Below, piece after piece: positions 1 to 64,000 of a stretch of DNA of 64,000 nt; position 1 is the first letter of the stretch; the number at the start of each line of letters is the position of its first letter. Source of the stretch: Gemmatimonadota bacterium (GTDB lineage Bacteria; Gemmatimonadota; Gemmatimonadetes; Gemmatimonadales; GWC2-71-9). A program made the position numbers and the translations under genes. The notes beneath the pieces were generated by a model. It had not been told where the DNA came from. It searched no databases and saw nothing but the letters and a program-made list of their open reading frames with translations. The stretch is taken from positions 1-64,000 of the forward strand of contig SHZT01000012.1 in assembly GCA_009692185.1 (NCBI GenBank), written 5' to 3'.

Positions 1-10
1 GCAGTTTGGG

Positions 11-259
11 CTAACACTTCGGACCTACCATGAGCCGGGTGCTCCGGTACTGCTGGGGTGACTGATAGCCGAGCGCCGAGTGCGGCGCGACGGCATTGTA
101 GTCTGCAATCCAGGCCGGAATCTGCGCCAGCACCGCCTCCGCCGTCGCCCCGGTCCAGTGCCGATCCCCTCCCCGACTGAACGGCCCGACCATCCCCTTC
201 TCGTTCGCCATGCGGTCTGCCGCCCGCTCGATGAACGGATTTTCGTTGAGCGCCTTCAC
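11..259 (-). pseudogene. IS3-type transposase, C-terminal fragment
   Basis: The 82-codon frame ends with the motif DYNAVAPHSALGYQSP, the typical end of the integrase (DDE) core of IS3-family OrfB transposases. The segment before it (residues 1-45) does not resemble the catalytic core and the DDE residues are absent, so this is a remnant. The frame stays open upstream as far as the attC site at 282-360, which suggests the fragment lies inside or next to an integron cassette. No terminal inverted repeat is visible. It is unlikely to encode an active enzyme. Confidence 0.6.
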
Positions 260-281
260 GCTGACCCGGCTTTCACCGCAC

Positions 282-360
282 GCCGCATAACGTCAGCGCT
301 CACCAGCGGCCGCTCATGATCGCAGCGGCGGCCGTCTGGTGCAGCGCGTTGTTATGCGGC
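282..360 (-). repeat. Integron attC recombination site
   Basis: The outer arms GCCGCATAAC (282-291) and GTTATGCGGC (351-360) are perfect inverted repeats ending in the AAC/GTT of integron core sites. Inner arms GCGCTCACCAG (296-306) and CTGGTGCAGCGC (336-347) pair with exactly one extrahelical base, the asymmetry that sets attC polarity. Unpaired spacers of 3-4 nt separate outer and inner arms, and a further GC-rich stem closes the centre. Read on the minus strand the longer arm comes first, as in attC, and the site begins 14 nt after the stop of the minus-strand gene at 375-950. The core GTTATGC departs from GTTRRRY at one position. Total length is 79 bp, within the attC range. Confidence 0.75.
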
Positions 361-374
361 ATAGCTGACCTTTG

Positions 375-950
375 CTATCTGCCTGAGCGCACACATCGTC
401 CGGAACCGTTACGCTTCCCGCCAATGTCTCGCACTTCGACGGATCGGGCGGACGAATCTATGACCAGGAGAAACACAGCGCGAGTGAACGAGTTTTGTGA
501 GGCGTAGAGATAGTCATTCGTAAGGAGATAATTGGACCCAGACTCTGTGTACTTGAAGTCCAAGGGAACTCCGAGCGCTGAGCGACCCCTTGCTACCCCA
601 CGGTTCAGGACCAGCGAGAACTTCAAAGACTCAGGCAGCCCAAGGCCTGGAGAAGCGGCCTGATCCAGTTTGAAACCAGACAGCTCACATTCCATAGAGA
701 TGTCTGCCACGCTCGTCGAGCAATGCCAGTCCACCCATGGTTCGGCCTTGTTCATGATCCCAGCGACGAGTGCACAATCTTCCGCATACGCGAATTCCGC
801 TCGGTGGGTTTCAACGCCCGATCGGGTGAGATAGAGAGCACCGCCCTCGACCTTCTTCAAGTCCTGAGCCTCAGCGACGCAGACGAATGCGCACACCCCC
901 ATGACCCCGACGGCGAGTATTCTCAAGTTCGTTCCAGACCTCTGAGGCAA
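375..950 (-). CDS. Secreted hypothetical protein, cassette-borne
   Basis: This 191-residue protein has an N-terminal signal peptide (hydrophobic stretch at about 9-27 ending AEAQ), so it is probably exported. It matches no family I recognise. The start used is TTG at 950; an ATG 16 codons later would cut into the signal peptide. The gene lies 26 bp downstream of the same-strand gene 977-1546 and is followed 14 nt later by attC, the arrangement expected of an integron cassette. Base composition is visibly lower in GC than the housekeeping genes to the right, consistent with transfer. Confidence 0.55.
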   Translation of the reverse strand: MPQRSGTNLRILAVGVMGVCAFVCVAEAQDLKKVEGGALYLTRSGVETHRAEFAYAEDCALVAGIMNKAEPWVDWHCSTSVADISMECELSGFKLDQAASPGLGLPESLKFSLVLNRGVARGRSALGVPLDFKYTESGSNYLLTNDYLYASQNSFTRAVFLLVIDSSARSVEVRDIGGKRNGSGRCVRSGR

Positions 951-976
951 GAAGTCCTAAGTTGCAGGTGTGTTCA

Positions 977-1546
977 CTAGCACGGAAGGCCTAAATTAGG
1001 CGCATCACCCTGAGGGGCGTCATCATGAAACGCCCGACCGAGGAACAACTCGCGACCGGTCTTGAGATCGAGGTGAGTTTCTACGCCGCCGTCAGACTGT
1101 AACCTGAAGAACCGGTCGCCCACCTCTGCGCTAGAGCTGAACACGCCCTCCCTGCTGAGAGATTTCTCCCAGACCCAACCTTGAGGCGTCGCCAGCGTGA
1201 GCTCATCGTCACCCTTCAATCGACAGGCAGACACACGGTTGGTGCGCAAAGTGACGTGGCCGAACTCCAACCAAGAACAAATGCCAATTACACCACTCAG
1301 CTGGTCAACAACAGCAAGATCGGTCGCCTCCTGATCCTCCGCAAACCGCAACCCGCGTATGCCGAGGAGGTCGACAAACCGTCGTGCGTCGTCTGGAGTC
1401 ATGAAGCCGACCCTAGCGATGTGGGGATCGGCACACAGGGTGGCGTTTGGCACGTCCCGCACAAAGCTATGCCAGCCATCGGGATAGCATTCGTCGATGC
1501 GGACACGTCGTACGACGACGCTTATCCCCTCTATCAGAACCGCCAT
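977..1546 (-). CDS. Hypothetical protein of cassette type
   Basis: The 189-residue soluble protein has no signal peptide or membrane segment. It begins MAVLIEGISVVVRR and contains the segments GFMTPDDARRFVD and WLEFGHV, a pattern I associate with uncharacterised proteins of environmental gene cassettes; no function can be assigned. ATG at 1546 is preceded by a 9-nt gap and a GTTAAGG core-like sequence (1554-1560), so the leader is very short, as in cassette genes. It probably forms one unit with 375-950. Confidence 0.55.
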   Translation of the reverse strand: MAVLIEGISVVVRRVRIDECYPDGWHSFVRDVPNATLCADPHIARVGFMTPDDARRFVDLLGIRGLRFAEDQEATDLAVVDQLSGVIGICSWLEFGHVTLRTNRVSACRLKGDDELTLATPQGWVWEKSLSREGVFSSSAEVGDRFFRLQSDGGVETHLDLKTGRELFLGRAFHDDAPQGDAPNLGLPC

Positions 1547-1553
1547 CTCATTG

Positions 1554-1572
1554 CCTTAACACAATGTTAGGT
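1554..1572 (-). repeat. Possible collapsed attC or core-site remnant
   Basis: On the minus strand ACCTAAC (matches RYYYAAC) is followed after five bases by GTTAAGG (six of seven positions of GTTRRRY). The two cores would normally be separated by 45-120 bp of stem structure. This may be an attC with its interior deleted, or chance. Its position directly upstream of the gene at 977-1546 favours the first reading. Confidence 0.3.
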
Positions 1573-1649
1573 GGAACGCCGGGGGCATTCTATGACAGGG
1601 GTGCGACATCGGTGGTGAAAATGTGGAGTCCCGTCCGGGATTTGGTAAC

Positions 1650-2194
1650 TCAGGGTTTTCCTGTACGCGGGGCGACAGCAACCACAACCCCACCAGTACC
1701 CACAGGGGCGAGGAGATTCTGCTCGTGAGGTGGTTCAGCCAGCCAGCCCTGCCCCGGGGCCGGAACACCTGGAGCCACAGTTCTCAGCCACCGTCGCGTG
1801 CAGCAGCTCACTTTCAGCCGCTGCGCCCTCGGCACATGCAACTTCAGCCCGCCATTTCCTGAAGCCCATGCCTGAACATCGGCCCATCATGCTCCTCCAA
1901 GACGTCCTCCCGGACGTGGATCCGATAGTCTGCATCCACGCCGACAATGTTCACGTCATACGCCGTGTGGTGGATCTTGCAAAGGCAGAGCCCGTTCGGC
2001 ACCTCGGCCAACCCGTGCTCCTCGCGGTCTGGAATGATGTGAGCCGCGTCCAGGAGCGAATTGTGCTTGAGCCGGCACATGGCACAGGTGACGTGATACG
2101 CCGCAACGGCCAACATGGCTAGCGCGACATTAACGGCAACGTGGCACGAAAGAACCAGAGGTCTGAATCGGATCATGAGTGCGCGCCTCGTCAT
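1650..2194 (-). pseudogene. HNH endonuclease, C-terminal part, frameshifted
   Basis: The segment reading CAMCRLKHNSLLDAAHIIPD, then NGLCLCKIHHTAYD, is the HNH nuclease domain (CxxC zinc site, DAAHI histidine, LCxxHH) found at the C terminus of many restriction-type endonucleases. It is followed by YRIHV...VLEEHDGPM...HGLQ, the usual extension. The N-terminal half is missing or out of frame: residues 1-35 resemble nothing in the family. After HGLQEMAG the frame stops at 1844, while a +1 frame continues with LKLHVPRAQRL, which fits the family, so there is a second frameshift. It is decayed. A GTTAGGC core-like sequence (2206-2212) sits just upstream. Confidence 0.65.
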
Positions 2195-2717
2195 CGTGAG
2201 CGGCGGCCTAACTAGTATTGGACCTGCATTCCAGAAGATCCCCCGGCAGCCTAATACGTCAAGGCTTCATTCTCCGCAGCCTAATCCGCCAACCCTGCAA
2301 TCAGGCCATCCACCCGGGTCCCCGCCGGAGTGCCTCGCCCGTCGTCGCATCTAAGTCATATCACTTTGCAATACTTGCGGGTTGAGACTCCGTAGCGAGG
2401 GAGACCGTCGGAGGGGGCAATTCAACCCTAGGGACCGGGAAGTCCTCGGGGGCGTTGGTCTGTCATTTCGTCTGCTACTTCAGACCGCGCACCCTGCGAA
2501 TCGGCCTTGCGCGTCCTTTCGGCCTTGCCCTACTATCCGCCCGTCAGTGCGCAACTTGCGAACACGGGGCGAATGTCTGCGCACCCTGCTGCACGGTCCC
2601 AAACCAAGCGCGCTACCAAACTGCGCTACGCCCCGAAACGCTGGTGCCGCCACCGGCGGCATGTGTAAACTTATAGCCGTCCAAGCGTTTCCGACCACCT
2701 TCGCGCGGAAAGGCCCC
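2195..2717. other. Non-coding stretch between accessory region and first core gene
   Basis: No convincing reading frame occurs here. It contains a GCCTAAC core-like site (2206-2212), two similar direct repeats around CAGCCTAAT near 2248 and 2276, and the decayed tRNA-Pro at 2565-2635. An extended -10-like TGTGTAAACT near 2662 and a GGAAAGG ribosome site at 2708-2714 serve the gene starting at 2718. Confidence 0.5.
2565..2635 (-). pseudogene. tRNA-Pro(UGG) remnant with destroyed T arm
   Basis: The 5' half is a normal tRNA-Pro: acceptor CGGGGCG, D arm GCGC/GCGC with AGTTTGGTA loop, and anticodon loop TTTGGGA. The 3' acceptor strand CGCCCCG (2565-2571) pairs perfectly with the 5' strand. Between them the anticodon stem 3' side reads CCGTG instead of CCAAG, and the TTCRA T loop and its stem are absent, with two bases too few. 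A working tRNA is very unlikely. The damaged half faces the accessory region, as expected where an element has integrated at a tRNA 3' end and later decayed. Confidence 0.6.
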
Positions 2718-3380
2718 ATGAGATCGCCCGGCCTCCGGTTCGGAACCACCCTGGCTCCTGCCCTGCTCGTGGCGCTCGCCGGGGTACCGGCCGCCGAGGC
2801 CCAGTTCCAGGTCGGCGCGACGTTCGGGGTCGACATGCCCACGCGGGATCGCCTGTTTCAGGAATATGGAGGCGTCAACGGGTCCCCTGTGGCGTACCCG
2901 GTGAACGAACGATGGCGCGTCGGGTCGGGCGTCATGCAGGGCCGCGTGGTCCGCTGGATGAATCACATCGGGGTCGAGGGCACCCTGGGGATTTCGCTGG
3001 GCAACATGAACACGCGCGACTCGACGAACCGGGTGAAGGAAAGCGCGTCCCATACGATCATGGCCAGCGTGCGGATGCCCGTTCGCCTCACGAAGCGAAC
3101 GTCGAGCCTGTTAGTGCACGCCTCAGTCGGACTCGGGTATCTCCACTACGGGGGGCCGGCCTGGGTGGGGTACCAGAACCTGGGTCACCCGGCTGCCGTG
3201 GTGGCGTTGGGAGCCCGGGGCCGGATGGGACGTCGGTCTCGCTGGTGGTTCAGAGTCGAAGTTGAAGACTGGATGGCCCGGAGCAGCTTCGGCCAGGCTG
3301 GCGTCCTGTACGGGACACAGTTCTACCACTCCACGACGTTCGGTTTTGGCGCGGTCTACCAGGTTGGGAGTCGCCGCTAG
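2718..3380 (+). CDS. Outer-membrane beta-barrel protein, unknown role
   Basis: ATG at 2718 follows the ribosome site GGAAAGG and gives 220 residues; the longer upstream frame lacks coding character and crosses the tRNA remnant. Residues 1-29 are a signal peptide ending AAEAQ. The rest alternates polar and hydrophobic residues and ends with aromatic strands (FGFGAVYQVG), typical of a small porin-like or OmpA/OmpW-like barrel. No enzyme motif is present. The stop shares CTAG with the convergent rdgB gene. The family is common as an unnamed outer-membrane protein in this type of bacterium. Confidence 0.7.
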   Translation: MRSPGLRFGTTLAPALLVALAGVPAAEAQFQVGATFGVDMPTRDRLFQEYGGVNGSPVAYPVNERWRVGSGVMQGRVVRWMNHIGVEGTLGISLGNMNTRDSTNRVKESASHTIMASVRMPVRLTKRTSSLLVHASVGLGYLHYGGPAWVGYQNLGHPAAVVALGARGRMGRRSRWWFRVEVEDWMARSSFGQAGVLYGTQFYHSTTFGFGAVYQVGSRR

Positions 3381-4009
3381 CGCACGCCAGCGCCAACGGG
3401 GTGGCCCGCGAGCCAGGCTGTGAATTGCTGAAATGCCCGACCCCGGTGACTGACGGCATGCTTTTCCGCGGGTTCGGCTTCTGCAAATGTCTTTCCCACT
3501 TCGTCCGAAAAGAACAACGGGTCGTACCCAAACCCCCCCGTCCCCACTGGCGCCTCGAGGATCACGCCGTCTGTGGCTCCCTCAAAGGCCCGGGGCGCCG
3601 CGCCCGCATGTTCGATCCAGACCATGACACACCGGTAGCGCGCCTTGCGCCGGAGCGGCGCCGCACCGTGCAGGCGGCGCAGCAACTCGGTGTTGTTGGC
3701 TGTGTCCACGTCGTGGGTAGCCCCGGCAAAACGCTTGGACCGGACGCCGGGCGCTCCCCCAAGCGCCAAGACCTCCAGGCCCGAGTCTTCAGCCACCGTT
3801 GGCAGGCCTGACCGCCGGGCAAAGAACTCCGCCTTCCGTCGCGCATTTCCTTCGAACGTCTCGGCGTTCTCGAGATTCTCTTCTTCGGGCTGCTCGAAGA
3901 TTCCGGCATCGTCGGGAAAGACAAACTCGTACGGCAGACCGGCCGCCAGCTCCCGAATCTCCCGCTGTTTCCCTGCACTGCGCGTCGCGAACAGGATCCG
4001 GATCGTCAC
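3377..4009 (-). CDS. rdgB: XTP/dITP pyrophosphatase
   Basis: The 210-residue protein is a member of the RdgB/HAM1 family, which hydrolyses non-canonical purine triphosphates (ITP, dITP, XTP) to monophosphates and keeps them out of nucleic acids. Visible signatures are LFATRSAGK at the N terminus (nucleotide binding), TVAEDSGLEV (metal-binding acidic residues), GTGGFGYDPLFF and the closing SHRGRAF. The GTG start at 4009 overlaps the rph stop as GTGA, indicating translational coupling. It is the last gene of the long minus-strand chain. The stop overlaps that of the convergent barrel gene. Confidence 0.95.
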   Translation of the reverse strand: MTIRILFATRSAGKQREIRELAAGLPYEFVFPDDAGIFEQPEEENLENAETFEGNARRKAEFFARRSGLPTVAEDSGLEVLALGGAPGVRSKRFAGATHDVDTANNTELLRRLHGAAPLRRKARYRCVMVWIEHAGAAPRAFEGATDGVILEAPVGTGGFGYDPLFFSDEVGKTFAEAEPAEKHAVSHRGRAFQQFTAWLAGHPVGAGVR

Positions 4010-4725
4010 CAGCCGAGCGTGCGGCGCTGCACGTCGAACAGCGAGCGAATGCCGGCGTCCGCCAATGCCAACAAGCGCTCGAGCTCCGGGCGCGAAAAAG
4101 TCCCCTGCTCCCCGGTTCCCTGCACCTCGACGTACTGGTCCGGCGCCGCCACGACCACGTTGGCGTCCACGTCCGCGTCTCTGTCCTCGGCATAACAGAG
4201 GTCGAGCAGCGGGCTCCCCTTCACCACGCCGGCCGATACGGCCGCCACGAGGCGGCCGAACGGGTTCGTCACCCCGCGCTCGTGCGCCAGCCAGGCACAC
4301 GCATCGGCCAGGGCCACCGCCCCACCCGTGATGGCGGCAGTACGAGTACCACCGTCAGCCTGGAGGACATCGCAATCCACCCGAATGGTCCGTTCGCCGA
4401 ATTCCATCGTGGCGAGCGCCGCCCGCAGGCTTCGCCCGATCAGCCGCTGGATCTCATGAGTCCGGCCACCCGGGCCCTGCCGCTCCCGGGGGGTGCGCTC
4501 GGTCGTGGCCCGTGGGAGCATGGCGTATTCGGCGGTAAGCCAGCCCTTCCCGCTGCCTTTCCGCCAGCCCGGCGCGCCTTCTTCCACCGTGGCGGTGCAC
4601 AGGACCAGCGTCCCGCCCATGCGGATCAGGCACGATCCCTCGGCGTACGGGTTGGCGGAACGTTCAAGGGTTACTGGCCGGAGCGCGTCGGGTGCGCGGC
4701 CGTCTGGACGGGGTGCGGTCACCAC
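4006..4725 (-). CDS. rph: Ribonuclease PH
   Basis: This phosphorolytic 3'-5' exoribonuclease trims tRNA 3' ends using inorganic phosphate. The 239-residue length is standard. Diagnostic segments are GRAPDALRPV at the start, CTATVEE, the phosphate-site region RTPRERQGPGGRTHEIQRLI, the active-site strand RTIRVDCDVLQADGGTRTA, and the acidic pair DLCYAEDRDADVD. It starts with GTG 7 bp inside the end of the upstream lipoprotein gene and overlaps rdgB by four bases. The rph-rdgB pairing is widespread. Confidence 0.96.
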   Translation of the reverse strand: MVTAPRPDGRAPDALRPVTLERSANPYAEGSCLIRMGGTLVLCTATVEEGAPGWRKGSGKGWLTAEYAMLPRATTERTPRERQGPGGRTHEIQRLIGRSLRAALATMEFGERTIRVDCDVLQADGGTRTAAITGGAVALADACAWLAHERGVTNPFGRLVAAVSAGVVKGSPLLDLCYAEDRDADVDANVVVAAPDQYVEVQGTGEQGTFSRPELERLLALADAGIRSLFDVQRRTLGW

Positions 4726-5249
4726 TGCGACTGCGCTCCGTCCACGATGTCTGCAATCAGCTTGTTCAGGGCCAACTGGCGTCCCTCACCTTCCTGCGGC
4801 GGGTTGTATTCGCCGTCCACCGTGAAGCCGGCCCGTTTCCAGATCGTCTTGGCCTGGCGGTTGTCGTAGATCTCGACGTCGAGTGTCAGCTGGACCCTTC
4901 GCCGGGTAACGGCGACGCTCCCCTGCTGCCCTGTCTGAAAGGACAACGGGATGTCCGTTTCGTAGCGGGTGATCGCGCCGCGAACGACCGCGTCGGCTGT
5001 GGGCTCTCCCGCGGACCGCAACCCGAGGCGGCTCTGCATGGCCTCGCGCAGCGCGTCGTAGACCTGCTGCGTGAGCGCGGGCGTGGAGGTCTGATTGTCG
5101 AACGGGACGATGGCCACCGTCCGGATGTGCGGCGGCAGGCCCCCGCCGGCGAAGCCGTAGAGACACCCCCCCGCGAGCCCGGCCAGCGCCAGCGCGGCGA
5201 GGCTACGGACGCGCCCAGATGCCGGGATCAAACTTCTCCAGGGAATCAA
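4719..5249 (-). CDS. lptE: LptE-like outer-membrane lipoprotein
   Basis: The 176-residue precursor has a lipobox (LAGGC, cysteine at about 29) followed by IRTVAIVPFDNQTSTPALTQ, the opening strand of the LptE/LPS-assembly lipoprotein fold, and a central VVRGAITRYE strand. LptE normally plugs LptD, the outer-membrane LPS translocon; no lptD is present here, so the assignment rests on sequence pattern alone. TTG at 5249 or TTG at 5231 is the start; the second has GGAGA close upstream and reduces the overlap with the preceding gene. Confidence 0.7.
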   Translation of the reverse strand: MIPWRSLIPASGRVRSLAALALAGLAGGCLYGFAGGGLPPHIRTVAIVPFDNQTSTPALTQQVYDALREAMQSRLGLRSAGEPTADAVVRGAITRYETDIPLSFQTGQQGSVAVTRRRVQLTLDVEIYDNRQAKTIWKRAGFTVDGEYNPPQEGEGRQLALNKLIADIVDGAQSQW

Positions 5250-5904
5250 CCGCCTCCACCGAAAATGAAAACCGGGTCTCCGCCGCGGGGAAATCTATTC
5301 GCGCGCTCGCCACGCGCGTACCCGTCGCGTTGAACGTGGCGTCGGTCACACCCACGATCGTTCCCCGCCGCCGCATTTCGGCAAGCAGGTGATGACCCGC
5401 CGCGTTCCGGCGGTCCACGAAGTCGAACGTGTCGGCGCCCACGGCGTAGCGCCACGCGCGGCGACCCGCGCCGGCCACGCCGAACGTGGCCGAGCCGCCC
5501 GGAGGGCGAAGCGGCGCGCCGAGTGCCGCCCAGAACAGGGGGGCGGATTGGAGCACGTCTTTGAAATCGTTTTCCGGCTTCGACCACACGCCGTTCGCGC
5601 CAACCACGACCGCGGCGCCCGTCTTCCCGAACATGCCGCGCACGTCGAACCGCAGAGAGTCCGGCGGGGCGATACGGATCGCCGCCCGCCCGCCGGTGGA
5701 TCCGCGGTCGTTCAGGAACTGCCACTTGAGGTCGTAACGGACGGGGACTCGAGGCCGGTATTCGGAAATCCAGTTCGCGATACTGTCAGCGTGGATCGGC
5801 ACGAGGTCCACCGGGGCGATGCTGCGCGCCTTGGGCTGGCATGCGGTGGCGCTGCCCATGATCGCGAGTGCATACGCGCGACAACGCGATCGGTGGCTTT
5901 TCAA
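5203..5904 (-). CDS. DUF4292/LolB-like lipoprotein
   Basis: The start chosen is TTG at 5904, overlapping the upstream stop as TTGA. It yields a proper lipoprotein signal (KSHRSRCR then a hydrophobic run ending SATAC), whereas the first ATG would remove the basic part. The 233-residue mature region (FDVRGMFGK, VVVGANGVWSKPEN, then a C-terminal ARIDFPAAETRFSFSVEAV strand pattern) resembles DUF4292/LolB-type lipid-binding beta sheets. A role in moving lipoproteins or lipid at the outer membrane is plausible but inferred. Its 3' end overlaps the LptE-like gene. Confidence 0.6.
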   Translation of the reverse strand: MKSHRSRCRAYALAIMGSATACQPKARSIAPVDLVPIHADSIANWISEYRPRVPVRYDLKWQFLNDRGSTGGRAAIRIAPPDSLRFDVRGMFGKTGAAVVVGANGVWSKPENDFKDVLQSAPLFWAALGAPLRPPGGSATFGVAGAGRRAWRYAVGADTFDFVDRRNAAGHHLLAEMRRRGTIVGVTDATFNATGTRVASARIDFPAAETRFSFSVEAVDSLEKFDPGIWARP

Positions 5905-8735
5905 TAGTTGAACCCGAAGAAGAAGTCCACGAAACGGCGCCCGGCGGCGGCGGGAGGAAGCCCGTACCCGACGGTGGAGCCGATCTCGAAGCGATAGCCA
6001 AGGTCCAGGCGCAGAACAAACGGGTACGCAACTGCCATGCGCAGCCCCAGTCCGGCACTGCCCAGCACTCCCCGGTCCACCGACCGGGTATTCCATGCCC
6101 CGCCCAGGTCCGCGAAGAGCGCGCCCTGAATTCCGGGAAACCGGACCTCGCCGAAAGGAAAGCCGATGGAGAGAAAGTTGGTTATCGGGAATCGCGCTTC
6201 CTGGCTCACGAGCCACGCGCGCGATCCGGCGATGCGGCCGACCCGGGGGTACCCACGGAGCCCCCATGGCCCGCCGATCGAGAGCCGCCGGGGGCGGCTC
6301 CCGCCTGACGCGTAGCCGAAGGCCCGGATCGCATAGGCGGAGCGGAGGCCGGTTCGCAGGTAGTGTCGGTGGTCGACGGACGTGGACCACGAGTCGAAGC
6401 GTCCGTTCGACAGGTCGTTTGTAACGCCCGCCGTCACGTTGGTACGGCCGCCGTCGATGGGGCCGGTCTCGAGCCACAGGGAGTTGTCCCGCACGTAGCT
6501 CAGGTAGTTCGAGGCGAGCCAGCCAACCCGATGGGGCTGATCCACGTCACCCCCGACCACGTCGATCCGGTCGGAGCGCTCGAGACGCAGCTGCCCCTCG
6601 ACGCGCTCGAAGAGCGAGAACGGCCACCGCAGGTCGGCGAAGGTGCCGAAGGAGCTCTCGTCGTAGACCGTGCGGAAATCGTCCTCGTAGAAGAGGCCCC
6701 TGACGCGGAAGGCGCCGGCGCCCCAATTGAGCCGGCGCTTCTGATTCAGGTAGAAAAGAGAGCCGTTCAAGTTGTCTATGAGGCCGCCGACGCCGGCCCC
6801 CTGGAACGACGTCACCGTTCCGTAGAGCAGATGATCGCTGAGCAGGTCGGAAAACAGGAATACAGCGCCCTGGGCCGTTCCCATCCCGGGGGCGATCGCG
6901 GCGTCTCCAGCGGCGAAATCGAGCGTAAAGCGTCGCTCGTACGGGGTCGGGTCGGACCGGGCGTATGGCGACCCGGTGAGTTCTGGCCACGCCCACCCCC
7001 AGGGGGGGGGCGGCTCCTGCGCCAGTGCGAATTCGACGCTCGAGTCCGAGGCCGCGCCGGTGGACCGGTAGATTGCGAACGAGAGCTCGCCGTATCCACC
7101 GAACACCAGCGCCCGATCTTCCTCCACCCACTGGGGGTCGAAGACACCCGTCAGCGTGTTGGTCTCCCGTCTGCCGCGCCCGGTTGAGTCGACGGAGTAG
7201 GCATCGAAGATCCCACCGCGATCGGATGCGAAGTAGATCCGGCCGTTCCTCGCCCATCGCGGGCCCTCGTCGCGCCAGGCGCCAAACGTGAGGTAGCGAA
7301 TTCCGCGAGTGCCAAGATCCAGGATGAACAGGTTGTGAGCGCCGGCATTTCCCCCGGGCGTGCGGTCCGATGAGAAAACGACGGTGTTCCCGTCAGGGCT
7401 GAACGAGGGATCGATGTCCTCGTATCGGTCGGAGGTGAGCTGCTCAAGTCGGCCGTCCGGCAGCCACAACCGGTACAGGTCCGACATGCCGGAGATGGTC
7501 AGGCCGCTGAAGACCACCGAACGGCCATCGGGTGCCCAGGAAGGAGAAAGAATCGAGACGAGTGCTGAAAACTGATACCGGCCGGCGACCCTGGCCCCGG
7601 CGATGTCCCAGAAAAACAGCGCATCTCGCTCGAGGTACTTGCTGGTGAACAATGCGGTCCGGTCGCGGACGTCCAGCCGCGATCCGAACGGGTGCAGCGA
7701 TTCGAATTGGGCGGAGCGTTCGCCCCTGACGACGGCACGGGACCGGCCCCTCGGGCGAAGGCCCGCCGAGTAGATGCTGACGTAGCCGTTGCTGGGAGAG
7801 AGATACAGCACGCGCGTCGCCGTATCCCCTGCCAGGCGGTACGCCGCCGGCTTCACCGCCTCGCGGGCCACCCGTTGCGCCCCGGCATCGAGTGGCTGGC
7901 GTGTCTCGACGGCCGGGTAGTATTGCTGGCGCAGGAAGTACTGGAGTTCCCGGTCCAGTTTCTCGAACGACATGCCGTACACGCCGGCGATCGCGTCACT
8001 GAAGGTCGGGTATCGCCAGAGATCGCGGTACAGGAGCTGGACCCGCCATTCGCCGAAACGCGACGCCAGCCACCGGTGCACCACGCCCCCGAACGGATAG
8101 ACGAGGCCGCCCGAGGCGTAGGTGAGCTCCTGGAGGTGGGGCAGACGGTTGTTAATGACCAGGTCCCGCATGGCCATCTGGTCGCGCGAGTCCTCTCCGG
8201 ATGACCAGAACTCGGCGAGTCCTTCCGTCCACCACAGTGGCAGGTCCGCGCGGGATCGTCGCGGGTGCTGCCGGTACGTCTCGGAGACGGTGCTCAGCTG
8301 GAAGGCGTGGACCAATTCATGGCGCAACGTGTGGCGGAACTCCTCGTAGCTGCCGTTGAACGGCAGCGCCACGCGGCGCTTCAGGAACTCCGTTGCGCCA
8401 AGCAGGCCTTCCGGCGGAACGAAAGGGAGAACGTTCGTCTGCTCGAAGTCGGCGTGCGAGGCGTAGATGATCAGTGGTATGCGACGCCGTGGGGAGTGCT
8501 CGAACTTCCGCTCGAGGACGCCAAAGCTCTCTTCGGCGTACGCGAGCGCCACCCGCGCAAGCTCATCCTCCTCCTGGTAGAAATAGAGATCCACATGCTC
8601 GCCACGCAAAACGCGCCAATCAAAGTCGCGGTACTGGATCTTGTTCTGGCCGAAGTAATTGAGTTGCGCCCCGGCGGGAGTGGTCGCCGTGAGCAGCGTG
8701 GCCACCGCGAAGGCGAGCGTACCCAACGCGCGCAT
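5901..8735 (-). CDS. Fusion of zinc-protease-like domain, TolB-type propeller and surface barrel
   Basis: ATG at 8735 gives 944 residues starting with a signal peptide (about 1-23). Residues 40-200 carry HELVH (139-143) and a downstream glutamate in WWTEGLAEF (171), the gluzincin metallopeptidase arrangement. Residues about 330-620 contain repeats such as PSFSPDGNTVVFSSDR, the TolB/PD40 propeller. The remainder (GLIDNLNGSLFYLNQ to FFFGFNY) is a C-terminal beta barrel of the bacterial surface antigen type, including GPWGLRGYPRV. It should sit in the outer membrane with propeller and protease-like domain on the periplasmic side. Substrate unknown. Start and previous stop share one base (TGATG). 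Confidence 0.75.
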   Translation of the reverse strand: MRALGTLAFAVATLLTATTPAGAQLNYFGQNKIQYRDFDWRVLRGEHVDLYFYQEEDELARVALAYAEESFGVLERKFEHSPRRRIPLIIYASHADFEQTNVLPFVPPEGLLGATEFLKRRVALPFNGSYEEFRHTLRHELVHAFQLSTVSETYRQHPRRSRADLPLWWTEGLAEFWSSGEDSRDQMAMRDLVINNRLPHLQELTYASGGLVYPFGGVVHRWLASRFGEWRVQLLYRDLWRYPTFSDAIAGVYGMSFEKLDRELQYFLRQQYYPAVETRQPLDAGAQRVAREAVKPAAYRLAGDTATRVLYLSPSNGYVSIYSAGLRPRGRSRAVVRGERSAQFESLHPFGSRLDVRDRTALFTSKYLERDALFFWDIAGARVAGRYQFSALVSILSPSWAPDGRSVVFSGLTISGMSDLYRLWLPDGRLEQLTSDRYEDIDPSFSPDGNTVVFSSDRTPGGNAGAHNLFILDLGTRGIRYLTFGAWRDEGPRWARNGRIYFASDRGGIFDAYSVDSTGRGRRETNTLTGVFDPQWVEEDRALVFGGYGELSFAIYRSTGAASDSSVEFALAQEPPPPWGWAWPELTGSPYARSDPTPYERRFTLDFAAGDAAIAPGMGTAQGAVFLFSDLLSDHLLYGTVTSFQGAGVGGLIDNLNGSLFYLNQKRRLNWGAGAFRVRGLFYEDDFRTVYDESSFGTFADLRWPFSLFERVEGQLRLERSDRIDVVGGDVDQPHRVGWLASNYLSYVRDNSLWLETGPIDGGRTNVTAGVTNDLSNGRFDSWSTSVDHRHYLRTGLRSAYAIRAFGYASGGSRPRRLSIGGPWGLRGYPRVGRIAGSRAWLVSQEARFPITNFLSIGFPFGEVRFPGIQGALFADLGGAWNTRSVDRGVLGSAGLGLRMAVAYPFVLRLDLGYRFEIGSTVGYGLPPAAAGRRFVDFFFGFNY

Positions 8736-10807
8736 CACTTGCGTCGAACCCGGCGAATCCGGTCGCCCTGGGTGATACCAGCCAGGAGCTCGAATCCAGA
8801 CTCCACGCGGCCGAATACGGGGTAAATGGCGTCGAGATGCGGTTGGGGCGTGAGCGTGATGAAGAACTGACTCCCTCCCGTGTCCGGCCCATCCAGCGCC
8901 AGGCCCACCATGCCCGCCGTGAAATGCTGGCGGCTCACCTCGTCGCGGAGCGCGAAGCCCGGCCCGCCCGACCCGTCGCCGCGGGGGTCGCCGTCCTGCG
9001 CGACGAAACCGGGTACGACGCGATGCCACGCGCTTCCGTCGAAGTAGCCCCGGTCAGCCAATCGAAGGAATGCATTGACGGTGAGGGGCGCATCCGCGCC
9101 GAGGAGCGTCATCGTGAGGCTTCCGCGGTCGGTCTCAATCACGAGGCCCGGGCCGGCCGCTCCGCGGGCCGAGGGGATCAGGATACGGCGGGCGATTTCC
9201 CGGTAGTCGCCCCGTTCCCTTCCCGTGGTGATAGGCTCGGCCGGGCCCCATGCCGCCGCGAGCTGGGGGAACTGCGTACCGGCGACGCGTCGCAGCAGGT
9301 AGTCATCGCACGTGGGAAACCGGCGAAGGACGGCATCGACGACCAGGGTCCCGGCTCCCGGAGCGCGCGACAATCGACCAAGGCCGGTGACCGCCGCGAT
9401 ACGGGCGTCGGGAATGGGGTCCCGGGCGGCGCGGGCGTAGAGGTCAAGCAACGCGGCGACTCCGGACGTGTCATCCCGCGCGGCGAACCGCGCGGCGGCG
9501 AAGGCACGGACAATCGGATCCTCGTGATTGGTCATGGTGCGCAAGACGTTGAACGCGCGCGCGGGGTCCGCATCGCCGAGCGCGGACGCCGCCGCGGCTG
9601 CCACCCGGCCATCCTTGTCGCGCACCATGAGCTCCAGCGCTGCCACAGCGCTGTCGCCCCCGATCACTCCCAGGGCCTCGGCCGCCGTGGAGCGGAGGCG
9701 GAAATCCGGGTCTGTGCGCCATTTGCGGACGGGATCGAGCGCGGCCGGGCCCGCGGCCCGTGCCAGGGACAGAAGCGCCTGCCGCCGGATCGCGAACGCC
9801 CCTTCATCTATATAGCCTGCCAGTTCGTCCGCCGACTGTGCTCCCCGCAGCTGGCCGAGTGCGGCCAGGGCCTGCACCCGGACGTTGAGGTCGGGATCAC
9901 CCAGGCGCTCGATGACCGTGGCCGCCAGTTCCTGTGTCCCGTACGTCGCCAGGGCACGGAGTGCCGACACTCGTACGTAGGCGTCCGAGTCGGCCACCAG
10001 CCGACGGACCCGGGACGCAAGCGCATTCCGGTCAATCCGGGTGGAATCAGCGTACGCGACGGTCAACTCCCGAACGGCCGTCGCGCGAATCAGGGCCACG
10101 CTGTCTTCGGTGGCTGCCAGCAGCACGTCGGCGGCCGCCTGTGCCTTGAGGCGACCGACCGAGTAGAGCGCCCGCCACCGAACGTTCGGGTCCTGGGCCT
10201 CCGCGAACGCCAGTATGGCGGCGACGGGCGCGTCGGCGCCCAACCGCCACGCATCGCCGAGTGCCTCGGTGACCGGAGGCGGAACCGCCGCGAGCCCCGC
10301 GGCTGACGCCCAGCGAGTGAGCAGGTCGGTAAACACGCGGGCCGCGTCGGTACCACCGATTCGGGCCATAGCCAGCACCGCTTCCGTCTGGACGCCGGGT
10401 GCGGCATGGCCGGTCTCGTCCATGGCGAGCAGGCGAAGCCTGGGGATTGCCGACGGATCTCTCAAAAGACCAATCGCGAATGCCGCGCTGGCCGCAACGG
10501 CCGTGTCCGGGTCGGCCAGCAACTCCAGGAGAATGGGCGTGGCGCCACGCTGACCAATTCGACCCATCGCCAAGGCGGCCTGAACCCGAACGATCGGGTC
10601 GGTGTGACGGCTGGCGGAACGGAACAGCGGGCCGTCGTAATTCCGGGCGTCCGCAGCCGCCAATACGCCGGCGAGTGCGTCGGCGATGGCTTCGTCTTGT
10701 TGTGCGTGGAGTGAGGCCGGAACGCCCAGGAAAAGGCTACAGGCGAACCGGATCCACCGTGGGTTCAAGGTGGGACAAGACTTCGGGCGGGATGGAACTG
10801 AGGCCAT
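8735..10807 (-). CDS. HEAT-repeat protein fused to cyclophilin-type peptidyl-prolyl isomerase
   Basis: About 690 residues with an N-terminal secretion signal ending LHAQ. Residues about 40-450 are alpha-helical HEAT repeats of about 32 residues (for example DPNVRWRALYSVGRLKAQAA). Residues about 510-680 are a cyclophilin: WHRVVPGFVAQDGDPRGDGS, GMVGLALDGPDTGGSQFFIT and DAIYPVFGRV carry the conserved active-site residues. It is therefore a periplasmic proline isomerase on a protein-binding scaffold, perhaps assisting barrel proteins such as the one encoded next to it. ATG at 10807 lies within the thioesterase gene; TTG at 10768 would shorten the signal and the overlap. Confidence 0.8.
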   Translation of the reverse strand: MASVPSRPKSCPTLNPRWIRFACSLFLGVPASLHAQQDEAIADALAGVLAAADARNYDGPLFRSASRHTDPIVRVQAALAMGRIGQRGATPILLELLADPDTAVAASAAFAIGLLRDPSAIPRLRLLAMDETGHAAPGVQTEAVLAMARIGGTDAARVFTDLLTRWASAAGLAAVPPPVTEALGDAWRLGADAPVAAILAFAEAQDPNVRWRALYSVGRLKAQAAADVLLAATEDSVALIRATAVRELTVAYADSTRIDRNALASRVRRLVADSDAYVRVSALRALATYGTQELAATVIERLGDPDLNVRVQALAALGQLRGAQSADELAGYIDEGAFAIRRQALLSLARAAGPAALDPVRKWRTDPDFRLRSTAAEALGVIGGDSAVAALELMVRDKDGRVAAAAASALGDADPARAFNVLRTMTNHEDPIVRAFAAARFAARDDTSGVAALLDLYARAARDPIPDARIAAVTGLGRLSRAPGAGTLVVDAVLRRFPTCDDYLLRRVAGTQFPQLAAAWGPAEPITTGRERGDYREIARRILIPSARGAAGPGLVIETDRGSLTMTLLGADAPLTVNAFLRLADRGYFDGSAWHRVVPGFVAQDGDPRGDGSGGPGFALRDEVSRQHFTAGMVGLALDGPDTGGSQFFITLTPQPHLDAIYPVFGRVESGFELLAGITQGDRIRRVRRK

Positions 10808-11162
10808 GCTTCGAATCTAAGGCCATGAGCGACGTCTGGGCGGTTGCCAGGCACTGCGTCTTGCCGGCGCGATAAACCGCGTACCCGAACACGATCTTCC
10901 GGCGGTTCCGCTCGCGTACCCAGCAATCCACCCGCAGCACGTCATCATAGCAAGCCGGGGAGCGGTAGCGAACCGAAACCTCGGTTACGGCCAGGAGAAG
11001 GCCCTGTGCCTCAAGGTCCCGATAACTGATTCCCGAGTCTCGCATGAAGGCGGTCCGGGCGTCCTCGCACCACACGACGTAGTGAGAGTGGTGCGCGATG
11101 CCCATCTGGTCGGTCTCGGCATAGCGGACGCGGAGCTGGATGGAGTGGATGCCTGCCGTCAC
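10737..11162 (-). CDS. YbgC/4HBT-type acyl-CoA thioesterase
   Basis: A 141-residue single hot-dog domain. The sequence RVRYAETDQMGIAHHSHYV carries the catalytic aspartate and the helix of the 4-hydroxybenzoyl-CoA thioesterase/YbgC family, and EVSVRYRSPACYDDVLRV follows as expected. It hydrolyses acyl-CoA; YbgC homologues usually work near Tol-Pal, absent here. Its GTG start overlaps the pduL stop by one base (TAGTG), so it may instead act on the acyl-CoA made by the microcompartment enzymes. That link is inference from position. Confidence 0.88.
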   Translation of the reverse strand: MTAGIHSIQLRVRYAETDQMGIAHHSHYVVWCEDARTAFMRDSGISYRDLEAQGLLLAVTEVSVRYRSPACYDDVLRVDCWVRERNRRKIVFGYAVYRAGKTQCLATAQTSLMALDSKHGLSSIPPEVLSHLEPTVDPVRL

Positions 11163-12211
11163 TACTCTTCCCGCCAGATCCCGAGCGCTTTGGCGCGATC
11201 CCGGGCCAGCGGCGTGAGGCGATAGGGGGCCTTTTCGCTGAGCGTTTCACCGCGGGCTGCGACGCCATCAACGCCCCGTTCCGTGAGCAGGGGTCGCGCG
11301 CCGCGAGGCGCCCGCGCGCGGAAGCGCGATGGGCGGCCGGCCAGCGCGGCCACGTCGCCGGTCTTGACGCCGAAGGCGTGGGCCTCGTCGGTATCAAGGT
11401 GCATTTCGGTCGCATGGGAGCCACCGCTCCGAATGAGCACGTCGTGGAGGGTCACCCGGCGGTCCATCGGCCCGAGAACGACGGACACGCGGTCGCCGTC
11501 TGTCACGCCCAGCCGGCCCGCCTCTGGCGGACCCACGTGGATGTGGCGGGCCGCGACGATTGCTCCCTCGGGCAAGGTGACGGAGCCTTGCGGACCTTCG
11601 AGCGTGATGCCTGCGCTGCCCGCCGTCGCCCCCGAATGCCGAACGGGAGCTTCCAACCCGATCTGCCGGCAATCTGCCGCCGACAATTCGACCTGAGTCG
11701 CCTTCCGAGTCGGTCCCACAATGCGGACGCCCTCGATGGAGCCCTTCGGCCCGACCACCTTCACCTTTTCCAACGCCGCGAACTGTCCGGGCTGGGAAAT
11801 GGGCCGCTCCGGCGCGGGCCGCTTCCCGGCCCCGAACAACTTCTCGAAGTCGGCCTGGGCGATGTGGATATGCCGGTTGGAGATCGCGATTTTCACCGTC
11901 CGACCGCTCGCGGCGGCCGAAGTCGCCTCTTCCCGGCCTCCCGGCAACGGAGATGGACCGCGACCCGCCGCGGCCGCCCGGGCAGCGGTGACGATGGCAT
12001 CGTAGGCCGGGCGGTGCCGGCCGGATGCCGTCCTTCGTCCGATGACCGGAGCGATGTCGCTCAACTGCTGGGCGGATGCGGCGTATGCCGGGAGATGTCC
12101 CGGCGTGGGCGGACCCGGCGGCTCGGGCCGGACCGGCGCGGGAACCCACGCCTGTCGTGACAGGAGGTCGGCGATGCGGGCGGCGAGCGCTTCCAATTCG
12201 TCCTTCGTCAC
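11162..12211 (-). CDS. pduL: PduL-type phosphate acyltransferase with extended N terminus
   Basis: PduL exchanges CoA for phosphate on acyl-CoA, giving acyl-phosphate and recycling CoA inside microcompartments. Zinc-ligand motifs are seen twice: SNRHIHIAQADF (HIH at 114-116) and ARHIHVGPPEAG (223-225); the second half also has DGDRVSVVLGP and EMHLDTDEAHAFGV. At 349 residues it is about 100 longer than usual: residues 1-22 form an amphipathic helix (DELEALAARIADLLSRQ) like an encapsulation peptide, then a proline-rich linker. A 45-residue basic tail ends the protein. It overlaps the aldehyde dehydrogenase gene by four bases. Confidence 0.9.
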   Translation of the reverse strand: MTKDELEALAARIADLLSRQAWVPAPVRPEPPGPPTPGHLPAYAASAQQLSDIAPVIGRRTASGRHRPAYDAIVTAARAAAAGRGPSPLPGGREEATSAAASGRTVKIAISNRHIHIAQADFEKLFGAGKRPAPERPISQPGQFAALEKVKVVGPKGSIEGVRIVGPTRKATQVELSAADCRQIGLEAPVRHSGATAGSAGITLEGPQGSVTLPEGAIVAARHIHVGPPEAGRLGVTDGDRVSVVLGPMDRRVTLHDVLIRSGGSHATEMHLDTDEAHAFGVKTGDVAALAGRPSRFRARAPRGARPLLTERGVDGVAARGETLSEKAPYRLTPLARDRAKALGIWREE

Positions 12212-13722
12212 GCGCGCTTCCGGATCCGGCGTTCGGCAAGGAAGGCCTCGACGGCCTTGGCGATATCGTCGGATGGAACGGTGGAACGATTGAATGCTGG
12301 AACGACAGGTACGTCCGTTCCACGTTCGCTTGTTTGCTCGTTCGCTCGTTCACCCGGTGCATCCACGGCAACGAACGGCCGAATCTCGTAGGCGAGGCGC
12401 TTGATGTTGATCAGGTGGAGCGGCGTGATGTTATCGCTGGTCACGGAGCCAGCCCACGTCCCCGGCCCCAGGCTCATCGCGGGCGCGAGGCCGGTGGTGT
12501 ATCCCACCGCACCGAGTGTCGAGGTCGTGTTGACCAGGATCCGAAACGCCGGCTTCTCCTCGAAGAAACGCTGAATCACCGTCTCGTCGGTGCTGTGAAT
12601 GGAGAGCGAATGGCCGAGCCCGCCGAACGTCAGCAGCTCGATCGCCCGCTCGCAGCACTCCTCCCAACCGTCCTCTACGTAGAACGCCAGCACGGGCGAC
12701 AGTTTCTCGCGCGAGAAGAACTCTCCGGGGCCGACAGTCTTGCACTCCACGACCAGGACGCGGGTGTCCCCGGGGACGCTCAAACCCGCCCGCTGCGCGA
12801 TCTCGGTCGCCGGAAGGCCCACGACTTCATGGCTGATGCCGCCGCTGTGCGGGTCCTGCATGCAGCGCTGGAGCTTGTCCCGGTCGGGGCCAGTCACGAA
12901 CAGGGCGCGCTGGCGGGTGAGTTCCGACCGGATCTCCTTCTCGACCGGGCGATCCGCGATGAGCGAATTCTCGGACGAGCAGAGAAGCCCGTAGTCGAAG
13001 TTCTTGCCCGCGACGATGTCCGCCACGGCTTTCCGGATATTGGCAGTGCGTTCGACGATGGCGGGCACGTTCCCCGGGCCGACGCCGTAGGCCGGTTTGC
13101 CGGAGCTGTACGCGGCCCGAACCATCGGTGAGCCGCCGGTTGCGAGGATGACCGCGGTCTTCTTGTTGCGCATCAGTTCGTTGGTCGCCTCGAGGGTCGG
13201 CATCGTCAGGGTCAGGACAAGGTCCTCGGGAGCACCCGCCGAGTGAATGGCCTCCCGCAGGATGCGGACGGTCTCGATGACGCACTTGGTCGCCCGTGGG
13301 TGTGGCGAAATGACGATCGCGTTCCGGCCCTTCACTGAAATGAGCGCCTTGTAGATGGCGGTGGAGGTCGGATTGGTCGTCGGCACGAGTGCGGCGACGA
13401 CGCCCATGGGAACCGCGAGTTCGCGGACCTTGGCCTCGGGGATCTCCCGAACGACGCCGCAGGTCTTGAGGGGCAGGATGTAGTTACGAACGGCTACGGA
13501 GCTGAAGAGGTTCTTCGAGATCTTGTCTTCGTAGCGGCCCATGCCGGTCTCGTCCACTGCCAGCCGGGCCAGTGCCTGCGCCGCGCGCTCAGTGGCCTCG
13601 CCCATCGCGCCAATGACTCGATCGACGTCGGGCTGGGGGGTCCTGGCAAATGCCTGTTGCGCCGTTTGAGCCCGGGCGAGCAGGTCTCGGGCTTCCTGGA
13701 TGGATTCGAGGTCGCGATCCAC
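12208..13722 (-). CDS. CoA-acylating aldehyde dehydrogenase of the microcompartment
   Basis: The 504-residue protein matches the PduP/EutE class, which oxidises an aldehyde to acyl-CoA with NAD+ and CoA. Visible landmarks are PTTNPTSTAIYKALI, the nucleotide-binding region, and the catalytic cysteine in FDYGLLCSSEN (Cys248), followed by GGLGHSLSIHS. After the catalytic core (about residue 450) comes a charged, low-complexity linker and a final helix, DDIAKAVEAFLAERR, a likely encapsulation peptide for shell targeting. It is placed between two BMC-H genes and pduL. Aldehyde chain length cannot be read from sequence. Confidence 0.93.
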   Translation of the reverse strand: MDRDLESIQEARDLLARAQTAQQAFARTPQPDVDRVIGAMGEATERAAQALARLAVDETGMGRYEDKISKNLFSSVAVRNYILPLKTCGVVREIPEAKVRELAVPMGVVAALVPTTNPTSTAIYKALISVKGRNAIVISPHPRATKCVIETVRILREAIHSAGAPEDLVLTLTMPTLEATNELMRNKKTAVILATGGSPMVRAAYSSGKPAYGVGPGNVPAIVERTANIRKAVADIVAGKNFDYGLLCSSENSLIADRPVEKEIRSELTRQRALFVTGPDRDKLQRCMQDPHSGGISHEVVGLPATEIAQRAGLSVPGDTRVLVVECKTVGPGEFFSREKLSPVLAFYVEDGWEECCERAIELLTFGGLGHSLSIHSTDETVIQRFFEEKPAFRILVNTTSTLGAVGYTTGLAPAMSLGPGTWAGSVTSDNITPLHLINIKRLAYEIRPFVAVDAPGERANEQTSERGTDVPVVPAFNRSTVPSDDIAKAVEAFLAERRIRKRA

Positions 13723-13743
13723 GCCGAAGCCCCAGGGACGTGT

Positions 13744-14205
13744 CTAGAGGAGACCGATTTGACGGAAGCCGGCCAGGATCTCATCGCGGCCGGCCTTGGC
13801 GAGCGTCCGCCCCTTGAGCGGGAAGTTCGGAACCTGGCGGGCGGCTCGGCGGAGTTCCACAACCTTGAGAGACGGGAGCCGCGCCGGATCGACCGAACTG
13901 CCACCACCCGAGCTGGAACCCTCCTCGAGCTCGTCGATGAGGAAGTCGAGCTCGGAGTCTGGTTGGGGAATGACGTGGACGGAGACCAAGTGGCCGACGC
14001 GTTCGGCCGCCGCCGCGGCCGCGTCGACAGCCGCCTTCACCGCCGCGACGTCACCGCGAAACGAAACGGTTACGAGACCCGCGTCCGCGTACTCCCGGCC
14101 GCCAAATGCAACGTCGGCGGCCTTGGTGCCCGCGTCGGCCGCCTCAAGTGCGCCGATCAGCCCGCGCGTCTCGACCAGACCGAGGGCCTGGCCCGACTGC
14201 GCCAC
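13744..14205 (-). CDS. BMC-H shell protein with C-terminal extension
   Basis: Residues 1-95 form a bacterial microcompartment hexamer domain: ALGLVETRGLIGALEAADAG, GLVTVSFRGDVAAVKAAVDA, then [11 protein letters not shown] serine/glycine linker (about 102-110) leads to about 45 extra residues (LPSLKVVELRRAARQVPN, then FPLKGRTLAKAGRDE) predicted helical and basic. Such tails can anchor cargo or face the lumen; the role here is unknown. Three bases separate it from the first BMC-H gene, and they are surely co-transcribed. Confidence 0.93.
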   Translation of the reverse strand: MAQSGQALGLVETRGLIGALEAADAGTKAADVAFGGREYADAGLVTVSFRGDVAAVKAAVDAAAAAAERVGHLVSVHVIPQPDSELDFLIDELEEGSSSGGGSSVDPARLPSLKVVELRRAARQVPNFPLKGRTLAKAGRDEILAGFRQIGLL

Positions 14206-14208
14206 GGG

Positions 14209-14496
14209 TTAGCTCTCTTCCGCGCGTTGCGGAAGGATGAACTCGATGTCCTGATGCGGACGCGGAATGACGTGAACCGAGACGAGCTCGCCCACGCGTT
14301 CGGCCGCGGCAGCACCGGCATCGGTGGCGGCTTTCACCGCACCGACATCGCCGCGGACCATGACCGTGACGTAGCCGCCCCCGATCTTTTCCTTGCCCAC
14401 CAGACGGACGTGAGCGGCCTTGACCATGGCGTCGGCAGCCTCGATGGCGCCTACCAGGCCTTTGGTTTCGATGAGTCCCAGCGCATTGTTCGACAT
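14209..14496 (-). CDS. BMC-H shell protein (PduA/EutM type)
   Basis: At 95 residues this is a canonical single-domain hexameric shell protein: [39 protein letters not shown], and the C-terminal SVHVIPRPH. Such hexamers tile the facets of polyhedral microcompartments, the central pore letting small metabolites through. It is the first gene of the minus-strand chain, with a strong ribosome site (GGGGAGGAG about 8 nt before ATG) and a clear promoter upstream, fitting the high dose needed for a shell component. Confidence 0.96.
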
Positions 14497-14530
14497 TCCA
14501 AAACTCCTCCCCGGAGCACGGGTTGGGCAA

Positions 14531-14567
14531 CGGGAGCAACATTAGGTGCTCCCGAGCGAAAAGTCAA
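14531..14567 (-). promoter_or_regulatory. BMC operon promoter with palindromic operator
   Basis: On the minus strand TTGACT (14562-14567) and TAATGT (14539-14544) are separated by 17 bp, a good sigma-70 type promoter. A perfect inverted repeat CGGGAGCA-N8-TGCTCCCG (14531-14554) is centred on the -10 box, the position of a repressor site. The transcript would start near 14532 and have about 35 nt of leader before the first shell gene. No regulator gene lies nearby. Confidence 0.75.
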
Positions 14568-14580
14568 TCAGGACAGGAGG

Positions 14581-14610
14581 TTGCGAGCCAGCCGACCCTA
14601 CCCATATACT
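14581..14610 (+). promoter_or_regulatory. Promoter of LpxH-like gene, probably leaderless
   Basis: TTGCGA (14581-14586), an 18-bp spacer and TATACT (14605-14610) end six bases before the GTG at 14617. The expected transcription start coincides with the start codon and there is no ribosome-binding sequence, so the mRNA should be leaderless. Confidence 0.6.
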
Positions 14611-14616
14611 GCCCCC

Positions 14617-15357
14617 GTGCCCCCAAAAGCCGCTGCCGTCGTTTCCGATGCCCACTTGGGACACACTCCCGGTGTCGTTGGAGCCACCTTTCTGGCCTTC
14701 GTGAAAGCCATCCCTGGCATGGCCGACCACTTGGTGATCAACGGGGACCTGTTCGATTTCTGGTTTGAGTACCGGCGGGTGATCCCCCGGGACGCATTCC
14801 CTGCCCTGGCGGCGCTCTCGGATATGAGATCCCGGGGTGTTCGGCTCACCGTAACGGGGGGGAACCACGACCGTTGGGGTGGTGACTTCTGGGTTCGGGA
14901 GTTGGGGGCGGACTTTCACGCCGGACCGGTCGAACTCGACCTGGCTGGTCGGCGAGCCTTCCTGGCTCACGGTGACGGGCTGGCCGAGAGTCGTCTGCTG
15001 AGCCGGGTGATGCACCGCATCACCCGCCACCCGGTCACGACGGGCGCGTTTCGACTGATCCACCCCGACGTTGGCTTCTGGTTGGCTGACCGCCTGTCAG
15101 GAGTGCTGGCCGAGCAGACGAAGACCCCCGCTGCCCTGGCACAGGCGGCGGCCCTGCAGGAAACGTTTGCGCGGGACCTGATGACCCGGCGCCCTGACCT
15201 CGAGTTAGTAGTTCTCGGTCACACGCACCATGCGGTTATTCGGGAGGTTGCGCCCGGGCGATGGTATGTCAATTCTGGCGCGTGGATGGAGGGGTATTCG
15301 TACGCACTGGTGGGCCTGGATGGGCCCGTTCTGCGGAGGTTCGAGCCGTCCTTCTAG
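14617..15357 (+). CDS. LpxH-like UDP-2,3-diacylglucosamine pyrophosphatase / calcineurin-type phosphoesterase
   Basis: The 246-residue metallophosphoesterase has the ordered metal motifs SDAHLGH, NGDLFDFWFEY, GGNHDRW, LAHGDG and LGHTHHA. GDLFDFWFEY and the histidine-rich helix region (VMHRITRHPVT) match LpxH, which cleaves UDP-2,3-diacylglucosamine to lipid X in lipid A synthesis at the inner membrane. No other lpx gene is in the window, so a broader UDP-sugar hydrolase role is possible. GTG at 14617 is set by the promoter spacing. The last codon shares CTAG with the convergent gene. Confidence 0.8.
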   Translation: MPPKAAAVVSDAHLGHTPGVVGATFLAFVKAIPGMADHLVINGDLFDFWFEYRRVIPRDAFPALAALSDMRSRGVRLTVTGGNHDRWGGDFWVRELGADFHAGPVELDLAGRRAFLAHGDGLAESRLLSRVMHRITRHPVTTGAFRLIHPDVGFWLADRLSGVLAEQTKTPAALAQAAALQETFARDLMTRRPDLELVVLGHTHHAVIREVAPGRWYVNSGAWMEGYSYALVGLDGPVLRRFEPSF

Positions 15358-15827
15358 GGGAGCGGAAGGGTGATCCCGGCTCCCATGCCGTGTGGCAGGG
15401 ACCGCACGTCCAGGTCAACAGGAAAATCCCACAACTGGGCTGATACGTAAGCCTCCGCACCCGCCAGGAGGTGGTTGAATGCGAGGAGGACGGCCCAGTC
15501 CTGCACTTCCTGCCGCTTCGCCGCCACCTTGTCGGACCCGGTGCTCTTGAGGTAGTCCAGCCGGTGTACCGACTTGAGCATCATGGTCAGGCTGACACCC
15601 TCCCAGAACACGAACATGGCGCCGGTGACCCGCCGGCCGAGCACCGCCTGTCCCCAGCCGGGCAGCACCAGTGAGCGTGCCACGGCGGACATAGGGGAAA
15701 TCGGGGGCTGAATCCGGAATTGGGGGACCTTGACCGTGTCGCGGAATTGCGACGAGTCCGGACGCTGGGCCGGAACCGGGAACGGGCTCTGGCCGCGCAG
15801 CGGCGCGAACGGCGTAGCGAGGAACAC
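15354..15827 (-). CDS. DUF5683-type membrane-associated protein
   Basis: The 157-residue protein starts at GTG 15827, just after the tRNA-Sec gene; the longer frame would run through the tRNA and is not used. After a short hydrophobic start and a proline-rich region (30-55) comes AVARSLVLPGWGQAVLGRR and GAMFVFWEGVSL, the membrane-hairpin signature of DUF5683 proteins, and a C-terminal strand ending AGITLPLP. Function unknown. It may be co-transcribed with tRNA-Sec and ridA. Confidence 0.65.
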   Translation of the reverse strand: MFLATPFAPLRGQSPFPVPAQRPDSSQFRDTVKVPQFRIQPPISPMSAVARSLVLPGWGQAVLGRRVTGAMFVFWEGVSLTMMLKSVHRLDYLKSTGSDKVAAKRQEVQDWAVLLAFNHLLAGAEAYVSAQLWDFPVDLDVRSLPHGMGAGITLPLP

Positions 15828-15838
15828 CAGGAAAACGG

Positions 15839-15935
15839 TGGCGGGAGCGTGTGGGAATCGAACCCACCGGAGCCACCTCTGGCGTCTCCCGGCAGTTTTG
15901 AAGACTGCGCAGACCACCAGGCCCAATCCGCCCCC
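15839..15935 (-). tRNA. selC: tRNA-Sec (UCA anticodon)
   Basis: The 97-nt sequence folds as a selenocysteine tRNA: 5' acceptor GGGGGCGG against ACGCTCCC with one mismatch, a six-pair D stem with a four-base loop (TGGGCC/TGGT/GGTCTG, using wobbles), anticodon stem GCAGT/ACTGC around CTTCAAA (anticodon TCA), a long variable arm, T arm GTGGG-TTCGATT-CCCAC, and encoded GCCA 3' end. Eight-pair acceptor, long D stem and long variable arm are specific to tRNA-Sec. It lies 8 nt after ridA on the same strand. The organism should therefore decode UGA as selenocysteine; selA, selB and selD are not in this window. Confidence 0.93.
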
Positions 15936-15943
15936 GTTGTTGT

Positions 15944-16321
15944 TCACCGCTTTCGTGCGACGGCGTCGATTTCCACGCGCGCTCCCTTGGGAAGCTGGGA
16001 CACGGCCACCGTGGACCGAGCCGGTCGGTGCGCGCCGAAATGGTGCTGATACACCTCGTTCATGGCCGAAAAATCGGCCATGTCCACCAGGAAAACGGTG
16101 GTTTTCGCCACGCTGCCCAGTCCGCTCCCGGCGCCTTCGAGCACCGCCGACAGATTGCGGAGGACCCTGTCCGTCTGCTCAGCCACGCCGCCGGGGACAA
16201 TCTCCATGGTCTTGGGGTCGAGGCCGATCTGCCCGGCGGTGTAGACGGTCTGGTCAACGACGATCGCCTGGCTGTAGGGGCCGATCGCCTTCGGGGCATC
16301 CTCGGTAGTGACAACCTGCAT
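15944..16321 (-). CDS. ridA: RidA-family enamine/imine deaminase
   Basis: The 125-residue protein has the YjgF/YER057c/UK114 fold markers AIGPYSQAIVV near the start, VYTAGQIGLDP and RSTVAVSQLPKGARVEIDAVA at the end, including the arginine and glutamate that bind the 2-aminoacrylate-type substrate. RidA hydrolyses reactive imines released by PLP enzymes. It follows tatD by 15 nt and immediately precedes tRNA-Sec. Confidence 0.93.
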   Translation of the reverse strand: MQVVTTEDAPKAIGPYSQAIVVDQTVYTAGQIGLDPKTMEIVPGGVAEQTDRVLRNLSAVLEGAGSGLGSVAKTTVFLVDMADFSAMNEVYQHHFGAHRPARSTVAVSQLPKGARVEIDAVARKR

Positions 16322-16336
16322 TCAGGTTTCTCCGTT

Positions 16337-17110
16337 TTACGGGTTCGACAGGGCCAGGACGCGCGGGCCGAAGCACCGGGCTGCGTTGGCCGTGGTCTGT
16401 TCGGCGACGAATGCTGCTGGCTCGCCGCGAATTTCCGCGACGCGGGCCGCTACGTCCCTCACCCATGCCGGTTCGTTGCGCTTCCCGCGGTGCGGGACTG
16501 GTGCAAGGTACGGGGCGTCCGTCTCGACGAGAAGGCGGTCGAGCGGGACTGCGGCCAGGCGGTCGGCCAGGGCCCAATTCCTGAACGTCACCATGCCGCT
16601 GAATGAGAAGTACGCGCCGATGCCCATCCCTGCCTCGAACACCTTGGGCCCGGAGCTGAACGAGTGCAGAACGATGGCCGCGCGCGATTGCCGCAGGATG
16701 GCGGCCATGTCGTCGTCGGATTCCCGGGAATGAACGACTACGGGCTTTCCGGCTTCTGCGGCCAGGGCGAGTTGGGCCTCGAACGCAGACCGTTGCGCCT
16801 CGCGGGGGGAGAAATCGTAGTGGTAGTCCAGGCCCGTCTCCCCTACTGCCACGACGGATGGGTCGGAAAGCGCCGCCGCTATCGCTTCCGCGGTCTCGGG
16901 CGTCCAGGTCTTCGCCTCGTGCGGATGGACGCCGGCGGTGGCGGAAAAACCGTGCATCGAGGCGACGGCTATGGCGCTGCGGGTGCCTGGAAGGGAGTCA
17001 GCGATGACAATGACGTGGGAAACACCACCGGCCCTGGCCCGCGCGACGACATCCGCGCGGTCGGCGTCAAACTGTGCGTCGGCGAGGTGGCAGTGGGTGT
17101 CGACCAGCAC
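16337..17110 (-). CDS. tatD: TatD-family metal-dependent DNase
   Basis: The 257-residue TIM-barrel hydrolase shows all metal-site motifs: DTHCHL (3-8), GETGLDYHYDFS, VVVHSRESD, IVLHSFSS and VETDAPYLAP. The family has 3'-5' DNase and D-aminoacyl-tRNA-related activities. The start lies two bases after the secF stop, so it belongs to the secDF-containing chain. Confidence 0.95.
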   Translation of the reverse strand: MLVDTHCHLADAQFDADRADVVARARAGGVSHVIVIADSLPGTRSAIAVASMHGFSATAGVHPHEAKTWTPETAEAIAAALSDPSVVAVGETGLDYHYDFSPREAQRSAFEAQLALAAEAGKPVVVHSRESDDDMAAILRQSRAAIVLHSFSSGPKVFEAGMGIGAYFSFSGMVTFRNWALADRLAAVPLDRLLVETDAPYLAPVPHRGKRNEPAWVRDVAARVAEIRGEPAAFVAEQTTANAARCFGPRVLALSNP

Positions 17111-17112
17111 CC

Positions 17113-18114
17113 TCAGTCGCCGTCGGTGGCGATCCGGGGCCGACGGACGGCCGGCGTCGATGTCGATGGCCGGGGTGCCGGGGCGCCTTTGACCGGGGCT
17201 CCGTCGTCCGCCGGCCAGCGCTGGCGGATGTACATGAGCAGCACGGGCGCGATAAACATGGACGAGAAGATGCCGGTGAAGACGCCGAAGAACATGACGA
17301 TCGCGAAGGGCCGGATCACTTCGCCGCCGAAGATGGCCAGCGTGGCCATGGTGGACAGCGACGTGCCGTGGGTGAGTACCGTGCGCGGCAGGGTCTCGTT
17401 GATCGACAGGTTGAGGATGCTGGCCAGGTCGAGCTTCAGGCGCTTGTGCTCGTTCTCACGGACGCGGTCGAAAATGATCACGGTTTCGTTGAGCGAGAGG
17501 CCGAGCACCGAGAGCAGGGCGCCCACGATGACCAGGCTGACCTCGAGGTTCATCAGGCTGATGAACATGACGGTACCCAGCACGTCGTGCGCTGTGGCCC
17601 CGATCGAGGCAAGCCCGAACCTCCATTCGAACCGGATCGCCAGGTACGCCAGGATGGCGATGAACGACAGCGCGATGGCCAGGAACGCCTTCTGGCGAAG
17701 CTCGCCCCCGACCTTGGGACTCATCGCTTCACTGCGCTTGACCTCGTACTGGCCCGGCTGGAGCGTCTGGTCGAGCGCGGTCCGGACGGCCGCCACGGTT
17801 GTTTCGGTGTTCTCGGAAACGGCCTCGCTGTGCGTGGACCGCGCGCGGATGAGGTAGGCCCGGTCGCTGCCGAACGACTGGATCTCGGCGCCAGTCAAGC
17901 CGTTGGCGTCCAGCGCTGCCCGGAGCTGCCCCACGTCCACCGGGACCTGGCTCTCGATCTGGACCAGGGTGCCGCCAGTGAACTCGATGCTGTACGTCAG
18001 CCCGCGAACGAGCAGGAGAACGAGGCCGGGAATGAAAAACGCCGCCGTCAGCATGTAGGCGTGCTTGCGGACGCCGATAAAGTCGAAGCGGGTGTTGGAA
18101 AAGAGGTGGCGCAT
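17113..18114 (-). CDS. secF: Protein-export membrane protein SecF
   Basis: The 333-residue SecF has six membrane segments and the domain order expected: RFDFIGVRKHAYML and first helix, a periplasmic P1 region beginning YSIEFTGGTLVQIE, then the SecD/SecF domain with NETVIIFDRVRENE and NLSINETLPRTVLTHGTS. With SecD it uses the proton gradient to pull preproteins out of SecYEG. The tail (about 305-333) is proline-rich and basic. It is three bases downstream of secD. Confidence 0.97.
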   Translation of the reverse strand: MRHLFSNTRFDFIGVRKHAYMLTAAFFIPGLVLLLVRGLTYSIEFTGGTLVQIESQVPVDVGQLRAALDANGLTGAEIQSFGSDRAYLIRARSTHSEAVSENTETTVAAVRTALDQTLQPGQYEVKRSEAMSPKVGGELRQKAFLAIALSFIAILAYLAIRFEWRFGLASIGATAHDVLGTVMFISLMNLEVSLVIVGALLSVLGLSLNETVIIFDRVRENEHKRLKLDLASILNLSINETLPRTVLTHGTSLSTMATLAIFGGEVIRPFAIVMFFGVFTGIFSSMFIAPVLLMYIRQRWPADDGAPVKGAPAPRPSTSTPAVRRPRIATDGD

Positions 18115-18117
18115 GGA

Positions 18118-19749
18118 TCAGATGCTCAGGGTTTCCATGGTGGGGCGGCGCTTCAGCCAGACCATGAAGAACGTTCGAGTAATGAAGATCGCGGTGATCA
18201 TCGAGGCGAGGACGCCCAAAATGAGCGTGACCGCGAATCCCTTCACCGGACCGGTGCCGAACTGGTAGAGGAACATGGACGTGAGAATGGCGCAGACGTT
18301 CGAGTCCACGATCGCGTTCATGGCGCGCCGGAATCCCTGGTCGACGGCCAGCGGGATGGTCTTCCCCGCCGCCAGTTCCTCCCGTATTCGCTCGAAGATC
18401 AGCACGTTGGCGTCCACCGCGATGCCGATCGACAACACGAACCCGGCGAGACCCGGCAGCGTGAGCGTGGCGCCGAACGCGCCCAGCCCACCCAGCGTGA
18501 GGAGGACGTAGAACCCGAGCGCGGCGATGGCGAGGAGGCCGGCAATGCGGTAGTAGGCGGCCATGATGATGATGACGGCGATGGTTCCGTACACACCCGC
18601 CGTGATGCCGTCGTGAATGGAGTCTGCCCCGAGGCTGGGGCCGACGGTCCGTTCTTCCACGATTATCAGGGGCGCGGGCAACGATCCCGCACGGAGCACG
18701 AGCGCCAAGTCCTGCGCCTGCTGGAGCGGACCGGAACCCATTTCGATCTGTCCGCGCTGGTTGATCTGGCTTCGAATCACCGGCGGCCGGCCCTGGACTC
18801 GTCCGTCCAGCACGATGGCCATGTAGTCGCCGATATGACGCGCGGTTTCGCGGCCGAAGATACGGCCGCCCTGCCGGTTCAACTGGAAATTGACGACCGG
18901 CTGGTTATACACCGGGTCCACCTGCGCGCGCGCATCGGCCAGGTACTCCCCGGTGATGATGGGCCGGGCCTGGACCGCGTACAGCGCCTTGTAGGACCGC
19001 GCCCCCTGGGACGTTGACTGGGCCGCCCACAGGAGATCGAGGCCGCGGGGAATCAGGCGCCGCACTTCCGGCAGATGAATGAGGCTGTCGGCCCGCGGGT
19101 ATTCCTCATCGGGCACGAGGTACTCGCCGGGCTCGCTGCCGTTGAACAGGAGCGACGAAAGAGCCGTCCCGGTTTCGGCGGTGTCCTTGGCTGCTCCCTT
19201 GACTTTGCCCGAGTCTCTGCCGAGGAGCTTCTCGACCGCGCCGGCGCCGACCGGAGCCGCGCCCGGGCCACTGCGGATGCCCATGCGGCGCAGTTCCGCG
19301 TCGATGGCGGCAATGGCGTCCCGGAACTGGTTCTGCATATCCACGATGCGGAACTCGAGGAATGCGGACCGCTGGACGATGTCCTTGGCGCGCGCGGCGT
19401 TCCCCATGCCGGCGAGCTCGACCACGATGCGGTTATTCCCGACTTTCTGCACCAGCGGCTCGGCAACGCCGAACTCATCGACGCGGGTTCGCACAACCGT
19501 GAGCGCGCGGTCCAGGGCGCCGGCCGGGTCCACGACCGTCCCCTTGGACTGATCGATTTCCAGCGCCAGGTGGATACCGCCCTGCAGGTCGAGTCCCCGC
19601 TTCAGCGATACCCGCCGTTCGACGGTGTCGCGCATGACGCCGTCGGCCCCTGGCGCGCGGCGCGTAACATTGCGCGGCCAGAGCGAAAACGCGGCGGCCG
19701 CGACGATCAGGCCGATGAAGATGAGGCGGCTTTGTATAGTCGAAAACAT
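18118..19749 (-). CDS. secD: Protein-export membrane protein SecD
   Basis: The 543-residue SecD has one N-terminal helix, the signature GLDLQGGIHLALEID, the large periplasmic domain (AEPLVQKVGNNRIVVELAG) and five C-terminal helices with GFVLSIGIAVDANVLIFERI, the proton-path aspartate region. An internal stretch of about 190-220 (GAVEKLLGRDSGKVKGAAK) looks like a flexible insertion. It is followed by secF and, 50 bp upstream, ribF ends; this gap could hold a minor promoter. Confidence 0.97.
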   Translation of the reverse strand: MFSTIQSRLIFIGLIVAAAAFSLWPRNVTRRAPGADGVMRDTVERRVSLKRGLDLQGGIHLALEIDQSKGTVVDPAGALDRALTVVRTRVDEFGVAEPLVQKVGNNRIVVELAGMGNAARAKDIVQRSAFLEFRIVDMQNQFRDAIAAIDAELRRMGIRSGPGAAPVGAGAVEKLLGRDSGKVKGAAKDTAETGTALSSLLFNGSEPGEYLVPDEEYPRADSLIHLPEVRRLIPRGLDLLWAAQSTSQGARSYKALYAVQARPIITGEYLADARAQVDPVYNQPVVNFQLNRQGGRIFGRETARHIGDYMAIVLDGRVQGRPPVIRSQINQRGQIEMGSGPLQQAQDLALVLRAGSLPAPLIIVEERTVGPSLGADSIHDGITAGVYGTIAVIIIMAAYYRIAGLLAIAALGFYVLLTLGGLGAFGATLTLPGLAGFVLSIGIAVDANVLIFERIREELAAGKTIPLAVDQGFRRAMNAIVDSNVCAILTSMFLYQFGTGPVKGFAVTLILGVLASMITAIFITRTFFMVWLKRRPTMETLSI

Positions 19750-19799
19750 TCGAGTCCGTAGAGGGTGAGCGAACCGTAATGACTAGCGGTGCGCGGTCA

Positions 19800-20696
19800 T
19801 CATGTCAACGCAGCCCGCGCGGCGCTGAAGTCCTTGTCCAGCTGGGTTTTGAGGGCGTTCGGAGAGTCGAACTGCATGACGTCCCGGAGCCGCGACACCC
19901 AGGACACCTTGACGGTTGTTCCGTACAGGTCCGCCGCGACGTCCAGGAGATGCACTTCGAGGGAACGAGCGGTCTCGCCGAAGGTCGGCCGCGCGCCGAG
20001 ATGCATCATTCCCCCGGCGCTGCCGTTGGCCCACTCGGCGCGCACCGCATACACGCCGTCGGGTGGCAGGAGTTTCCGGCGGTCGGGGGCTGCCAGGTTG
20101 ATCGTGCGGTACCCCAGGTCCCTGCCCCGTCCGGCTCCGTGAATCACCTCGGAGGTGAATGCGTACCGACGGCCGAGCATGCTTGCCGCGGTGTCGAGGT
20201 CCCCGCCGGCGACCGCCCGCCGGACCAGCGTGGACGACACGGCCTTGCCTCCGACGCTCACCGGCTCCACGACGTCCACACTGAATCCCATCTCGGCGCC
20301 GAGCGTCCGAAGCGTGTGCTCGTCCCCCGTCCGGCCCCGGCCGAACCCGTGATCGTGTCCGATCACCAGCTCGCGCACGGCGAACCGCTGGGTGAGGCCA
20401 CGGATGAACTCGTGCGGCGCCAGCTGTGACGTCTCCCGGGTGAATTCATGGAATATCAGGCGGTCGAGATCGCTCTGGGCCAGGATTTCGCGACGCTCGT
20501 CGGCCAGGGTGAGCAATGGCGGGGCCGCCGCGGGGTTGACGATCTCCAGCGGATGGGGCTCGAACGTGATCAGGACGCTTTGGTGGCCGGCGCGTTTGGC
20601 GCGCCGGGCAATCTCCTCCAGCACGCGCCGGTGTCCCAGGTGCACGCCGTCGAACGTGCCGACGGTGACGACGGCGCCCCGCTCGCCCGCCGTCAC
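19800..20696 (-). CDS. ribF: Bifunctional riboflavin kinase/FAD synthetase
   Basis: The N-terminal half is an adenylyltransferase (VTVGTFDGVHLGHRRVL, ITFEPHP, ELVIGHDHGFGRGRTG) and the C-terminal half a flavokinase (IHGAGRGRDLGYRTINL, DGVYAV, EVHLLDV), making FMN and then FAD from riboflavin. GTG at 20696 overlaps the truB stop as GTGA and yields 298 residues; a longer frame upstream is the shadow of truB. ribF after truB is a common arrangement. Confidence 0.96.
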   Translation of the reverse strand: MTAGERGAVVTVGTFDGVHLGHRRVLEEIARRAKRAGHQSVLITFEPHPLEIVNPAAAPPLLTLADERREILAQSDLDRLIFHEFTRETSQLAPHEFIRGLTQRFAVRELVIGHDHGFGRGRTGDEHTLRTLGAEMGFSVDVVEPVSVGGKAVSSTLVRRAVAGGDLDTAASMLGRRYAFTSEVIHGAGRGRDLGYRTINLAAPDRRKLLPPDGVYAVRAEWANGSAGGMMHLGARPTFGETARSLEVHLLDVAADLYGTTVKVSWVSRLRDVMQFDSPNALKTQLDKDFSAARAALT

Positions 20697-21550
20697 GCGT
20701 CCAGCACGACCTTGGGGTGCAGAAAACCGTCCAGCGGCTGGGCAACCCCGACGAGTTCGGCGCCGGCGAGCAGGGCGACGGGGGCGACGGCCGACCCGCC
20801 GCCGGGAATCGCGCGGCCATGGCGAACGAACTCCCGTGCGGAATCGTCGAGCTGCACGGCGTCGAGATGCGCCACGGCTTCCGCGGCGGGCCGGAGCGCG
20901 ACGTCCCCGCTCACCACGGCCTCCAGCGTCACGGCCTGCCCGACCTGGAAGGGACCGATCGCCACGCGGCGGAGTTCGCGAAGATGCGCGCCGCAACCAA
21001 GGCGCTCCCCCAGGTCGCGGGCCATGGCTCGCACATACACGCCGCTACCGACCCTCGCGTCGAACGCGAGATCTGATCCCGAGCGCCGGGTGAGCGCGAA
21101 CCGCTGGACATCTACCAATGCGGGCGCCAGGGCGACGGCAATGCCGCGCCGCGCCAGGCGGTGCGCCGGATGCCCACCCACCTTTTTCGCCGAGTAGACC
21201 GGCGGTTGCTGTTCGTACTGCCCGGTCAGTCCCTCCATGGCGGTAGCAATGTCCTGGTCGGTGATACTGCGCCAGGCCTCGGAGTTGCTGAGGGGCTCGC
21301 CGGTATGATCGTCGGTCGTCGTGGCCATGCCGAGGGAAATCGTTCCGGTGTACGCCTTGGGCAGGCTGGCCAGAAACTGGACGAGGCGGGTTGCCCGGCC
21401 AACGAACACGAGGAGCAGGCCGGTCGCGAAGGGGTCGAGCGTACCGGTATGGCCCACGCGGCGGGTGTTAAACCGCTTGCGGACGCACGCGACGACGTCA
21501 TGCGACGTCGGACCGCTCGGCTTGTCCACCGGGAGGAATCCGTCGCGCAC
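20693..21550 (-). CDS. truB: tRNA pseudouridine(55) synthase
   Basis: The 285-residue enzyme isomerises U55 in the T loop of tRNAs. DKPSGPTSHDVV and VGHTGTLDPFATGLLLVFVGRATRL contain the catalytic aspartate; YTGTISLGMATTTDD and ARVGSGVYVRAMARDLGE follow as in all TruB proteins. The C terminus is a short PUA-like tail. It sits one base after rbfA. Confidence 0.97.
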   Translation of the reverse strand: MRDGFLPVDKPSGPTSHDVVACVRKRFNTRRVGHTGTLDPFATGLLLVFVGRATRLVQFLASLPKAYTGTISLGMATTTDDHTGEPLSNSEAWRSITDQDIATAMEGLTGQYEQQPPVYSAKKVGGHPAHRLARRGIAVALAPALVDVQRFALTRRSGSDLAFDARVGSGVYVRAMARDLGERLGCGAHLRELRRVAIGPFQVGQAVTLEAVVSGDVALRPAAEAVAHLDAVQLDDSAREFVRHGRAIPGGGSAVAPVALLAGAELVGVAQPLDGFLHPKVVLDA

Positions 21551-21551
21551 G

Positions 21552-21914
21552 CTACGGCTCGTCGCGCTTGAGGTCCGAGAGGAGCCGGTTGATGTGGGCG
21601 GCGTGCTCCAGGCCGCGGTCGAGCTCGAACTTGAGGTCGGGCGCCGTCCGGAGCGACAGGGTGCGGGCGAGCCGCGTCCGCAGAAACCCCCGCGCGCTGT
21701 CCAGGCCGTCGAGGGCGCTCACCTTTTCCTGCTCCGTTCCCATGACGCTGATCCGGACCAGGGCGTGGGTGCCGTCCGCGGACACGCTGACGCCAGTGAC
21801 GGTGACGAACCCCACGCGGGGATCCTTGACCGCCGTGGCGATGCCCTCGGCAATGGATTCATGGATGACGGCGGCGAGGCGTTCGGGCCGGTGCTTGCGT
21901 CCGCGCGGGCTCAC
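21552..21914 (-). CDS. rbfA: 30S ribosome-binding factor A
   Basis: The 120-residue KH-like protein assists late 16S rRNA 5'-end maturation. HRPERLAAVIHESIAEGI at the start, DPRVGFVTVTGVSVSADG and the closing RTAPDLKFELDRGLEHAAHI are family hallmarks. Its start overlaps the DUF503 gene stop by four bases. Confidence 0.96.
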   Translation of the reverse strand: MSPRGRKHRPERLAAVIHESIAEGIATAVKDPRVGFVTVTGVSVSADGTHALVRISVMGTEQEKVSALDGLDSARGFLRTRLARTLSLRTAPDLKFELDRGLEHAAHINRLLSDLKRDEP

Positions 21915-22192
21915 ACGAAGCTCGTCGCGGAATCGATGATGCGGGCCAACGGATTGCCCGCGACGAATTCATCGACCGTGCTGATCACGCTCTGGGCCTG
22001 CCGCCGGTCGGTGGCCACGACGCAGCAGGACAACTCGGCGCGCTGCCACTTGTCCTGGTGCGCGGTTTCCGCGACCGACACATTGAACCGGTCGTGCAGG
22101 CGATCCTTGAGGCTCTTGAGGATTTGCCGCTTGTCCTTCAGCGACTGGCAACCGGCCAGGTGCAGCTCCCAGGTCACGACGCCGACCACCAC
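21911..22192 (-). CDS. ylxP: DUF503 (YlxP-like) protein
   Basis: A 93-residue protein with the DUF503 pattern: VVGVVTWELHLAGCQSLKDK, KSLKDRLHDRFNVSVAE, and CCVVATDRRQAQSVIS. It is nearly always found between infB and rbfA, as here, and is thought to act in ribosome assembly, though no activity is proved. One base separates it from infB. Confidence 0.93.
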   Translation of the reverse strand: MVVGVVTWELHLAGCQSLKDKRQILKSLKDRLHDRFNVSVAETAHQDKWQRAELSCCVVATDRRQAQSVISTVDEFVAGNPLARIIDSATSFV

Positions 22193-22193
22193 G

Positions 22194-24905
22194 TCAAGAG
22201 TCCTTTACAACTCCCGCGGGCTCGAGTGAGCGGGCCACCTCTTCGACCTTGAAGGCCTCGAGTACGTCGCCGACCTTGATGTCGTTGAAGTTCTCGACAC
22301 CGATGCCGCATTCGAACCCCTCTTTCACTTCCCGGACATCTTCCTTGAAGCGCTTGAGGCTGGAGATGTTCGCGGCATAGACCTCGACGGCGTCGCGGAC
22401 CACGCGAATCCGGGCCCCGCGCCGAATGACCCCCGAGCGGACCTGGCAGCCGGCGATGGCGCCGACGCCGGTGATCTTGAACACCTGCATGACCTGGGCC
22501 TCGCCCAGGACTGTTTCCTTCTGTTCCGGCGCGAGCAGGCCCTCGAGCGCGGAGCGCACGTCTTCGACCGCCTCGTAAATGATGCGGTACGTCCGGATGT
22601 CCACCTTCTCGCGGTCCGCCATGGCGCGGGCATCCGCGTCCGGGCGCACATGGAACCCGATGATGATTGCACCGGAGGCCTTGGCCAGGTTGACGTCACC
22701 CCTGCCGATTGCTCCAACCCCGCGGTGGATGACCTCGACCTTCACTTCAGGAGTGGACAGTTGGGCGAACGCGTCGGCCAACGCCTCGGCCGGGCCGCCC
22801 TGATCTGCCTTGATGATGATGTTGAGGGTCTGGACCTTTCCCTCCCCGACCGCCCGCGACAGATCCTCGAGCGACACGCCACGTCCCTGGCGTCGATGCG
22901 ACGCCTCGCGGTCGAGGCGCTGGCGCTTCTGCGCGAGGTCCCGCGCTTCCTGGGCGTTGGACACGACGTTGAAGGTGTCGCCCGCGTGCGGGATGCCCTC
23001 GAGCCCCAGCACCTGGATCGGCACCGAAGGACCCGCGGCCTGCACGCGCTCGCCCCGCTCGTCGAACAGCGCCCTGACCCTCCCGGCCAGGTTTCCGCAG
23101 ATGAAGTCCTCTCCCACGTGCAACGTGCCGTTCTGGATAAGCACGGTTGCGACGGGGCCCTTGCCGGGATCCAGGTTGCTCTCGACGACGGTACCCTTGG
23201 CCAGCCGATCGGGGTTCGCCTTGAGGTCGAGGACCTCGGCCTGGAGCAGGACCTTCTCGAGCAGGTCCTCAATGCCGGCGCCGGTCTTGGCGGAAACGGC
23301 CACGGACAGTGTCTGGCCACCGAAGTCCTCCAGGACGACGCCATGCTGCAGGAGGTCCTGTTTCACCTTCTGGGGGTTGGCGCCGGGGAGGTCCACCTTG
23401 TTGATGGCCACCACGAGGGGGACACCGGCGTTCTTGGCGTGACTGATCGCCTCGACGGTCTGCGGCATGACCTGGTCATCGGCAGCCACCACGAGCACCA
23501 CGAGGTCGGTGATTTGCGCGCCGCGGGCCCGCATGGCGGTGAAGGCCTCATGGCCGGGTGTGTCGAGGAACGTGATGCGCTTGCCGTCCGGCCGCGTGAT
23601 GTGGTAGGCGCCGATATGTTGCGTGATGCCACCGGCCTCGCCGGCGACCACGTTCGCCTTCCGGATGTAGTCGAGCAGCGAGGTCTTGCCGTGGTCCACG
23701 TGGCCCATGACGGTCACGACGGGTGGCCGGGGGGCAAGGTTCTCGTCCTTCTCGACTTCTTCCGCGGGCCCCGAGCCGGACGCGTAGCCCGCTTCGCGCT
23801 CTGCCTTGAACCCAAACTCTCCGGCGATCAGCTCGATCTGGTCGAAGTCGAGCCGCTGGTTCACCGTGACCATCATGCCCAGTTCCTTGAAGCAGAAGGT
23901 CACGATCTGGGTCGGCGTAATCTTGAGGATTTCCGCGAGCTCGGAGACGGTAATGAACTCGTTGACGCGGACGAGAGTCTTCTCCCGCTCGCGCTCTTCC
24001 GCCTGCCGCTGTTCCTCAAGCTTCCGGAAGCTCGGTTCGTCATCGCGCCGGCGAACGCCCTTCTTGCCCGGGCCACTGGCGATCGAGGCCAGGGTCCGGT
24101 TGATGTTTGCCTGCACCGCTTCGACATCCACCTGCGAGCGCTTGCCGCCCTTCTTCCGCTTCTTCTTGTCGCGGGCACGGCGGTCTTCGGCCGACTCACC
24201 GGGTGCGGCGGAGGCGATGGGTCTGGGAGGCGCGGCGGTACCCGGGGCGGCTGATGCCACGGGCCTGAGGCGCGCCGGCGCGGGGCGCTGCACCCGCGGC
24301 GGAATGAATGGTTCAGCCCTGGGTCCACGGGGCGCCGGTGGGGCTTCGAACGCGGCTTGGGCCGTGCCGGGTTCGCTGGAGGCTTCCTCCATGGCGGACG
24401 CGGGCGGCGGCTCCACGAAGAGGGCGGCTGCGCGTTCCTCGAGTGACGGCTTCGGCTCGGGCGGGTCGACCTTGAGGGTTGCCTCGACCATCGCCAGGGC
24501 TGCCGCCTCGCGCTGGCGTTCTTCCTCGGCAACCGCTTCCTTCGCCGCAACTTCGGCTGCCGTCCGCCGCCGGCGACGGGGCCAGGAGGCCTCGGGCTCT
24601 TCGACGGGCTTGACGACTTTCGGCGTCTTGGGCGCCCGCTTCGGCGCAGGAGTATCTGCCGGTGCCGCCGCCTGAGCGGCGGTCGTGGCGCCAGGGGCCG
24701 CGCGACGACGGCTCTTCTTGGGCTCCGGCTCGTCCTTCTTCCGCTTCTCCCGCTCCCAGCGGGCGCGAACCAGCGCGACCTGCCCGGCGTCCAGGGCGGA
24801 CATGTGACTACGAACGTGAATGCCTGATTCGGCGAGCAGCTTGAGGAGATGCTCGCTCGGCACCCCGAGCTCAACGGCGAGATCGTGAATCCTGGAACTG
24901 GTCAC
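22194..24905 (-). CDS. infB: Translation initiation factor IF-2
   Basis: The 903-residue protein positions initiator tRNA on the 30S subunit and is a GTPase. An IF2_N helix domain (about 4-55) is followed by a 200-residue low-complexity region rich in alanine, proline and charged residues, a second IF2_N (about 315-365), and the G domain with GHVDHGKTS (401-409), DTPGHEAF and NKVD, then domains II-IV ([18 protein letters not shown]). The gene lies between ylxQ and ylxP with overlap or single-base spacing, as in the standard operon. Confidence 0.98.
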
Positions 24906-25240
24906 CCGGTCTCCTGCTCCTCTCCCACCCCGTTCGCATCACCCCAACAGCCGCGCAACCCGTCTGCCAGTCGCGGGTCCTTTACTCCCACTGCCTGAAC
25001 CTCATCATGACCAAGCCGCTGGCCCAGCTCACGGGCCGACGGCCCGACCAGCACCGGCACCCCAATCCCGCGGGCCAGGCGAGCAACCTTCTCTTCGGTG
25101 CGCTCGCTCAGGTCCCGGGCCAGCACGATCAGCGAGAGGTCTCCCCGCTGCAACGCTGCCCGCACGCCACCGGTGCCGACGACGACAGTCCCGGCTTTCA
25201 CGCCGAGTCCCAGGAGGCCCAGGCCGGCGGCAGGCTTCAC
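24902..25240 (-). CDS. ylxQ: L7Ae/YlxQ-like RNA-binding protein
   Basis: The 112-residue protein has the L7Ae fold pattern GLGVKAGTVVVGTGGVRAAL, LIVLARDLSERTEEKV and VPVLVGPSARELGQRLG. YlxQ proteins bind kink-turn-like RNA and are co-expressed with nusA and infB. The last 25 residues are glycine/glutamate-rich and not part of the fold. The N-terminal YlxR (DUF448) partner often present in this operon is missing. Confidence 0.85.
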   Translation of the reverse strand: MKPAAGLGLLGLGVKAGTVVVGTGGVRAALQRGDLSLIVLARDLSERTEEKVARLARGIGVPVLVGPSARELGQRLGHDEVQAVGVKDPRLADGLRGCWGDANGVGEEQETG

Positions 25241-26604
25241 CCAGCCGACGGAGCTTCCTGTGGTGTCCCGGCTTCCCCGTCCGCCTGCGGGCCGCCGGTC
25301 GCCGGTTCGGTGTTGTCCTCCGTGAGCTCGGTCAGGAATGTCATGAGCGTGTCCGCGTGTTCGGGCGTCATGCCCTCGATCTTCATGACGTCGTCCTTCT
25401 CGAGATCGAGGATGTCGCGGAGCGTTTTCCGTCCCGCGGTCTCCAGGGTCGCGATGAGCTCGGGCGGAAGGCCCTTGAGCTCATTCAGCCGGACATCGGC
25501 TACCAGTTCCTCGGCCGGCGGCAGCGGCGCGAACAATGGGCTCTCGCCGCCGCGCTCCAGCCATTCACGGCTGGAATAGAGATCGATCTTCCAGCCGGTG
25601 AGTTCCGACGCCAGGCGGACATTCTGCCCGTTGCGTCCGATGGCCAGGGACAGCTGGTCCTCGTCCACGATCGCCTGGATGGTTCGCGTGTCGGGATCGG
25701 AGAACACCCGGGCGACGCGGGCGGGGGCCAGCGCGAGGCGTGCGAACCGCTCGGGATCGGGCGACCACGGCACAATGTCGATCCGTTCGCCACCCAACTC
25801 GTTCACCACGGCCTGCACGCGACTTCCCTTGAGTCCAACGCACGCCCCCACGGGATCGATCGAGTCATCGCGGCTGGCGACGGCGATCTTGGTGCGGCTG
25901 CCCACCTCGCGGGCGGACGCGCGGATCTCGACGATCTGCTGCTGCATCTCGGGTACTTCGAGCTTGAACAGCGCCTGCACGAACAGCGGGTCGCCGCGGG
26001 ACAGGACCAGGCGCGGACCCTTGGGAGTCTCTTCGATGCGCTTGAGAACGGCGCGGATGCTGTCTCCCTGGTGGAAATGTTCGCGATGGTTCTGCTCGCG
26101 GTATGGAATGATGGCTTCCGCTTCGCGGAAGCGGTTGATCATGATCACCAGCTTGCCTCGCTCGATCTGCTGGATTTCGCCCGAGATGAGGTCACCGATC
26201 TTGTTGCTGAATTCCTCCCGGATGCGGGTGCGTTCCCCCTCGCGGACTCGCTGGATGATGCGCTGCTTGGCCGCCTGCACCGCACTGCGGCCGAACTCGG
26301 TGAATGGCACCTCCTCCTCGAGCACGTCGCCGGGCTGGAAGTCGGGGTCCTCAAAGCGGGCTTCTTCGAGCGACACCTGCGAGGCCGGATCTTCCACCGC
26401 CTCGACGACCGTGCGCAACACGGCGACGCGGAGCGTCCCCTTCATCTCGTCAACGTCGATTTCCGAGCGGACGGTGGGGCCATAGCGCTTCACGAGGGCC
26501 GCGTGGATACCATCCCGGAGCAGGTCGACAAGCTCCGTCCGCTCCAATTGCTTGGAGGTGGACAGTTCCTTCAGCGCGGACAGTATGTCAGCAGAACTTG
26601 GCAT
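25237..26604 (-). CDS. nusA: Transcription termination/antitermination factor NusA
   Basis: The 455-residue factor shows the usual order: N-terminal RNA polymerase-binding domain (1-130), S1 domain (DLISGEIQQIERGKLVI), KH1 and KH2 (DPVGACVGLKGSRVQAVVNE, LAIGRNGQNVRLASELTGW), then one helix-hairpin-helix region (LPPELIATLETAGRKTLRDI) before an acidic tail. NusA slows elongation and aids hairpin termination. This matters because a terminator-like hairpin lies in its own operon leader (27134-27162). Confidence 0.97.
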   Translation of the reverse strand: MPSSADILSALKELSTSKQLERTELVDLLRDGIHAALVKRYGPTVRSEIDVDEMKGTLRVAVLRTVVEAVEDPASQVSLEEARFEDPDFQPGDVLEEEVPFTEFGRSAVQAAKQRIIQRVREGERTRIREEFSNKIGDLISGEIQQIERGKLVIMINRFREAEAIIPYREQNHREHFHQGDSIRAVLKRIEETPKGPRLVLSRGDPLFVQALFKLEVPEMQQQIVEIRASAREVGSRTKIAVASRDDSIDPVGACVGLKGSRVQAVVNELGGERIDIVPWSPDPERFARLALAPARVARVFSDPDTRTIQAIVDEDQLSLAIGRNGQNVRLASELTGWKIDLYSSREWLERGGESPLFAPLPPAEELVADVRLNELKGLPPELIATLETAGRKTLRDILDLEKDDVMKIEGMTPEHADTLMTFLTELTEDNTEPATGGPQADGEAGTPQEAPSAG

Positions 26605-26634
26605 TGAACGGATCCTCTGAACCAGGTCTATCCA

Positions 26635-27120
26635 TCACAACCGCTCGGCGTTCCAGTCTACCACCAGCGTGGCATCGCGGGCGTCGGCAATCGCCACGAC
26701 GATTTCGTCCCCGCCACCCACCGGCTTGAGCACTACGTCGTCCCGACCCTCTACCACCCGGGTGATCGTCGCCCGGATCCGGCCCCGGCCTCTCAGGCGG
26801 ACCTGCACGTCCCGCCCCACGAACCGCTCCCAGTGCTCGCGGCGGCGGACCGGCCGTTCAATGCCGGGCGACGACACCTCGAGCACGTACCGATCACCGA
26901 GCCTGCCGGCTTCTTCGAAGCCCCGCTCCAGGGCCCGGGACGCCGACGCGCAGTCGTCCACGGTGATCCCCCGCTCGGGGACTGTGTCGCGCCAGTCAAT
27001 ACGGATCTGGATCCGCACCCGGGCCGTCGTACCCCCAACCCGGATATCCACGAGCTCAAAGCCGAGGTCGGCGAGCCGAGTCTCGACATCAGCGGTCAAC
27101 GCGGCAACGTCGCCAAGCAT
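26635..27120 (-). CDS. rimP: Ribosome maturation factor RimP
   Basis: The 161-residue protein is needed for 30S assembly. GFELVDIRVGG, ITVDDCASASRALE and the highly conserved YVLEVSSPGIERPV, with VRLRGRGRIRATI in the C-terminal SH3-like half, identify it. It is the first gene of the rimP-nusA-infB chain; ATG at 27120 has only a weak ribosome site (AGGG). Confidence 0.97.
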   Translation of the reverse strand: MLGDVAALTADVETRLADLGFELVDIRVGGTTARVRIQIRIDWRDTVPERGITVDDCASASRALERGFEEAGRLGDRYVLEVSSPGIERPVRRREHWERFVGRDVQVRLRGRGRIRATITRVVEGRDDVVLKPVGGGDEIVVAIADARDATLVVDWNAERL

Positions 27121-27133
27121 AAGGCCCTACCAG

Positions 27134-27162
27134 AAAAAAAAGTGCGGGCCGACTGCGCCCGC
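27134..27162 (-). terminator. Terminator-like hairpin in the rimP-nusA leader
   Basis: On the minus strand GCGGGC, a seven-base loop and GCCCGC are followed by AC and eight T residues (27134-27141). This is a standard intrinsic terminator, but it lies between the predicted rimP promoter (27175-27203) and the rimP ATG, 14 nt before the latter. It can stop read-through from murA-pgeF and also attenuate the operon's own transcript. Confidence 0.75.
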
Positions 27163-27174
27163 TCAACGGAGACA

Positions 27175-27203
27175 AGTATACCCGCCACCCCGACGGGCGG
27201 CAA
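27175..27203 (-). promoter_or_regulatory. Promoter of the rimP-nusA-infB chain
   Basis: TTGCCG (27198-27203), a 17-bp spacer and TATACT (27175-27180) on the minus strand. The start point would be near 27168, immediately before the terminator-like hairpin. Confidence 0.7.
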
Positions 27204-27215
27204 GTTTTCCCGGGT

Positions 27216-27977
27216 CTAGGACCCCGGTAGACCGAGGAACGCCACCATGCGGCCATCGGTTCCGCCCGAACGGCGGTGCGAGAAGAAGCGATCCGCGTCA
27301 TGAGCGGAGCACCAGGGGCTCACCGTGATGTCCCGAATCCCCACGCGGTCGGCTCGGCTCGCCAGTTCCCCACGGAGGTCCACCGTTTCCGGCCCCTCAG
27401 ACTGCCGGCCGGTGAGGGCGCGAACGACTTCAGGCCCAACTTCATAGCAGCTTCCGCAAATGCTTACTCCGCAATGCATTACAATGTCATCCGGGGCAAC
27501 GCCTGCCAACTCCTCCATGCGACTAACTCCCGCTTCGAGAATCCCAGCCGCTGTCCCGCGCCACCCGGCGTGAAGGAGGCAAACGGCACCCGACGATGGG
27601 TGGGCCAGATACACCGGGACACAGTCGGCGACGGTGATGGCGAGGAGGAGCCCCGGCGTGGACGTGGAATGTCCGTCGAACCCTTCGGTGACCTGCCATC
27701 CACCAGGGGATGTTTCGTAGAACTGAATAGCGGTCCCGTGGACCTGCCGGCTGACGACAACGTCCGGGAACCGGGAGCCAAAGGATTGGTGGAACTCGGA
27801 CCAGTGCGCGAGGACCGACGCCGCCCGGCCTGGGCCAAACAGGCCCAGGTCGAACTCCCGGTCGCGGGTGGTGATTCCCGCGGTAAGGCCGTAAGCGTCC
27901 TGCCACTCACCGACCTGCAGATGCGGGACGGGCCCGGGACCGGGCGTTTCGGCCAGTTCCCGGCCCCCGCGACTCAA
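27216..27977 (-). CDS. pgeF: PgeF/YfiH-type multicopper-like purine nucleoside phosphorylase or peptidoglycan editing factor
   Basis: The 253-residue protein belongs to the YfiH (Cu-oxidase_4, LACC1) family. The zinc ligands appear in [25 protein letters not shown] and [17 protein letters not shown]. Family members act as adenosine/purine phosphorylases or remove wrongly placed serine during peptidoglycan precursor synthesis; the neighbouring murA favours a wall-related role. The start is TTG at 27977, overlapping the murA stop as TTGA. Confidence 0.93.
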
Positions 27978-29269
27978 CGGGTGCGCTCGTCGTCCACCCG
28001 CTCGATGCGGGCGCCGAGGGCCCGGAGCCGTTCGTCGATTCGTTCGTAGCCGCGGTCGATCTGGCCGATGTTATGGATGATGCTCTCACCCTCGGCGGCC
28101 AAGGCAGCCAGCAGAATCGCCATTCCCGCGCGGATGTCGGGGCTCTCGACCACGGAGGCCCGGAGTTTCGACGGACCGGCAACCACGGCGCGATGCGGGT
28201 CGCAGAGGACGATCCGCGCCCCCATGCCGATCAGCTTGTCCACGAAGAACAGGCGTGACTCGAACATCTTCTCGAAAATCAGGACCAGCCCGTCGCACTG
28301 GGTGGCGGTCACGAGCGCGATGGACGTGAGGTCCGCGGGGAAGGCGGGCCACGGCCCGTCCTCGATCTTCGGGACATGTCCCCCGACGTCGGGCCGGATA
28401 CGTCGTTCCTGGCTGGGGGCTACCCGGAGCGTGGTGCCGTCCACGGTCGGCCGGACGCCGAGACGATCGAAATGGAACAACATGGCCCTGAGATCTTCGA
28501 GGCGGACTCCTTCGATGGTAATGTCGCCGTCAGTCACGGCGGCGAGCCCGATGAAACTTCCGACCTCGATGTGGTCCGGACCAACCTCCATGCGGGCGCC
28601 CTGGAGGTGCGCCACGCCGTCGATGATCAGGTGATTTGTTCCGATGCCCTCGATATGGGCGCCCATCTGCACCAGGCCCCGCGCGAGGTCCTGCACGTGG
28701 GGTTCTGACGCGGCGTTCCGGAGTACCGTGCGGCCCTTGGCGAGGACGGCCGCCATCATTGCGTTCTCGGTGCCCGTGACGCTCGGTTCGTCGAGAAAAA
28801 TGTCCGCCCCGGTGAGTGCCTTGGCCTCGAGGCGGAACTCCCTGCCGATCGTGACTTCCGCGCCAAGCTGCTCGAAGGCGAGGAAATGGCTATCCACCCG
28901 CCGTCGCCCGATCACGTCGCCGCCGGGCGGTGGGAGGGTCACCGCGTGGAATCGGGCGAGGAGAGGCCCTGCCAGCAGGATGGATGCCCGGAGTTGTGCG
29001 CAGAGGTCGGGGTCCAGTTGCTTGGGGCTGACCCCGGCTGGGTCCACGCGCACCGTATGATCAGCGGTCCATTCGACCCGAGCGCCCAGGAGGGAGACCA
29101 GCGACAGCATGGACTCCACGTCGCGGATCCGCGGCACGTTCTGGATTTCAGACGGGGTGTCGCCGAGCAACGTCGCGGCAATGAGGGGCAAGGCCGCGTT
29201 CTTGTTCCCCGCCGGCCGGACTCGACCGCGGAGCGAAACGCCGCCGGTGACTCGAAAGCTCTGGGGCAT
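27974..29269 (-). CDS. murA: UDP-N-acetylglucosamine 1-carboxyvinyltransferase with Asp at the fosfomycin site
   Basis: MurA transfers enolpyruvate from PEP to UDP-GlcNAc, the first committed step of peptidoglycan synthesis. ATG at 29269 gives 431 residues. Landmarks are [49 protein letters not shown] and [21 protein letters not shown]. The loop that carries Cys115 in E. coli (PGGC-IG) reads [13 protein letters not shown] here, aspartate at residue 118. Aspartate at this site keeps activity but removes fosfomycin's target, so the enzyme should be naturally resistant. An unrelated-looking longer frame upstream is not used. Confidence 0.97.
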
Positions 29270-29283
29270 GGGAAGCGGCGCGA

Positions 29284-29313
29284 AGCATACGGGCGTCCGT
29301 GTTGCCGGGTCAA
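29284..29313 (-). promoter_or_regulatory. murA-pgeF promoter
   Basis: TTGACC (29308-29313), 18-bp spacer, TATGCT (29284-29289). The -10 box ends 14 nt before the murA ATG and there is no ribosome site, so the leader is only about seven bases. The -35 abuts that of the divergent promoter. Confidence 0.6.
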
Positions 29314-29329
29314 GGCACGGCGCTAAGTT
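29302..29329 (+). promoter_or_regulatory. Promoter for 29336 gene pair, probably leaderless
   Basis: TTGCCG (29302-29307), 16-bp spacer, TAAGTT (29324-29329), then six bases to the ATG at 29336. The predicted start of transcription is the A of the start codon. No ribosome-binding sequence is present. Confidence 0.55.
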
Positions 29330-29335
29330 TGCTGA

Positions 29336-29785
29336 ATGGAATGGCCTGCCGTCGTCACCGCCATCTCGACCGCCGTCATCGCGCTGCTGCTCGCGCTGCC
29401 GGCCGTCGCGTCGTTCCTGCTCATTCGCGAGCTGCGGCGCGCGGTGCGCACGATGGAACGGTTTGGCGAGACCGTCCGGAACGAGGTGCTTCCCGCGGTC
29501 CAGGCCACCCGTGGAATCGTGGACCAGGCGTCGCAGATCGCGGCGTCGGTCCGGGGCGAAGTAGACGGGATTCTCCAGACCTCGCAGGACCTGCGCGGCC
29601 GGGTGACCCGGGCGGCGGATTCTACGGAAGACCGCCTGAACGACCTGGAGGCCTTGCTGGACGTTCTCTACGAAGAAGTGGAGGAAACTGCGCTCGACGT
29701 GGCCGCGGCGCTCCGCACGACGCGGCGCGGTGTTTCGGTTATCAGCGCCATGAAGCGCGTGTTCGGGCGGGGCCGCCGAGGGTGA
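29336..29785 (+). CDS. DUF948-like membrane-anchored coiled-coil protein
   Basis: The 149-residue protein has one N-terminal membrane helix (about 5-29), then a long helical region of heptad character ([20 protein letters not shown] to [19 protein letters not shown]). This matches small DUF948/YtxH-like membrane-tethered coiled coils, whose function is unknown. GTGA overlap couples it to the phospholipase C-like gene. Confidence 0.65.
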
Positions 29786-30714
29786 CCGTCCGCCGGGCGG
29801 TCGTCGCAGCGGCCCTCCTTCTCCTGCTGCCATCCGTTGCGCACGCCTGGACCCCGGCAACGCATATTTTTCTCGGCGAATCGGTGCTGGCCAACCTCGG
29901 TCAGATACCCGCCTGGGTCGCCGACCTGCTCCGCCTGTATCCCTTCGATTTCCTGTATGGCAACATTGCCGCCGACACGTCGATCGCCAAGAAATACGTG
30001 CCCGTTGGGCGGCACTGCCACTCATGGCACGTGGGGCAGGAAATCTACGACCTGGCCGAGTCGGACGCGCTGCGCTCGTTCGGGCTCGGGTACCTGTCCC
30101 ACCTCGCGGCGGACACCGTGGCCCACAACTTTTTCGTGCCGCGCCAACTGGTGGCGACGTCGTCCACCATGGGGTTGGGGCATTCGTACTGGGAAAGCCG
30201 GTTCGAGATGTACCTGGGCGAGCAGTTTGCGCGGACTGCCGTTGATATTCTGCGTGAGGATCACGGGCCGGCGGACGCGCACCTCGACCGCATCCTCTCA
30301 CCCACCATTTTCTCCGTCCGCACCAGCCGGCGCCTGTTTCGGGGCTGGGTGGGGATCGCCGGGTCGCAAGGCTGGCAACGGGCGTTCAAGACCGTGGCGG
30401 CGAACAGCCGCTGGGACCTGACGGACAACCACGTTGAACAGAACATGGCCGTGTCGTTTCAGCTGGTGGTGGAAATGCTGGGCGGTGCGGAGGGGACCGC
30501 TCGCCGGCTGGATCCGGCGGGCCATGCGTCGCTCGACATGGCACGGCGCCTCCGGCGGGAACTCGCGGTAGAAGGCCAGCGGGGCGGAACCGGCCGGGCG
30601 AGCGCCATGGCGGAAGAGCATTTTTCCCTGCCCACGTACCGCCTGGAGCACTGGGAAACATCGTCCGGGCACCGGCCGTGGAGAGACCGGACGGTGAAGC
30701 CGGTCAAAGCCTAG
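29782..30714 (+). CDS. Zinc-dependent phospholipase C-like secreted protein
   Basis: The 310-residue precursor has a signal peptide (1-23, ending AHA) directly before [14 protein letters not shown]. This Trp-His start, together with [27 protein letters not shown] and [18 protein letters not shown], gives the Trp, His and Asp zinc ligands of the zinc-dependent phospholipase C/S1-P1 nuclease fold. The product is exported and may hydrolyse phospholipid or nucleotide phosphates. The tail after about residue 230 is helical. It shares CTAG with gatB at its stop. Confidence 0.78.
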
Positions 30715-32117
30715 GCGCCCAGTTTCTCCTTCAATGCCGACTGCACGAGCTTGGGGTCGGCCCTGCCCTTCGACTGCTTCATGACCGCGCCCATCAGGAA
30801 ACCCAGCAGCTTCGCTTCGCCCTGTTTGTAGCGCTCGACTTCCCCCGGGTGGGCCTCGAGTACGCTCGCGATCCATGCATCCACTTCTCCGGCATCCTTG
30901 AGTTTCAGCATGCCGCGGGTGCGTGCCAGCTCCTCGAAGCTCCCCTGATGGGTCTCCAGTTCCGGAATGAGCTTGAACGCATTCTGAATCGTGATCAGGT
31001 CACCGTGTACCGCGTTGCTCACTTCGGCAATCACGCCGGCGGTGACGGAATCCGCGAACTTGCCCGGCGCGTTCAGGAGCAGGTTGGCGGCAGTCTTGGG
31101 GTCAGCCCCCGCCTTGACGATTTGTTCGTAGCGGTCGGCGGCGCTCCGGGTGGCGGACAAGACGCTCGCATCGTACGCCGAAAGGCCGTAGTCCCGGACA
31201 AATCGCCCCTGCCTGGCGGCCGGGAGCTCCGGGAGGGTCGTTCGTTCGGTCCCGACATCCAGCCCGAACGCCGAAAGGAGGAGCACCGGCAGGTCGGGCT
31301 CGGGGAAATACCGGTAGTCGTGGCTCTCTTCCTTCGTGCGCATGGCCCGCAGCTCGCCGCTCGACGCCGAGAACGTCGTCAACTCGATTTTACCGCCGCG
31401 CTCGAGGACGGCGATCTGCTGGTCCCGCAGCAAGCCCAGGGATTTCTCCACCGCGGCGAAGGAATTCATGTTCTTCACTTCCTGCTTCGTTCCGAGCTTT
31501 GGCTCGCCGGGGCGCCGTACCGAGAGATTGCCGTCTACCCGCAGGCTTCCCTCTTCCATGTTGCAGTCGGACACGCCGACGTACTCGAGGATTTGCTTGA
31601 GCGTCACCAGGTACGCGCGCGCCTCCGCGGGAGAGCGGAGATCCGGCTCGGACACGATCTCCGCCAACGGCACGCCCGAGCGGTTCAAGTCCACCGCGGT
31701 CATGCCCGGTACCCGATCGTGAAAGGACTTTCCGGCATCCTCTTCCAGGTGGAGGCGCGTGATGCCGATCTCGATGCTTCCCCGCTCCGCCGACGCAATC
31801 GCCAGCCGCCCCGCGGTGGCCAGGGGGCGGTCGAACTGGGAGATCTGGTAGCCCTTGGGGAGGTCCGGATAGAAATAGTTCTTCCGCGAAAAGACGCTCC
31901 GGTCATGGATATCGAACTGGAGCGCAAGCGCGGCGCCGATCGACAGGCGTATGGCTTCGCGGTTCGTCAGGGGGAGGGCGCCCGGGAGCCCCAGGCACAC
32001 CGGGCACACGTGGGTGTTGGGAGGATCACCGAAGCTGGTGGAGCAGGCGCAAAACATCTTGGAGCGCGTCTTGAGCTGAACGTGAACCTCGAGGCCGATC
32101 ACCGTCTCCCAGTTCAC
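30711..32117 (-). CDS. gatB: Aspartyl/glutamyl-tRNA amidotransferase subunit B
   Basis: GatB activates mischarged Glu-tRNAGln or Asp-tRNAAsn by phosphorylation and accepts ammonia from GatA. GTG at 32117 overlaps the gatA stop (GTGA) and gives 468 residues starting WETVIGLEVHVQLKT. CSTSFGDPPNTHVCPVCLG holds the zinc-site cysteines; KNYFYPDLPKGYQISQFD and SHDYRYFPEPDLPVL are family signatures; the YqeY-like tail ends [12 protein letters not shown]. Confidence 0.98.
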   Translation of the reverse strand: MNWETVIGLEVHVQLKTRSKMFCACSTSFGDPPNTHVCPVCLGLPGALPLTNREAIRLSIGAALALQFDIHDRSVFSRKNYFYPDLPKGYQISQFDRPLATAGRLAIASAERGSIEIGITRLHLEEDAGKSFHDRVPGMTAVDLNRSGVPLAEIVSEPDLRSPAEARAYLVTLKQILEYVGVSDCNMEEGSLRVDGNLSVRRPGEPKLGTKQEVKNMNSFAAVEKSLGLLRDQQIAVLERGGKIELTTFSASSGELRAMRTKEESHDYRYFPEPDLPVLLLSAFGLDVGTERTTLPELPAARQGRFVRDYGLSAYDASVLSATRSAADRYEQIVKAGADPKTAANLLLNAPGKFADSVTAGVIAEVSNAVHGDLITIQNAFKLIPELETHQGSFEELARTRGMLKLKDAGEVDAWIASVLEAHPGEVERYKQGEAKLLGFLMGAVMKQSKGRADPKLVQSALKEKLGA

Positions 32118-33496
32118 GCGACCTCCGCCGTGCCGTCCACGAGGGACTCGATGACCCCGGCCACGGAGAGCAACCGGGCCTCGGAAAAATCGGGCCCGAT
32201 GAGCTGCCCGCCGATCGGCAGGCCCCCGGTGCGGCCGATGGGGACCGACAAGGCCGGGACCCGGGCGAGGTTGACGGGGCAAACGAAGATGTCGGCCAGG
32301 TACATGGCCACGGGGTCGTCCACCTTCTCGCCTGCCTTGAATGCAGGACTCGGCGTGGTCGGGGTAAATAGCGCGTCCACGCCCTCGCCGAACACGCGAT
32401 CGAAATCCTGGCGAATCAAGGCCCGCGCGGCCTGCGCCTTGCCGTAGTACGCGTCGTAGTAGCCGGCGGACAGCACGTAGGTACCGATGATGATCCTCCG
32501 GCGAACCTCGGGCCCGAACCCCGCGCCGCGGGTCGCGCGGTAAAGGGCGCGGACATCGCCCCGCCCGTCGCCGTGCCGCGGACCATACCGCACGCCGTCG
32601 AACCGGGCCAGGTTCGAGCTGGCCTCGGCCGGCGCGATGACGTAATAGGTCGGGACAGCGAGACCAGTGTGCGGGAGGGATACCTCGCGGATCGTGGCGC
32701 CCGCCTCCTTGAGGCGTGCAAGGGTCCGGTCGCACGCCTTGCGGATCACTGGGTCCAGGTCGGCCGGGAAGTATTCCCGCGGCTTGCCGATGACCACTCC
32801 GGTGAGGTCCTTCCGCGCCGGCTCGGGCGTGAGCGGGTCGAGGTCGGCGCAAGTTGCGTCGTGTTGGTCCCGGCCCGAGATCACCGAAAGCAGCGTCCCG
32901 GCCTGCAGGACCGTCCGTCCGAAGACGGCGATCTGGTCGAGCGAGCTGCCGAATGCCACGAGCCCGTACCGGCTCACCCGCCCATAGGTCGGCTTGATGC
33001 CAACCACGCCGCAAAACGCCGCCGGCTGGCGAACGGAGCCACCGGTCTCCGACCCGAGCGCGGCCTGCACGACGCCGGCGGCAACCAATGCAGCCGACCC
33101 GCCCGATGACCCGCCGGGAACACGAGATGGATCGAACGGATGGTGGGTGCGCCCGTACGCCGAGTACTCGGTCGATGCTCCCATGGCGAACTCATCAAGA
33201 TTCGACTTGCACGCGATCACGGCTCCCGCGGCCTTCGCGCGTTTGATCGCCGTGGCCTCGTACGGGGAGCGGTAGCCTTCGAGGATCCTGGACCCGCAGG
33301 TCGTGGGGTACTCGAGCGTGCAGATGTTGTCCTTGACGGCCAGGGCCAGGCCGGTCAGGACCCCAGCAGGCCGCGTGTCCACTGCCGCGGCGGCGGCGAG
33401 CAGGGCGTGCCGGTCGTGCGCAATAACGGCGTTCAGGTCCCGATGCTTCTCGATGCCATCTGCCGCGCGGGTAGCGGCGGCCAGCGCCGTGCTCAC
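32114..33496 (-). CDS. gatA: Aspartyl/glutamyl-tRNA amidotransferase subunit A
   Basis: The 460-residue amidase liberates ammonia from glutamine. The Ser-cisSer-Lys triad is visible: LAVKDNICT (Lys55) and VPGGSSGGSAALVAAG. GSVRQPAAFCGVVGIKPTYGRVSRYG and ALFTPTTPSPAF are typical. Gene order gatC-gatA-gatB with four-base overlaps indicates a coupled operon, implying tRNA-dependent amidation for Gln and/or Asn. Confidence 0.98.
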   Translation of the reverse strand: MSTALAAATRAADGIEKHRDLNAVIAHDRHALLAAAAAVDTRPAGVLTGLALAVKDNICTLEYPTTCGSRILEGYRSPYEATAIKRAKAAGAVIACKSNLDEFAMGASTEYSAYGRTHHPFDPSRVPGGSSGGSAALVAAGVVQAALGSETGGSVRQPAAFCGVVGIKPTYGRVSRYGLVAFGSSLDQIAVFGRTVLQAGTLLSVISGRDQHDATCADLDPLTPEPARKDLTGVVIGKPREYFPADLDPVIRKACDRTLARLKEAGATIREVSLPHTGLAVPTYYVIAPAEASSNLARFDGVRYGPRHGDGRGDVRALYRATRGAGFGPEVRRRIIIGTYVLSAGYYDAYYGKAQAARALIRQDFDRVFGEGVDALFTPTTPSPAFKAGEKVDDPVAMYLADIFVCPVNLARVPALSVPIGRTGGLPIGGQLIGPDFSEARLLSVAGVIESLVDGTAEVA

Positions 33497-33804
33497 TCGT
33501 CCTCCTCGGGCGCCGACGCGGAGCCCACACCGCCGAGCCGCGGCACGAGAAAGAGACCGTCCTTGAACGCGGGCGCGATGGACCCGGGAGGTACCGCCAG
33601 GTCCGCGGGCTGAACGACGTCGGCGCGCAGCGCGGGCGGATGGGACAGCCCGGGCATTTCCGCGCCACCCTGCACCTTCTCCAGCTGGGACACGTACTCC
33701 AGGATCCCGGCGATCTGGCGGGTCAGCGCCGGCAATGACGCCTCGTCCACGTCCAGTGCGGCGAGTGCTGCGATGCGTTCGACGTCAGCCCGGGATACGC
33801 TCAC
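33493..33804 (-). CDS. gatC: Aspartyl/glutamyl-tRNA amidotransferase subunit C
   Basis: The 103-residue helper holds GatA and GatB together. VERIAALAALDVDEASLPAL, ILEYVSQLEKVQ and LRADVVQPAD follow the family pattern. It starts inside the last four bases of uvrD. Confidence 0.96.
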   Translation of the reverse strand: MSVSRADVERIAALAALDVDEASLPALTRQIAGILEYVSQLEKVQGGAEMPGLSHPPALRADVVQPADLAVPPGSIAPAFKDGLFLVPRLGGVGSASAPEEDE

Positions 33805-36020
33805 ACCGCTTCTCCGTCCCGCTCGAGACCGGCATAGGCCACGAGCAATTGCTTGGTTCCGATTTCCGAATCGTCGAATTCCACCATCACTCGAAGGTCT
33901 CGCCCCTGCCCCGCGAGGCCCCGGATGGTGCCCGCGCCAAACTTGCGATGGCTGACGCGTTCGCCTTTTACGTACCGCGGCGACACCTGGGACTCCATTT
34001 CAGGCGCGACCTGGCGTTCGACCGGGGCCGACCACGCTGGCCCCGCCTGGCGCCGGACGCCGTAGTCACTGCCGAACACGCCGCTGGAACGCCGATCCTG
34101 CACGATACCGGGTGGCAGAGAGTCCAGGAATCGGGACTGCATGCCCGGCATGAGCTGCCCCCCGCGGCGGCGGGCGCGTGCCCAGGTAACGTATAACCGG
34201 TCACGCGAGCGGGTCACGCCCACGTACGCCAAGCGGCGCTCCTCTTCGATCCCCTCGGTGGTGTCCAGCGAACGGCTCAGCGGGAAGAGCCCGTCTTCCA
34301 TTCCAGCCAGCACCACGATGGGCCATTCCAGGCCCTTGGCCGTATGCACGGTCATGAGGCTGACCCCGGTCGGGTCGCCCTCGTGTCGCTCGGCCGGGCT
34401 GGACAGCGCCGCGCTGGCGAGAAAGCGCTCGAGTGGGAAGCCTGGCTCCTCGCTGTCGATTTCTTCGGACCATTCGGCCGCCCCCGCGAGGAGTTCACGC
34501 ACGTTCTCCATGCGTTCAACTCCCTCCTGCCCTTCCGCGGCCAGGAACGCTTCGTAGTCGATGTCCTGGATGACGCGCTCAAGGAGCCTGGCGGGCGCCG
34601 CTTCCCCGGCGTCCGCGCCGAGGCGGGCGATGAGCGCGGCGAAGGTGCCGAGGGCCTCCTTGGCGGCGGGCCTGAGTTCAGCCACCCGGTCGGCGATCGT
34701 GGCGGTATCGAGGAGCGGACGCTTCCAGGCGGCGGCCGCGGCCTGGAGTGTCGCGAGGGTCGTTAACCCGATGCCTCGCCGAGGTACCTGGACTGCGCGG
34801 AGAAACGCCTCGTCGTCTTTCGGATTGGCGATGAGGCGGAGGTACGCGACCAGGTCCTTCACCTCGCGCCGCTCGTAGAAGCTGACGGCGCCGACGACCC
34901 GGTGCGGCAGGGCGACCCGGCGGAAGGCCTCTTCAAACGCCCGGGATTGCGAATTGGTGCGGTAGAGGACGGCCATGTCGCCGTACGCGTAGTGATCCGC
35001 CGCCGCGCGTTCCCGGAGCTCGCGTGCCACCCATTCGGCTTCGTCCCGCTCGTCGGCCAGCGCGACCCGCTGGACCATCTCTCCGCCCCGGCGGGCGGTG
35101 AACAGCGTTTTGCCGAGGCGGTTGGTGTTCTCGGAGATGAGCCCGTTGGCCGCGTCGAGAATGACCTGGGTCGAGCGGTAGTTCTCTTCCAGCCGCACCA
35201 TCGTGGTGTCGGAAAAGTCCTTCTGGAAGTCGAGCATGTTGCGGACATCCGCCCCGCGCCAGCCGTAAATGGACTGGTCGTCGTCACCGACCGCGCACAG
35301 TTCCCGGTGCTTCACCGCGAGCTGGCTTACCAGGAGATACTGGGCACGGTTCGTGTCCTGAAATTCGTCCACCAGCAGGGAGCGGAACCGGTCTTGCCAG
35401 GCCGCGAGGCGTTCCGGGTGCTCGCGAAACAGCGTGAGTGGGTGCAGGAGCAGGTCATCGAAGTCCATGGCGTTCGCGGCGCGGAGGGCCTCGGTCAGCT
35501 GGCGATATGTCTCCGCCGCGACCCGGATGATCCGGTCGTCGGGCGCATCGATTTCCAGCTGGTCAGGAGTCTGGAGACGGTTCTTGGCGGTCGAGATTAC
35601 CCGCTGGATCAGTTGGGGCGGGAACGCTTTCGGCGCGTGCCCTGCGCGCTCGAGCAGACGCTTGATCAGCCCAAGCCGATCGTCCTCGTCGTAAATCGTG
35701 AATTGCGAGGTGAAGCCGAGATGCTGGGCCTCGCGCCGGAGCAGCCGCGCCGACAGCGAGTGAAACGTGCCAATCCAGAGCCCGGTGGGATCGCGGCCCA
35801 GGAGATCGGCGACGCGGCGACGCATTTCCTGCGCCGCCCGATTCGTGAATGTGACGGCGAGGATGCGGTGTGGCGGAACCTGGTGATGCTCAACCAGGTG
35901 CCCGAGCCGTGCCGTGAGCACGCGGGTCTTGCCCGAGCCGGCCCCGGCGAGCACCAACAGTGGCCCGCCCCGATGTTCGACGGCCTTGCGCTGGGCTTCG
36001 TTGAGCGCGACCCCGCTCAC
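33801..36020 (-). CDS. uvrD: UvrD/PcrA-type superfamily 1A DNA helicase
   Basis: GTG at 36020 gives 739 residues. All helicase motifs appear in order: LNEAQRKAVEH (Q motif), LAGAGSGKTRVLTAR (Walker A), VTFTNRAAQEM, LLVDEFQDTN (Walker B), AVGDDDQSIYGWRGAD, LEENYRSTQ, VSLMTVHTAKGLEWPIVVL and RRLAYVGVTRSRDRLY. The C-terminal 40 residues (YVKGERVSHRKFGAGTI) are the UvrD/PcrA tudor-like RNA-polymerase-binding tail. It acts in nucleotide-excision and mismatch repair and in clearing proteins from DNA. Coupled to the histidine kinase gene by GTGA. Confidence 0.96.
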   Translation of the reverse strand: MSGVALNEAQRKAVEHRGGPLLVLAGAGSGKTRVLTARLGHLVEHHQVPPHRILAVTFTNRAAQEMRRRVADLLGRDPTGLWIGTFHSLSARLLRREAQHLGFTSQFTIYDEDDRLGLIKRLLERAGHAPKAFPPQLIQRVISTAKNRLQTPDQLEIDAPDDRIIRVAAETYRQLTEALRAANAMDFDDLLLHPLTLFREHPERLAAWQDRFRSLLVDEFQDTNRAQYLLVSQLAVKHRELCAVGDDDQSIYGWRGADVRNMLDFQKDFSDTTMVRLEENYRSTQVILDAANGLISENTNRLGKTLFTARRGGEMVQRVALADERDEAEWVARELRERAAADHYAYGDMAVLYRTNSQSRAFEEAFRRVALPHRVVGAVSFYERREVKDLVAYLRLIANPKDDEAFLRAVQVPRRGIGLTTLATLQAAAAAWKRPLLDTATIADRVAELRPAAKEALGTFAALIARLGADAGEAAPARLLERVIQDIDYEAFLAAEGQEGVERMENVRELLAGAAEWSEEIDSEEPGFPLERFLASAALSSPAERHEGDPTGVSLMTVHTAKGLEWPIVVLAGMEDGLFPLSRSLDTTEGIEEERRLAYVGVTRSRDRLYVTWARARRRGGQLMPGMQSRFLDSLPPGIVQDRRSSGVFGSDYGVRRQAGPAWSAPVERQVAPEMESQVSPRYVKGERVSHRKFGAGTIRGLAGQGRDLRVMVEFDDSEIGTKQLLVAYAGLERDGEAV

Positions 36021-37207
36021 CCGCCCTGCTCCTCCGGAAGCTCGGCCCGGAACACGGCGCCGGTCGCGACAGGGACGAACTCGAGGTGGCCCCCGTGCAC
36101 CTCCTCGACGATTCTCCGTGCCAAGGCCAGGCCGATGCCCCATCCACCGGGCTTGGTGGAGATGCCGGGCTCGAAAAGCGTCGAGCGAATCTCCAGCGGG
36201 ATTCCCGGACCGTCATCGGCAACTGTAACCGTGGCGGTCCCGCTGCCGCTGGTCACCTCGATCGTGATCGTCCCGCCGCGACCCGAGAGCGCATCGATCG
36301 CGTTCCGGACCAGCGCCTCCAGTGCCCATTCGAGCAGGACCGGGTCGCCGCGAATGAGCGGACCAGCAGCGGGCGCCCGCACGCTCAGGGTCACCCGCTT
36401 GTCGTGTTGGGGCAGCCGGGGCGCGAAATACTGCGAGACACGCTCGGCCAGGGCGCCGAGGGCGACGCGTTCTGCGCGCGCGGGGCGGCCGATGCGCTCG
36501 AACCGCTGGGCGACGCGCTCGAGTCGTTCAAGGTCCGCGGTGAGATGCAACGCGACGTTGCGGGTTCCCGGGTCGTCGTCGTTCAACCGGTCGATCCAGG
36601 CCCGTGCGCTCATGAGCGGCGTGCCCAGCTGGTGCGCCGACTCCCGCGCCATGGCGACCCAGAGCCGGTCGCGGTTGCGGTTCGCCGCGATGCGATAGGC
36701 CCAGAGCCCCAGGGCAATGGTCGTGGCGAGGAGCCCGATTTGCAGCAGGGCCAGCCACGTCAGGTGTCGTGCCACCGGGATCGGCCCAAAATGAATGTGG
36801 CTGGAACGCGGCCCCGAGATCGGCAGGTTTTTCAGGTCGAGCGCCTGGGCGTACGCGGCGATCCGGGGGTCGTCGAATGGCACTTCGCCGAATGGGAGAT
36901 TGGCAAACGCTGTCGGGACACCCAGGCTGTCCGTCATCACCACGGGAATCCCGGTGCCGCGGATATCGGCGATGACCTGGAAGAGGGCCTCGGCGCCGGC
37001 GGCGGGGTCCGGGTCGTTTTCCGCCGCGATGATCCGGCCGAACACGCGCGACGTTTCGCGGGCGTCGTCCCGCAGGTGTCCCGCGATCGTCCAGGCCTGC
37101 CAGACGGAGAGCCCGCCGAGGAGGACCACCAGCGCCAGGACGATTTCCGGTCCGGCGCGGCGGAGCCGGCGGAACGTGTTACGAAGCGCTGGGGGTGAGG
37201 TGGTCAC
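36017..37207 (-). CDS. Membrane sensor histidine kinase without a nearby response regulator
   Basis: The 396-residue protein has two membrane helices (about 20-42 and 149-172) enclosing a 105-residue extracytoplasmic sensor region. The phosphoacceptor box is RESAHQLGTPLMSARAW (His192), then ALEALVRNAIDAL (N box), VADDGPGIP (G1) and GWGIGLALARRIVEE (G2). No response regulator lies in the same chain, so it is an orphan kinase here. Start GTG at 37207 lies 29 bp inside serS; a later start would damage the first membrane helix. Confidence 0.9.
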   Translation of the reverse strand: MTTSPPALRNTFRRLRRAGPEIVLALVVLLGGLSVWQAWTIAGHLRDDARETSRVFGRIIAAENDPDPAAGAEALFQVIADIRGTGIPVVMTDSLGVPTAFANLPFGEVPFDDPRIAAYAQALDLKNLPISGPRSSHIHFGPIPVARHLTWLALLQIGLLATTIALGLWAYRIAANRNRDRLWVAMARESAHQLGTPLMSARAWIDRLNDDDPGTRNVALHLTADLERLERVAQRFERIGRPARAERVALGALAERVSQYFAPRLPQHDKRVTLSVRAPAAGPLIRGDPVLLEWALEALVRNAIDALSGRGGTITIEVTSGSGTATVTVADDGPGIPLEIRSTLFEPGISTKPGGWGIGLALARRIVEEVHGGHLEFVPVATGAVFRAELPEEQGG

Positions 37208-38459
37208 GGCCGAAATACGGCACGAGCGCCTCCGGAATCCGGATGCTGCCGTCGGGCTGCTGATTGTTCTCCAGCAAGGCGATCAGGGTGCGGGGCAAGG
37301 CGACTCCCGATGCGTTGAGTGTGTGCACGAATTCTGGCTTGGCGTCGGAGCGCGGGCGGTACCGGATATTTGCGCGCCGTGCCTGAAAATCTCCGAACGT
37401 GCTGGCGCTGGAAGCCTCGAGCCAGGTCGCGACGCCCGCGGCCCACACCTCGAGATCGTATGTCTTGGCGCTCGCGAACCCCACGTCGCCTGCCGCCAGC
37501 AAGGCGACCCGGTACGGAATGCCGAGCCGCTGAAGCACGGCCTCCGCGTGGCCCAGCATTCGTTCCAGCTCGCCGGGGGAATCTTCCGGACGGCAGAGCC
37601 GGACGATTTCGACCTTGTCGAACTGGTGCACTCGCAGGATCCCGCGCGTGTCCTTGCCATGGGCGCCCGCCTCGCGCCGAAAGCATGGCGTGTAGGCGCA
37701 ATAGGCCCGGGGGAGCTCCTCCGCCGTCAGCACTTCATCCCGGTGCAGGTTCGTCACCGGCACTTCGGCCGTGGGAATCAGGTACTGGCCGTCGGTGGTG
37801 ACGTACATGTTGTTTTCGAGGTCCGGCAGCTGGCCCGTGCCGGTCGCGGTGTCGCGATTGACCAGGAGCGGCGGCGAAATCTCCGTGTAACCGTGCTCGG
37901 TGGTGTGCAGGTCGAGCATGAAGGCGATCAAGGCGCGGACCAGGCGGGCTCCCTGCCCCTTGAACACGGGGAACCCGCTGCCCGAGATCTTGGCGCCCCG
38001 CGGGAGGTCCAGGATTCCGAGACGCTCGCCAAGTTCCCAATGGGGCTTGGCCGTGAACCGGAGCGGCACGGGTTCGCCCCAGGTGCGCACGATGCGGTTG
38101 GCCGTCGCGTCCCCGTCGGGGAGGTCGTCCGAGGGAATATTGGGAACGTGGAGCAGCTTGTCGTGGAGTGTGGCGTCGAGCGAGCGGAGTTCGTCGTCGA
38201 GCGCCTTGATGGAGTCGGACAATTCCTTGAGCCCGGACAGCGCGCTTCCGGCGTCCTCCTTCGCCCGCTTCCTCCGCGCGACCTCCTCCGAAGCCGCGTT
38301 GCGCTCCGCCTTGAGCCTCTCGGCTTTCTGCAGGACCTGCCGATGCTGCATATCCAACGCCACGATCTCGTCGATCAACGGGTCGAGCGCGCGACGCCTC
38401 CGACGGAGCGCCTGCCGGAGGCGGTCAGGCGCTTCGCGCAACTGCTTGATGTCGATCAC
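37179..38459 (-). CDS. serS: Seryl-tRNA synthetase
   Basis: The 426-residue class II synthetase charges tRNASer and also tRNA-Sec, whose gene is present at 15839-15935. An N-terminal coiled-coil arm (about 25-110) is followed by the catalytic domain with motif 2 (YCAYTPCFRREAGAHGKDTRG) shown as CFRREAG, and motif 3 near GVALPRTLIALLENNQ. Three bases separate it from the upstream lipoprotein gene. Confidence 0.97.
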   Translation of the reverse strand: MIDIKQLREAPDRLRQALRRRRRALDPLIDEIVALDMQHRQVLQKAERLKAERNAASEEVARRKRAKEDAGSALSGLKELSDSIKALDDELRSLDATLHDKLLHVPNIPSDDLPDGDATANRIVRTWGEPVPLRFTAKPHWELGERLGILDLPRGAKISGSGFPVFKGQGARLVRALIAFMLDLHTTEHGYTEISPPLLVNRDTATGTGQLPDLENNMYVTTDGQYLIPTAEVPVTNLHRDEVLTAEELPRAYCAYTPCFRREAGAHGKDTRGILRVHQFDKVEIVRLCRPEDSPGELERMLGHAEAVLQRLGIPYRVALLAAGDVGFASAKTYDLEVWAAGVATWLEASSASTFGDFQARRANIRYRPRSDAKPEFVHTLNASGVALPRTLIALLENNQQPDGSIRIPEALVPYFGRDHLTPSAS

Positions 38460-38462
38460 GGA

Positions 38463-39029
38463 TCAAGCCGTGGGAAGGCCGGGGCGGAGGTCGCGATAGC
38501 CGCAATTGATGTTGACGAGCGCCTCGATCTTGATGCTTCGTTCGGCAGTATTGACCGACAGGACATGGAACTTGCCGTACCGTGGCAGGGAGCCGGTAAT
38601 GCCGCAGTCGCCGCCATAGAGGCCGGACTGGGCGACGAACACCGTGCCCACCGGAATCGCCAGGCCTTCGTCATCCAGGTAGTTCACGTCCGGGGCGCTA
38701 TGAATCGCGTCGAACGTGGACGATACCGCGAGGACGCCGGGCTCGGGGGGAAGCCCGAGGGCCCCGGCCGGGTAGATCCGCGGTATGCCGGCATCGTCAA
38801 TGTCGAACGCGATATCGAACCCCGGCTGGTCGGTTCGCACCACGGAGCGCGTCGGAAGGTGAAAACCGCTGGGCTTGGCGACTGGGGTGCCGCGGAGCGC
38901 GAACAATTCGATCGTGTCGACGACGTTGGTCGCCGACGCCTCTGGCAGGTTCAACGAGCTGTCGCAGGCGCCGAGGAGCGAGGCGGCAAGGACGCCCGCC
39001 GAGAACAAAAAACCGCGTAGGATTTGCAT
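38463..39029 (-). CDS. Lipoprotein of unknown function
   Basis: A 188-residue precursor with lipobox SLLGAC (cysteine 22). The mature part has an immunoglobulin-like or beta-sandwich look (TIELFALRGTPVAKPSG, PGFDIAFDIDDAGIPRIYPA, VGTVFVAQSG) and three further cysteines near its C terminus, but matches no family I know. It is the first gene of the serS-kinase-uvrD-gatCAB chain and has its own strong promoter. Confidence 0.7.
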   Translation of the reverse strand: MQILRGFLFSAGVLAASLLGACDSSLNLPEASATNVVDTIELFALRGTPVAKPSGFHLPTRSVVRTDQPGFDIAFDIDDAGIPRIYPAGALGLPPEPGVLAVSSTFDAIHSAPDVNYLDDEGLAIPVGTVFVAQSGLYGGDCGITGSLPRYGKFHVLSVNTAERSIKIEALVNINCGYRDLRPGLPTA

Positions 39030-39041
39030 GGTTGTCCGTGA

Positions 39042-39075
39042 AGATTAGCGGTGGTGGAAAAGTGGGTCAACCCAC
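39042..39075 (-). promoter_or_regulatory. Promoter of the lipoprotein-serS chain with palindrome on the -35 box
   Basis: TTGACC (39065-39070), 17-bp spacer, TAATCT (39042-39047). The -10 box ends 12 nt before the ATG, so the leader is only about five bases. GTGGGT-CA-ACCCAC (39062-39075) is a perfect inverted repeat covering the -35 box, a possible operator. Confidence 0.65.
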
Positions 39076-39084
39076 GGTCCTGCC

Positions 39085-39113
39085 TTGACTTCGACCATGT
39101 CGGGTCCTAGCTT
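39085..39113 (+). promoter_or_regulatory. Promoter of the roadblock-ManC operon, probably leaderless
   Basis: TTGACT (39085-39090), 17-bp spacer, TAGCTT (39108-39113), then seven bases to the ATG at 39121. No ribosome-binding sequence occurs between them. Confidence 0.55.
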
Positions 39114-39120
39114 GGCGCGC

Positions 39121-39474
39121 ATGCCGAGCATTCGCGACGTCGTGCAGGCGCTGGGCCGCCGCGAAGGCGTAGATGCCGTCATCGTGCTCGGGCGCGACGG
39201 GCTGACAATCGATGCCCACGTCCGCGATGGGCTGGATGCCGACGGTCTTTCCGCCCTGATCCCTTCTGTGGCCGCGGCCTGCACCCGCCTGGGTTCGGCG
39301 GCGGCGCGGGGCGATTTCACCACCGGCGTGGCTGAGTTCGGCAAAGGCCTCACGATCATCTCTGTTCTTACCCCCGAAGTCATCATGGCGATCTTCGTGC
39401 AGCCGAATGTCAACGTCGGCGCCATGCTTTACGAAATCAAACGCCACCGTACGGCCATCGCCGGCCTGCTGTGA
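39121..39474 (+). CDS. Roadblock/LC7-domain protein
   Basis: The 117-residue protein has the compact alpha-beta roadblock fold pattern: VVQALGRREGVDAVIVLGRD, DGLDADGLSALIPSVAAACT, and the terminal hydrophobic strand IISVLTPEVIMAIFV. Bacterial roadblock proteins act as partners of small Ras-like GTPases (MglA/MglB type); no GTPase gene is adjacent. It is coupled by GTGA to the mannose guanylyltransferase gene. Confidence 0.8.
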   Translation: MPSIRDVVQALGRREGVDAVIVLGRDGLTIDAHVRDGLDADGLSALIPSVAAACTRLGSAAARGDFTTGVAEFGKGLTIISVLTPEVIMAIFVQPNVNVGAMLYEIKRHRTAIAGLL

Positions 39475-40508
39475 GCCGTTGGGCCGCCGTGCTCGCGGGT
39501 GGGTCCGGCACCCGCTTCTGGCCCCTCTCCACGAACCAGACACCAAAACAGATGCTTCCCCTCGCCGGTCCCGACCCGCTGCTGGTGCAGTCGGTCCGGC
39601 GACTCACCGGCCTCATTGAGGTCCAGCATATCCTGGTCGTCACCGCAGCGCACCTCTGCGAGGCGACACGGGCGCTCCTCCCGGAAATCCCCGCAGCCAA
39701 TATCCTCGGCGAGCCGCGCGCCGCCTCGACGGGCCCGGCACTCGCCTGGGCGACCAGCCTCGCCGCGGCGCGCGACCCGCATGCCTCGGTGATGTCCCTG
39801 CATGCTGACTGGTTCGTGGGCGACGACCGGAGGTTCCGGGAGACGGCCTCGCGGGCGTTCGATGTTGCGGAGAAGTTCGACGTCCTCGTGACGGTTGGAA
39901 TGACGCCGACCCGCCCGGACACGGGGTACGGCTACATCCGCCCCGGCGCCGTTCTCGACGCGGACGCTCGGCGGGTTGAGCAGTTCGTCGAGAAACCGAA
40001 CGAACAGCGCGCCCGGACGCTGATTACCGAGGGGGCACTCTGGAATAGCGGCATGTTCGCGTGGACCGCGAAGCGGTTCGACGCGGAGACGCGCGCCCAC
40101 GCCCCGGAAATCGCGCCCCACCTCCCACGTCTGGCGAGCGGCGACGTGAGCGGATTCTTTGCCGCCGTGACACCAGTCGCGGTGGACATCTCGCATTTCG
40201 AACGCAGCGACCGGGTAGCCGTGCTCCCTGGGCGCTTTCCGTGGGATGACCCCGGCAACTGGGGCGGGCTCGGACGGGTACGCCAGGGCGATCACGCGCG
40301 GAACGTTGTGGTCGGCGCCGGGACGGTGCATGAGGCGGCCGAGAATGTCGTGTGGGCGGACGACGGTCCTGTCGTGCTCTTCGGTGTGCATGACCTCGTG
40401 GTCGTGCGCGCCAATGGTGTCGTGCTCGTGGCCACAAAGGAACATGCCGCCCGGCTCAAGGATCTTCTCGCCGTCCTTCCGGCCGAACTCCGGGATCTGA
40501 AGAAATGA
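39471..40508 (+). CDS. manC: Mannose-1-phosphate guanylyltransferase
   Basis: The 345-residue nucleotidyltransferase makes GDP-mannose from GTP and mannose 1-phosphate. AAVLAGGSGTRFWPLST is the nucleotide-binding signature; TPKQMLPLAG, GYGYIRPG and QFVEKPN (sugar-phosphate site) and GALWNSGMFAW are specific to this family. The C-terminal isomerase domain found in bifunctional ManC/AlgA proteins is absent. Start is GTG. Confidence 0.93.
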   Translation: MSRWAAVLAGGSGTRFWPLSTNQTPKQMLPLAGPDPLLVQSVRRLTGLIEVQHILVVTAAHLCEATRALLPEIPAANILGEPRAASTGPALAWATSLAAARDPHASVMSLHADWFVGDDRRFRETASRAFDVAEKFDVLVTVGMTPTRPDTGYGYIRPGAVLDADARRVEQFVEKPNEQRARTLITEGALWNSGMFAWTAKRFDAETRAHAPEIAPHLPRLASGDVSGFFAAVTPVAVDISHFERSDRVAVLPGRFPWDDPGNWGGLGRVRQGDHARNVVVGAGTVHEAAENVVWADDGPVVLFGVHDLVVVRANGVVLVATKEHAARLKDLLAVLPAELRDLKK

Positions 40509-41680
40509 CCGACCTGTACCTGCTCGACCCTGCCCCGGGCCCGGAGTGGTTCCCCTTCGGGGACAGTCGGCCGATCTGCGAATTGCGAGCGGGCGCCTGG
40601 TTGATTCGCGAACGCTGGGAGGCGTTGGCAAACGGCGACACGCGCCAGGTTTTCGCGGCGCCGCACCTCGCTGCATTCGTGGAAGACGGCGCGCCCCAAG
40701 TGGCCCAGCGCCACGCGGTCCAGGGTCCGGCCCTCATCGGGTGCTCGTACTTCGCGCCGGCCGGCGTGCGCCCTGACTTCCCGAAGGGCCCGGCGCGGCT
40801 CACGCACGACGGCGCCACCGTGGGCTGGTCCGTGCCGGGGGGCAGCGAGTGGTCGGGGGACCATCCGGAGTGGCCGGGTGTCGAAGTCGAGGGCCTGGCC
40901 CTCCGAGGGACATTCGACCTCGTGACCGCACTGGAGCACCTGCTGGCGGCGGACGTCACGGATCTCACGGCCGAACGGGGCGACCCGATTCCGGACGGGT
41001 GCACCATCATCGGCGACCCCGGTGACGTCGTGCTGCTCGGCGCGACCGTCGAGCCGGGTGTGACGTTCGACGTGCGCCAGGGGGCCGTGGTGGTCGAGCA
41101 GCGGTCCTACGTGCGTGGTGGCACGCGGCTCGAGGGGCCGGTGTACCTGGGGGCCGGCAGCGACGTGGTCGGCGGGCAGATTCGCGCGTCGAGCTTTGGA
41201 CCACGGTGCAAGGTGCGTGGCGAAATCGCATCCAGCGTGTTCCTGGGCTTCGCCAACAAGGTGCATGACGGGTTTGTCGGCCATTCGGTCGTCGGTCGCT
41301 GGGCGAACCTCGGGGCGGGCACCATCACGTCAAATCTCAAGAACACGTATGGGAACGTCCGGCTGTCCGTCGGCGAGCAGGCGGTCGAAACGGAACGGCA
41401 GTATTTCGGCAGCCTGATTGGCGATCACGCGAAGACGGCGATTGGGACGCTGCTCGCGACGGGCAGCGCGCTGGGGGTTGGTGCCAGCGTGTTCACCGAT
41501 GTGCGCCCGCCCAAGTACGTGCCGCCGTTCGCATGGGGCGGCGCCGACGCGGGCCGCATGGATCGCGCGGGGTTTCTGCGGACGGCCGAGCGGGTCCTTC
41601 CCCGGCGCGACGTGGCCGTGACCGACGCGGTGCGCCACATGCTGGGCGCCCTGTACGACCACGCGGCGGGCGGGCGATGA
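40505..41680 (+). CDS. Alternative GlmU-type sugar nucleotidyltransferase/acetyltransferase
   Basis: The 391-residue protein has a short divergent N-terminal nucleotidyltransferase half (FGDSRPICELRAGAWLIRER) and a C-terminal left-handed beta helix of hexapeptide repeats (about 180-350: TIIGDPGDVVLLGATVEPGV, then SVFLGFANKVHDGFVG). WANLGAGTITSNLKNTYG matches the acetyltransferase end of GlmU. This corresponds to the alternative GlmU group found in Bacteroidetes-type bacteria, producing UDP-GlcNAc from GlcN-1-P. The classical GGGTR-type motif is degenerate. ATGA overlaps join it to the next gene. Confidence 0.82.
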   Translation: MTDLYLLDPAPGPEWFPFGDSRPICELRAGAWLIRERWEALANGDTRQVFAAPHLAAFVEDGAPQVAQRHAVQGPALIGCSYFAPAGVRPDFPKGPARLTHDGATVGWSVPGGSEWSGDHPEWPGVEVEGLALRGTFDLVTALEHLLAADVTDLTAERGDPIPDGCTIIGDPGDVVLLGATVEPGVTFDVRQGAVVVEQRSYVRGGTRLEGPVYLGAGSDVVGGQIRASSFGPRCKVRGEIASSVFLGFANKVHDGFVGHSVVGRWANLGAGTITSNLKNTYGNVRLSVGEQAVETERQYFGSLIGDHAKTAIGTLLATGSALGVGASVFTDVRPPKYVPPFAWGGADAGRMDRAGFLRTAERVLPRRDVAVTDAVRHMLGALYDHAAGGR

Positions 41681-42459
41681 ACGTCGTCGTCCTGGGTTCG
41701 GGCAGCCGCGGAAACGCCGTCGCCATCACGAGCGACGACGTGACCGTGTTGGTGGACGCTGGGTTTTCGCCCCGCGCGCTCCGGAAGCGGGCCGCCGCGG
41801 CGGGGGTGGATCTGTCCCGCCTGGCCGGCGTTGTCCTCACGCACGAGCATGGGGACCACGCCCGGGGGGCCGTGGCCCTCGCGACATCGGCCGGCTGTGA
41901 GCTGTACGCGTCGGGCGGCACGCTTTCCCGTCTCGGGAGCGCCGGCCGGGCGATCGGCCAGCTCGAAACCGTCGCGGTCGGGCCGTTCTGGGTGAGTGCG
42001 TGCCGGACCCGTCACGATGCGGCGGAACCGATCGCCGTGTGCGTGACCGGCCCCGAGGGGGAAAAGCTCGGGATTGCCTACGACCTCGGCGAGGCGGGGG
42101 TCGCCGTGCGCTATCTGTTGCGCGCCGCGGACTGCCTGGTGGTCGAAGCCAACTACGACGACGTGCTGCTCCGCACCGGGCCCTATCCGGCGTCCGTGCG
42201 GGAGCGTATCGCCGGCTCCCACGGCCATCTCTCGAATCGGGCGGCCGCGGAACTGCTCGCCGAGCTCTGGCACCCGGGTCTCCGGACGGTGGTGCTGGCC
42301 CACGTATCCGAGCAGTGCAACCGGCCGGACCTGGCGCACGCGCAGGTGCGGGGCACGCTGGAACCGCTGGGATATGACGGGGACCTGCTGGTGGCGCCCC
42401 AGGACGGGGCGCTGGGGCCGATCGTGGTGCTGCGGAGCGTGGTGGCGGCGCCAGCCTAG
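41677..42459 (+). CDS. Metallo-beta-lactamase-fold hydrolase (YycJ/WalJ type)
   Basis: The 260-residue protein has VVLGSGSRGNAVAI at the start, the metal motif THEHGDHARG, and CLVVEANYDD near the second metal site, followed by GSHGHLSNRAAAELLAEL. These match the YycJ/WalJ branch of MBL-fold nucleases or exonucleases. It closes the plus-strand sugar operon, and its stop shares CTAG with the convergent HD gene. Confidence 0.88.
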   Translation: MNVVVLGSGSRGNAVAITSDDVTVLVDAGFSPRALRKRAAAAGVDLSRLAGVVLTHEHGDHARGAVALATSAGCELYASGGTLSRLGSAGRAIGQLETVAVGPFWVSACRTRHDAAEPIAVCVTGPEGEKLGIAYDLGEAGVAVRYLLRAADCLVVEANYDDVLLRTGPYPASVRERIAGSHGHLSNRAAAELLAELWHPGLRTVVLAHVSEQCNRPDLAHAQVRGTLEPLGYDGDLLVAPQDGALGPIVVLRSVVAAPA

Positions 42460-43631
42460 GAGGTCCAGACCGCCTGGTCCTCGCTGGTGACCACGGCGAC
42501 TTTCGTTTCGCGTTCCCCCATCATCTTGATAAACTGCCGGGTGACGTCGGTTTCGAACTCGGTTCCCATCTTCTCTTCCAGGTAACTCAGCACCTTCTCC
42601 GCCGCCCAAGCGTCCCGGTACGGTCGCTTGGTGCGGAGCGCGTCGTACACGTCGCAGACGTGCACCAGCTTGCTCGCGTTGTGGCAGTCGCGCTTGTACC
42701 GGAGTGACGGGTACCCTCCCCCGTTCAGCATGATGTGGTGCTCATAGGCGACGACGGCCGCGAGGTCGAGGTCCTTTTCGGTGGCGATGATGATGCGGGC
42801 ACCCTCGATGGGGTGCGCGTTCATGATCGTGCGCTCTTCCGGCGACAGCTTTCCCGCCTTGTTCAGGATGTCCTTCGGGATCTTCACCTTGCCCAGGTCG
42901 TGCAGCAGGCCCGCGACGCCAAAGGCACGGACGTCCTGCGCCCCCAGCCCAATCCATTCCGCGAGTCCCATGGTGAGAACGGACACGTTGATCGAGTGCG
43001 TGGTGGTGTATTCGTCGAACTGGCGCAGTTGCAGCAGCGGGAGAATGATCTACTGGTCGCCGTGCATGGCCGCCGACAGCGCCCGAACGACCGCCTCGGC
43101 TTCCCGCAGGGGCAATTCCTTGCCGGTCTCGAGCTCCTCGTGCAGCCACCGGACCGTGTCGGCTTCCTCCCGCAGGGTGAAGTTGATGCTGGCCGTCACG
43201 ACCTCATCGGCCGCGTCCAATTCCTCGCCCTTGATGCCGATCGTGCCGAACTGAATCGCGCTGGGGCGCATCTGGCGCGCTTGCGTCGTGTCGATCGCCT
43301 TGAGGGTCAGCCGCGCGATGATCTCGTCGAGGAATTCCTCGAGTTGTTCCCGGGTGACCGACCGGTCGAATTGCAGCCGCTGAACCCCGACCTCGGCGAG
43401 CCGCCGGCTCCAGTCCCATCCACGGAGCTCCCGTATCGGCAGGGTGTCATACACCACCTCGTCCCCCAGGAACGAAAACTGGGGCGCTGCCACCTTCGAG
43501 GTGAGATCGAGGAGCTTCTGAAACGCCGTGTCGAGCGCCCGCTCGCGCGACCTGTGGCCCTCGGGGTAAAGCCCCAGGGACGCCAGTGCCTGCGCGAACG
43601 CCGTGAGAAAATCGACCGGCGGTGAACTCAC
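42456..43631 (-). pseudogene. HD-GYP-like phosphodiesterase gene with in-frame amber codon
   Basis: The frame from GTG 43631 to 42456 would encode 391 residues but is interrupted by TAG at 43050-43052 (codon 194). Before the stop: a sensor-like domain with LGLYPEGHRS (about 20-29). After it, the same frame continues without loss of similarity: LRQFDEYTTTHSINVSVLTM, GLLHDLGKVKIPKDIL, NAHPIEGARI, EHHIMLNGGGYP and VCDVYDALRTKRPYRDAW, the motifs of HD/HD-GYP cyclic-di-GMP phosphodiesterases. Either a recent nonsense mutation, a sequencing error (CAG to TAG), or read-through. A split into two proteins is possible, the second starting at ATG 42986. Confidence 0.8.
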
Positions 43632-45827
43632 AGGTCTACCGGTGCCGTCATGAGGACACTGGCCCGCTTGCCCACCGCGGCCTGCGCGATCTCGGGGTCC
43701 TTCGACGCGGCCGCATGATCGAGAATCGCCCGGGCGCGAGCGTCATCCCCGAACTGACGCAAGGCCGAAAGCGCGGTGAGATACTCCGGGCGCTTGGGTG
43801 GCGTGCGCTTGAAGCCGAAGAAGTTCCGGCGCGGGGCGGTGAGGACCAGCAGCGTGTCGAGCGCGGCCCGCTGGCCGCTCGAACCGAGGACCCGGATGGA
43901 CGTCTGCCGCAGGTCGAGCGTCGCGCCGGATACGGCGCAGGAGGCGATGAGCGGTATAGCTGTGGGCGGACAGCCCTGCTGGGCCGCCGCGAGGGCGGTG
44001 CGAACCGTGCGCTCGTCCGGGTCACCCAGTGCCAGCAGGATGGCCCGCTCGCGAAGCGCGGGGTCGCGAAGCATGAGCCGCAGTGCTTCGCGGCGGACGC
44101 GCGGCTCCGCGTGCTGGAAGTATTCTACGGGACTGAACCCGGGCGGCGCCAATTTGAGGTCGCCGATGATCTTGAGCATGTTCCGCTTGACGTACCACCG
44201 CTCGTCGACCAGGCGCGCGACGGCCGCGACGCCGACATCCGGCCCTAGCTTCACGACGCGGTCCATGAGGGCGCGCCGCGTCGTCTCGGATTCCATTTCG
44301 GACAGGGTGTCGAGCAGTGGGTCGATGGCGCCCCGCCCCATGCGCGGCACCAGCGCGTCCACCAGTTCCGCGTCGAGCGGTTCCTCCTTCAGCACGCCGC
44401 TCAGGCGATCGGGCGTTGCCGTCTGGGTCCAGACGGACTCCGTCACGTCCCCGCGGACGGCCTCGTCCAGTGTCTTCACCAGCCACTTGATCTGTCCCTT
44501 GGTGATCAGCTCATCGACGGCGCGCGTCAGGGCGTCTCCGGTCGCTCCCACCTCGAGGGCCATTTCCATGATGCGCCGCGGTTCGGGCGCAAACCGCGCC
44601 TCGGGCGCGACGGCGAAAAGCGGGTTCGTCGTGGACAGGGCTTCCAGCGCGAGGCGATATGCATCGGGGTTCGGATCGGACAGCGACCACCCGCGAATCA
44701 ACTCCGCGACCTGGTCCAGCACCCCTTGCTCCGCGGCTTCCTGCCGCGCGCCCGTACTGGCGTCGGCGTGCCGGGCGAGCTTCTGGAGCATGCGCAGAAA
44801 CGAGTGGGAGACGGTCTGCTCCTTCGTGTCGCCCGCGGCACGCACCAGGTCGATGACCGCGTCCATCGCCATGCCCTGTGACGCGTCCAGCAGGAACTTG
44901 CGGCGCTGGATACCGTCGCCGCCCATATCCATGAGCCGATGGAGGGTTGAGTCCGAGAGCGTGCCCACGAGCTTCGACATCCGGTTGCGGAGGGCGATGG
45001 CTTCCTGGCCCCCGGCGGACCGGAGTTCCTCCGCGATCTGCAGCATGTAGCCGACGATGACCTGGTCGTAGGCCGTCCCGCGCGGGTGGTTCTCGATGGC
45101 GCTGGCCACTGCGGCCGGGTCGGTGGCGACGTCGTCGTGTTCGTCCTTCTCCGCCGCGGTCTGCATCGCTTCGACGTTCTTCGTGAGCTCGTCCACGGCG
45201 GCGCCAGGCAGCCCGCTCCCTTCCGACGCGAGCGCGGCACGCGCCATCCCGATCCAGAGCTGGGCGGCCCGGGTCCGCTGGGTCCGGGTCTCCTGGTCTT
45301 CCTCCCCTTGGGGGGCGTTCGTGTCGGCCAGGAGCTGAAGCCGGTCGTACATCAGCGGGTACAGGCGTATATGCGGCCAGGAGGCACTACGGGCATCTGT
45401 GCTCAGGGCCAGGCCTAGCGGTTTCTCCGAGTGATCCGCCTCGATCGAGACGCGGGCGAGGAAGTCCAGGATCTCCGACCCTTCGACGCCACGCGAGAAC
45501 GTGATCGCCCCGAGGTGGTGCCGATGCAGGCGCCCAGCCAGGTCCTTGAGGACCGGGTTCTTCGTTTCGGTCGCCACGCCCTCGATCACCAGCTGGTGGC
45601 GGGCCACCCCGATGGACAGCGTTCCCCGTTCCGTGAGAAGCGGGTCCAGCCGGCGGACCAGGATCTCGGAGGCCGGCTGGAGTGACGGGTGGCTGCCCGG
45701 GTAGATCGCGAACTTGTTGAAGCCGATGGATAGCTCGATCAGGAACTCGCCCAGGTCACGGGAGAGCGTCGCGCGCGGCTGTGCAGTCCCGGGTGCGGCG
45801 GGTTGCTGGGGAGGGGGGGGCTGTCAC
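43628..45827 (-). CDS. HEAT-repeat protein, reading frame broken at a C8 tract
   Basis: The clean frame is 43628-45607 (659 residues), but coding similarity extends upstream in the same frame (DLGEFLIELSIGFNKFAIYP, then GSHPSL) with no start codon. A GTG at 45825-45827 begins MTAPP and enters a run of eight C (45813-45820 as G on the plus strand). With seven C the frame would join exactly, giving 732 residues. The N-terminal 110 residues resemble the sensor-like domain of the next gene; the rest is HEAT-like repeats (for example AEPRVRREALRLMLRDPALR). Function unknown; perhaps a scaffold for the HD protein. Confidence 0.7.
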
Positions 45828-45843
45828 GGCAACGTCGGCTCCC

Positions 45844-46284
45844 CTACCTGCCGCTCCGCCCGGGCGGCGCGCCCGTTGCCGGCACCACCGAGCCGTTCCC
45901 GTGCTTGTCTGCGGGCGGCGCGGGGGGAAGCGGAATGCTGTCGGGACGGGGAGACGGAGGCCCGGCGCGCCGGAGCGTGATCGGCTCATCGAGATCGCCC
46001 CCGGAGAGCGTGAGCCGGGTGCCCTTGAGCGCGTAGCCGTACACCATCCATTCATCGCCGAACGCGATGTGGAGTGAGTCACCGGCCATGCGCCAGCGGA
46101 CGGTCTCATCGCCGTAGCTCGCGGACGAATCGGCGCGGATCACGACGGTCCGCGGTCCGTCTGGTGTTTCCGCTTTCCAGGTCCCGGCGAGGGGCGCCCG
46201 GGCCGTCTGCGCCTGGGCGTAGGTCGCTGGAGAGAATCCGAGACTCAGGATTGCCAGGAAGGAGCAGGGTTTCATGGTCGCCAT
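45844..46284 (-). CDS. Small secreted protein of unknown function
   Basis: ATG at 46284 (or 46275) gives about 146 residues with a signal peptide ending YAQAQ. The mature part starts LAGTWKAETPDGPRTVVIRA and continues with WRMAGDSLHIAFGDEWMVYG, a small beta-barrel pattern like lipocalin-type or DUF-type domains measuring effect of a ligand; then a proline-rich tail (about 118-146). No family can be named. The stop lies 17 nt upstream of the HEAT gene start. Confidence 0.55.
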   Translation of the reverse strand: MATMKPCSFLAILSLGFSPATYAQAQTARAPLAGTWKAETPDGPRTVVIRADSSASYGDETVRWRMAGDSLHIAFGDEWMVYGYALKGTRLTLSGGDLDEPITLRRAGPPSPRPDSIPLPPAPPADKHGNGSVVPATGAPPGRSGR

Positions 46285-46340
46285 TGTGCGGGGAAAAGGT
46301 ACGTGACACAGGGTAATACGCCAACCGCGGCCGGAGGTTC

Positions 46341-46390
46341 GAAAAGACGAAGGGCGGACTGCCTGACTGGCCGCCCGCCCTTCCTGTTTT
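46341..46390 (-). terminator. groEL intrinsic terminator
   Basis: The arms GAAGGGCGG (46349-46357) and CCGCCCTTC (46375-46383) form a nine-pair stem; on the minus strand it is followed by GTCTTTTC. It begins about 22 nt beyond the groEL stop. A short T run on the other side could let it act in both directions. Confidence 0.75.
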
Positions 46391-46405
46391 CGCTGTTGAG
46401 CGCGT

Positions 46406-48043
46406 TTAGTACATGCCGCCCATGCCGCCGCCACCAGGCGCGGGCGGTGACTTCTCGTCTTCTTTCCTTTCCACCACGACACATTCCGTGGTGAGGAGGA
46501 GGCTCGCGACCGACGCCGCGTTCTGCAGCGCGGTGCGGGTGACCTTGGTGGGGTCGATGACGCCCGCCGCTACCAGGTCTTCATACTCCCCGGTCTGCGC
46601 GTTGTAGCCGAAGTTCTTCTCCTTCGAGGTCCGGATCTTCTCGACCACGATCGAGCCTTCGACGCCCGCGTTCGCCACGATGCAGCGAAGCGGCTCTTCG
46701 ATCGCGCGACGGATGATGTCGATGCCGACCTGCTCGTCGGAATCCTCGACTTTCATCTTGGTCAGCACGCCCTGGCAGCGCAGCAGGGCGACGCCGCCGC
46801 CGGGCACGATGCCCTCTTCCACGGCTGCGCGGGTCGCATGCAGCGCGTCCTCGACCCGGGCCTTCTTCTCCTTCATTTCCGTCTCGGTGGCCGCGCCCAC
46901 GTTGATGACGGCAACGCCGCCCGCGAGCTTCGCCAGCCGTTCCTGGAGCTTTTCCTTGTCGTAGTCCGACGTGCTCTTGTCGATCTGGGCGCGGATTTCC
47001 TTGATGCGGCCCTGGATCACGTCCTGCTTGCCCTTGCCGCCGACGATGGTCGTGTTGTCTTTATCGATGATGATCCGCTTCGCGTGGCCCATGTCTGCGA
47101 GGACCACGTTCTCGAGCTTGAAGCCCACTTCCTCGCTGACGACGTTGCCGCCCGTCAGCTTGGCGATGTCCTCGAGCATGGCCTTGCGGCGGTCGCCGAA
47201 GCCGGGCGCCTTCACCGCGCAGATCTTGAGCGTCTGGCGGAGCTTGTTCACCACCAGGGTGGCGAGCGCCTCTCCTTCGACATCTTCGGAGATGATCAGC
47301 AACGCCTTCCCGGTCTGCGCCACCTTTTCGAGCGGCGGCAGCAGGTCCTTCATGGCCGAGATCTTCTTGTCGTGGATCAGGATGTAGGCGTCTTCCAGGA
47401 TCGCCTCCATCTTGTCGGGATCGGTGACGAAGTAGGGAGAGAGGTAGCCCCGGTCGAACTGCATGCCGTCGACCGTCTCCAGGTTGGTTTCCAGGCCCTT
47501 CGCCTCTTCGACCGTGATGACACCATCCTTGCCGACTTTTTCCATGGCATCGGCGATGATCTTGCCGATTTCCTGGTCGTTGTTGGCCGAAATGGCTCCC
47601 ACCTGCTGGATTTCCTTCTTCCCGCCGCTCGGCACGGAGATCTTCTTGAGCTCGGCAACCACCGCCTCGACGGCGCGGTCAATGCCGCGCTTGATCGCCA
47701 TGGGATTGATGCCGGCGGTGACGCTCTTCAGCCCCTCGCGGAAAATGGCCTGGGCCAGCACCGTGGCAGTCGTGGTGCCGTCGCCGGCCACGTCTGACGT
47801 CTTGGTCGCGACTTCCTTGACCATCTGCGCGCCCATGTTCTCCACGGGATCCGGCAGCTCGATTTCCTTCGCGACGGTGACACCATCCTTGGTGACCGTC
47901 GGGTTCCCGAACTTCTTGTCGATGACGACGTTCCGGCCCTTGGGGCCGAGCGTGACCTTCACCGCCTCGGCCAGCTGGTCCACGCCGCGCTTCAACCGGG
48001 CGCGAGCGTCTACGTCGAAATGCAGTTCCTTCGCGTTTGCCAT
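46406..48043 (-). CDS. groL: Chaperonin GroEL (Hsp60)
   Basis: The 545-residue subunit forms the 14-mer folding chamber. [20 protein letters not shown], the ATP site [32 protein letters not shown], and [18 protein letters not shown] (the chaperonin signature) are intact. The C-terminal tail GGGGMGGMY is a shortened form of the usual GGM repeat. ATG at 48043 has GGGAG upstream. It follows groES by 25 bp. Confidence 0.99.
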
Positions 48044-48068
48044 GTTTCGAGTCTCCCTCTCGTGTCTC

Positions 48069-48377
48069 TCAGCCAATCACGGCGAGGACGTCGGATTCCT
48101 TGATGATCAGATACTCCTCTTCCTCGATGGTCACTTCCGTGCCGCTGTACTTCCCGTACAGGACGCGCTGACCAACCTTGAGCTCCATCGGAACGCGTTC
48201 ACCCTTTTCGTAGCGTCCAGGCCCGACTGCCGCGATCTGGCCCTGCTGCGGCTTTTCCTTGGCGGTGTCGGGGATATAGAGACCACCCCGCATCGTTTCT
48301 GTCTCTTCCAGGGGGCGGATCACCACACGGTCCTGCAGTGGGTGGATCTTGGCCTTGCCCTTGGCTGAAGCAGCCAT
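48069..48377 (-). CDS. groS: Co-chaperonin GroES (Hsp10)
   Basis: The 102-residue lid protein shows [17 protein letters not shown], the mobile loop [19 protein letters not shown], and [23 protein letters not shown] at 48377 is preceded by GGAGGATTGC, a strong ribosome site. It is first in the groES-groEL operon under CIRCE control. Confidence 0.98.
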
Positions 48378-48407
48378 GCAATCCTCCAGAGTCTTCTAAG
48401 ATAAGTA

Positions 48408-48454
48408 AACACAGCAACTTAACTGTGTTAGCACTCCTTAACGTAGAGTGCTAG
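48408..48454 (-). promoter_or_regulatory. CIRCE operator (HrcA site) plus leader hairpin
   Basis: TTAGCACTC-N9-GAGTGCTAG (48428-48454) matches the CIRCE consensus except for the last base (A to G). HrcA represses groESL here until heat or misfolded protein titrates GroEL. A second inverted repeat AACACAG-N8-CTGTGTT (48408-48429) overlaps its edge and would fold in the mRNA leader just ahead of the ribosome site. Confidence 0.92.
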
Positions 48455-48467
48455 TGAATGAACGCGA

Positions 48468-48495
48468 AACATACCCGGGAGGACGGGGGAGTCAA
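48468..48495 (-). promoter_or_regulatory. groESL promoter
   Basis: TTGACT (48490-48495), 16-bp spacer, TATGTT (48468-48473) on the minus strand. The CIRCE element starts about 14 bp downstream of the -10 box, covering the transcription start region as in other CIRCE operons. Confidence 0.7.
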
Positions 48496-48517
48496 GTGTT
48501 CGGGATTGGACTCGGTA

Positions 48518-49513
48518 CTACTGGAGGATTCGGCGGGCGACGATCCAGCGGCGTTGCCACCAAATACTATCGGGATCTGTCGCGGTGAGGTTCGAGACCT
48601 TCACCCCCCCGGACGCGGAATGGACGAAACGCCCTTCACCGACGTAGAGCCCGACGTGCGTGACCCCGGCGCCCTCGACCGAGAACCCCAGGATGTCGCC
48701 CGGGTGGAGCGTGTCGATTTGCCGGTCTACCATCACGCCCAGCCGGGCTTGCTCCCGGCTCACGCGCGGCAGGATGATCCCTTGCTGACCGTAGGCGTAT
48801 TGGATCAGGCCGGAGCAATCGTACCCGTTCTCTCCGGTTCCGCCCCACTCGTAGGGCGTACCCATGACATCAAGCGCGGTCGCCACGACGTCCCCGGCAA
48901 TGGCACTCCCGGCCCGCGAAACGCCGCGATCCCGAGCGGCGCGCTCCAGGTCTCTCGATGACGGCGGCTCGAACCCCGGAGATGGAACCGGGGCTCGGCT
49001 CCGGCCGGCGAAGCCCATCGTGACGCCGACGCTCACGGCAAAACCTCGGCGGTCAGTGGCGTTCAGGTCCCAGAACCCGCGATTGTATTGGTCTTCCGTT
49101 CGGTACCGGCCCTCGACGGCAATGGCCATGAACGGAAGGGCACGCAACGCCCAACCGGCGCCCGCGCTCCAGAATGCGTCCAGGTTGCCGTCGTAGTGTT
49201 TCATCCCCATGCCGGCCCCACCAACCACATATGGACCAGAGCCGTCGCGTCCCAACCCGAGTGTCAGCTCGGCGCCCGTTTGCGTGCGGTTCAGGGGAGA
49301 CGGCCGGTCCTCAAGGTGTGACAGGGCTAAGGAATAGTCGAAGGGTCCTGCCAACCGAGCCCGATAGCCCGCGGACCACGTGATCGAGACGCTGTCGGCT
49401 TTCCAGAGTCCATAGGAAAAATCGAACGCGCTCCGCTGCGCGCTCGCGCAAGGCGCGAAAGCGAGGAAAACAAGCAAGAAAGCCAAGCCTTGAACGGGCG
49501 TCTTGTCAACCAT
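48518..49513 (-). CDS. Outer-membrane barrel-like domain fused to NlpC/P60 cell-wall peptidase
   Basis: The 331-residue protein has a signal peptide (1-25). Residues about 26-185 are beta-barrel-like (FDFSYGLWKADSVSITWSAG, then strands ending FAVSVGVTMGFAG). Residues 205-331 are an NlpC/P60 domain: NGYDCSGLIQYAYGQQG (catalytic Cys), ILPRVSREQARLG, and HVGLYVGEGRFVHSAS (His). NlpC/P60 enzymes cut D-glutamyl-diaminopimelate bonds in peptidoglycan. The gene lies immediately upstream of groES, and the groES -35 box is 23 bp before its own stop. Confidence 0.85.
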   Translation of the reverse strand: MVDKTPVQGLAFLLVFLAFAPCASAQRSAFDFSYGLWKADSVSITWSAGYRARLAGPFDYSLALSHLEDRPSPLNRTQTGAELTLGLGRDGSGPYVVGGAGMGMKHYDGNLDAFWSAGAGWALRALPFMAIAVEGRYRTEDQYNRGFWDLNATDRRGFAVSVGVTMGFAGRSRAPVPSPGFEPPSSRDLERAARDRGVSRAGSAIAGDVVATALDVMGTPYEWGGTGENGYDCSGLIQYAYGQQGIILPRVSREQARLGVMVDRQIDTLHPGDILGFSVEGAGVTHVGLYVGEGRFVHSASGGVKVSNLTATDPDSIWWQRRWIVARRILQ

Positions 49514-49522
49514 GTAAGTGTC

Positions 49523-49551
49523 AATGTAACAAAGAGATAGCTACCAGTCAA
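49523..49551 (-). promoter_or_regulatory. Promoter of the barrel-NlpC/P60 gene
   Basis: TTGACT (49546-49551), 17-bp spacer, TACATT (49523-49528), ending nine bases before the ATG at 49513. The leader would be at most three bases and no ribosome site is present. Confidence 0.6.
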
Positions 49552-49645
49552 CGAACATTTGCTACGTTGACCATGGGTATCCCTGCCCTTTCGGTGTATT
49601 GGGAGGCCGCTAGGTTCCCTAGTCGCTTTCTTCCCAGGAATTGGC

Positions 49646-51664
49646 ATGATCTCAAGAATCGTCCGGTTGCTCTCGCTCGCCCTGACGTTTGCCATGCGTG
49701 GCGCCTACGCCCAAGTGGTCCCGTCCGCCGAAGCCCTGGCGGCCGGCTCCCGGGTCGCGCGTGCCGTGATTGACCCATTCCCGGTCCGATTCTCTCGCGG
49801 CGACTCCGCAGTCATGAAGGTGACGCTGGTGGACTCAATTGGATCCGACGTCCCGGGCGCGAGCTTCACGCTCCGGACGGAAGGGGGGCTGGATCACCCC
49901 GTGCGGGTCCGCTACCGGCTGGTCGAGGCGCCGGGGCAACCGGCGTCCTATGTCATGAGCGGCGCCCGTCCCGGCTCGCAGGTGTTCCACGTCGCCGTGC
50001 ACATGGTTGTGGGCGGCCGGCTCGTCACGCGGGATATCGACTCGGTTACGGTGACGGTCGCGGACTGGCCGATTGCGAAAATCGTGATCGACGCCCTCCC
50101 CTATGATCCGTACGTGGGCACCACGTTCCGGCTCAAGGCTCGGGTCCTGACCGATCATGACACCGAGGCGGAAGGCATTCGGATCCTGTGGCGCACGGAT
50201 GATCCCTGCCACGCGCGGCTCACCTCGGATGGCGTGATCACGTTCGCCCAGCCGGGCAAGATCAACGTGTTCGCCCGCGCCCAGGGGATACAGGCCAAGC
50301 GCGAGATCAGCATCGCGTCGAACCCGGTGGTGACGGTCGAGATGACCCCCAAGTCGGCGCAAGCGCGGGTTGGAGACTTGGTGCGGTTGCGCATCGGGGC
50401 CATGGACCGGCGCGGGATCGTCGTGCCGAACATCGCGTACTCCTTCTCCGTCACGGCGGTGGACTCGGCGGGTGGCGAAATCGTCGGCGACGGCGATTTC
50501 ATAGCGGAGAAACCCGGCGTCTACGTCCTGCGCGCGAGCGCCGGCGACCCCACCGCGGAATCGGTGATCGAGGTTGGCCCCCGCCCGCCGGCAACACCGG
50601 TCAGCGTGACGTCACGAGCTACCATAGGGAAGGCGGGCACCCGGGCGCTCTGGGTGTTTACCGGCAAGGACGGCCGGGACTACGCCTACGCGGGGGCGGG
50701 TGACGGAACCAGCCCGGCGATTGTGTACGCATGGGATGTTACCGACGCCGCGAATCCGGTCCTCGGCGATTCCGTGACCGTGGGGACCGGCCCGAGCAGC
50801 ATCACGGACCTCAAGGTGAACGGCGACGCCAGCTGGGCGATCGTCAGCCGTATGCCGAGCTCGGGAACCCGGGGTGGCGTCACGGTGCTCGATCTTTCGA
50901 AGCCCGGGCACCCGGTGGTTCTCTCGGACTATTCCGAGGGCGTGGCCGAAGGCATTCGCGCGGTCTGGATCAACGCGCCGAGTGCCATCGTGTATGGAGC
51001 GGACGCGACGAACGGCAGCCTGGTCGTGCTCGACCTCGCAAATCCCCGCGCGCCGCGGTTCGTCAGTGCCCTCGAGGTAACACCCGGCCGCCGGGCGGAG
51101 ATCCATGACGTCTGGTCGGACGGAAAGCAGGCCTACCTGGCCGCGGGGCCCGATGGCTTGATCGTGCTGGACATTGGCGACAAGGGAATGCCGACCGCGC
51201 CTCGCGTGCTCGCTTCGCTCAAATGGCCGAATGCCTCGGCCCGCTCCGTCGTGCATAGCGGCCGATACGTGTTCGTCGGTGAGACCATGACAGACTGCGA
51301 AGCGTGCATGAATGGTCCCCGCGGAGAGATACGGGTCGTCGATGTGCAGAAGCCGAAGGAGCCGGTGGCCGTGGCCCACTACGGAGCACCGGAAGCCGGC
51401 GCCGGGCGGCTGTGGGCGGAAACCGGCGTTGTCTTCGCAGCTTTCCATCAGGGTGGGCTTCGCATCCTGGATGCGTCGGGGGAGTTGGCCCACGACCTGT
51501 ATGCCCAACGGCGCCAGGCAGGCTGGTTCGCGACCGGCGGACGCCCCGGAACGAGTCCCACGGTCGTGGCAGCGGTGCCCTACAAAGGCCACATCTACGT
51601 CGTGGACGTCAACACCGGTCTCTGGATCCTGACACACCGCCTGGCTGGCCGTCTCGGGTCCTGA
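49646..51664 (+). CDS. Secreted Ig-like and LVIVD-repeat protein
   Basis: The 672-residue protein has a signal peptide (1-22). Residues about 40-310 form three bacterial Ig-like modules (FRLKARVLTDHDTEAEGIRI, then LVRLRIGAMDRRGIVVPNI). Residues about 330-660 are LVIVD-type beta-propeller repeats, each ending in a phrase such as GSLVVLDLANPRAPRFV, GLIVLDIGDKGMPTAPRVL or GEIRVVDVQKPKEPVAV. Such proteins are exported, often surface-attached, with ligand unknown. ATG is preceded by CAGGAA. Confidence 0.8.
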   Translation: MISRIVRLLSLALTFAMRGAYAQVVPSAEALAAGSRVARAVIDPFPVRFSRGDSAVMKVTLVDSIGSDVPGASFTLRTEGGLDHPVRVRYRLVEAPGQPASYVMSGARPGSQVFHVAVHMVVGGRLVTRDIDSVTVTVADWPIAKIVIDALPYDPYVGTTFRLKARVLTDHDTEAEGIRILWRTDDPCHARLTSDGVITFAQPGKINVFARAQGIQAKREISIASNPVVTVEMTPKSAQARVGDLVRLRIGAMDRRGIVVPNIAYSFSVTAVDSAGGEIVGDGDFIAEKPGVYVLRASAGDPTAESVIEVGPRPPATPVSVTSRATIGKAGTRALWVFTGKDGRDYAYAGAGDGTSPAIVYAWDVTDAANPVLGDSVTVGTGPSSITDLKVNGDASWAIVSRMPSSGTRGGVTVLDLSKPGHPVVLSDYSEGVAEGIRAVWINAPSAIVYGADATNGSLVVLDLANPRAPRFVSALEVTPGRRAEIHDVWSDGKQAYLAAGPDGLIVLDIGDKGMPTAPRVLASLKWPNASARSVVHSGRYVFVGETMTDCEACMNGPRGEIRVVDVQKPKEPVAVAHYGAPEAGAGRLWAETGVVFAAFHQGGLRILDASGELAHDLYAQRRQAGWFATGGRPGTSPTVVAAVPYKGHIYVVDVNTGLWILTHRLAGRLGS

Positions 51665-51672
51665 GGGTTCCG

Positions 51673-52083
51673 GTGTCCATCGTCACGGTCACGCGGCGCG
51701 TGCACTTCAACGCGGCACACCGCCTCCACAACCCGGCGCTTTCCGACGCGGAGAACGCCCGGGTGTTCGGTCCCTGCAACAACCCGAACTACCACGGCCA
51801 CAACTACGAACTGGACGTCTCGGTCGCTGGGGAGATTGACGAGCGTACCGGGTTCGTGTCCGACCTGGGCGCAGTGAAGCGTGTGGTGGAGGAACGCGTG
51901 GTGGCGCGGCTGGACCACAAGAACCTGAACCTGGATGTTCCGGAGTTCCGGGCCGTGAACCCGACTACGGAGAATCTGGTCGTAATGATCTGGAAGATGC
52001 TGGAGGGCCACTTGCCCGGCCGACTGGCGAAGCTGACGCTGTGGGAGACCCCGAGGAACTACGTGGAATACGAGGGGCGGTAA
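51673..52083 (+). CDS. queD: 6-pyruvoyl-tetrahydropterin synthase/QueD-family enzyme
   Basis: The 136-residue enzyme converts 7,8-dihydroneopterin triphosphate, either to 6-carboxytetrahydropterin on the route to queuosine or to 6-pyruvoyl-tetrahydropterin. Zinc-ligand histidines are in VHFNAAHRL and NYHGHNYEL. The active-site context FGPCNNPNYHGHNY and the closing DHKNLNLD resemble the eukaryotic-type PTPS branch more than classical E. coli QueD. GTG at 51673 lies nine bases after the preceding stop. Confidence 0.9.
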   Translation: MSIVTVTRRVHFNAAHRLHNPALSDAENARVFGPCNNPNYHGHNYELDVSVAGEIDERTGFVSDLGAVKRVVEERVVARLDHKNLNLDVPEFRAVNPTTENLVVMIWKMLEGHLPGRLAKLTLWETPRNYVEYEGR

Positions 52084-52118
52084 GGCGGCCGTTTCCTGCC
52101 GCCCCACCGCCCTCCCGA

Positions 52119-52682
52119 TTATCTAGGCCACAACCAGCCGAACGTTCCCGCCGTCACCAGTGCCATCAACAGGCCGTCGAACATCCCCTTGATGGACACG
52201 CTCCACGGCCGTCCAAACCAGATGGAATCCGGAACCGCGCCGAAGCCATAGGCCAGCCAGGCCACCGCACCAACGACGCGGAAGACATGCAGGTAGTCGG
52301 TGCCGGGGGCCGTGGTGCGGCCCGCGATGTACGCCACTATTGTGCTCACCACCAGGTAGAACACAACCGACATCGCCATCGGGCCACCCATGCCCATTTG
52401 TCCAGGGGGCCGAAGCGTCACGAATCCCACGGGGCCCTCCGTGAACTTCTTCATGATGACGGGGTCTTTGGCGCCCTGCCCGCCCATCATGCCGGCCGGA
52501 ATCATGTACTGGCCCGGCCCGGCTTTCTGCGCGTTGAGGGCGTTGCGCACGGCATCTTCGTTGGGGAGCGCGGACCAGTCTTTCTTGTGGTGCGGCAGCA
52601 CCATCCAGACCAGGGCGCTCACGATGAACGTGAGTACGGCGGATACGACGATCGGGAGATACAGTCCACTCAAGCCAACCAT
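52119..52682 (-). CDS. Integral membrane protein of unknown function
   Basis: ATG at 52682 follows GGAGG and gives 187 residues with about four membrane helices: LYLPIVVSAVLTFIVSALVW at the N terminus, then AMSVVFYLVVSTIVAYIAG, a third near VFRVVGAVAWLAYGF and a fourth near GLLMALVTAGTFGWL. Between them is a methionine- and glycine-rich loop (YMIPAGMMGGQGAKDPVIMK). No family is recognised. It follows sdhB on the same strand by 79 bp. Confidence 0.6.
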   Translation of the reverse strand: MVGLSGLYLPIVVSAVLTFIVSALVWMVLPHHKKDWSALPNEDAVRNALNAQKAGPGQYMIPAGMMGGQGAKDPVIMKKFTEGPVGFVTLRPPGQMGMGGPMAMSVVFYLVVSTIVAYIAGRTTAPGTDYLHVFRVVGAVAWLAYGFGAVPDSIWFGRPWSVSIKGMFDGLLMALVTAGTFGWLWPR

Positions 52683-52761
52683 TCGGCCCTCCAAGGCGTG
52701 TGAGGCGGGGGCGAAGGTAGGGGGGTAACAGCAGGCCCGTCCAGAGAGGATGGGCCGAGGG

Positions 52762-53511
52762 TCATCTTGACTTGCCAAAGATCAGGCGGAGGAGACCTCT
52801 GAGCGGGTCGTAGAATCGATCCACGACCCGTTCCTTCAGGGGGATGATGGCGTTGTCCGTGATACGGATTCCTTCCGGGCAGACCTCGGTGCAGCACTTC
52901 GTAATGTTGCAGTACCCGATCCCACCCTCATCCTTGAGGTGTTGTGACCGGTCTGCGGTGTCGAGAGGGTGGGTTTCGTAGACGGCGGCACGAGTGAGAA
53001 AAGCCGGTCCCATGAACTCGGCGTGCTTGTGGTGGGTCCGGAGTACGTGGCACACGTCCTGGCACAGGAAGCACTCGATGCATTTCCGGAATTCCTGCGG
53101 GCGCTCCACTTCATGCTGGTACATGCGCCAGGTACCATCGGGAAAGTCAGGCTTGCGGGGCTGGAAGGCCGGGATTCGTCTGTTGACCTCGTAATTCCAC
53201 GACACGTCGGTGACGAGGTCCTTGATCACCGGGAACGCGCGCATCGGGGTAATCGTGACGGGCCGGTCATCCGGGTAGTCGGAGAGGCGAGTCATGCACA
53301 TGAGGCGCGGCCGACCGTTGATCTCGGCGCTGCAGCTCCCGCACTTCCCCGCCTTGCAGTTCCAGCGGCAGGCCAAGTCCGGCGCTTGCTGGGCCTGAAT
53401 GCGGTGGACGGCGTCGAGCACGACCATGCCTTCGTCGCATTCGACCCGGAACTCCTGGAGTGCCCCCTGCTGCCGGGTGCCGCGGTACACCTGGAACATC
53501 CTGGCCGTCAT
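52762..53511 (-). CDS. sdhB: Succinate dehydrogenase/fumarate reductase iron-sulfur subunit
   Basis: The 249-residue SdhB passes electrons from SdhA to quinone. CKAGKCGSCSAEINGRPRLMC (2Fe-2S, here with the fourth cysteine in RLMC), CIECFLCQDVC (4Fe-4S) and CNITKCCTEVCPEG (3Fe-4S region) are visible; the last has an extra cysteine. ATG at 53511 shares bases with the sdhA stop (TGATG). Confidence 0.93.
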   Translation of the reverse strand: MTARMFQVYRGTRQQGALQEFRVECDEGMVVLDAVHRIQAQQAPDLACRWNCKAGKCGSCSAEINGRPRLMCMTRLSDYPDDRPVTITPMRAFPVIKDLVTDVSWNYEVNRRIPAFQPRKPDFPDGTWRMYQHEVERPQEFRKCIECFLCQDVCHVLRTHHKHAEFMGPAFLTRAAVYETHPLDTADRSQHLKDEGGIGYCNITKCCTEVCPEGIRITDNAIIPLKERVVDRFYDPLRGLLRLIFGKSR

Positions 53512-55307
53512 CAGGCCCCATCCTTGATGAGCTTGGCGAGATCGGCCGGCAGATCGGGCTGCCGCTCGGCGCGCACGGCCAGGCGGTCCCCATCCTTGTG
53601 GACGACGTACTGGACCCGCTCCTGCGCAGGGTCGCTGTCCGGACGGTCGATCCGGGTGTGCCCGCCCCGGCTTTCGGTCCGCGCGAGCGCCGCGCGGGTC
53701 ACGGCCTCCGACACGGTCAACAGGGAGCGAAGATCCAGTGCGGTACTCCAACCGGGGTTGTATTCCCGGCTGCCGATGACACCGACGCCCGCGGCCCGGC
53801 GCTTGAGTTTCTCAACGGCGGCCAAGGCCGCCTCGAGGCCGGCCTTGTCACGGACAATGCCGGCATCAGCCTGCATGGCCTTCTGGAGGTCGGCTTGCAC
53901 CTGGTACGGGTTTTCCCCATTGGGGCGGCTGAAAGGGGCCAGGGCCTCGTTCACGACCTGCTGGACCCAGGCGTCAGACACGGGTGCGGGCTTTCGATTC
54001 CGGGCGGCGGTGGCAGCGGCGGCGCCTGCCCGGCGCCCAAACACCAAGAGATCGCTAAGGGAGTTTCCGCCCAGCCGGTTCGCTCCGTGCATGCCCCCCG
54101 CCACTTCCCCCGCGGCGTAGAGGCCGGGCACGGTCGCCTCTTGCGTTTCCGCGTCGACCTTCACGCCTCCCATGGCGTAATGGGTCGTGGGCCCAACCTC
54201 CATGGGCTCCCGGGTGATGTCCACGCCGGCCAGTTCCTTGAACTGGTGGTACATGCTGGGGAGTTTCTTCTTGATGTACTCCGCGTCGCGCTTCGTCGCT
54301 ATATCGAGAAAGACGCCGCCGTGCGGGCTCCCCCGCCCTTCCTTTACTTCACGCGTGATCGCGCGAGCTACGACGTCACGGGTGAGCAGCTCCGGGGGCC
54401 TCCGGTTCTTTTTCCGGTCGCCCGTTACCCACGCCTGGGCCTCTTTTTCCGTATCCGCAAAGTCTCCCTTGAACATGTCCGGGACGTAGTCGAACATGAA
54501 ACGACGGCCCGTGGAGTTCGTGAGGATCCCTCCCTCTCCGCGGACTCCTTCGGTGACCAGGATTCCATTTACGCTGGGCGGCCAGACCATGCCGGTCGGG
54601 TGGAACTGCACGAACTCCATGTCGATGAGATCCGCCCCGGCATCGCACGCCAGCGCGTGACCGTCCCCGGTGTACTCCCAGGAGTTAGAGGTGATCTGCC
54701 ACCCTTTGCCGATTCCCCCGGTCGCCAGGACGACGGCGCCAGCGTTGAACAGGACAAAGCGGCCGGAATCTTTCCAATACGCCAGCGCGCCCGCGGCGCG
54801 CCCGTCGACCACCGGCAGCCGGACCACGGTGCATTCCATGAACACGTCTACGCCCGAGTGAACGGCCTTGTCCTGCAGCACGCGGATCATTTCGAGGCCC
54901 GTGCGGTCCCCGACATGCGCGAGGCGGGAATAGGTGTGCCCCCCGAAGGGGCGCTGATTGATACGGCCATCGGGCGTCCGGTCGAACAGCGCGCCCCACG
55001 CTTCCAGCTCGCGCACGCGATCGGGCGATTCCTGCGCGTGGATCTGCGCCATACGCCAGTTGTTGTGCATCTTGCCGCCGCGCATCGTGTCACGGAAGTG
55101 CACCCGCCAGTTGTCCTCGCTGAACACGGTGCCGAGCGCCGCAGCCGCGCCGCCTTCGGCCATGACCGTGTGCGCCTTGCCGAGCAACGACTTGCAAATG
55201 AGCCCGACGCGGGCGCCCTGGGCCCGCGCTTCGATCGCGGCGCGCAGGCCGGCGCCGCCGGCGCCGACTACGATGACGTCGTGCTCGTGCTGCTGAATGT
55301 CAGCCAC
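53511..55307 (-). CDS. sdhA: Succinate dehydrogenase/fumarate reductase flavoprotein subunit
   Basis: The 598-residue subunit oxidises succinate to fumarate. VIVVGAGGAGLRAAIEA binds FAD, KAHTVMAEGGAAAAL holds the flavin-linking histidine, and FVQFHPTG and GGVKVDAETQEATVPGLYAA contain substrate-binding residues; EVAGGMHGANRLGGNSLSD closes the site. The C-terminal domain ends with typical HTRIDRPDSDP. GTG at 55307 shares one base with the sdhC stop. Confidence 0.97.
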   Translation of the reverse strand: MADIQQHEHDVIVVGAGGAGLRAAIEARAQGARVGLICKSLLGKAHTVMAEGGAAAALGTVFSEDNWRVHFRDTMRGGKMHNNWRMAQIHAQESPDRVRELEAWGALFDRTPDGRINQRPFGGHTYSRLAHVGDRTGLEMIRVLQDKAVHSGVDVFMECTVVRLPVVDGRAAGALAYWKDSGRFVLFNAGAVVLATGGIGKGWQITSNSWEYTGDGHALACDAGADLIDMEFVQFHPTGMVWPPSVNGILVTEGVRGEGGILTNSTGRRFMFDYVPDMFKGDFADTEKEAQAWVTGDRKKNRRPPELLTRDVVARAITREVKEGRGSPHGGVFLDIATKRDAEYIKKKLPSMYHQFKELAGVDITREPMEVGPTTHYAMGGVKVDAETQEATVPGLYAAGEVAGGMHGANRLGGNSLSDLLVFGRRAGAAAATAARNRKPAPVSDAWVQQVVNEALAPFSRPNGENPYQVQADLQKAMQADAGIVRDKAGLEAALAAVEKLKRRAAGVGVIGSREYNPGWSTALDLRSLLTVSEAVTRAALARTESRGGHTRIDRPDSDPAQERVQYVVHKDGDRLAVRAERQPDLPADLAKLIKDGA

Positions 55308-56101
55308 TAGAGAATCCGGATGTCGGTGATGATGCCAGCCGCGACCAGCCGGACGTAGAGATCCGCGAAGCCGACCCAGAAGAGCGAGATCCACGCCCAG
55401 AACATGTGCCGCTCGTTAAGCCGGGTGACGCCTCGCCAGAGCGCGTAGCGCTGCCGGCCGAACCGCGCGCAGGAGACGCAATCCAAGTTGCCCCCGACCG
55501 CGTGGCGCAGCGCGTGGCAGCCGAAGGTGAAACCCGCCAGCAGGACCACATTCACGGTCAGCACGAGGCTGCCCACCCCGACGCCGAACTCCCTGGGGCC
55601 CGGCGCCATTTCGCCGCCCGGCAAGACGCCGTTGACCGGCCAGATGAACGAGAGAATCGCATCCCAGCCCAGGATGCCGATGAAGATGACGGCCAGGTAC
55701 ATGAAGAAGCGGTGGAGATTCTGGAAGAGGAACAGCTGACGTTCGCCCTGGTAGTTGTGGGGGATTTCACCCACACCGCACGCCACGGGATCGAGGAAGA
55801 AGGCCCGGTAGTACGCCTTCCGGTAGTAATAGCAGGTGCCGCGGAACCCCAGCGGCGCGCCGAGAATGAGAAACGCGGGCGAGAGCGGCCACCAGCTCGG
55901 CTTGAACAGCGGCGAGTAGAAGGGCGAGAGGTAGGGTCCCCATTCATAGTTCTGATTGACCCACGCCGCCCAGAACGAGTAGATGCCGAAGGCGGTGAGG
56001 CCGGCGCCGACGGCGGCGGGAGCGGCCCACCACGAGTCGCGCCGAACTGTCGCGCCCAGGGCGCGCTCTTCCAGGTCTCGAGGAGATACCGTCGTCACCA
56101 T
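55307..56101 (-). CDS. sdhC: Succinate dehydrogenase cytochrome b/membrane anchor subunit
   Basis: The 264-residue protein is hydrophobic with about five membrane helices (residues about 30-50, 70-90, 130-155, 190-210, 235-258). Conserved-type histidines (QNLHRFFMY, GCHALRHAVGGN) are probable heme ligands. A single large anchor subunit followed by sdhA and sdhB is typical of non-classical diheme or heme-b complexes. ATG at 56101; it starts nine bases after mdh. Confidence 0.88.
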   Translation of the reverse strand: MVTTVSPRDLEERALGATVRRDSWWAAPAAVGAGLTAFGIYSFWAAWVNQNYEWGPYLSPFYSPLFKPSWWPLSPAFLILGAPLGFRGTCYYYRKAYYRAFFLDPVACGVGEIPHNYQGERQLFLFQNLHRFFMYLAVIFIGILGWDAILSFIWPVNGVLPGGEMAPGPREFGVGVGSLVLTVNVVLLAGFTFGCHALRHAVGGNLDCVSCARFGRQRYALWRGVTRLNERHMFWAWISLFWVGFADLYVRLVAAGIITDIRIL

Positions 56102-56109
56102 CGTCGCTC

Positions 56110-57036
56110 CTAGAGAGTAACCGTTGCCATCGTCTGACGCACCGCGTCGGCCGACTTGTGCAACGCCACCTGCTCCTTGCTGGTCAACTCCACCTCGAGA
56201 ATCTTCTCTAACCCGCCCGCTCCCAGCTTGCACGGCACGCCCAGGAAGAGTCCCTTGAGGCCGTACTCGCCATTCAGCCACGCACTGCACGGCAACACCC
56301 GTTTCTTGTCCCGGGCGACCGCCTCGGCCATCTGGACGGCGGCGGCCGCGGGGGCGTAGTAGGCCGACCCGGTCTTCAGGTAGTTTACGATTTCGGCGCC
56401 TCCGTTCCGCGTGCGATCCACGATTTCGTCCAGCTTCTTGCGGTCCATCAACTGGGTCACCGGTATCCCGGAGACGGTGGTGTAGGAGACGAGGGGCACC
56501 ATCGTATCTCCGTGGCCACCAAGCACCATCGCCTGGATGTCCTCGACCGACACGTCGAGCGCTTCCGCGAGGAAACTGCGGTAGCGGGCGGTGTCCAGGA
56601 CGCCCGCCATGCCGATCACCCGTTCGCGCGGGAACCCGGTGACTTCCTTGGCGACCCAGCACATCACGTCCAGGGGATTCGACACCATGATGATCGTCGA
56701 GTCCGGTGCGTGCTGCTTGATCTGCTGGCTTACGGCTTTGACGATCTCGACGTTCGTCCGAACGAGGTCGTCCCGGCTCATTCCCGGCTTCCGGGCAATT
56801 CCGGCGGTGACCACGAAGAGCTCGCTTCCGGCCGCGGGACCGTAGTCGTTGGTGCCGCGGACGCGGGAATCAAAACCCTCGATGGGGGCGGATTCCCACT
56901 GATCGAGCCCTTTGCCTTGCGGAATGCCCTCGACCACGTCCACCAGGATGACCTCGCGAGCCAGTTCCTTCTGCGCGAGGCCCAGTGCACAGGACGCGCC
57001 CACGTTACCGGCGCCGACGACCGTGATCTTCCGCAT
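56110..57036 (-). CDS. mdh: Malate dehydrogenase (lactate-dehydrogenase-like type)
   Basis: The 308-residue enzyme interconverts malate and oxaloacetate with [23 protein letters not shown] is the NAD site; [20 protein letters not shown] and [14 protein letters not shown] follow; [16 protein letters not shown] holds the catalytic histidine. The residue pattern in [12 protein letters not shown] (arginine, not glutamine, at the specificity loop) supports malate. Placed directly before the sdh genes. Confidence 0.97.
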
Positions 57037-57044
57037 GGTGATCC

Positions 57045-57533
57045 TTATTCGGAGGTGAACGGAATCGGGCCCGCATCAAACGTGAGGCCCAGTTGCCGGA
57101 TTGCTTCGTACAGCACGATACCCACTGCCGTGGCCAGGTTGAGGCAGCGGATGCCCTCTCGCATGGGAATACGGTACACCCGCTGGGGGTGCTTCCCCAA
57201 CACCCGTTGTGGGAGACCGTCGGTCTCATTCCCGAACACGAGCACGGAGTTCGGCGTGTAGGGCGCGTCGAGGTAAGAGCGCTCCCCGTGGGAGGAAAAA
57301 TAGAAGCATCGTTCGCGGGCGATCACGTGCCGGAACGCGCGCCACTCGGGGTGCACCCAGACGTCCACCTGGTCCCAGTAGTCGAGCCCGGCGCGCTTGA
57401 GTTCGTCATCTTCGAGAGAAAACCCGAGGGGCTCGACAAGGTGCAACGCCGTGTCGGTCGCCGCGCACAGCCGGGCCACGTTGCCGGTGTTGGGCGGGAT
57501 CTGCGGTTCGATGAGGGCGACGGCAAGTCCCAT
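57045..57533 (-). CDS. trmL: tRNA (cytidine/uridine-34-2'-O)-methyltransferase
   Basis: The 162-residue SPOUT-fold enzyme methylates the wobble ribose. [36 protein letters not shown] and [21 protein letters not shown] are the knot motifs that bind S-adenosylmethionine. ATG at 57533 gives the family-standard start; the longer upstream frame is noise. Its gene lies between moaE and mdh. Confidence 0.95.
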
Positions 57534-57538
57534 TGGGG

Positions 57539-58000
57539 TCAGGGAGCCCGTGGCGCGGGCGTCGCGGCCGCCGCGCGGCTGCCGTCGTTTGCGCGCCACT
57601 CGGCCGAGCCGTTCTCGTAGATCTCTTTCTTCCAGACCGGCAGGCGTTTCTTGACCTCCTCGATCACATACCGGCAGGCCGCGAAGGCCTCGGCCCGGTG
57701 GGGGCTGGCGGCAACGGCCACGACGCTGGCCTGCCCTGCCTCGACGCGGCCCACCCGGTGCCGCAGCGCGACGCGCGTCTCCGGCCAGCGCAGCGCCGAC
57801 TCGGCCAGGATCCGCCCGGCTTCGGCATCGACCATCGCGTCGTAGGCCGTGTATTCGATGGCCGCTACCGGCCCGTCTTCGGCGCTCCGACGCACGGAGC
57901 CGACGAACAGGGCCGTTCCGCCCAGGCCCAAGGCCGCGACCTCGGCGAGCAGCGCCACGGGATCAAGCGCGTCAGGCGTGAGAATCGGCACGTCAGCCAC
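57539..58000 (-). CDS. moaE: Molybdopterin synthase catalytic subunit MoaE
   Basis: The 153-residue subunit transfers sulfur from MoaD thiocarboxylate to precursor Z. GGTALFVGSVR, EYTAYDAMVDAEAGRI, RHRVGRVEAGQASVVAVAAS and the active lysine region EEVKKRLPVWKKE are visible. The tail is alanine-rich. It overlaps moaD by eight bases; moaA and moaC are not in the window. Confidence 0.95.
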   Translation of the reverse strand: MADVPILTPDALDPVALLAEVAALGLGGTALFVGSVRRSAEDGPVAAIEYTAYDAMVDAEAGRILAESALRWPETRVALRHRVGRVEAGQASVVAVAASPHRAEAFAACRYVIEEVKKRLPVWKKEIYENGSAEWRANDGSRAAAATPAPRAP

Positions 58001-58277
58001 CCGCGATGGGCGGCAACAGGGCCAGCTCGTCCCCGTCGTTCAACAGCGTGGCATGGAGCGCGTGCGCGAGGTTTACAGCGACCAATGGCCGCTCGGGCAG
58101 GAGCGAGCCGTTAGGCACGCGGGCACGAAGGAACCGCACGGCATCGAGCACCGTAGATGGCCGCGGCAGTTCGAGGGTAACTTCTCCCTGGCCGACGATC
58201 TCCTCGTATTGAGCGAGCAACCGGCAGCGAACGGTCAGGCTGCCGCCGGGCGCGGGCGCGTCGAGCGGAAGGTGCAT
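57993..58277 (-). CDS. moaD: Molybdopterin synthase sulfur-carrier subunit MoaD
   Basis: The 94-residue ubiquitin-like protein ends LLPPIAGG; the terminal Gly-Gly is converted to a thiocarboxylate. LTVRCRLLAQYEEIVGQGEV and the strands that follow fit the fold. ATG at 58277 is chosen because the promoter -10 box ends seven bases upstream; a TTG at 58313 would lie inside the promoter. Confidence 0.85.
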   Translation of the reverse strand: MHLPLDAPAPGGSLTVRCRLLAQYEEIVGQGEVTLELPRPSTVLDAVRFLRARVPNGSLLPERPLVAVNLAHALHATLLNDGDELALLPPIAGG

Positions 58278-58284
58278 GACGAGA

Positions 58285-58313
58285 AGGATATGAGGGGATC
58301 GAGGAGGGCTCAA
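58285..58313 (-). promoter_or_regulatory. moaD-moaE-trmL-mdh-sdh promoter, probably leaderless
   Basis: TTGAGC (58308-58313), 17-bp spacer, TATCCT (58285-58290), then seven bases to the moaD ATG. No ribosome site is present. It fixes the moaD start. Confidence 0.55.
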
Positions 58314-58315
58314 GC

Positions 58316-58747
58316 ATGCTGATCACCGACGACCCTGGCCTCCGCCGGATTCTCACCGATGCGCGCCGGATCGCCGTGCTCGGGATCAAGCCCGAAACCC
58401 GGTCCCAGACGCCCGCCCACTACGTGCCGTTGTACCTCGCGCAGGCGGGGTACGAGATCATTCCCGTCCCCGTGTATTACCCGGAGGTGGCCGAGATCCT
58501 CGGCCAGCCCGTCTTCCGCCGCCTGGCAGACATTCCGGGCCGGATCGACGTGGTGCAGGTCTTCCGGAAACCGGAGGACATCCCCGCCCACCTCGACGAC
58601 CTCCTGGCCGCCCGGCCAGTGACGGTCTGGCTGCAGTCCGGCATACGGCACGAAGCGGTGGAGACAGCGCTAGCCGCGGCGAGCATCGACGTCGTGCACG
58701 ACCGGTGCATGATGGTGGAGCACGAGAGGCTGCTCGGGGAAAGCTAG
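58316..58747 (+). CDS. CoA-binding (YccU-like) protein
   Basis: The 143-residue protein has the CoA_binding Rossmann-like pattern: ARRIAVLGIKPETRSQTPAH, GYEIIPVPVYYPEVAEILGQ, IDVVQVFRKPEDIPAHLDDL and WLQSGIRHEAVETALA, with a cysteine in DRCMMVEHERL. YccU-type proteins bind CoA and may sense acyl-CoA; activity is unknown. A strong GAGGAGGGC site precedes ATG. Confidence 0.85.
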   Translation: MLITDDPGLRRILTDARRIAVLGIKPETRSQTPAHYVPLYLAQAGYEIIPVPVYYPEVAEILGQPVFRRLADIPGRIDVVQVFRKPEDIPAHLDDLLAARPVTVWLQSGIRHEAVETALAAASIDVVHDRCMMVEHERLLGES

Positions 58748-58762
58748 GGAGGAGGCGGGCGC

Positions 58763-59095
58763 CTACCGCACGTCGTATTTCAGGAAACGGGCGAAGGCCG
58801 CGAGGAAGGCGACGGTCGCGTACAGCGCCAGGATCACGAGATCGGGCATGGCGCGCTGGATGAGAACGCCCAAGGGCTGAGTGACGGGCGTGTAGACCGG
58901 CAGTGAAGCAAGATCGAGGCGCGTGGGGGTCCCGCCTCCGGCGCCGCCGAACTGGAAGGTCGAGTTCCCCCCGCCACGCGGTCCGCCGGTCGTCGTCGTC
59001 GTGGTGGACCTGTTTGCGGGTGGCGTGCCGACTGCCCTACAGATGCGAATACCCCGCGTTTCGTCGCGGAGCGGAGGAATCGTGCGTGTGGGCAA
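58763..59095 (-). pseudogene. C-terminal remnant of an ABC-2 (DUF3526-type) permease
   Basis: The last 50 residues (VLIQRAMPDLVILALYATVA, then FLAAFARFLKYDVR) match the final membrane helix and R-Y-D-V-R end of ABC-2/DUF3526 permeases. The preceding 55 residues are low-complexity (STTTTTTGGPRGGGNS) and the rest of the transporter, including the ATPase, is missing; the HU gene ends 43 bp upstream. It is a decayed end, probably left by deletion. Confidence 0.55.
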
Positions 59096-59100
59096 GGGTC

Positions 59101-59128
59101 GAAACGAGAACGACCGCGTGAGCGGCCG
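59101..59128 (-). terminator. Terminator of the HU gene
   Basis: ACGGCCGC-TCAC-GCGGTCGT on the minus strand forms an eight-pair stem (one G-T pair) followed by TCTCGTTTC. It begins 11 bases after the HU stop. Confidence 0.55.
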
Positions 59129-59138
59129 TTATGGGGGG

Positions 59139-59456
59139 CTATCTGGGGGCGGCGGTTTCGTTGGCTTCGGCGACCAGGGCCCGCAGTTCCTTGGAGGGCT
59201 TGAACACGGGCACCGGCCGGGCAGCAACCTCTACCGGGTTACCCGTACGGGGATTCCGCGCCATGCGCGTCTTGCGCCGGCGAATCTTGAACGTGCCAAA
59301 CCCCCGGATCTCGATGTTATGCTGCTCGGCCAGCGCGACTTTGACCGCCTCAAGGAACGCATCCACAACCCGGGCGCAGTCCTTTTTGGAGATCATAGGA
59401 CCGGCCCTCCGCGCGATGGAGGCCGTGACTTTTTCGACCAAATCTGCTTTTGTCAT
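59139..59456 (-). CDS. HU/IHF-family DNA-bending protein
   Basis: The 105-residue nucleoid protein starts MTKADLVEKVTASIARRAG; EIRGFGTFKIRRRKTRMARN and NPRTGNPVEVAARPVPVF are the beta-arm motif with the intercalating proline. The C-terminal 15 residues extend the usual 90-residue chain. ATG at 59456 is preceded by GGGGG. Own promoter upstream overlaps the end of carA. Confidence 0.96.
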   Translation of the reverse strand: MTKADLVEKVTASIARRAGPMISKKDCARVVDAFLEAVKVALAEQHNIEIRGFGTFKIRRRKTRMARNPRTGNPVEVAARPVPVFKPSKELRALVAEANETAAPR

Positions 59457-59522
59457 GCCACCCCCTGACCGGTACCGCGAAATCCGTGGCCCAGACCCCA
59501 GAATTGTGGGATCGGGGCGCAC

Positions 59523-59552
59523 AAGGTAGGGGGCTTACCTATTGACTGTCAA
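59523..59552 (-). promoter_or_regulatory. HU gene promoter
   Basis: TTGACA (59547-59552), 18-bp spacer, TACCTT (59523-59528). The perfect -35 box lies within the last codons of carA, so the leader is about 57 nt. Confidence 0.6.
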
Positions 59553-60633
59553 GAGCTTGGACGAACTCTTGGAAGTGCTTCCGCGCGTCGTGGGGACCTG
59601 GGGACGCCTCCGGATGGTACTGCACTGCGAAGGTAGGTAGGGTCCGGTGCCTGAGGCCTTCTACGCTGCCATCATTGAGGTTAACGTGCGTCACCTCAAG
59701 TTCTTTGGCACCAGTGACGTTCTTAGTCGTTCCCCTTACAGCAAATCCGTGGTTTTGGCTCGTTATCAGGACTCGTCCAGTCTCGATCTCCCGAACCGGG
59801 TGATTACCCCCTCGATGGCCGTATGGCAGCTTGGTGGTCTCCCCTCCGAAAGCCAGCCCGATGAGCTGGTGTCCGAGGCAGATACCGAACGTCGGGAGTC
59901 CTGAGGCCGCCAGTTCCCGTATGACCGGCATGGCGTAAGTGACTGCCGCCGGGTCTCCGGGGCCGTTCGACAGGAAAAGCCCATTGGGCTCCAATTCCCG
60001 GACCCTCGCAGCCGGGGTCTTGGCCGGAACGACGGTCACCCGGCAGTCCAGCGAGTTGAACATCCGAAGAATGTTCTCCTTCATGCCGAAGTCGTAGGCG
60101 ACGATGTGGTATTTGGCCTTCGCGCTACCCACGACCCGCTCCTTCGTGATACTCGCGGCGGAGGCCAGGTCGAGACCTTCCATTTTCGGGCTCGCCTCGA
60201 GCCGTTTGCGGGCGTCGTCAGACGGCGTATCCCCCTCGGCAACGATCCCCCGCATTGCGCCCTTCTCGCGGAGGTACCGGGTGAGACGGCGGGTATCCAC
60301 GCCTTCCACCACGGGAATGCCCTTCCCGGCCAGCCATTCGCCCAGGGACCCGGACGCCCGCCAGTTCGAGTATTCCTGGGAGAGCTCGCGAACGAGGATC
60401 CCCTGCACCTGGGGCTTCGAAGACTCCAGGTCTTCCTGGTTGATTCCGTAGTTGCCAATCATCGGCGCGGTCATGGTCACGATCTGGCCGGTGTACGAAG
60501 GATCGGTGAAGACCTCCTGGTATCCGGTCAGATTCGTCGTGAACACGACCTCCCCGGTCTCGGCAGAAAAAGAACGGCGCGTAGCTCCAGAGAACCACGC
60601 GCCGTCTTCGAGCAGGACGTAAGCCGGGTTCAG
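59539..60633 (-). CDS. carA: Carbamoyl-phosphate synthase small subunit, CTG start
   Basis: The 364-residue glutaminase feeds ammonia to CarB for arginine and pyrimidine synthesis. VVFTTNLTGYQEVFTDPSYT, FGICLGHQLIGLAFGG (catalytic Cys) and QYHPEASPGPHDA (His/Glu) are intact. No ATG, GTG or TTG fits the N terminus: the aligned start is CTG at 60631-60633 (NPAYVLLEDGAWFSG follows), six bases after GGAGG and overlapping the secG stop as CTGA. carB is not adjacent. Confidence 0.92.
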   Translation of the reverse strand: MNPAYVLLEDGAWFSGATRRSFSAETGEVVFTTNLTGYQEVFTDPSYTGQIVTMTAPMIGNYGINQEDLESSKPQVQGILVRELSQEYSNWRASGSLGEWLAGKGIPVVEGVDTRRLTRYLREKGAMRGIVAEGDTPSDDARKRLEASPKMEGLDLASAASITKERVVGSAKAKYHIVAYDFGMKENILRMFNSLDCRVTVVPAKTPAARVRELEPNGLFLSNGPGDPAAVTYAMPVIRELAASGLPTFGICLGHQLIGLAFGGETTKLPYGHRGGNHPVREIETGRVLITSQNHGFAVRGTTKNVTGAKELEVTHVNLNDGSVEGLRHRTLPTFAVQYHPEASPGPHDARKHFQEFVQALDSQ

Positions 60634-61019
60634 TTCTGGCCTCCCGGCGGCGTGGCCGGGGCAGCAGGCGGGGCCTGTGTGCCGGGGCTGGGCGTCGTCG
60701 TGCTGGGGGCCTGCTGGAGATTGAGGGGCAACGGGGCCACAGGGGTCGGCACCTGGATCTGACCCTCGAGAATCGACCTGGGCAGGGCATTCCGGGTGGA
60801 GAGGCCCGCGAGCACCAGCGAGAGCCCGAGGAAGATGCCCCCGCACCACCACGTGGCCTTGGTCAGGATCGTCACGGCTTGCCGGCCGCCGAGGAAGCTG
60901 TCGGTCGAGGCGCCGCCGCCCATGGAAGCGAGCCCCCCGCCCTGGCCGGCCTGGAGGAGGACGACCGTGACGAGCAGGAGCCCGTCGAGGATCAGCAAAG
61001 TCAAGAGGAGTATGAACAT
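60630..61019 (-). CDS. secG: Preprotein translocase subunit SecG
   Basis: A 129-residue protein with two membrane helices (2-22 and 54-76) linked by LLQAGQGGGLASMGGGASTD, the conserved SecG loop. The C-terminal 45 residues are a proline/threonine/alanine-rich tail, longer than in E. coli. SecG assists SecYEG translocation. Confidence 0.94.
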   Translation of the reverse strand: MFILLLTLLILDGLLLVTVVLLQAGQGGGLASMGGGASTDSFLGGRQAVTILTKATWWCGGIFLGLSLVLAGLSTRNALPRSILEGQIQVPTPVAPLPLNLQQAPSTTTPSPGTQAPPAAPATPPGGQN

Positions 61020-61035
61020 GGCGTTTCCGGCCGGG

Positions 61036-61065
61036 AAGATATCCGGCCCAAGGTCGCGGAGTCAA
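61036..61065 (-). promoter_or_regulatory. secG-carA promoter
   Basis: TTGACT (61060-61065), 18-bp spacer, TATCTT (61036-61041) on the minus strand, 16 bases before the secG ATG. Leader about nine bases, without a good ribosome site. Confidence 0.6.
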
Positions 61066-61199
61066 TCGGTTGAGGCGGATAGACGGATAGACGGATGAAG
61101 GACATCTGCCCGCCAGAAAGGCTCGAACCCCCGGGCGAGATGGGTTTGGCGTGGCGCGAGCAAGTCACCATGGGCGATCGCGACGCTGGATCAGCTCGG

Positions 61200-61673
61200 T
61201 CATTGCGTCTTGAAGGTCAGACCGCCCAAGACCGCTACGGGCGTCGGGGTCAAGTTGTTGCCCAGCTGCCCGTCGCCGTTGAGGCCCCAGCAGTAGGCCG
61301 CCCCGCCGGCCGTGGGGCCGCAGGTGTGGAGCGAGCCCGCGCTCAGGGCCGAGAACATCAGGCCGCCGGAGACCGGGACTGGGGTTGTGTTGGTCCTGGT
61401 CGTGGTCGCGCTGCCCAACTGCCCCCACAAGTTATCGCCCCAGCAGTAGGCCGCCTCGCCGGCCGTGAGGCCACAGGTGTGGGACCCGCCGGCGCTCAGG
61501 GCCGAGAACATCAGGCCGCCGGAGACCGGGACTGGGGTCGTGCTTCTGGGCGTGGTCGTGGTCGCGCCGTTGTGCAGCGCCGAGTGGGGAGAAATGACGG
61601 ACTCCTTACAGCCAGGCAGGGCAAGCAGCAATCCAAGCCCCGGGGCTAGCGCCCGTCGAAGCAACTGCCTCAT
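61200..61673 (-). CDS. Short RCC1-repeat lipoprotein
   Basis: ATG at 61673 gives 157 residues with lipobox ALPGC (cysteine about 22). Then two near-identical repeats of about 50 residues: FSALSAGGSHTCGLTAGEAA and FSALSAGSLHTCGPTAGGAA, each followed by YCWG and a GQLG motif, plus a partial third ending GGLTFKTQ. RCC1 repeats form seven-bladed propellers, so this is much shorter than a closed propeller. It may be a C-truncated relic or oligomerise. Confidence 0.7.
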   Translation of the reverse strand: MRQLLRRALAPGLGLLLALPGCKESVISPHSALHNGATTTTPRSTTPVPVSGGLMFSALSAGGSHTCGLTAGEAAYCWGDNLWGQLGSATTTRTNTTPVPVSGGLMFSALSAGSLHTCGPTAGGAAYCWGLNGDGQLGNNLTPTPVAVLGGLTFKTQ

Positions 61674-61882
61674 ACGAGTCGGAGAGTGGCCGTCCGGTGC
61701 GGAATCAGCCAGACACCCTGCATCGCGGTCACAGTAACCAAGTCGTGGAACCCGGACGCCCAAGATCCCTCCAACACCGACGGGGAAGGAACGCACTCAA
61801 GGTAGCTTCACGCGGTGGCTTCCCTAGCTCCCGCCCGGCCGCACACTACAGACGTGCAAGGCACTGTTCCGTAACGCAGGCA

Positions 61883-62626
61883 CTACCGGCTGTTGACGAT
61901 TTCCAGCCAGGCGCCTGCATCAATCGAGGCCCCGCCGACGAGAACACCGTCTATCTCTGGCTCTGCCAGCAGAGCGGCGATGTTGTCCGGCTTTACACTT
62001 CCGCCGTAGAGAACGGTGAGGTTGCGGGCGGCGACGCCGCGGGCCACAAACCAGGCGCGAATCGCGCGGTGTACCTGGGCGGCATCGGCTGGGGTCGCGT
62101 TGCGACCCGTGCCGATGGCCCACACCGGCTCGTACGCAATCGTGATGTCCGCCAGCGCGTTGGCATCCAGGCCCGCGAGTGCGCCGAGCTGGCGTTCGAT
62201 CACCGCGACCGTCTGTCCGGCCTCCCGCTGATCGATCATTTCGCCAACGCAGAGAACTGCCTTCACCTGGTGACGAAGCAGGGCCCGCACCTTCTTCGCG
62301 GTGTCGTCTTCAGTCTCACCAAACACATGGCGACGCTCGGAGTGCCCCACGAGAGCGGCCCGGGCCCCGGCCTCCTTGGCCATGGGAACCGACAGTTCCC
62401 CGGTGAAGGCACCCTTGTCATCCCAATGCACGTTCTGGGTGCCAACGATGATCTCGGCCCGGTCCCGCGTCTCGCGCGCCACCGTTTCGAGCGACACCGC
62501 CGGCGGGAACAACCACACTTCACGCCCCGTAACCCTCCGGTATCGGGCAAGAAAACTCTTCAGGAACGCGCGGGCCTCCTCCGGCCCGAGGTGCATTTTC
62601 CAGTTCCCCGCGAAGATCCGGCTCAC
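61883..62626 (-). CDS. tpiA: Triosephosphate isomerase
   Basis: The 247-residue TIM barrel interconverts dihydroxyacetone phosphate and glyceraldehyde 3-phosphate. FAGNWKMHL (lysine), VGHSERRHVFGE (histidine) and IAYEPVWAIGTGR (catalytic glutamate) are all present, as is the phosphate loop VLYGGSVKPDN. It overlaps pgk by four bases. The 209 bp between its end and the RCC1 gene show nothing else. Confidence 0.98.
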   Translation of the reverse strand: MSRIFAGNWKMHLGPEEARAFLKSFLARYRRVTGREVWLFPPAVSLETVARETRDRAEIIVGTQNVHWDDKGAFTGELSVPMAKEAGARAALVGHSERRHVFGETEDDTAKKVRALLRHQVKAVLCVGEMIDQREAGQTVAVIERQLGALAGLDANALADITIAYEPVWAIGTGRNATPADAAQVHRAIRAWFVARGVAARNLTVLYGGSVKPDNIAALLAEPEIDGVLVGGASIDAGAWLEIVNSR

Positions 62627-63813
62627 GCGTCGTCCAGCGCCGCGACACCCGGCAACGTCTTGCCTTCGAGGAACTCGAGCGACGCTCCGCCGCCGGTGGA
62701 CACATGGCTCATGCGGTCCTGAATGCCCGCTGTCGCGACGGCCGCCGCTGAATCCCCCCCCCCCACGACCGTCGTCGCGCCACGCCCGGTGGCCTCCACC
62801 ATGGCCTTCGCGATGCTCAGCGTCCCCTGGTCAAACGGAGGTACTTCGGCGACACCCATGGGTCCGTTCCACAGGACGGTTTTCGCCCGCCGAATCCGCG
62901 CGGCATAGTCGTCCCGGGTGCGCTGGTCGATATCGAACACTGCCTGGTCCCGGGGAATCGCGTCCCGGGCGACGCTGGTGGTCCGTACGCCGGGCTTTGC
63001 CTCGGCGGCAACCACGGCGCCCACGGGCACGACGATCTTCTTCCCCGCCCGGGCGATCAGGTCGCGGGCAAGCTCGACCTTGTCCCGCTCGACGAGGGAT
63101 TTCCCGATTTCCAGCCCCATCGCGGCGAAGAATGTGCATGCCATGGCCCCGCCGATCAGGATCTCGTCTACCTTGGGGAGCATGGCCTCGATGACGTCGA
63201 TCTTTCCCGAGATCTTGGCGCCTCCAAGGATCGCCACGAACGGCCGCTTCGGATTGCTCAGCGCGGTGCCGAGGTATTCGAGTTCCCGCTGCATGAGGAG
63301 ACCGGCCACGGCCGGTTTCACGAGCCGTGCGACACCTTCGGTTGACGCGTGGGCCCGGTGTGCCGTGCCGAACGCGTCGTTGACGAAAATGTCTCCCAGC
63401 CGGGCGAACGACGCGGCCAGCGCCGGATCGTTGGTCTCTTCCCCGCTCCAGAACCGCGTGTTTTCGACCAGCGCCACCTGGCCCCGCTTGAGGTGACGGG
63501 ACTGCTGTTCGGCCTCGGGGGTCGTGGGGTCCTCGATGAACGTCACCGGGCTCCCGAGCTGGCGTTCAAGCTCAGCGGCCACCGGCCGGAGAGAGTACTT
63601 GGGGTCCCGGCTTCCATTGGGCCGCCCGAGGTGGGACAGCAGTATGACGCGGCACCCGCGCCCCCTGAGCCAGGCGATGGTCGGAAGGGTGGCGGTAATG
63701 CGGGTGGCGTCGGCAACACGTCCGTCCTTGAGCGGGACGTTGAAATCGACTCGAACCAGCGCCCGCTCGCCTTCCAGCGGTTGGCCCTCCAGCGCGGAAA
63801 GAGTCCGCTTCAC
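62623..63813 (-). CDS. pgk: Phosphoglycerate kinase
   Basis: The 396-residue kinase makes ATP from 1,3-bisphosphoglycerate. LVRVDFNVPLKDGRV, VILLSHLGRPNGSRD (substrate side), LGGAKISGKIDVIEAMLPKV and VVGGGDSAAAVATAG (nucleotide side) are family hallmarks. The last motif is encoded over a run of 11 C on the plus strand (62754-62764). It overlaps the gap gene by four bases. Confidence 0.98.
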   Translation of the reverse strand: MKRTLSALEGQPLEGERALVRVDFNVPLKDGRVADATRITATLPTIAWLRGRGCRVILLSHLGRPNGSRDPKYSLRPVAAELERQLGSPVTFIEDPTTPEAEQQSRHLKRGQVALVENTRFWSGEETNDPALAASFARLGDIFVNDAFGTAHRAHASTEGVARLVKPAVAGLLMQRELEYLGTALSNPKRPFVAILGGAKISGKIDVIEAMLPKVDEILIGGAMACTFFAAMGLEIGKSLVERDKVELARDLIARAGKKIVVPVGAVVAAEAKPGVRTTSVARDAIPRDQAVFDIDQRTRDDYAARIRRAKTVLWNGPMGVAEVPPFDQGTLSIAKAMVEATGRGATTVVGGGDSAAAVATAGIQDRMSHVSTGGGASLEFLEGKTLPGVAALDDA

Positions 63814-64000
63814 GCCAGGGTCTTGCCGATGAACTCCAGCAGATCCACACAGCGCGCCGAGTAGCCCATTTCGTTGTCATACCAGGACGACACGTGCACC
63901 AGCGTGCCGTCAATCACGCTGGTGGAGAGGGAGTCGATCGTGCTGGAGTGATAGTCGCCGTTGTAGTCGCTCGACACGAGCGGCTCGTCGCTCACCGCCA
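63810..64000 (-). CDS. gap: Glyceraldehyde-3-phosphate dehydrogenase, C-terminal part
   Basis: Only the last 62 codons lie in the window. EPLVSSDYNGDYHSSTIDS and the NAD-binding end SWYDNEMGYSARCVDLLEF identify GAPDH. The gene continues beyond position 64000 and is the upstream member of a gap-pgk-tpiA operon. Confidence 0.95.
   Translation of the reverse strand, partial: AVSDEPLVSSDYNGDYHSSTIDSLSTSVIDGTLVHVSSWYDNEMGYSARCVDLLEFIGKTLA

Follow-up and report, generated by a model that had tools for sequence, protein, structure and literature searches.

A perfect 24-bp inverted repeat lies over the promoter of a BMC shell operon in the 64,000-nucleotide stretch of Gemmatimonadota DNA analysed here (the window), which raises the question of whether shell production is switched through it. 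The first-pass annotation had read the repeat as the operator of a repressor acting from a distance. The repeat, CGGGAGCA-N8-TGCTCCCG, is indeed exact at 14531-14554, in sequence and coordinates, and consists of CGGGAGCA (14531-14538), ACATTAGG (14539-14546) and TGCTCCCG (14547-14554), its minus-strand reading being the operator candidate. A minus-strand promoter facing the BMC operon runs over it, with TTGACT (14567-14562) and TAATGT (14544-14539) separated by 17 bp, and the −10 box falls within the spacer of the repeat, as had been proposed. Promoter and repeat are located about 35 bp upstream of the BMC-H ATG. The −35 box matches the consensus at 5/6 positions and the −10 box at only 3/6, and a generic promoter scan does not include the BMC promoter among its calls. 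The operon runs from BMC-H through a second BMC-H, AldDH and a PduL-type PTAC to a 4HBT thioesterase. For comparison we used 121 near genomes, 14 of which (own genome counted) encode a BMC-H at least 83% identical to that of the window; a draw from the phylum added four genomes of family f2 and G152 of family f4. The 18 BMC-operon orthologues compared belong to families f1-f3. The features of the locus are as follows.

10740-11162, minus strand: 4HBT thioesterase (PF13279), the direct LpxH neighbour in many BMC-lacking relatives
11165-12211, minus strand: PduL-type phosphotransacylase (PTAC) with an N-terminal extension (PF06130; NF011652 over cut-off)
12211-13722, minus strand: acylating acetaldehyde dehydrogenase-like AldDH (PF00171; TIGR02518 at 563 bits, under the 620-bit cut-off)
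13747-14205, minus strand: second BMC-H shell protein, with a C-terminal extension (PF00936, 2.1e-23)
14212-14496, minus strand: BMC-H shell protein, operon gene 1 (PF00936, 3.8e-30)
14531-14554, minus strand: inverted repeat CGGGAGCA-CCTAATGT-TGCTCCCG, operator candidate (exact match; sole exact copy in own genome)
14539-14544, minus strand: TAATGT, −10 box for the BMC operon, 17 bp away from the −35 box (final T invariant; second position A in 17/18)
14562-14567, minus strand: TTGACT, −35 box for the BMC operon (TTGAC in f1 and f3, TTTAC in f2; 18/18)
14581-14610, plus strand: TTGCGA-N18-TATACT, promoter serving the divergent LpxH-like gene (promoter scan), without overlap with the inverted repeat
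14617-15354, plus strand: LpxH-like UDP-2,3-diacylglucosamine diphosphatase, divergent neighbour (PF00149; best NCBIfam models LpxH, below cut-off)

We note in passing that the LpxH-like gene is apparently leaderless (TATACT, 6 bp, GTG at 14605-14619), with a similar TATACT-GTG arrangement in several f2 relatives.

The palindrome by itself is within chance expectation and proves nothing. Exact inverted repeats with 8-bp arms and spacers of 0-20 bp number 58 in the window against a simulated mean of 51, and those with an 8-bp spacer number 2 against a simulated mean of 2.5. Because chance would produce about 2.5 such repeats per window, the significance of this one depends on where it lies and on how well it is conserved, and the palindrome adds nothing to it. 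The own genome (G000; 2.63 Mb, 99.94% complete) holds one exact copy, and its 44 sites with up to three mismatches are fewer than the 101 of the reversed control pattern.

Conservation is confined largely to one half of the repeat. In the upstream alignment GGAGCA is invariant in all 18 orthologues, followed by C in 16 and T in 2, and its spacing from the preceding TTGAC/TTTAC is constant throughout, the −10 box following immediately. Six alignment columns are fully invariant, while adjacent non-promoter columns are low in information. The pattern used to anchor the alignment itself includes GGAGCA; this does not create the invariance, because none of the f1-f3 orthologues failed the pattern. 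In 12 of the 14 near genomes with the operon the pattern TTKACN9SGGAGCAC is matched exactly just once, at the BMC promoter, and the BMC promoters of the other two (G067 and G091) match with one mismatch. Likewise, GGGAGCACNTANNNTNGC occurs ten times in the 121 genomes, seven times as a BMC promoter. Three exact matches in BMC-lacking genomes (G050, G119 and G092) have no shell gene, were judged coding from their translations and were set aside. The more distant, class-level relative G152 (f4) has no GGAGCAC between its −35 and −10 boxes and carries GTGCTCCC, in inverse orientation, there instead (L125). Separately, a shell gene of family f7 has GGGAGC nearby (L132-L134), in what looks like a different, mid-operon context.

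Relatives without the BMC genes are also without the half-site at the corresponding promoter. In many of them 4HBT comes next to LpxH, with no shell, AldDH and PTAC genes in between, and GGAGCA(C/T) is found at that promoter in none of the 20 BMC-lacking loci examined, the single occurrence among them being at the LpxH start in G097. Several of these relatives retain a promoter-like TTTACA or TTGACTTTT. Indeed, G037, which lacks BMC genes and belongs to the same GTDB genus as the BMC-bearing G067, has kept TTGACTTTT and reads TTGACTTTTGGACCGCGACAGCCGTATTTT, with the element missing. The persistence of promoter-like sequence without the element implies that the element goes with the BMC genes and not with the promoter.

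The other half of the dyad is variable in position as well as in sequence. The half-sites in the window are the following.

14546-14552, minus strand: invariant half-site GGAGCAC between −35 and −10 (GGAGCA(C/T) in 18/18 with BMC genes; absent at that promoter position in 20 BMC-lacking relatives)
14533-14539, minus strand: right arm TTGCTCC as middle half-site, at offset 13 relative to the left one (kept in G000, G048, G067 and G023 only; lost in G001)
14513-14519, minus strand: GTGCTCC as distal half-site, at offset 33 and within the expected 5' leader (GTGCTCC/GTGCTAC/GTGCCAC/ATGCTAC at offset 22-24 or 33-36 in 15/18)

The right arm TGCTCCC is thus kept in 4 of the 18 orthologues, all in family f1, and even the congeneric G001 has GGCTGGC instead; the exact palindrome is ruled out as the conserved unit. 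Most genomes nevertheless carry a partner RTGCTMC/GTGCCAC at offset 13, 22-24 or 33-36, the second partner being GTGCTCC in f1, GTGCTAC or GTGCCAC in f3 and mostly ATGCTAC in f2. Three f2 genomes are without a clear partner (only degenerate ones in G095 and G112, none in G091). The partner offsets (13, ~23 and ~34) are about one helical turn apart, a spacing suggestive of binding on one face of the DNA, and the phasing may be coincidence since it is based on three clusters of related sequences.

The first-pass annotation had expected further copies to reveal a regulon and a GntR-, DeoR- or LacI-type controller, and neither expectation was borne out. Palindrome and half-site pattern searches found no second promoter copy in the own genome, where the one- and two-mismatch palindrome sites all lie within coding sequence. 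Across 84,980 species genomes the only matches to the fuller palindrome were two BMC promoters, both from Gemmatimonadota, and four unrelated sites within ORFs. The intergenic repeats of relatives are mostly terminator-like, which, together with the coding nature of the near copies, rules out definition of a regulon by palindrome search. These relatives repeatedly have GGAGCAC-N5/6-GTGCTCC between convergent genes (L187-L195), where it is probably a transcription terminator; the copies in G067 and G001 adjoin a GspE-like gene.

The statement that no regulator is adjacent holds more widely: none was recognised beside the operon in 13 related loci, where unassigned ORFs are without individual annotation, and action in trans is plausible. 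Transcription factors were sampled by a search for four families. The SorC domain of DeoR-type proteins was found in 0 of 32 genomes, and LacI in neither the own genome nor 7 of the 11 BMC-bearing genomes. The own genome's sole GntR/HTH_DeoR-like match is a SufR-like protein of 225 aa, and similar weak matches also occur in BMC-lacking genomes. An operator for a GntR, DeoR (SorC) or LacI regulator is therefore not supported, as these searches found no such regulator common to the BMC-bearing genomes. The literature on nucleoside and BMC regulation searched here yielded nothing specific.

The remaining BMC parts are encoded elsewhere in the genome. Three BMC-P genes lie outside the operon, one beside Cdd and DeoB on contig C9 (L119:7704-9603, Alr-DeoB-Cdd-BMC-P) and two beside DeoC on contig C27 (L120:9119-10780, rhomboid-BMC-P-BMC-P-DeoC), where DeoB and Cdd were named by eye from sequence. 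The long N-terminal extension of the C27 DeoC is possibly an encapsulation peptide. The gene content of these satellite loci points to a deoxynucleoside-degrading BMC and, with PduL and an AldDH whose best NCBIfam model is acylating acetaldehyde dehydrogenase (below cut-off), indicates a predicted breakdown of deoxyribose 5-phosphate through acetaldehyde. Such a route has been proposed for SPU and HO BMCs in passages of PMC4207490 and PMC8217296. The element is absent from the satellite BMC promoters (L119 and L120), which rules out the BMC-P loci as co-targets.

Position, fixed geometry, conservation, absence without BMC genes and a single promoter occurrence per genome are features of the element itself, and a cis-regulatory function is, at the level of sequence comparison, well supported. 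Two features expected of repressor operators in general are found here: a dyad-symmetric site over the core promoter, and conservation in front of the orthologous genes (18/18) together with absence where those genes are absent (0/20 BMC-lacking loci). We consider that the element is probably the operator of the BMC shell operon, bound by a trans-acting repressor with essentially one target. Of the original proposal, the regulatory site in front of the shell operon thus stands, carried by the GGAGCA half, and the perfect palindrome as its conserved form does not; similarly, of the two outcomes named in advance as counting against it, the lack of any other occurrence in the genome was found and the lack of conservation in relatives was not.

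In the mechanism that we propose, a DNA-binding protein whose gene lies at another locus would bind GGAGCAC between −35 and −10, would also engage the inverted partner RTGCTMC roughly one, two or three helical turns downstream, and would block RNA polymerase until an inducer is present. Repression by a trans-acting protein is the most likely mechanism; both binding and repression, rather than activation, are what we infer, and repression is favoured because the site overlaps the core promoter and the expected (predicted) start. The inducer would likely be an intermediate of deoxynucleoside or deoxyribose breakdown, because the remaining BMC parts are encoded with DeoB, Cdd and DeoC at the two other loci. 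The operator reading would have to accommodate a candidate regulator and a second target not found in the searches, and a right arm poorly conserved outside f1. It is a doubtful, though conceivable, extension that the regulator is a dedicated one-target protein of an undescribed kind, with an operator whose fixed half-site has a movable partner shifting by whole helical turns between lineages.

The poor −10 box (3/6) would need help, and this, like the failure of the generic scan to call the promoter, fits a transcription activator or a MerR-like remodeller binding the site; the half-site also occupies the −35/−10 interval, the region to which MerR-type proteins bind. The spacers of MerR-type promoters measure 19-20 bp, whereas all 18 spacers here are 17 bp, and partner half-sites that for the most part coincide with the expected start or follow it are unusual for activators; we regard activation as unlikely. 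Were GGAGCAC instead an intrinsic promoter element or one recognised by an alternative sigma factor, with no regulator site at all, its fixed spacing to −35 and −10 and the invariance of only one side of the dyad would be accounted for. Recurrence would then be expected, yet each genome has just one copy at a promoter; promoter-like sequence precedes 4HBT in BMC-lacking relatives without GGAGCAC, and the helical-step partner half-sites are left unexplained, so that this reading has a small chance of being correct. Smaller still is the chance that the GTGCTCC repeats act as RNA in the 5' leader, through a hairpin or by pairing with the GGAGG ribosome-binding site. In several f1 genomes the distal site has a CTCC able to pair with a subsequent GGAG, and TAGCAC/GTGCTA and GGCACG/CGTGCC covary in f3, but the invariant GGAGCAC, being upstream of where transcription is expected to begin, would not be part of the transcript, f3 is without CTCC, and no Rfam family matches (best E=0.067, below the gathering score). 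A functionless chance palindrome fits the 2-3 repeats of such size expected per window and the lack of genome-wide enrichment, and could hold for the right arm alone, but for the GGAGCAC half it is contradicted by conservation in 18/18 and absence without BMC genes, and overall it is highly improbable.

Comparison with known systems sets the candidate operator apart. The CIRCE operator of HrcA (TTAGCACTC-N9-GAGTGCTAA) is likewise an inverted repeat that covers a promoter and has AGCAC/GTGCT as its core, and HrcA is a trans-acting repressor. CIRCE lacks the GAG flank of the present element, and its AGCAC-to-GTGCT offset is 18, versus ~11, 20-22 and 31-34 here; an identity as a CIRCE/HrcA site is ruled out by sequence and spacing. 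The window separately contains a CIRCE-like TAGCACTC-N9-GAGTGCTA at 48429-48453, before groES/groEL, as expected of an HrcA operator. CytR and DeoR operators (E. coli and B. subtilis) are alike in that the same kind of pathway is regulated from a distance, but their half-site differs from GGAGCAC, and the own genome is without a LacI or SorC-type DeoR protein. PMC3454398 describes CytR as an unusual member of the LacI family that regulates the use of nucleosides.

Among BMC types, the genome resembles the HO type in its BMC-P triplet (passages of Sutter et al., 2021, PMC8217296), with two of the three BMC-P genes beside an aldolase in a satellite locus, and the FRAG type, reported there in Gemmatimonadetes, in having shell genes scattered over several loci. 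It differs from both in a further locus joining BMC-P to DeoB and Cdd. The PMC8217296 passages contain nothing on cis-regulation of HO or FRAG loci.

The genes of Gemmatimonadota BMCs are spread across several loci, and beside the present shell operon no regulator is recognised. A conserved operator would, as bait DNA, offer a handle on the timing of shell production in cells without a BMC-linked regulator. That the satellite loci are without the site suggests that switching may be limited to the hexamer/AldDH/PduL operon, which bears on the stoichiometry of assembly.
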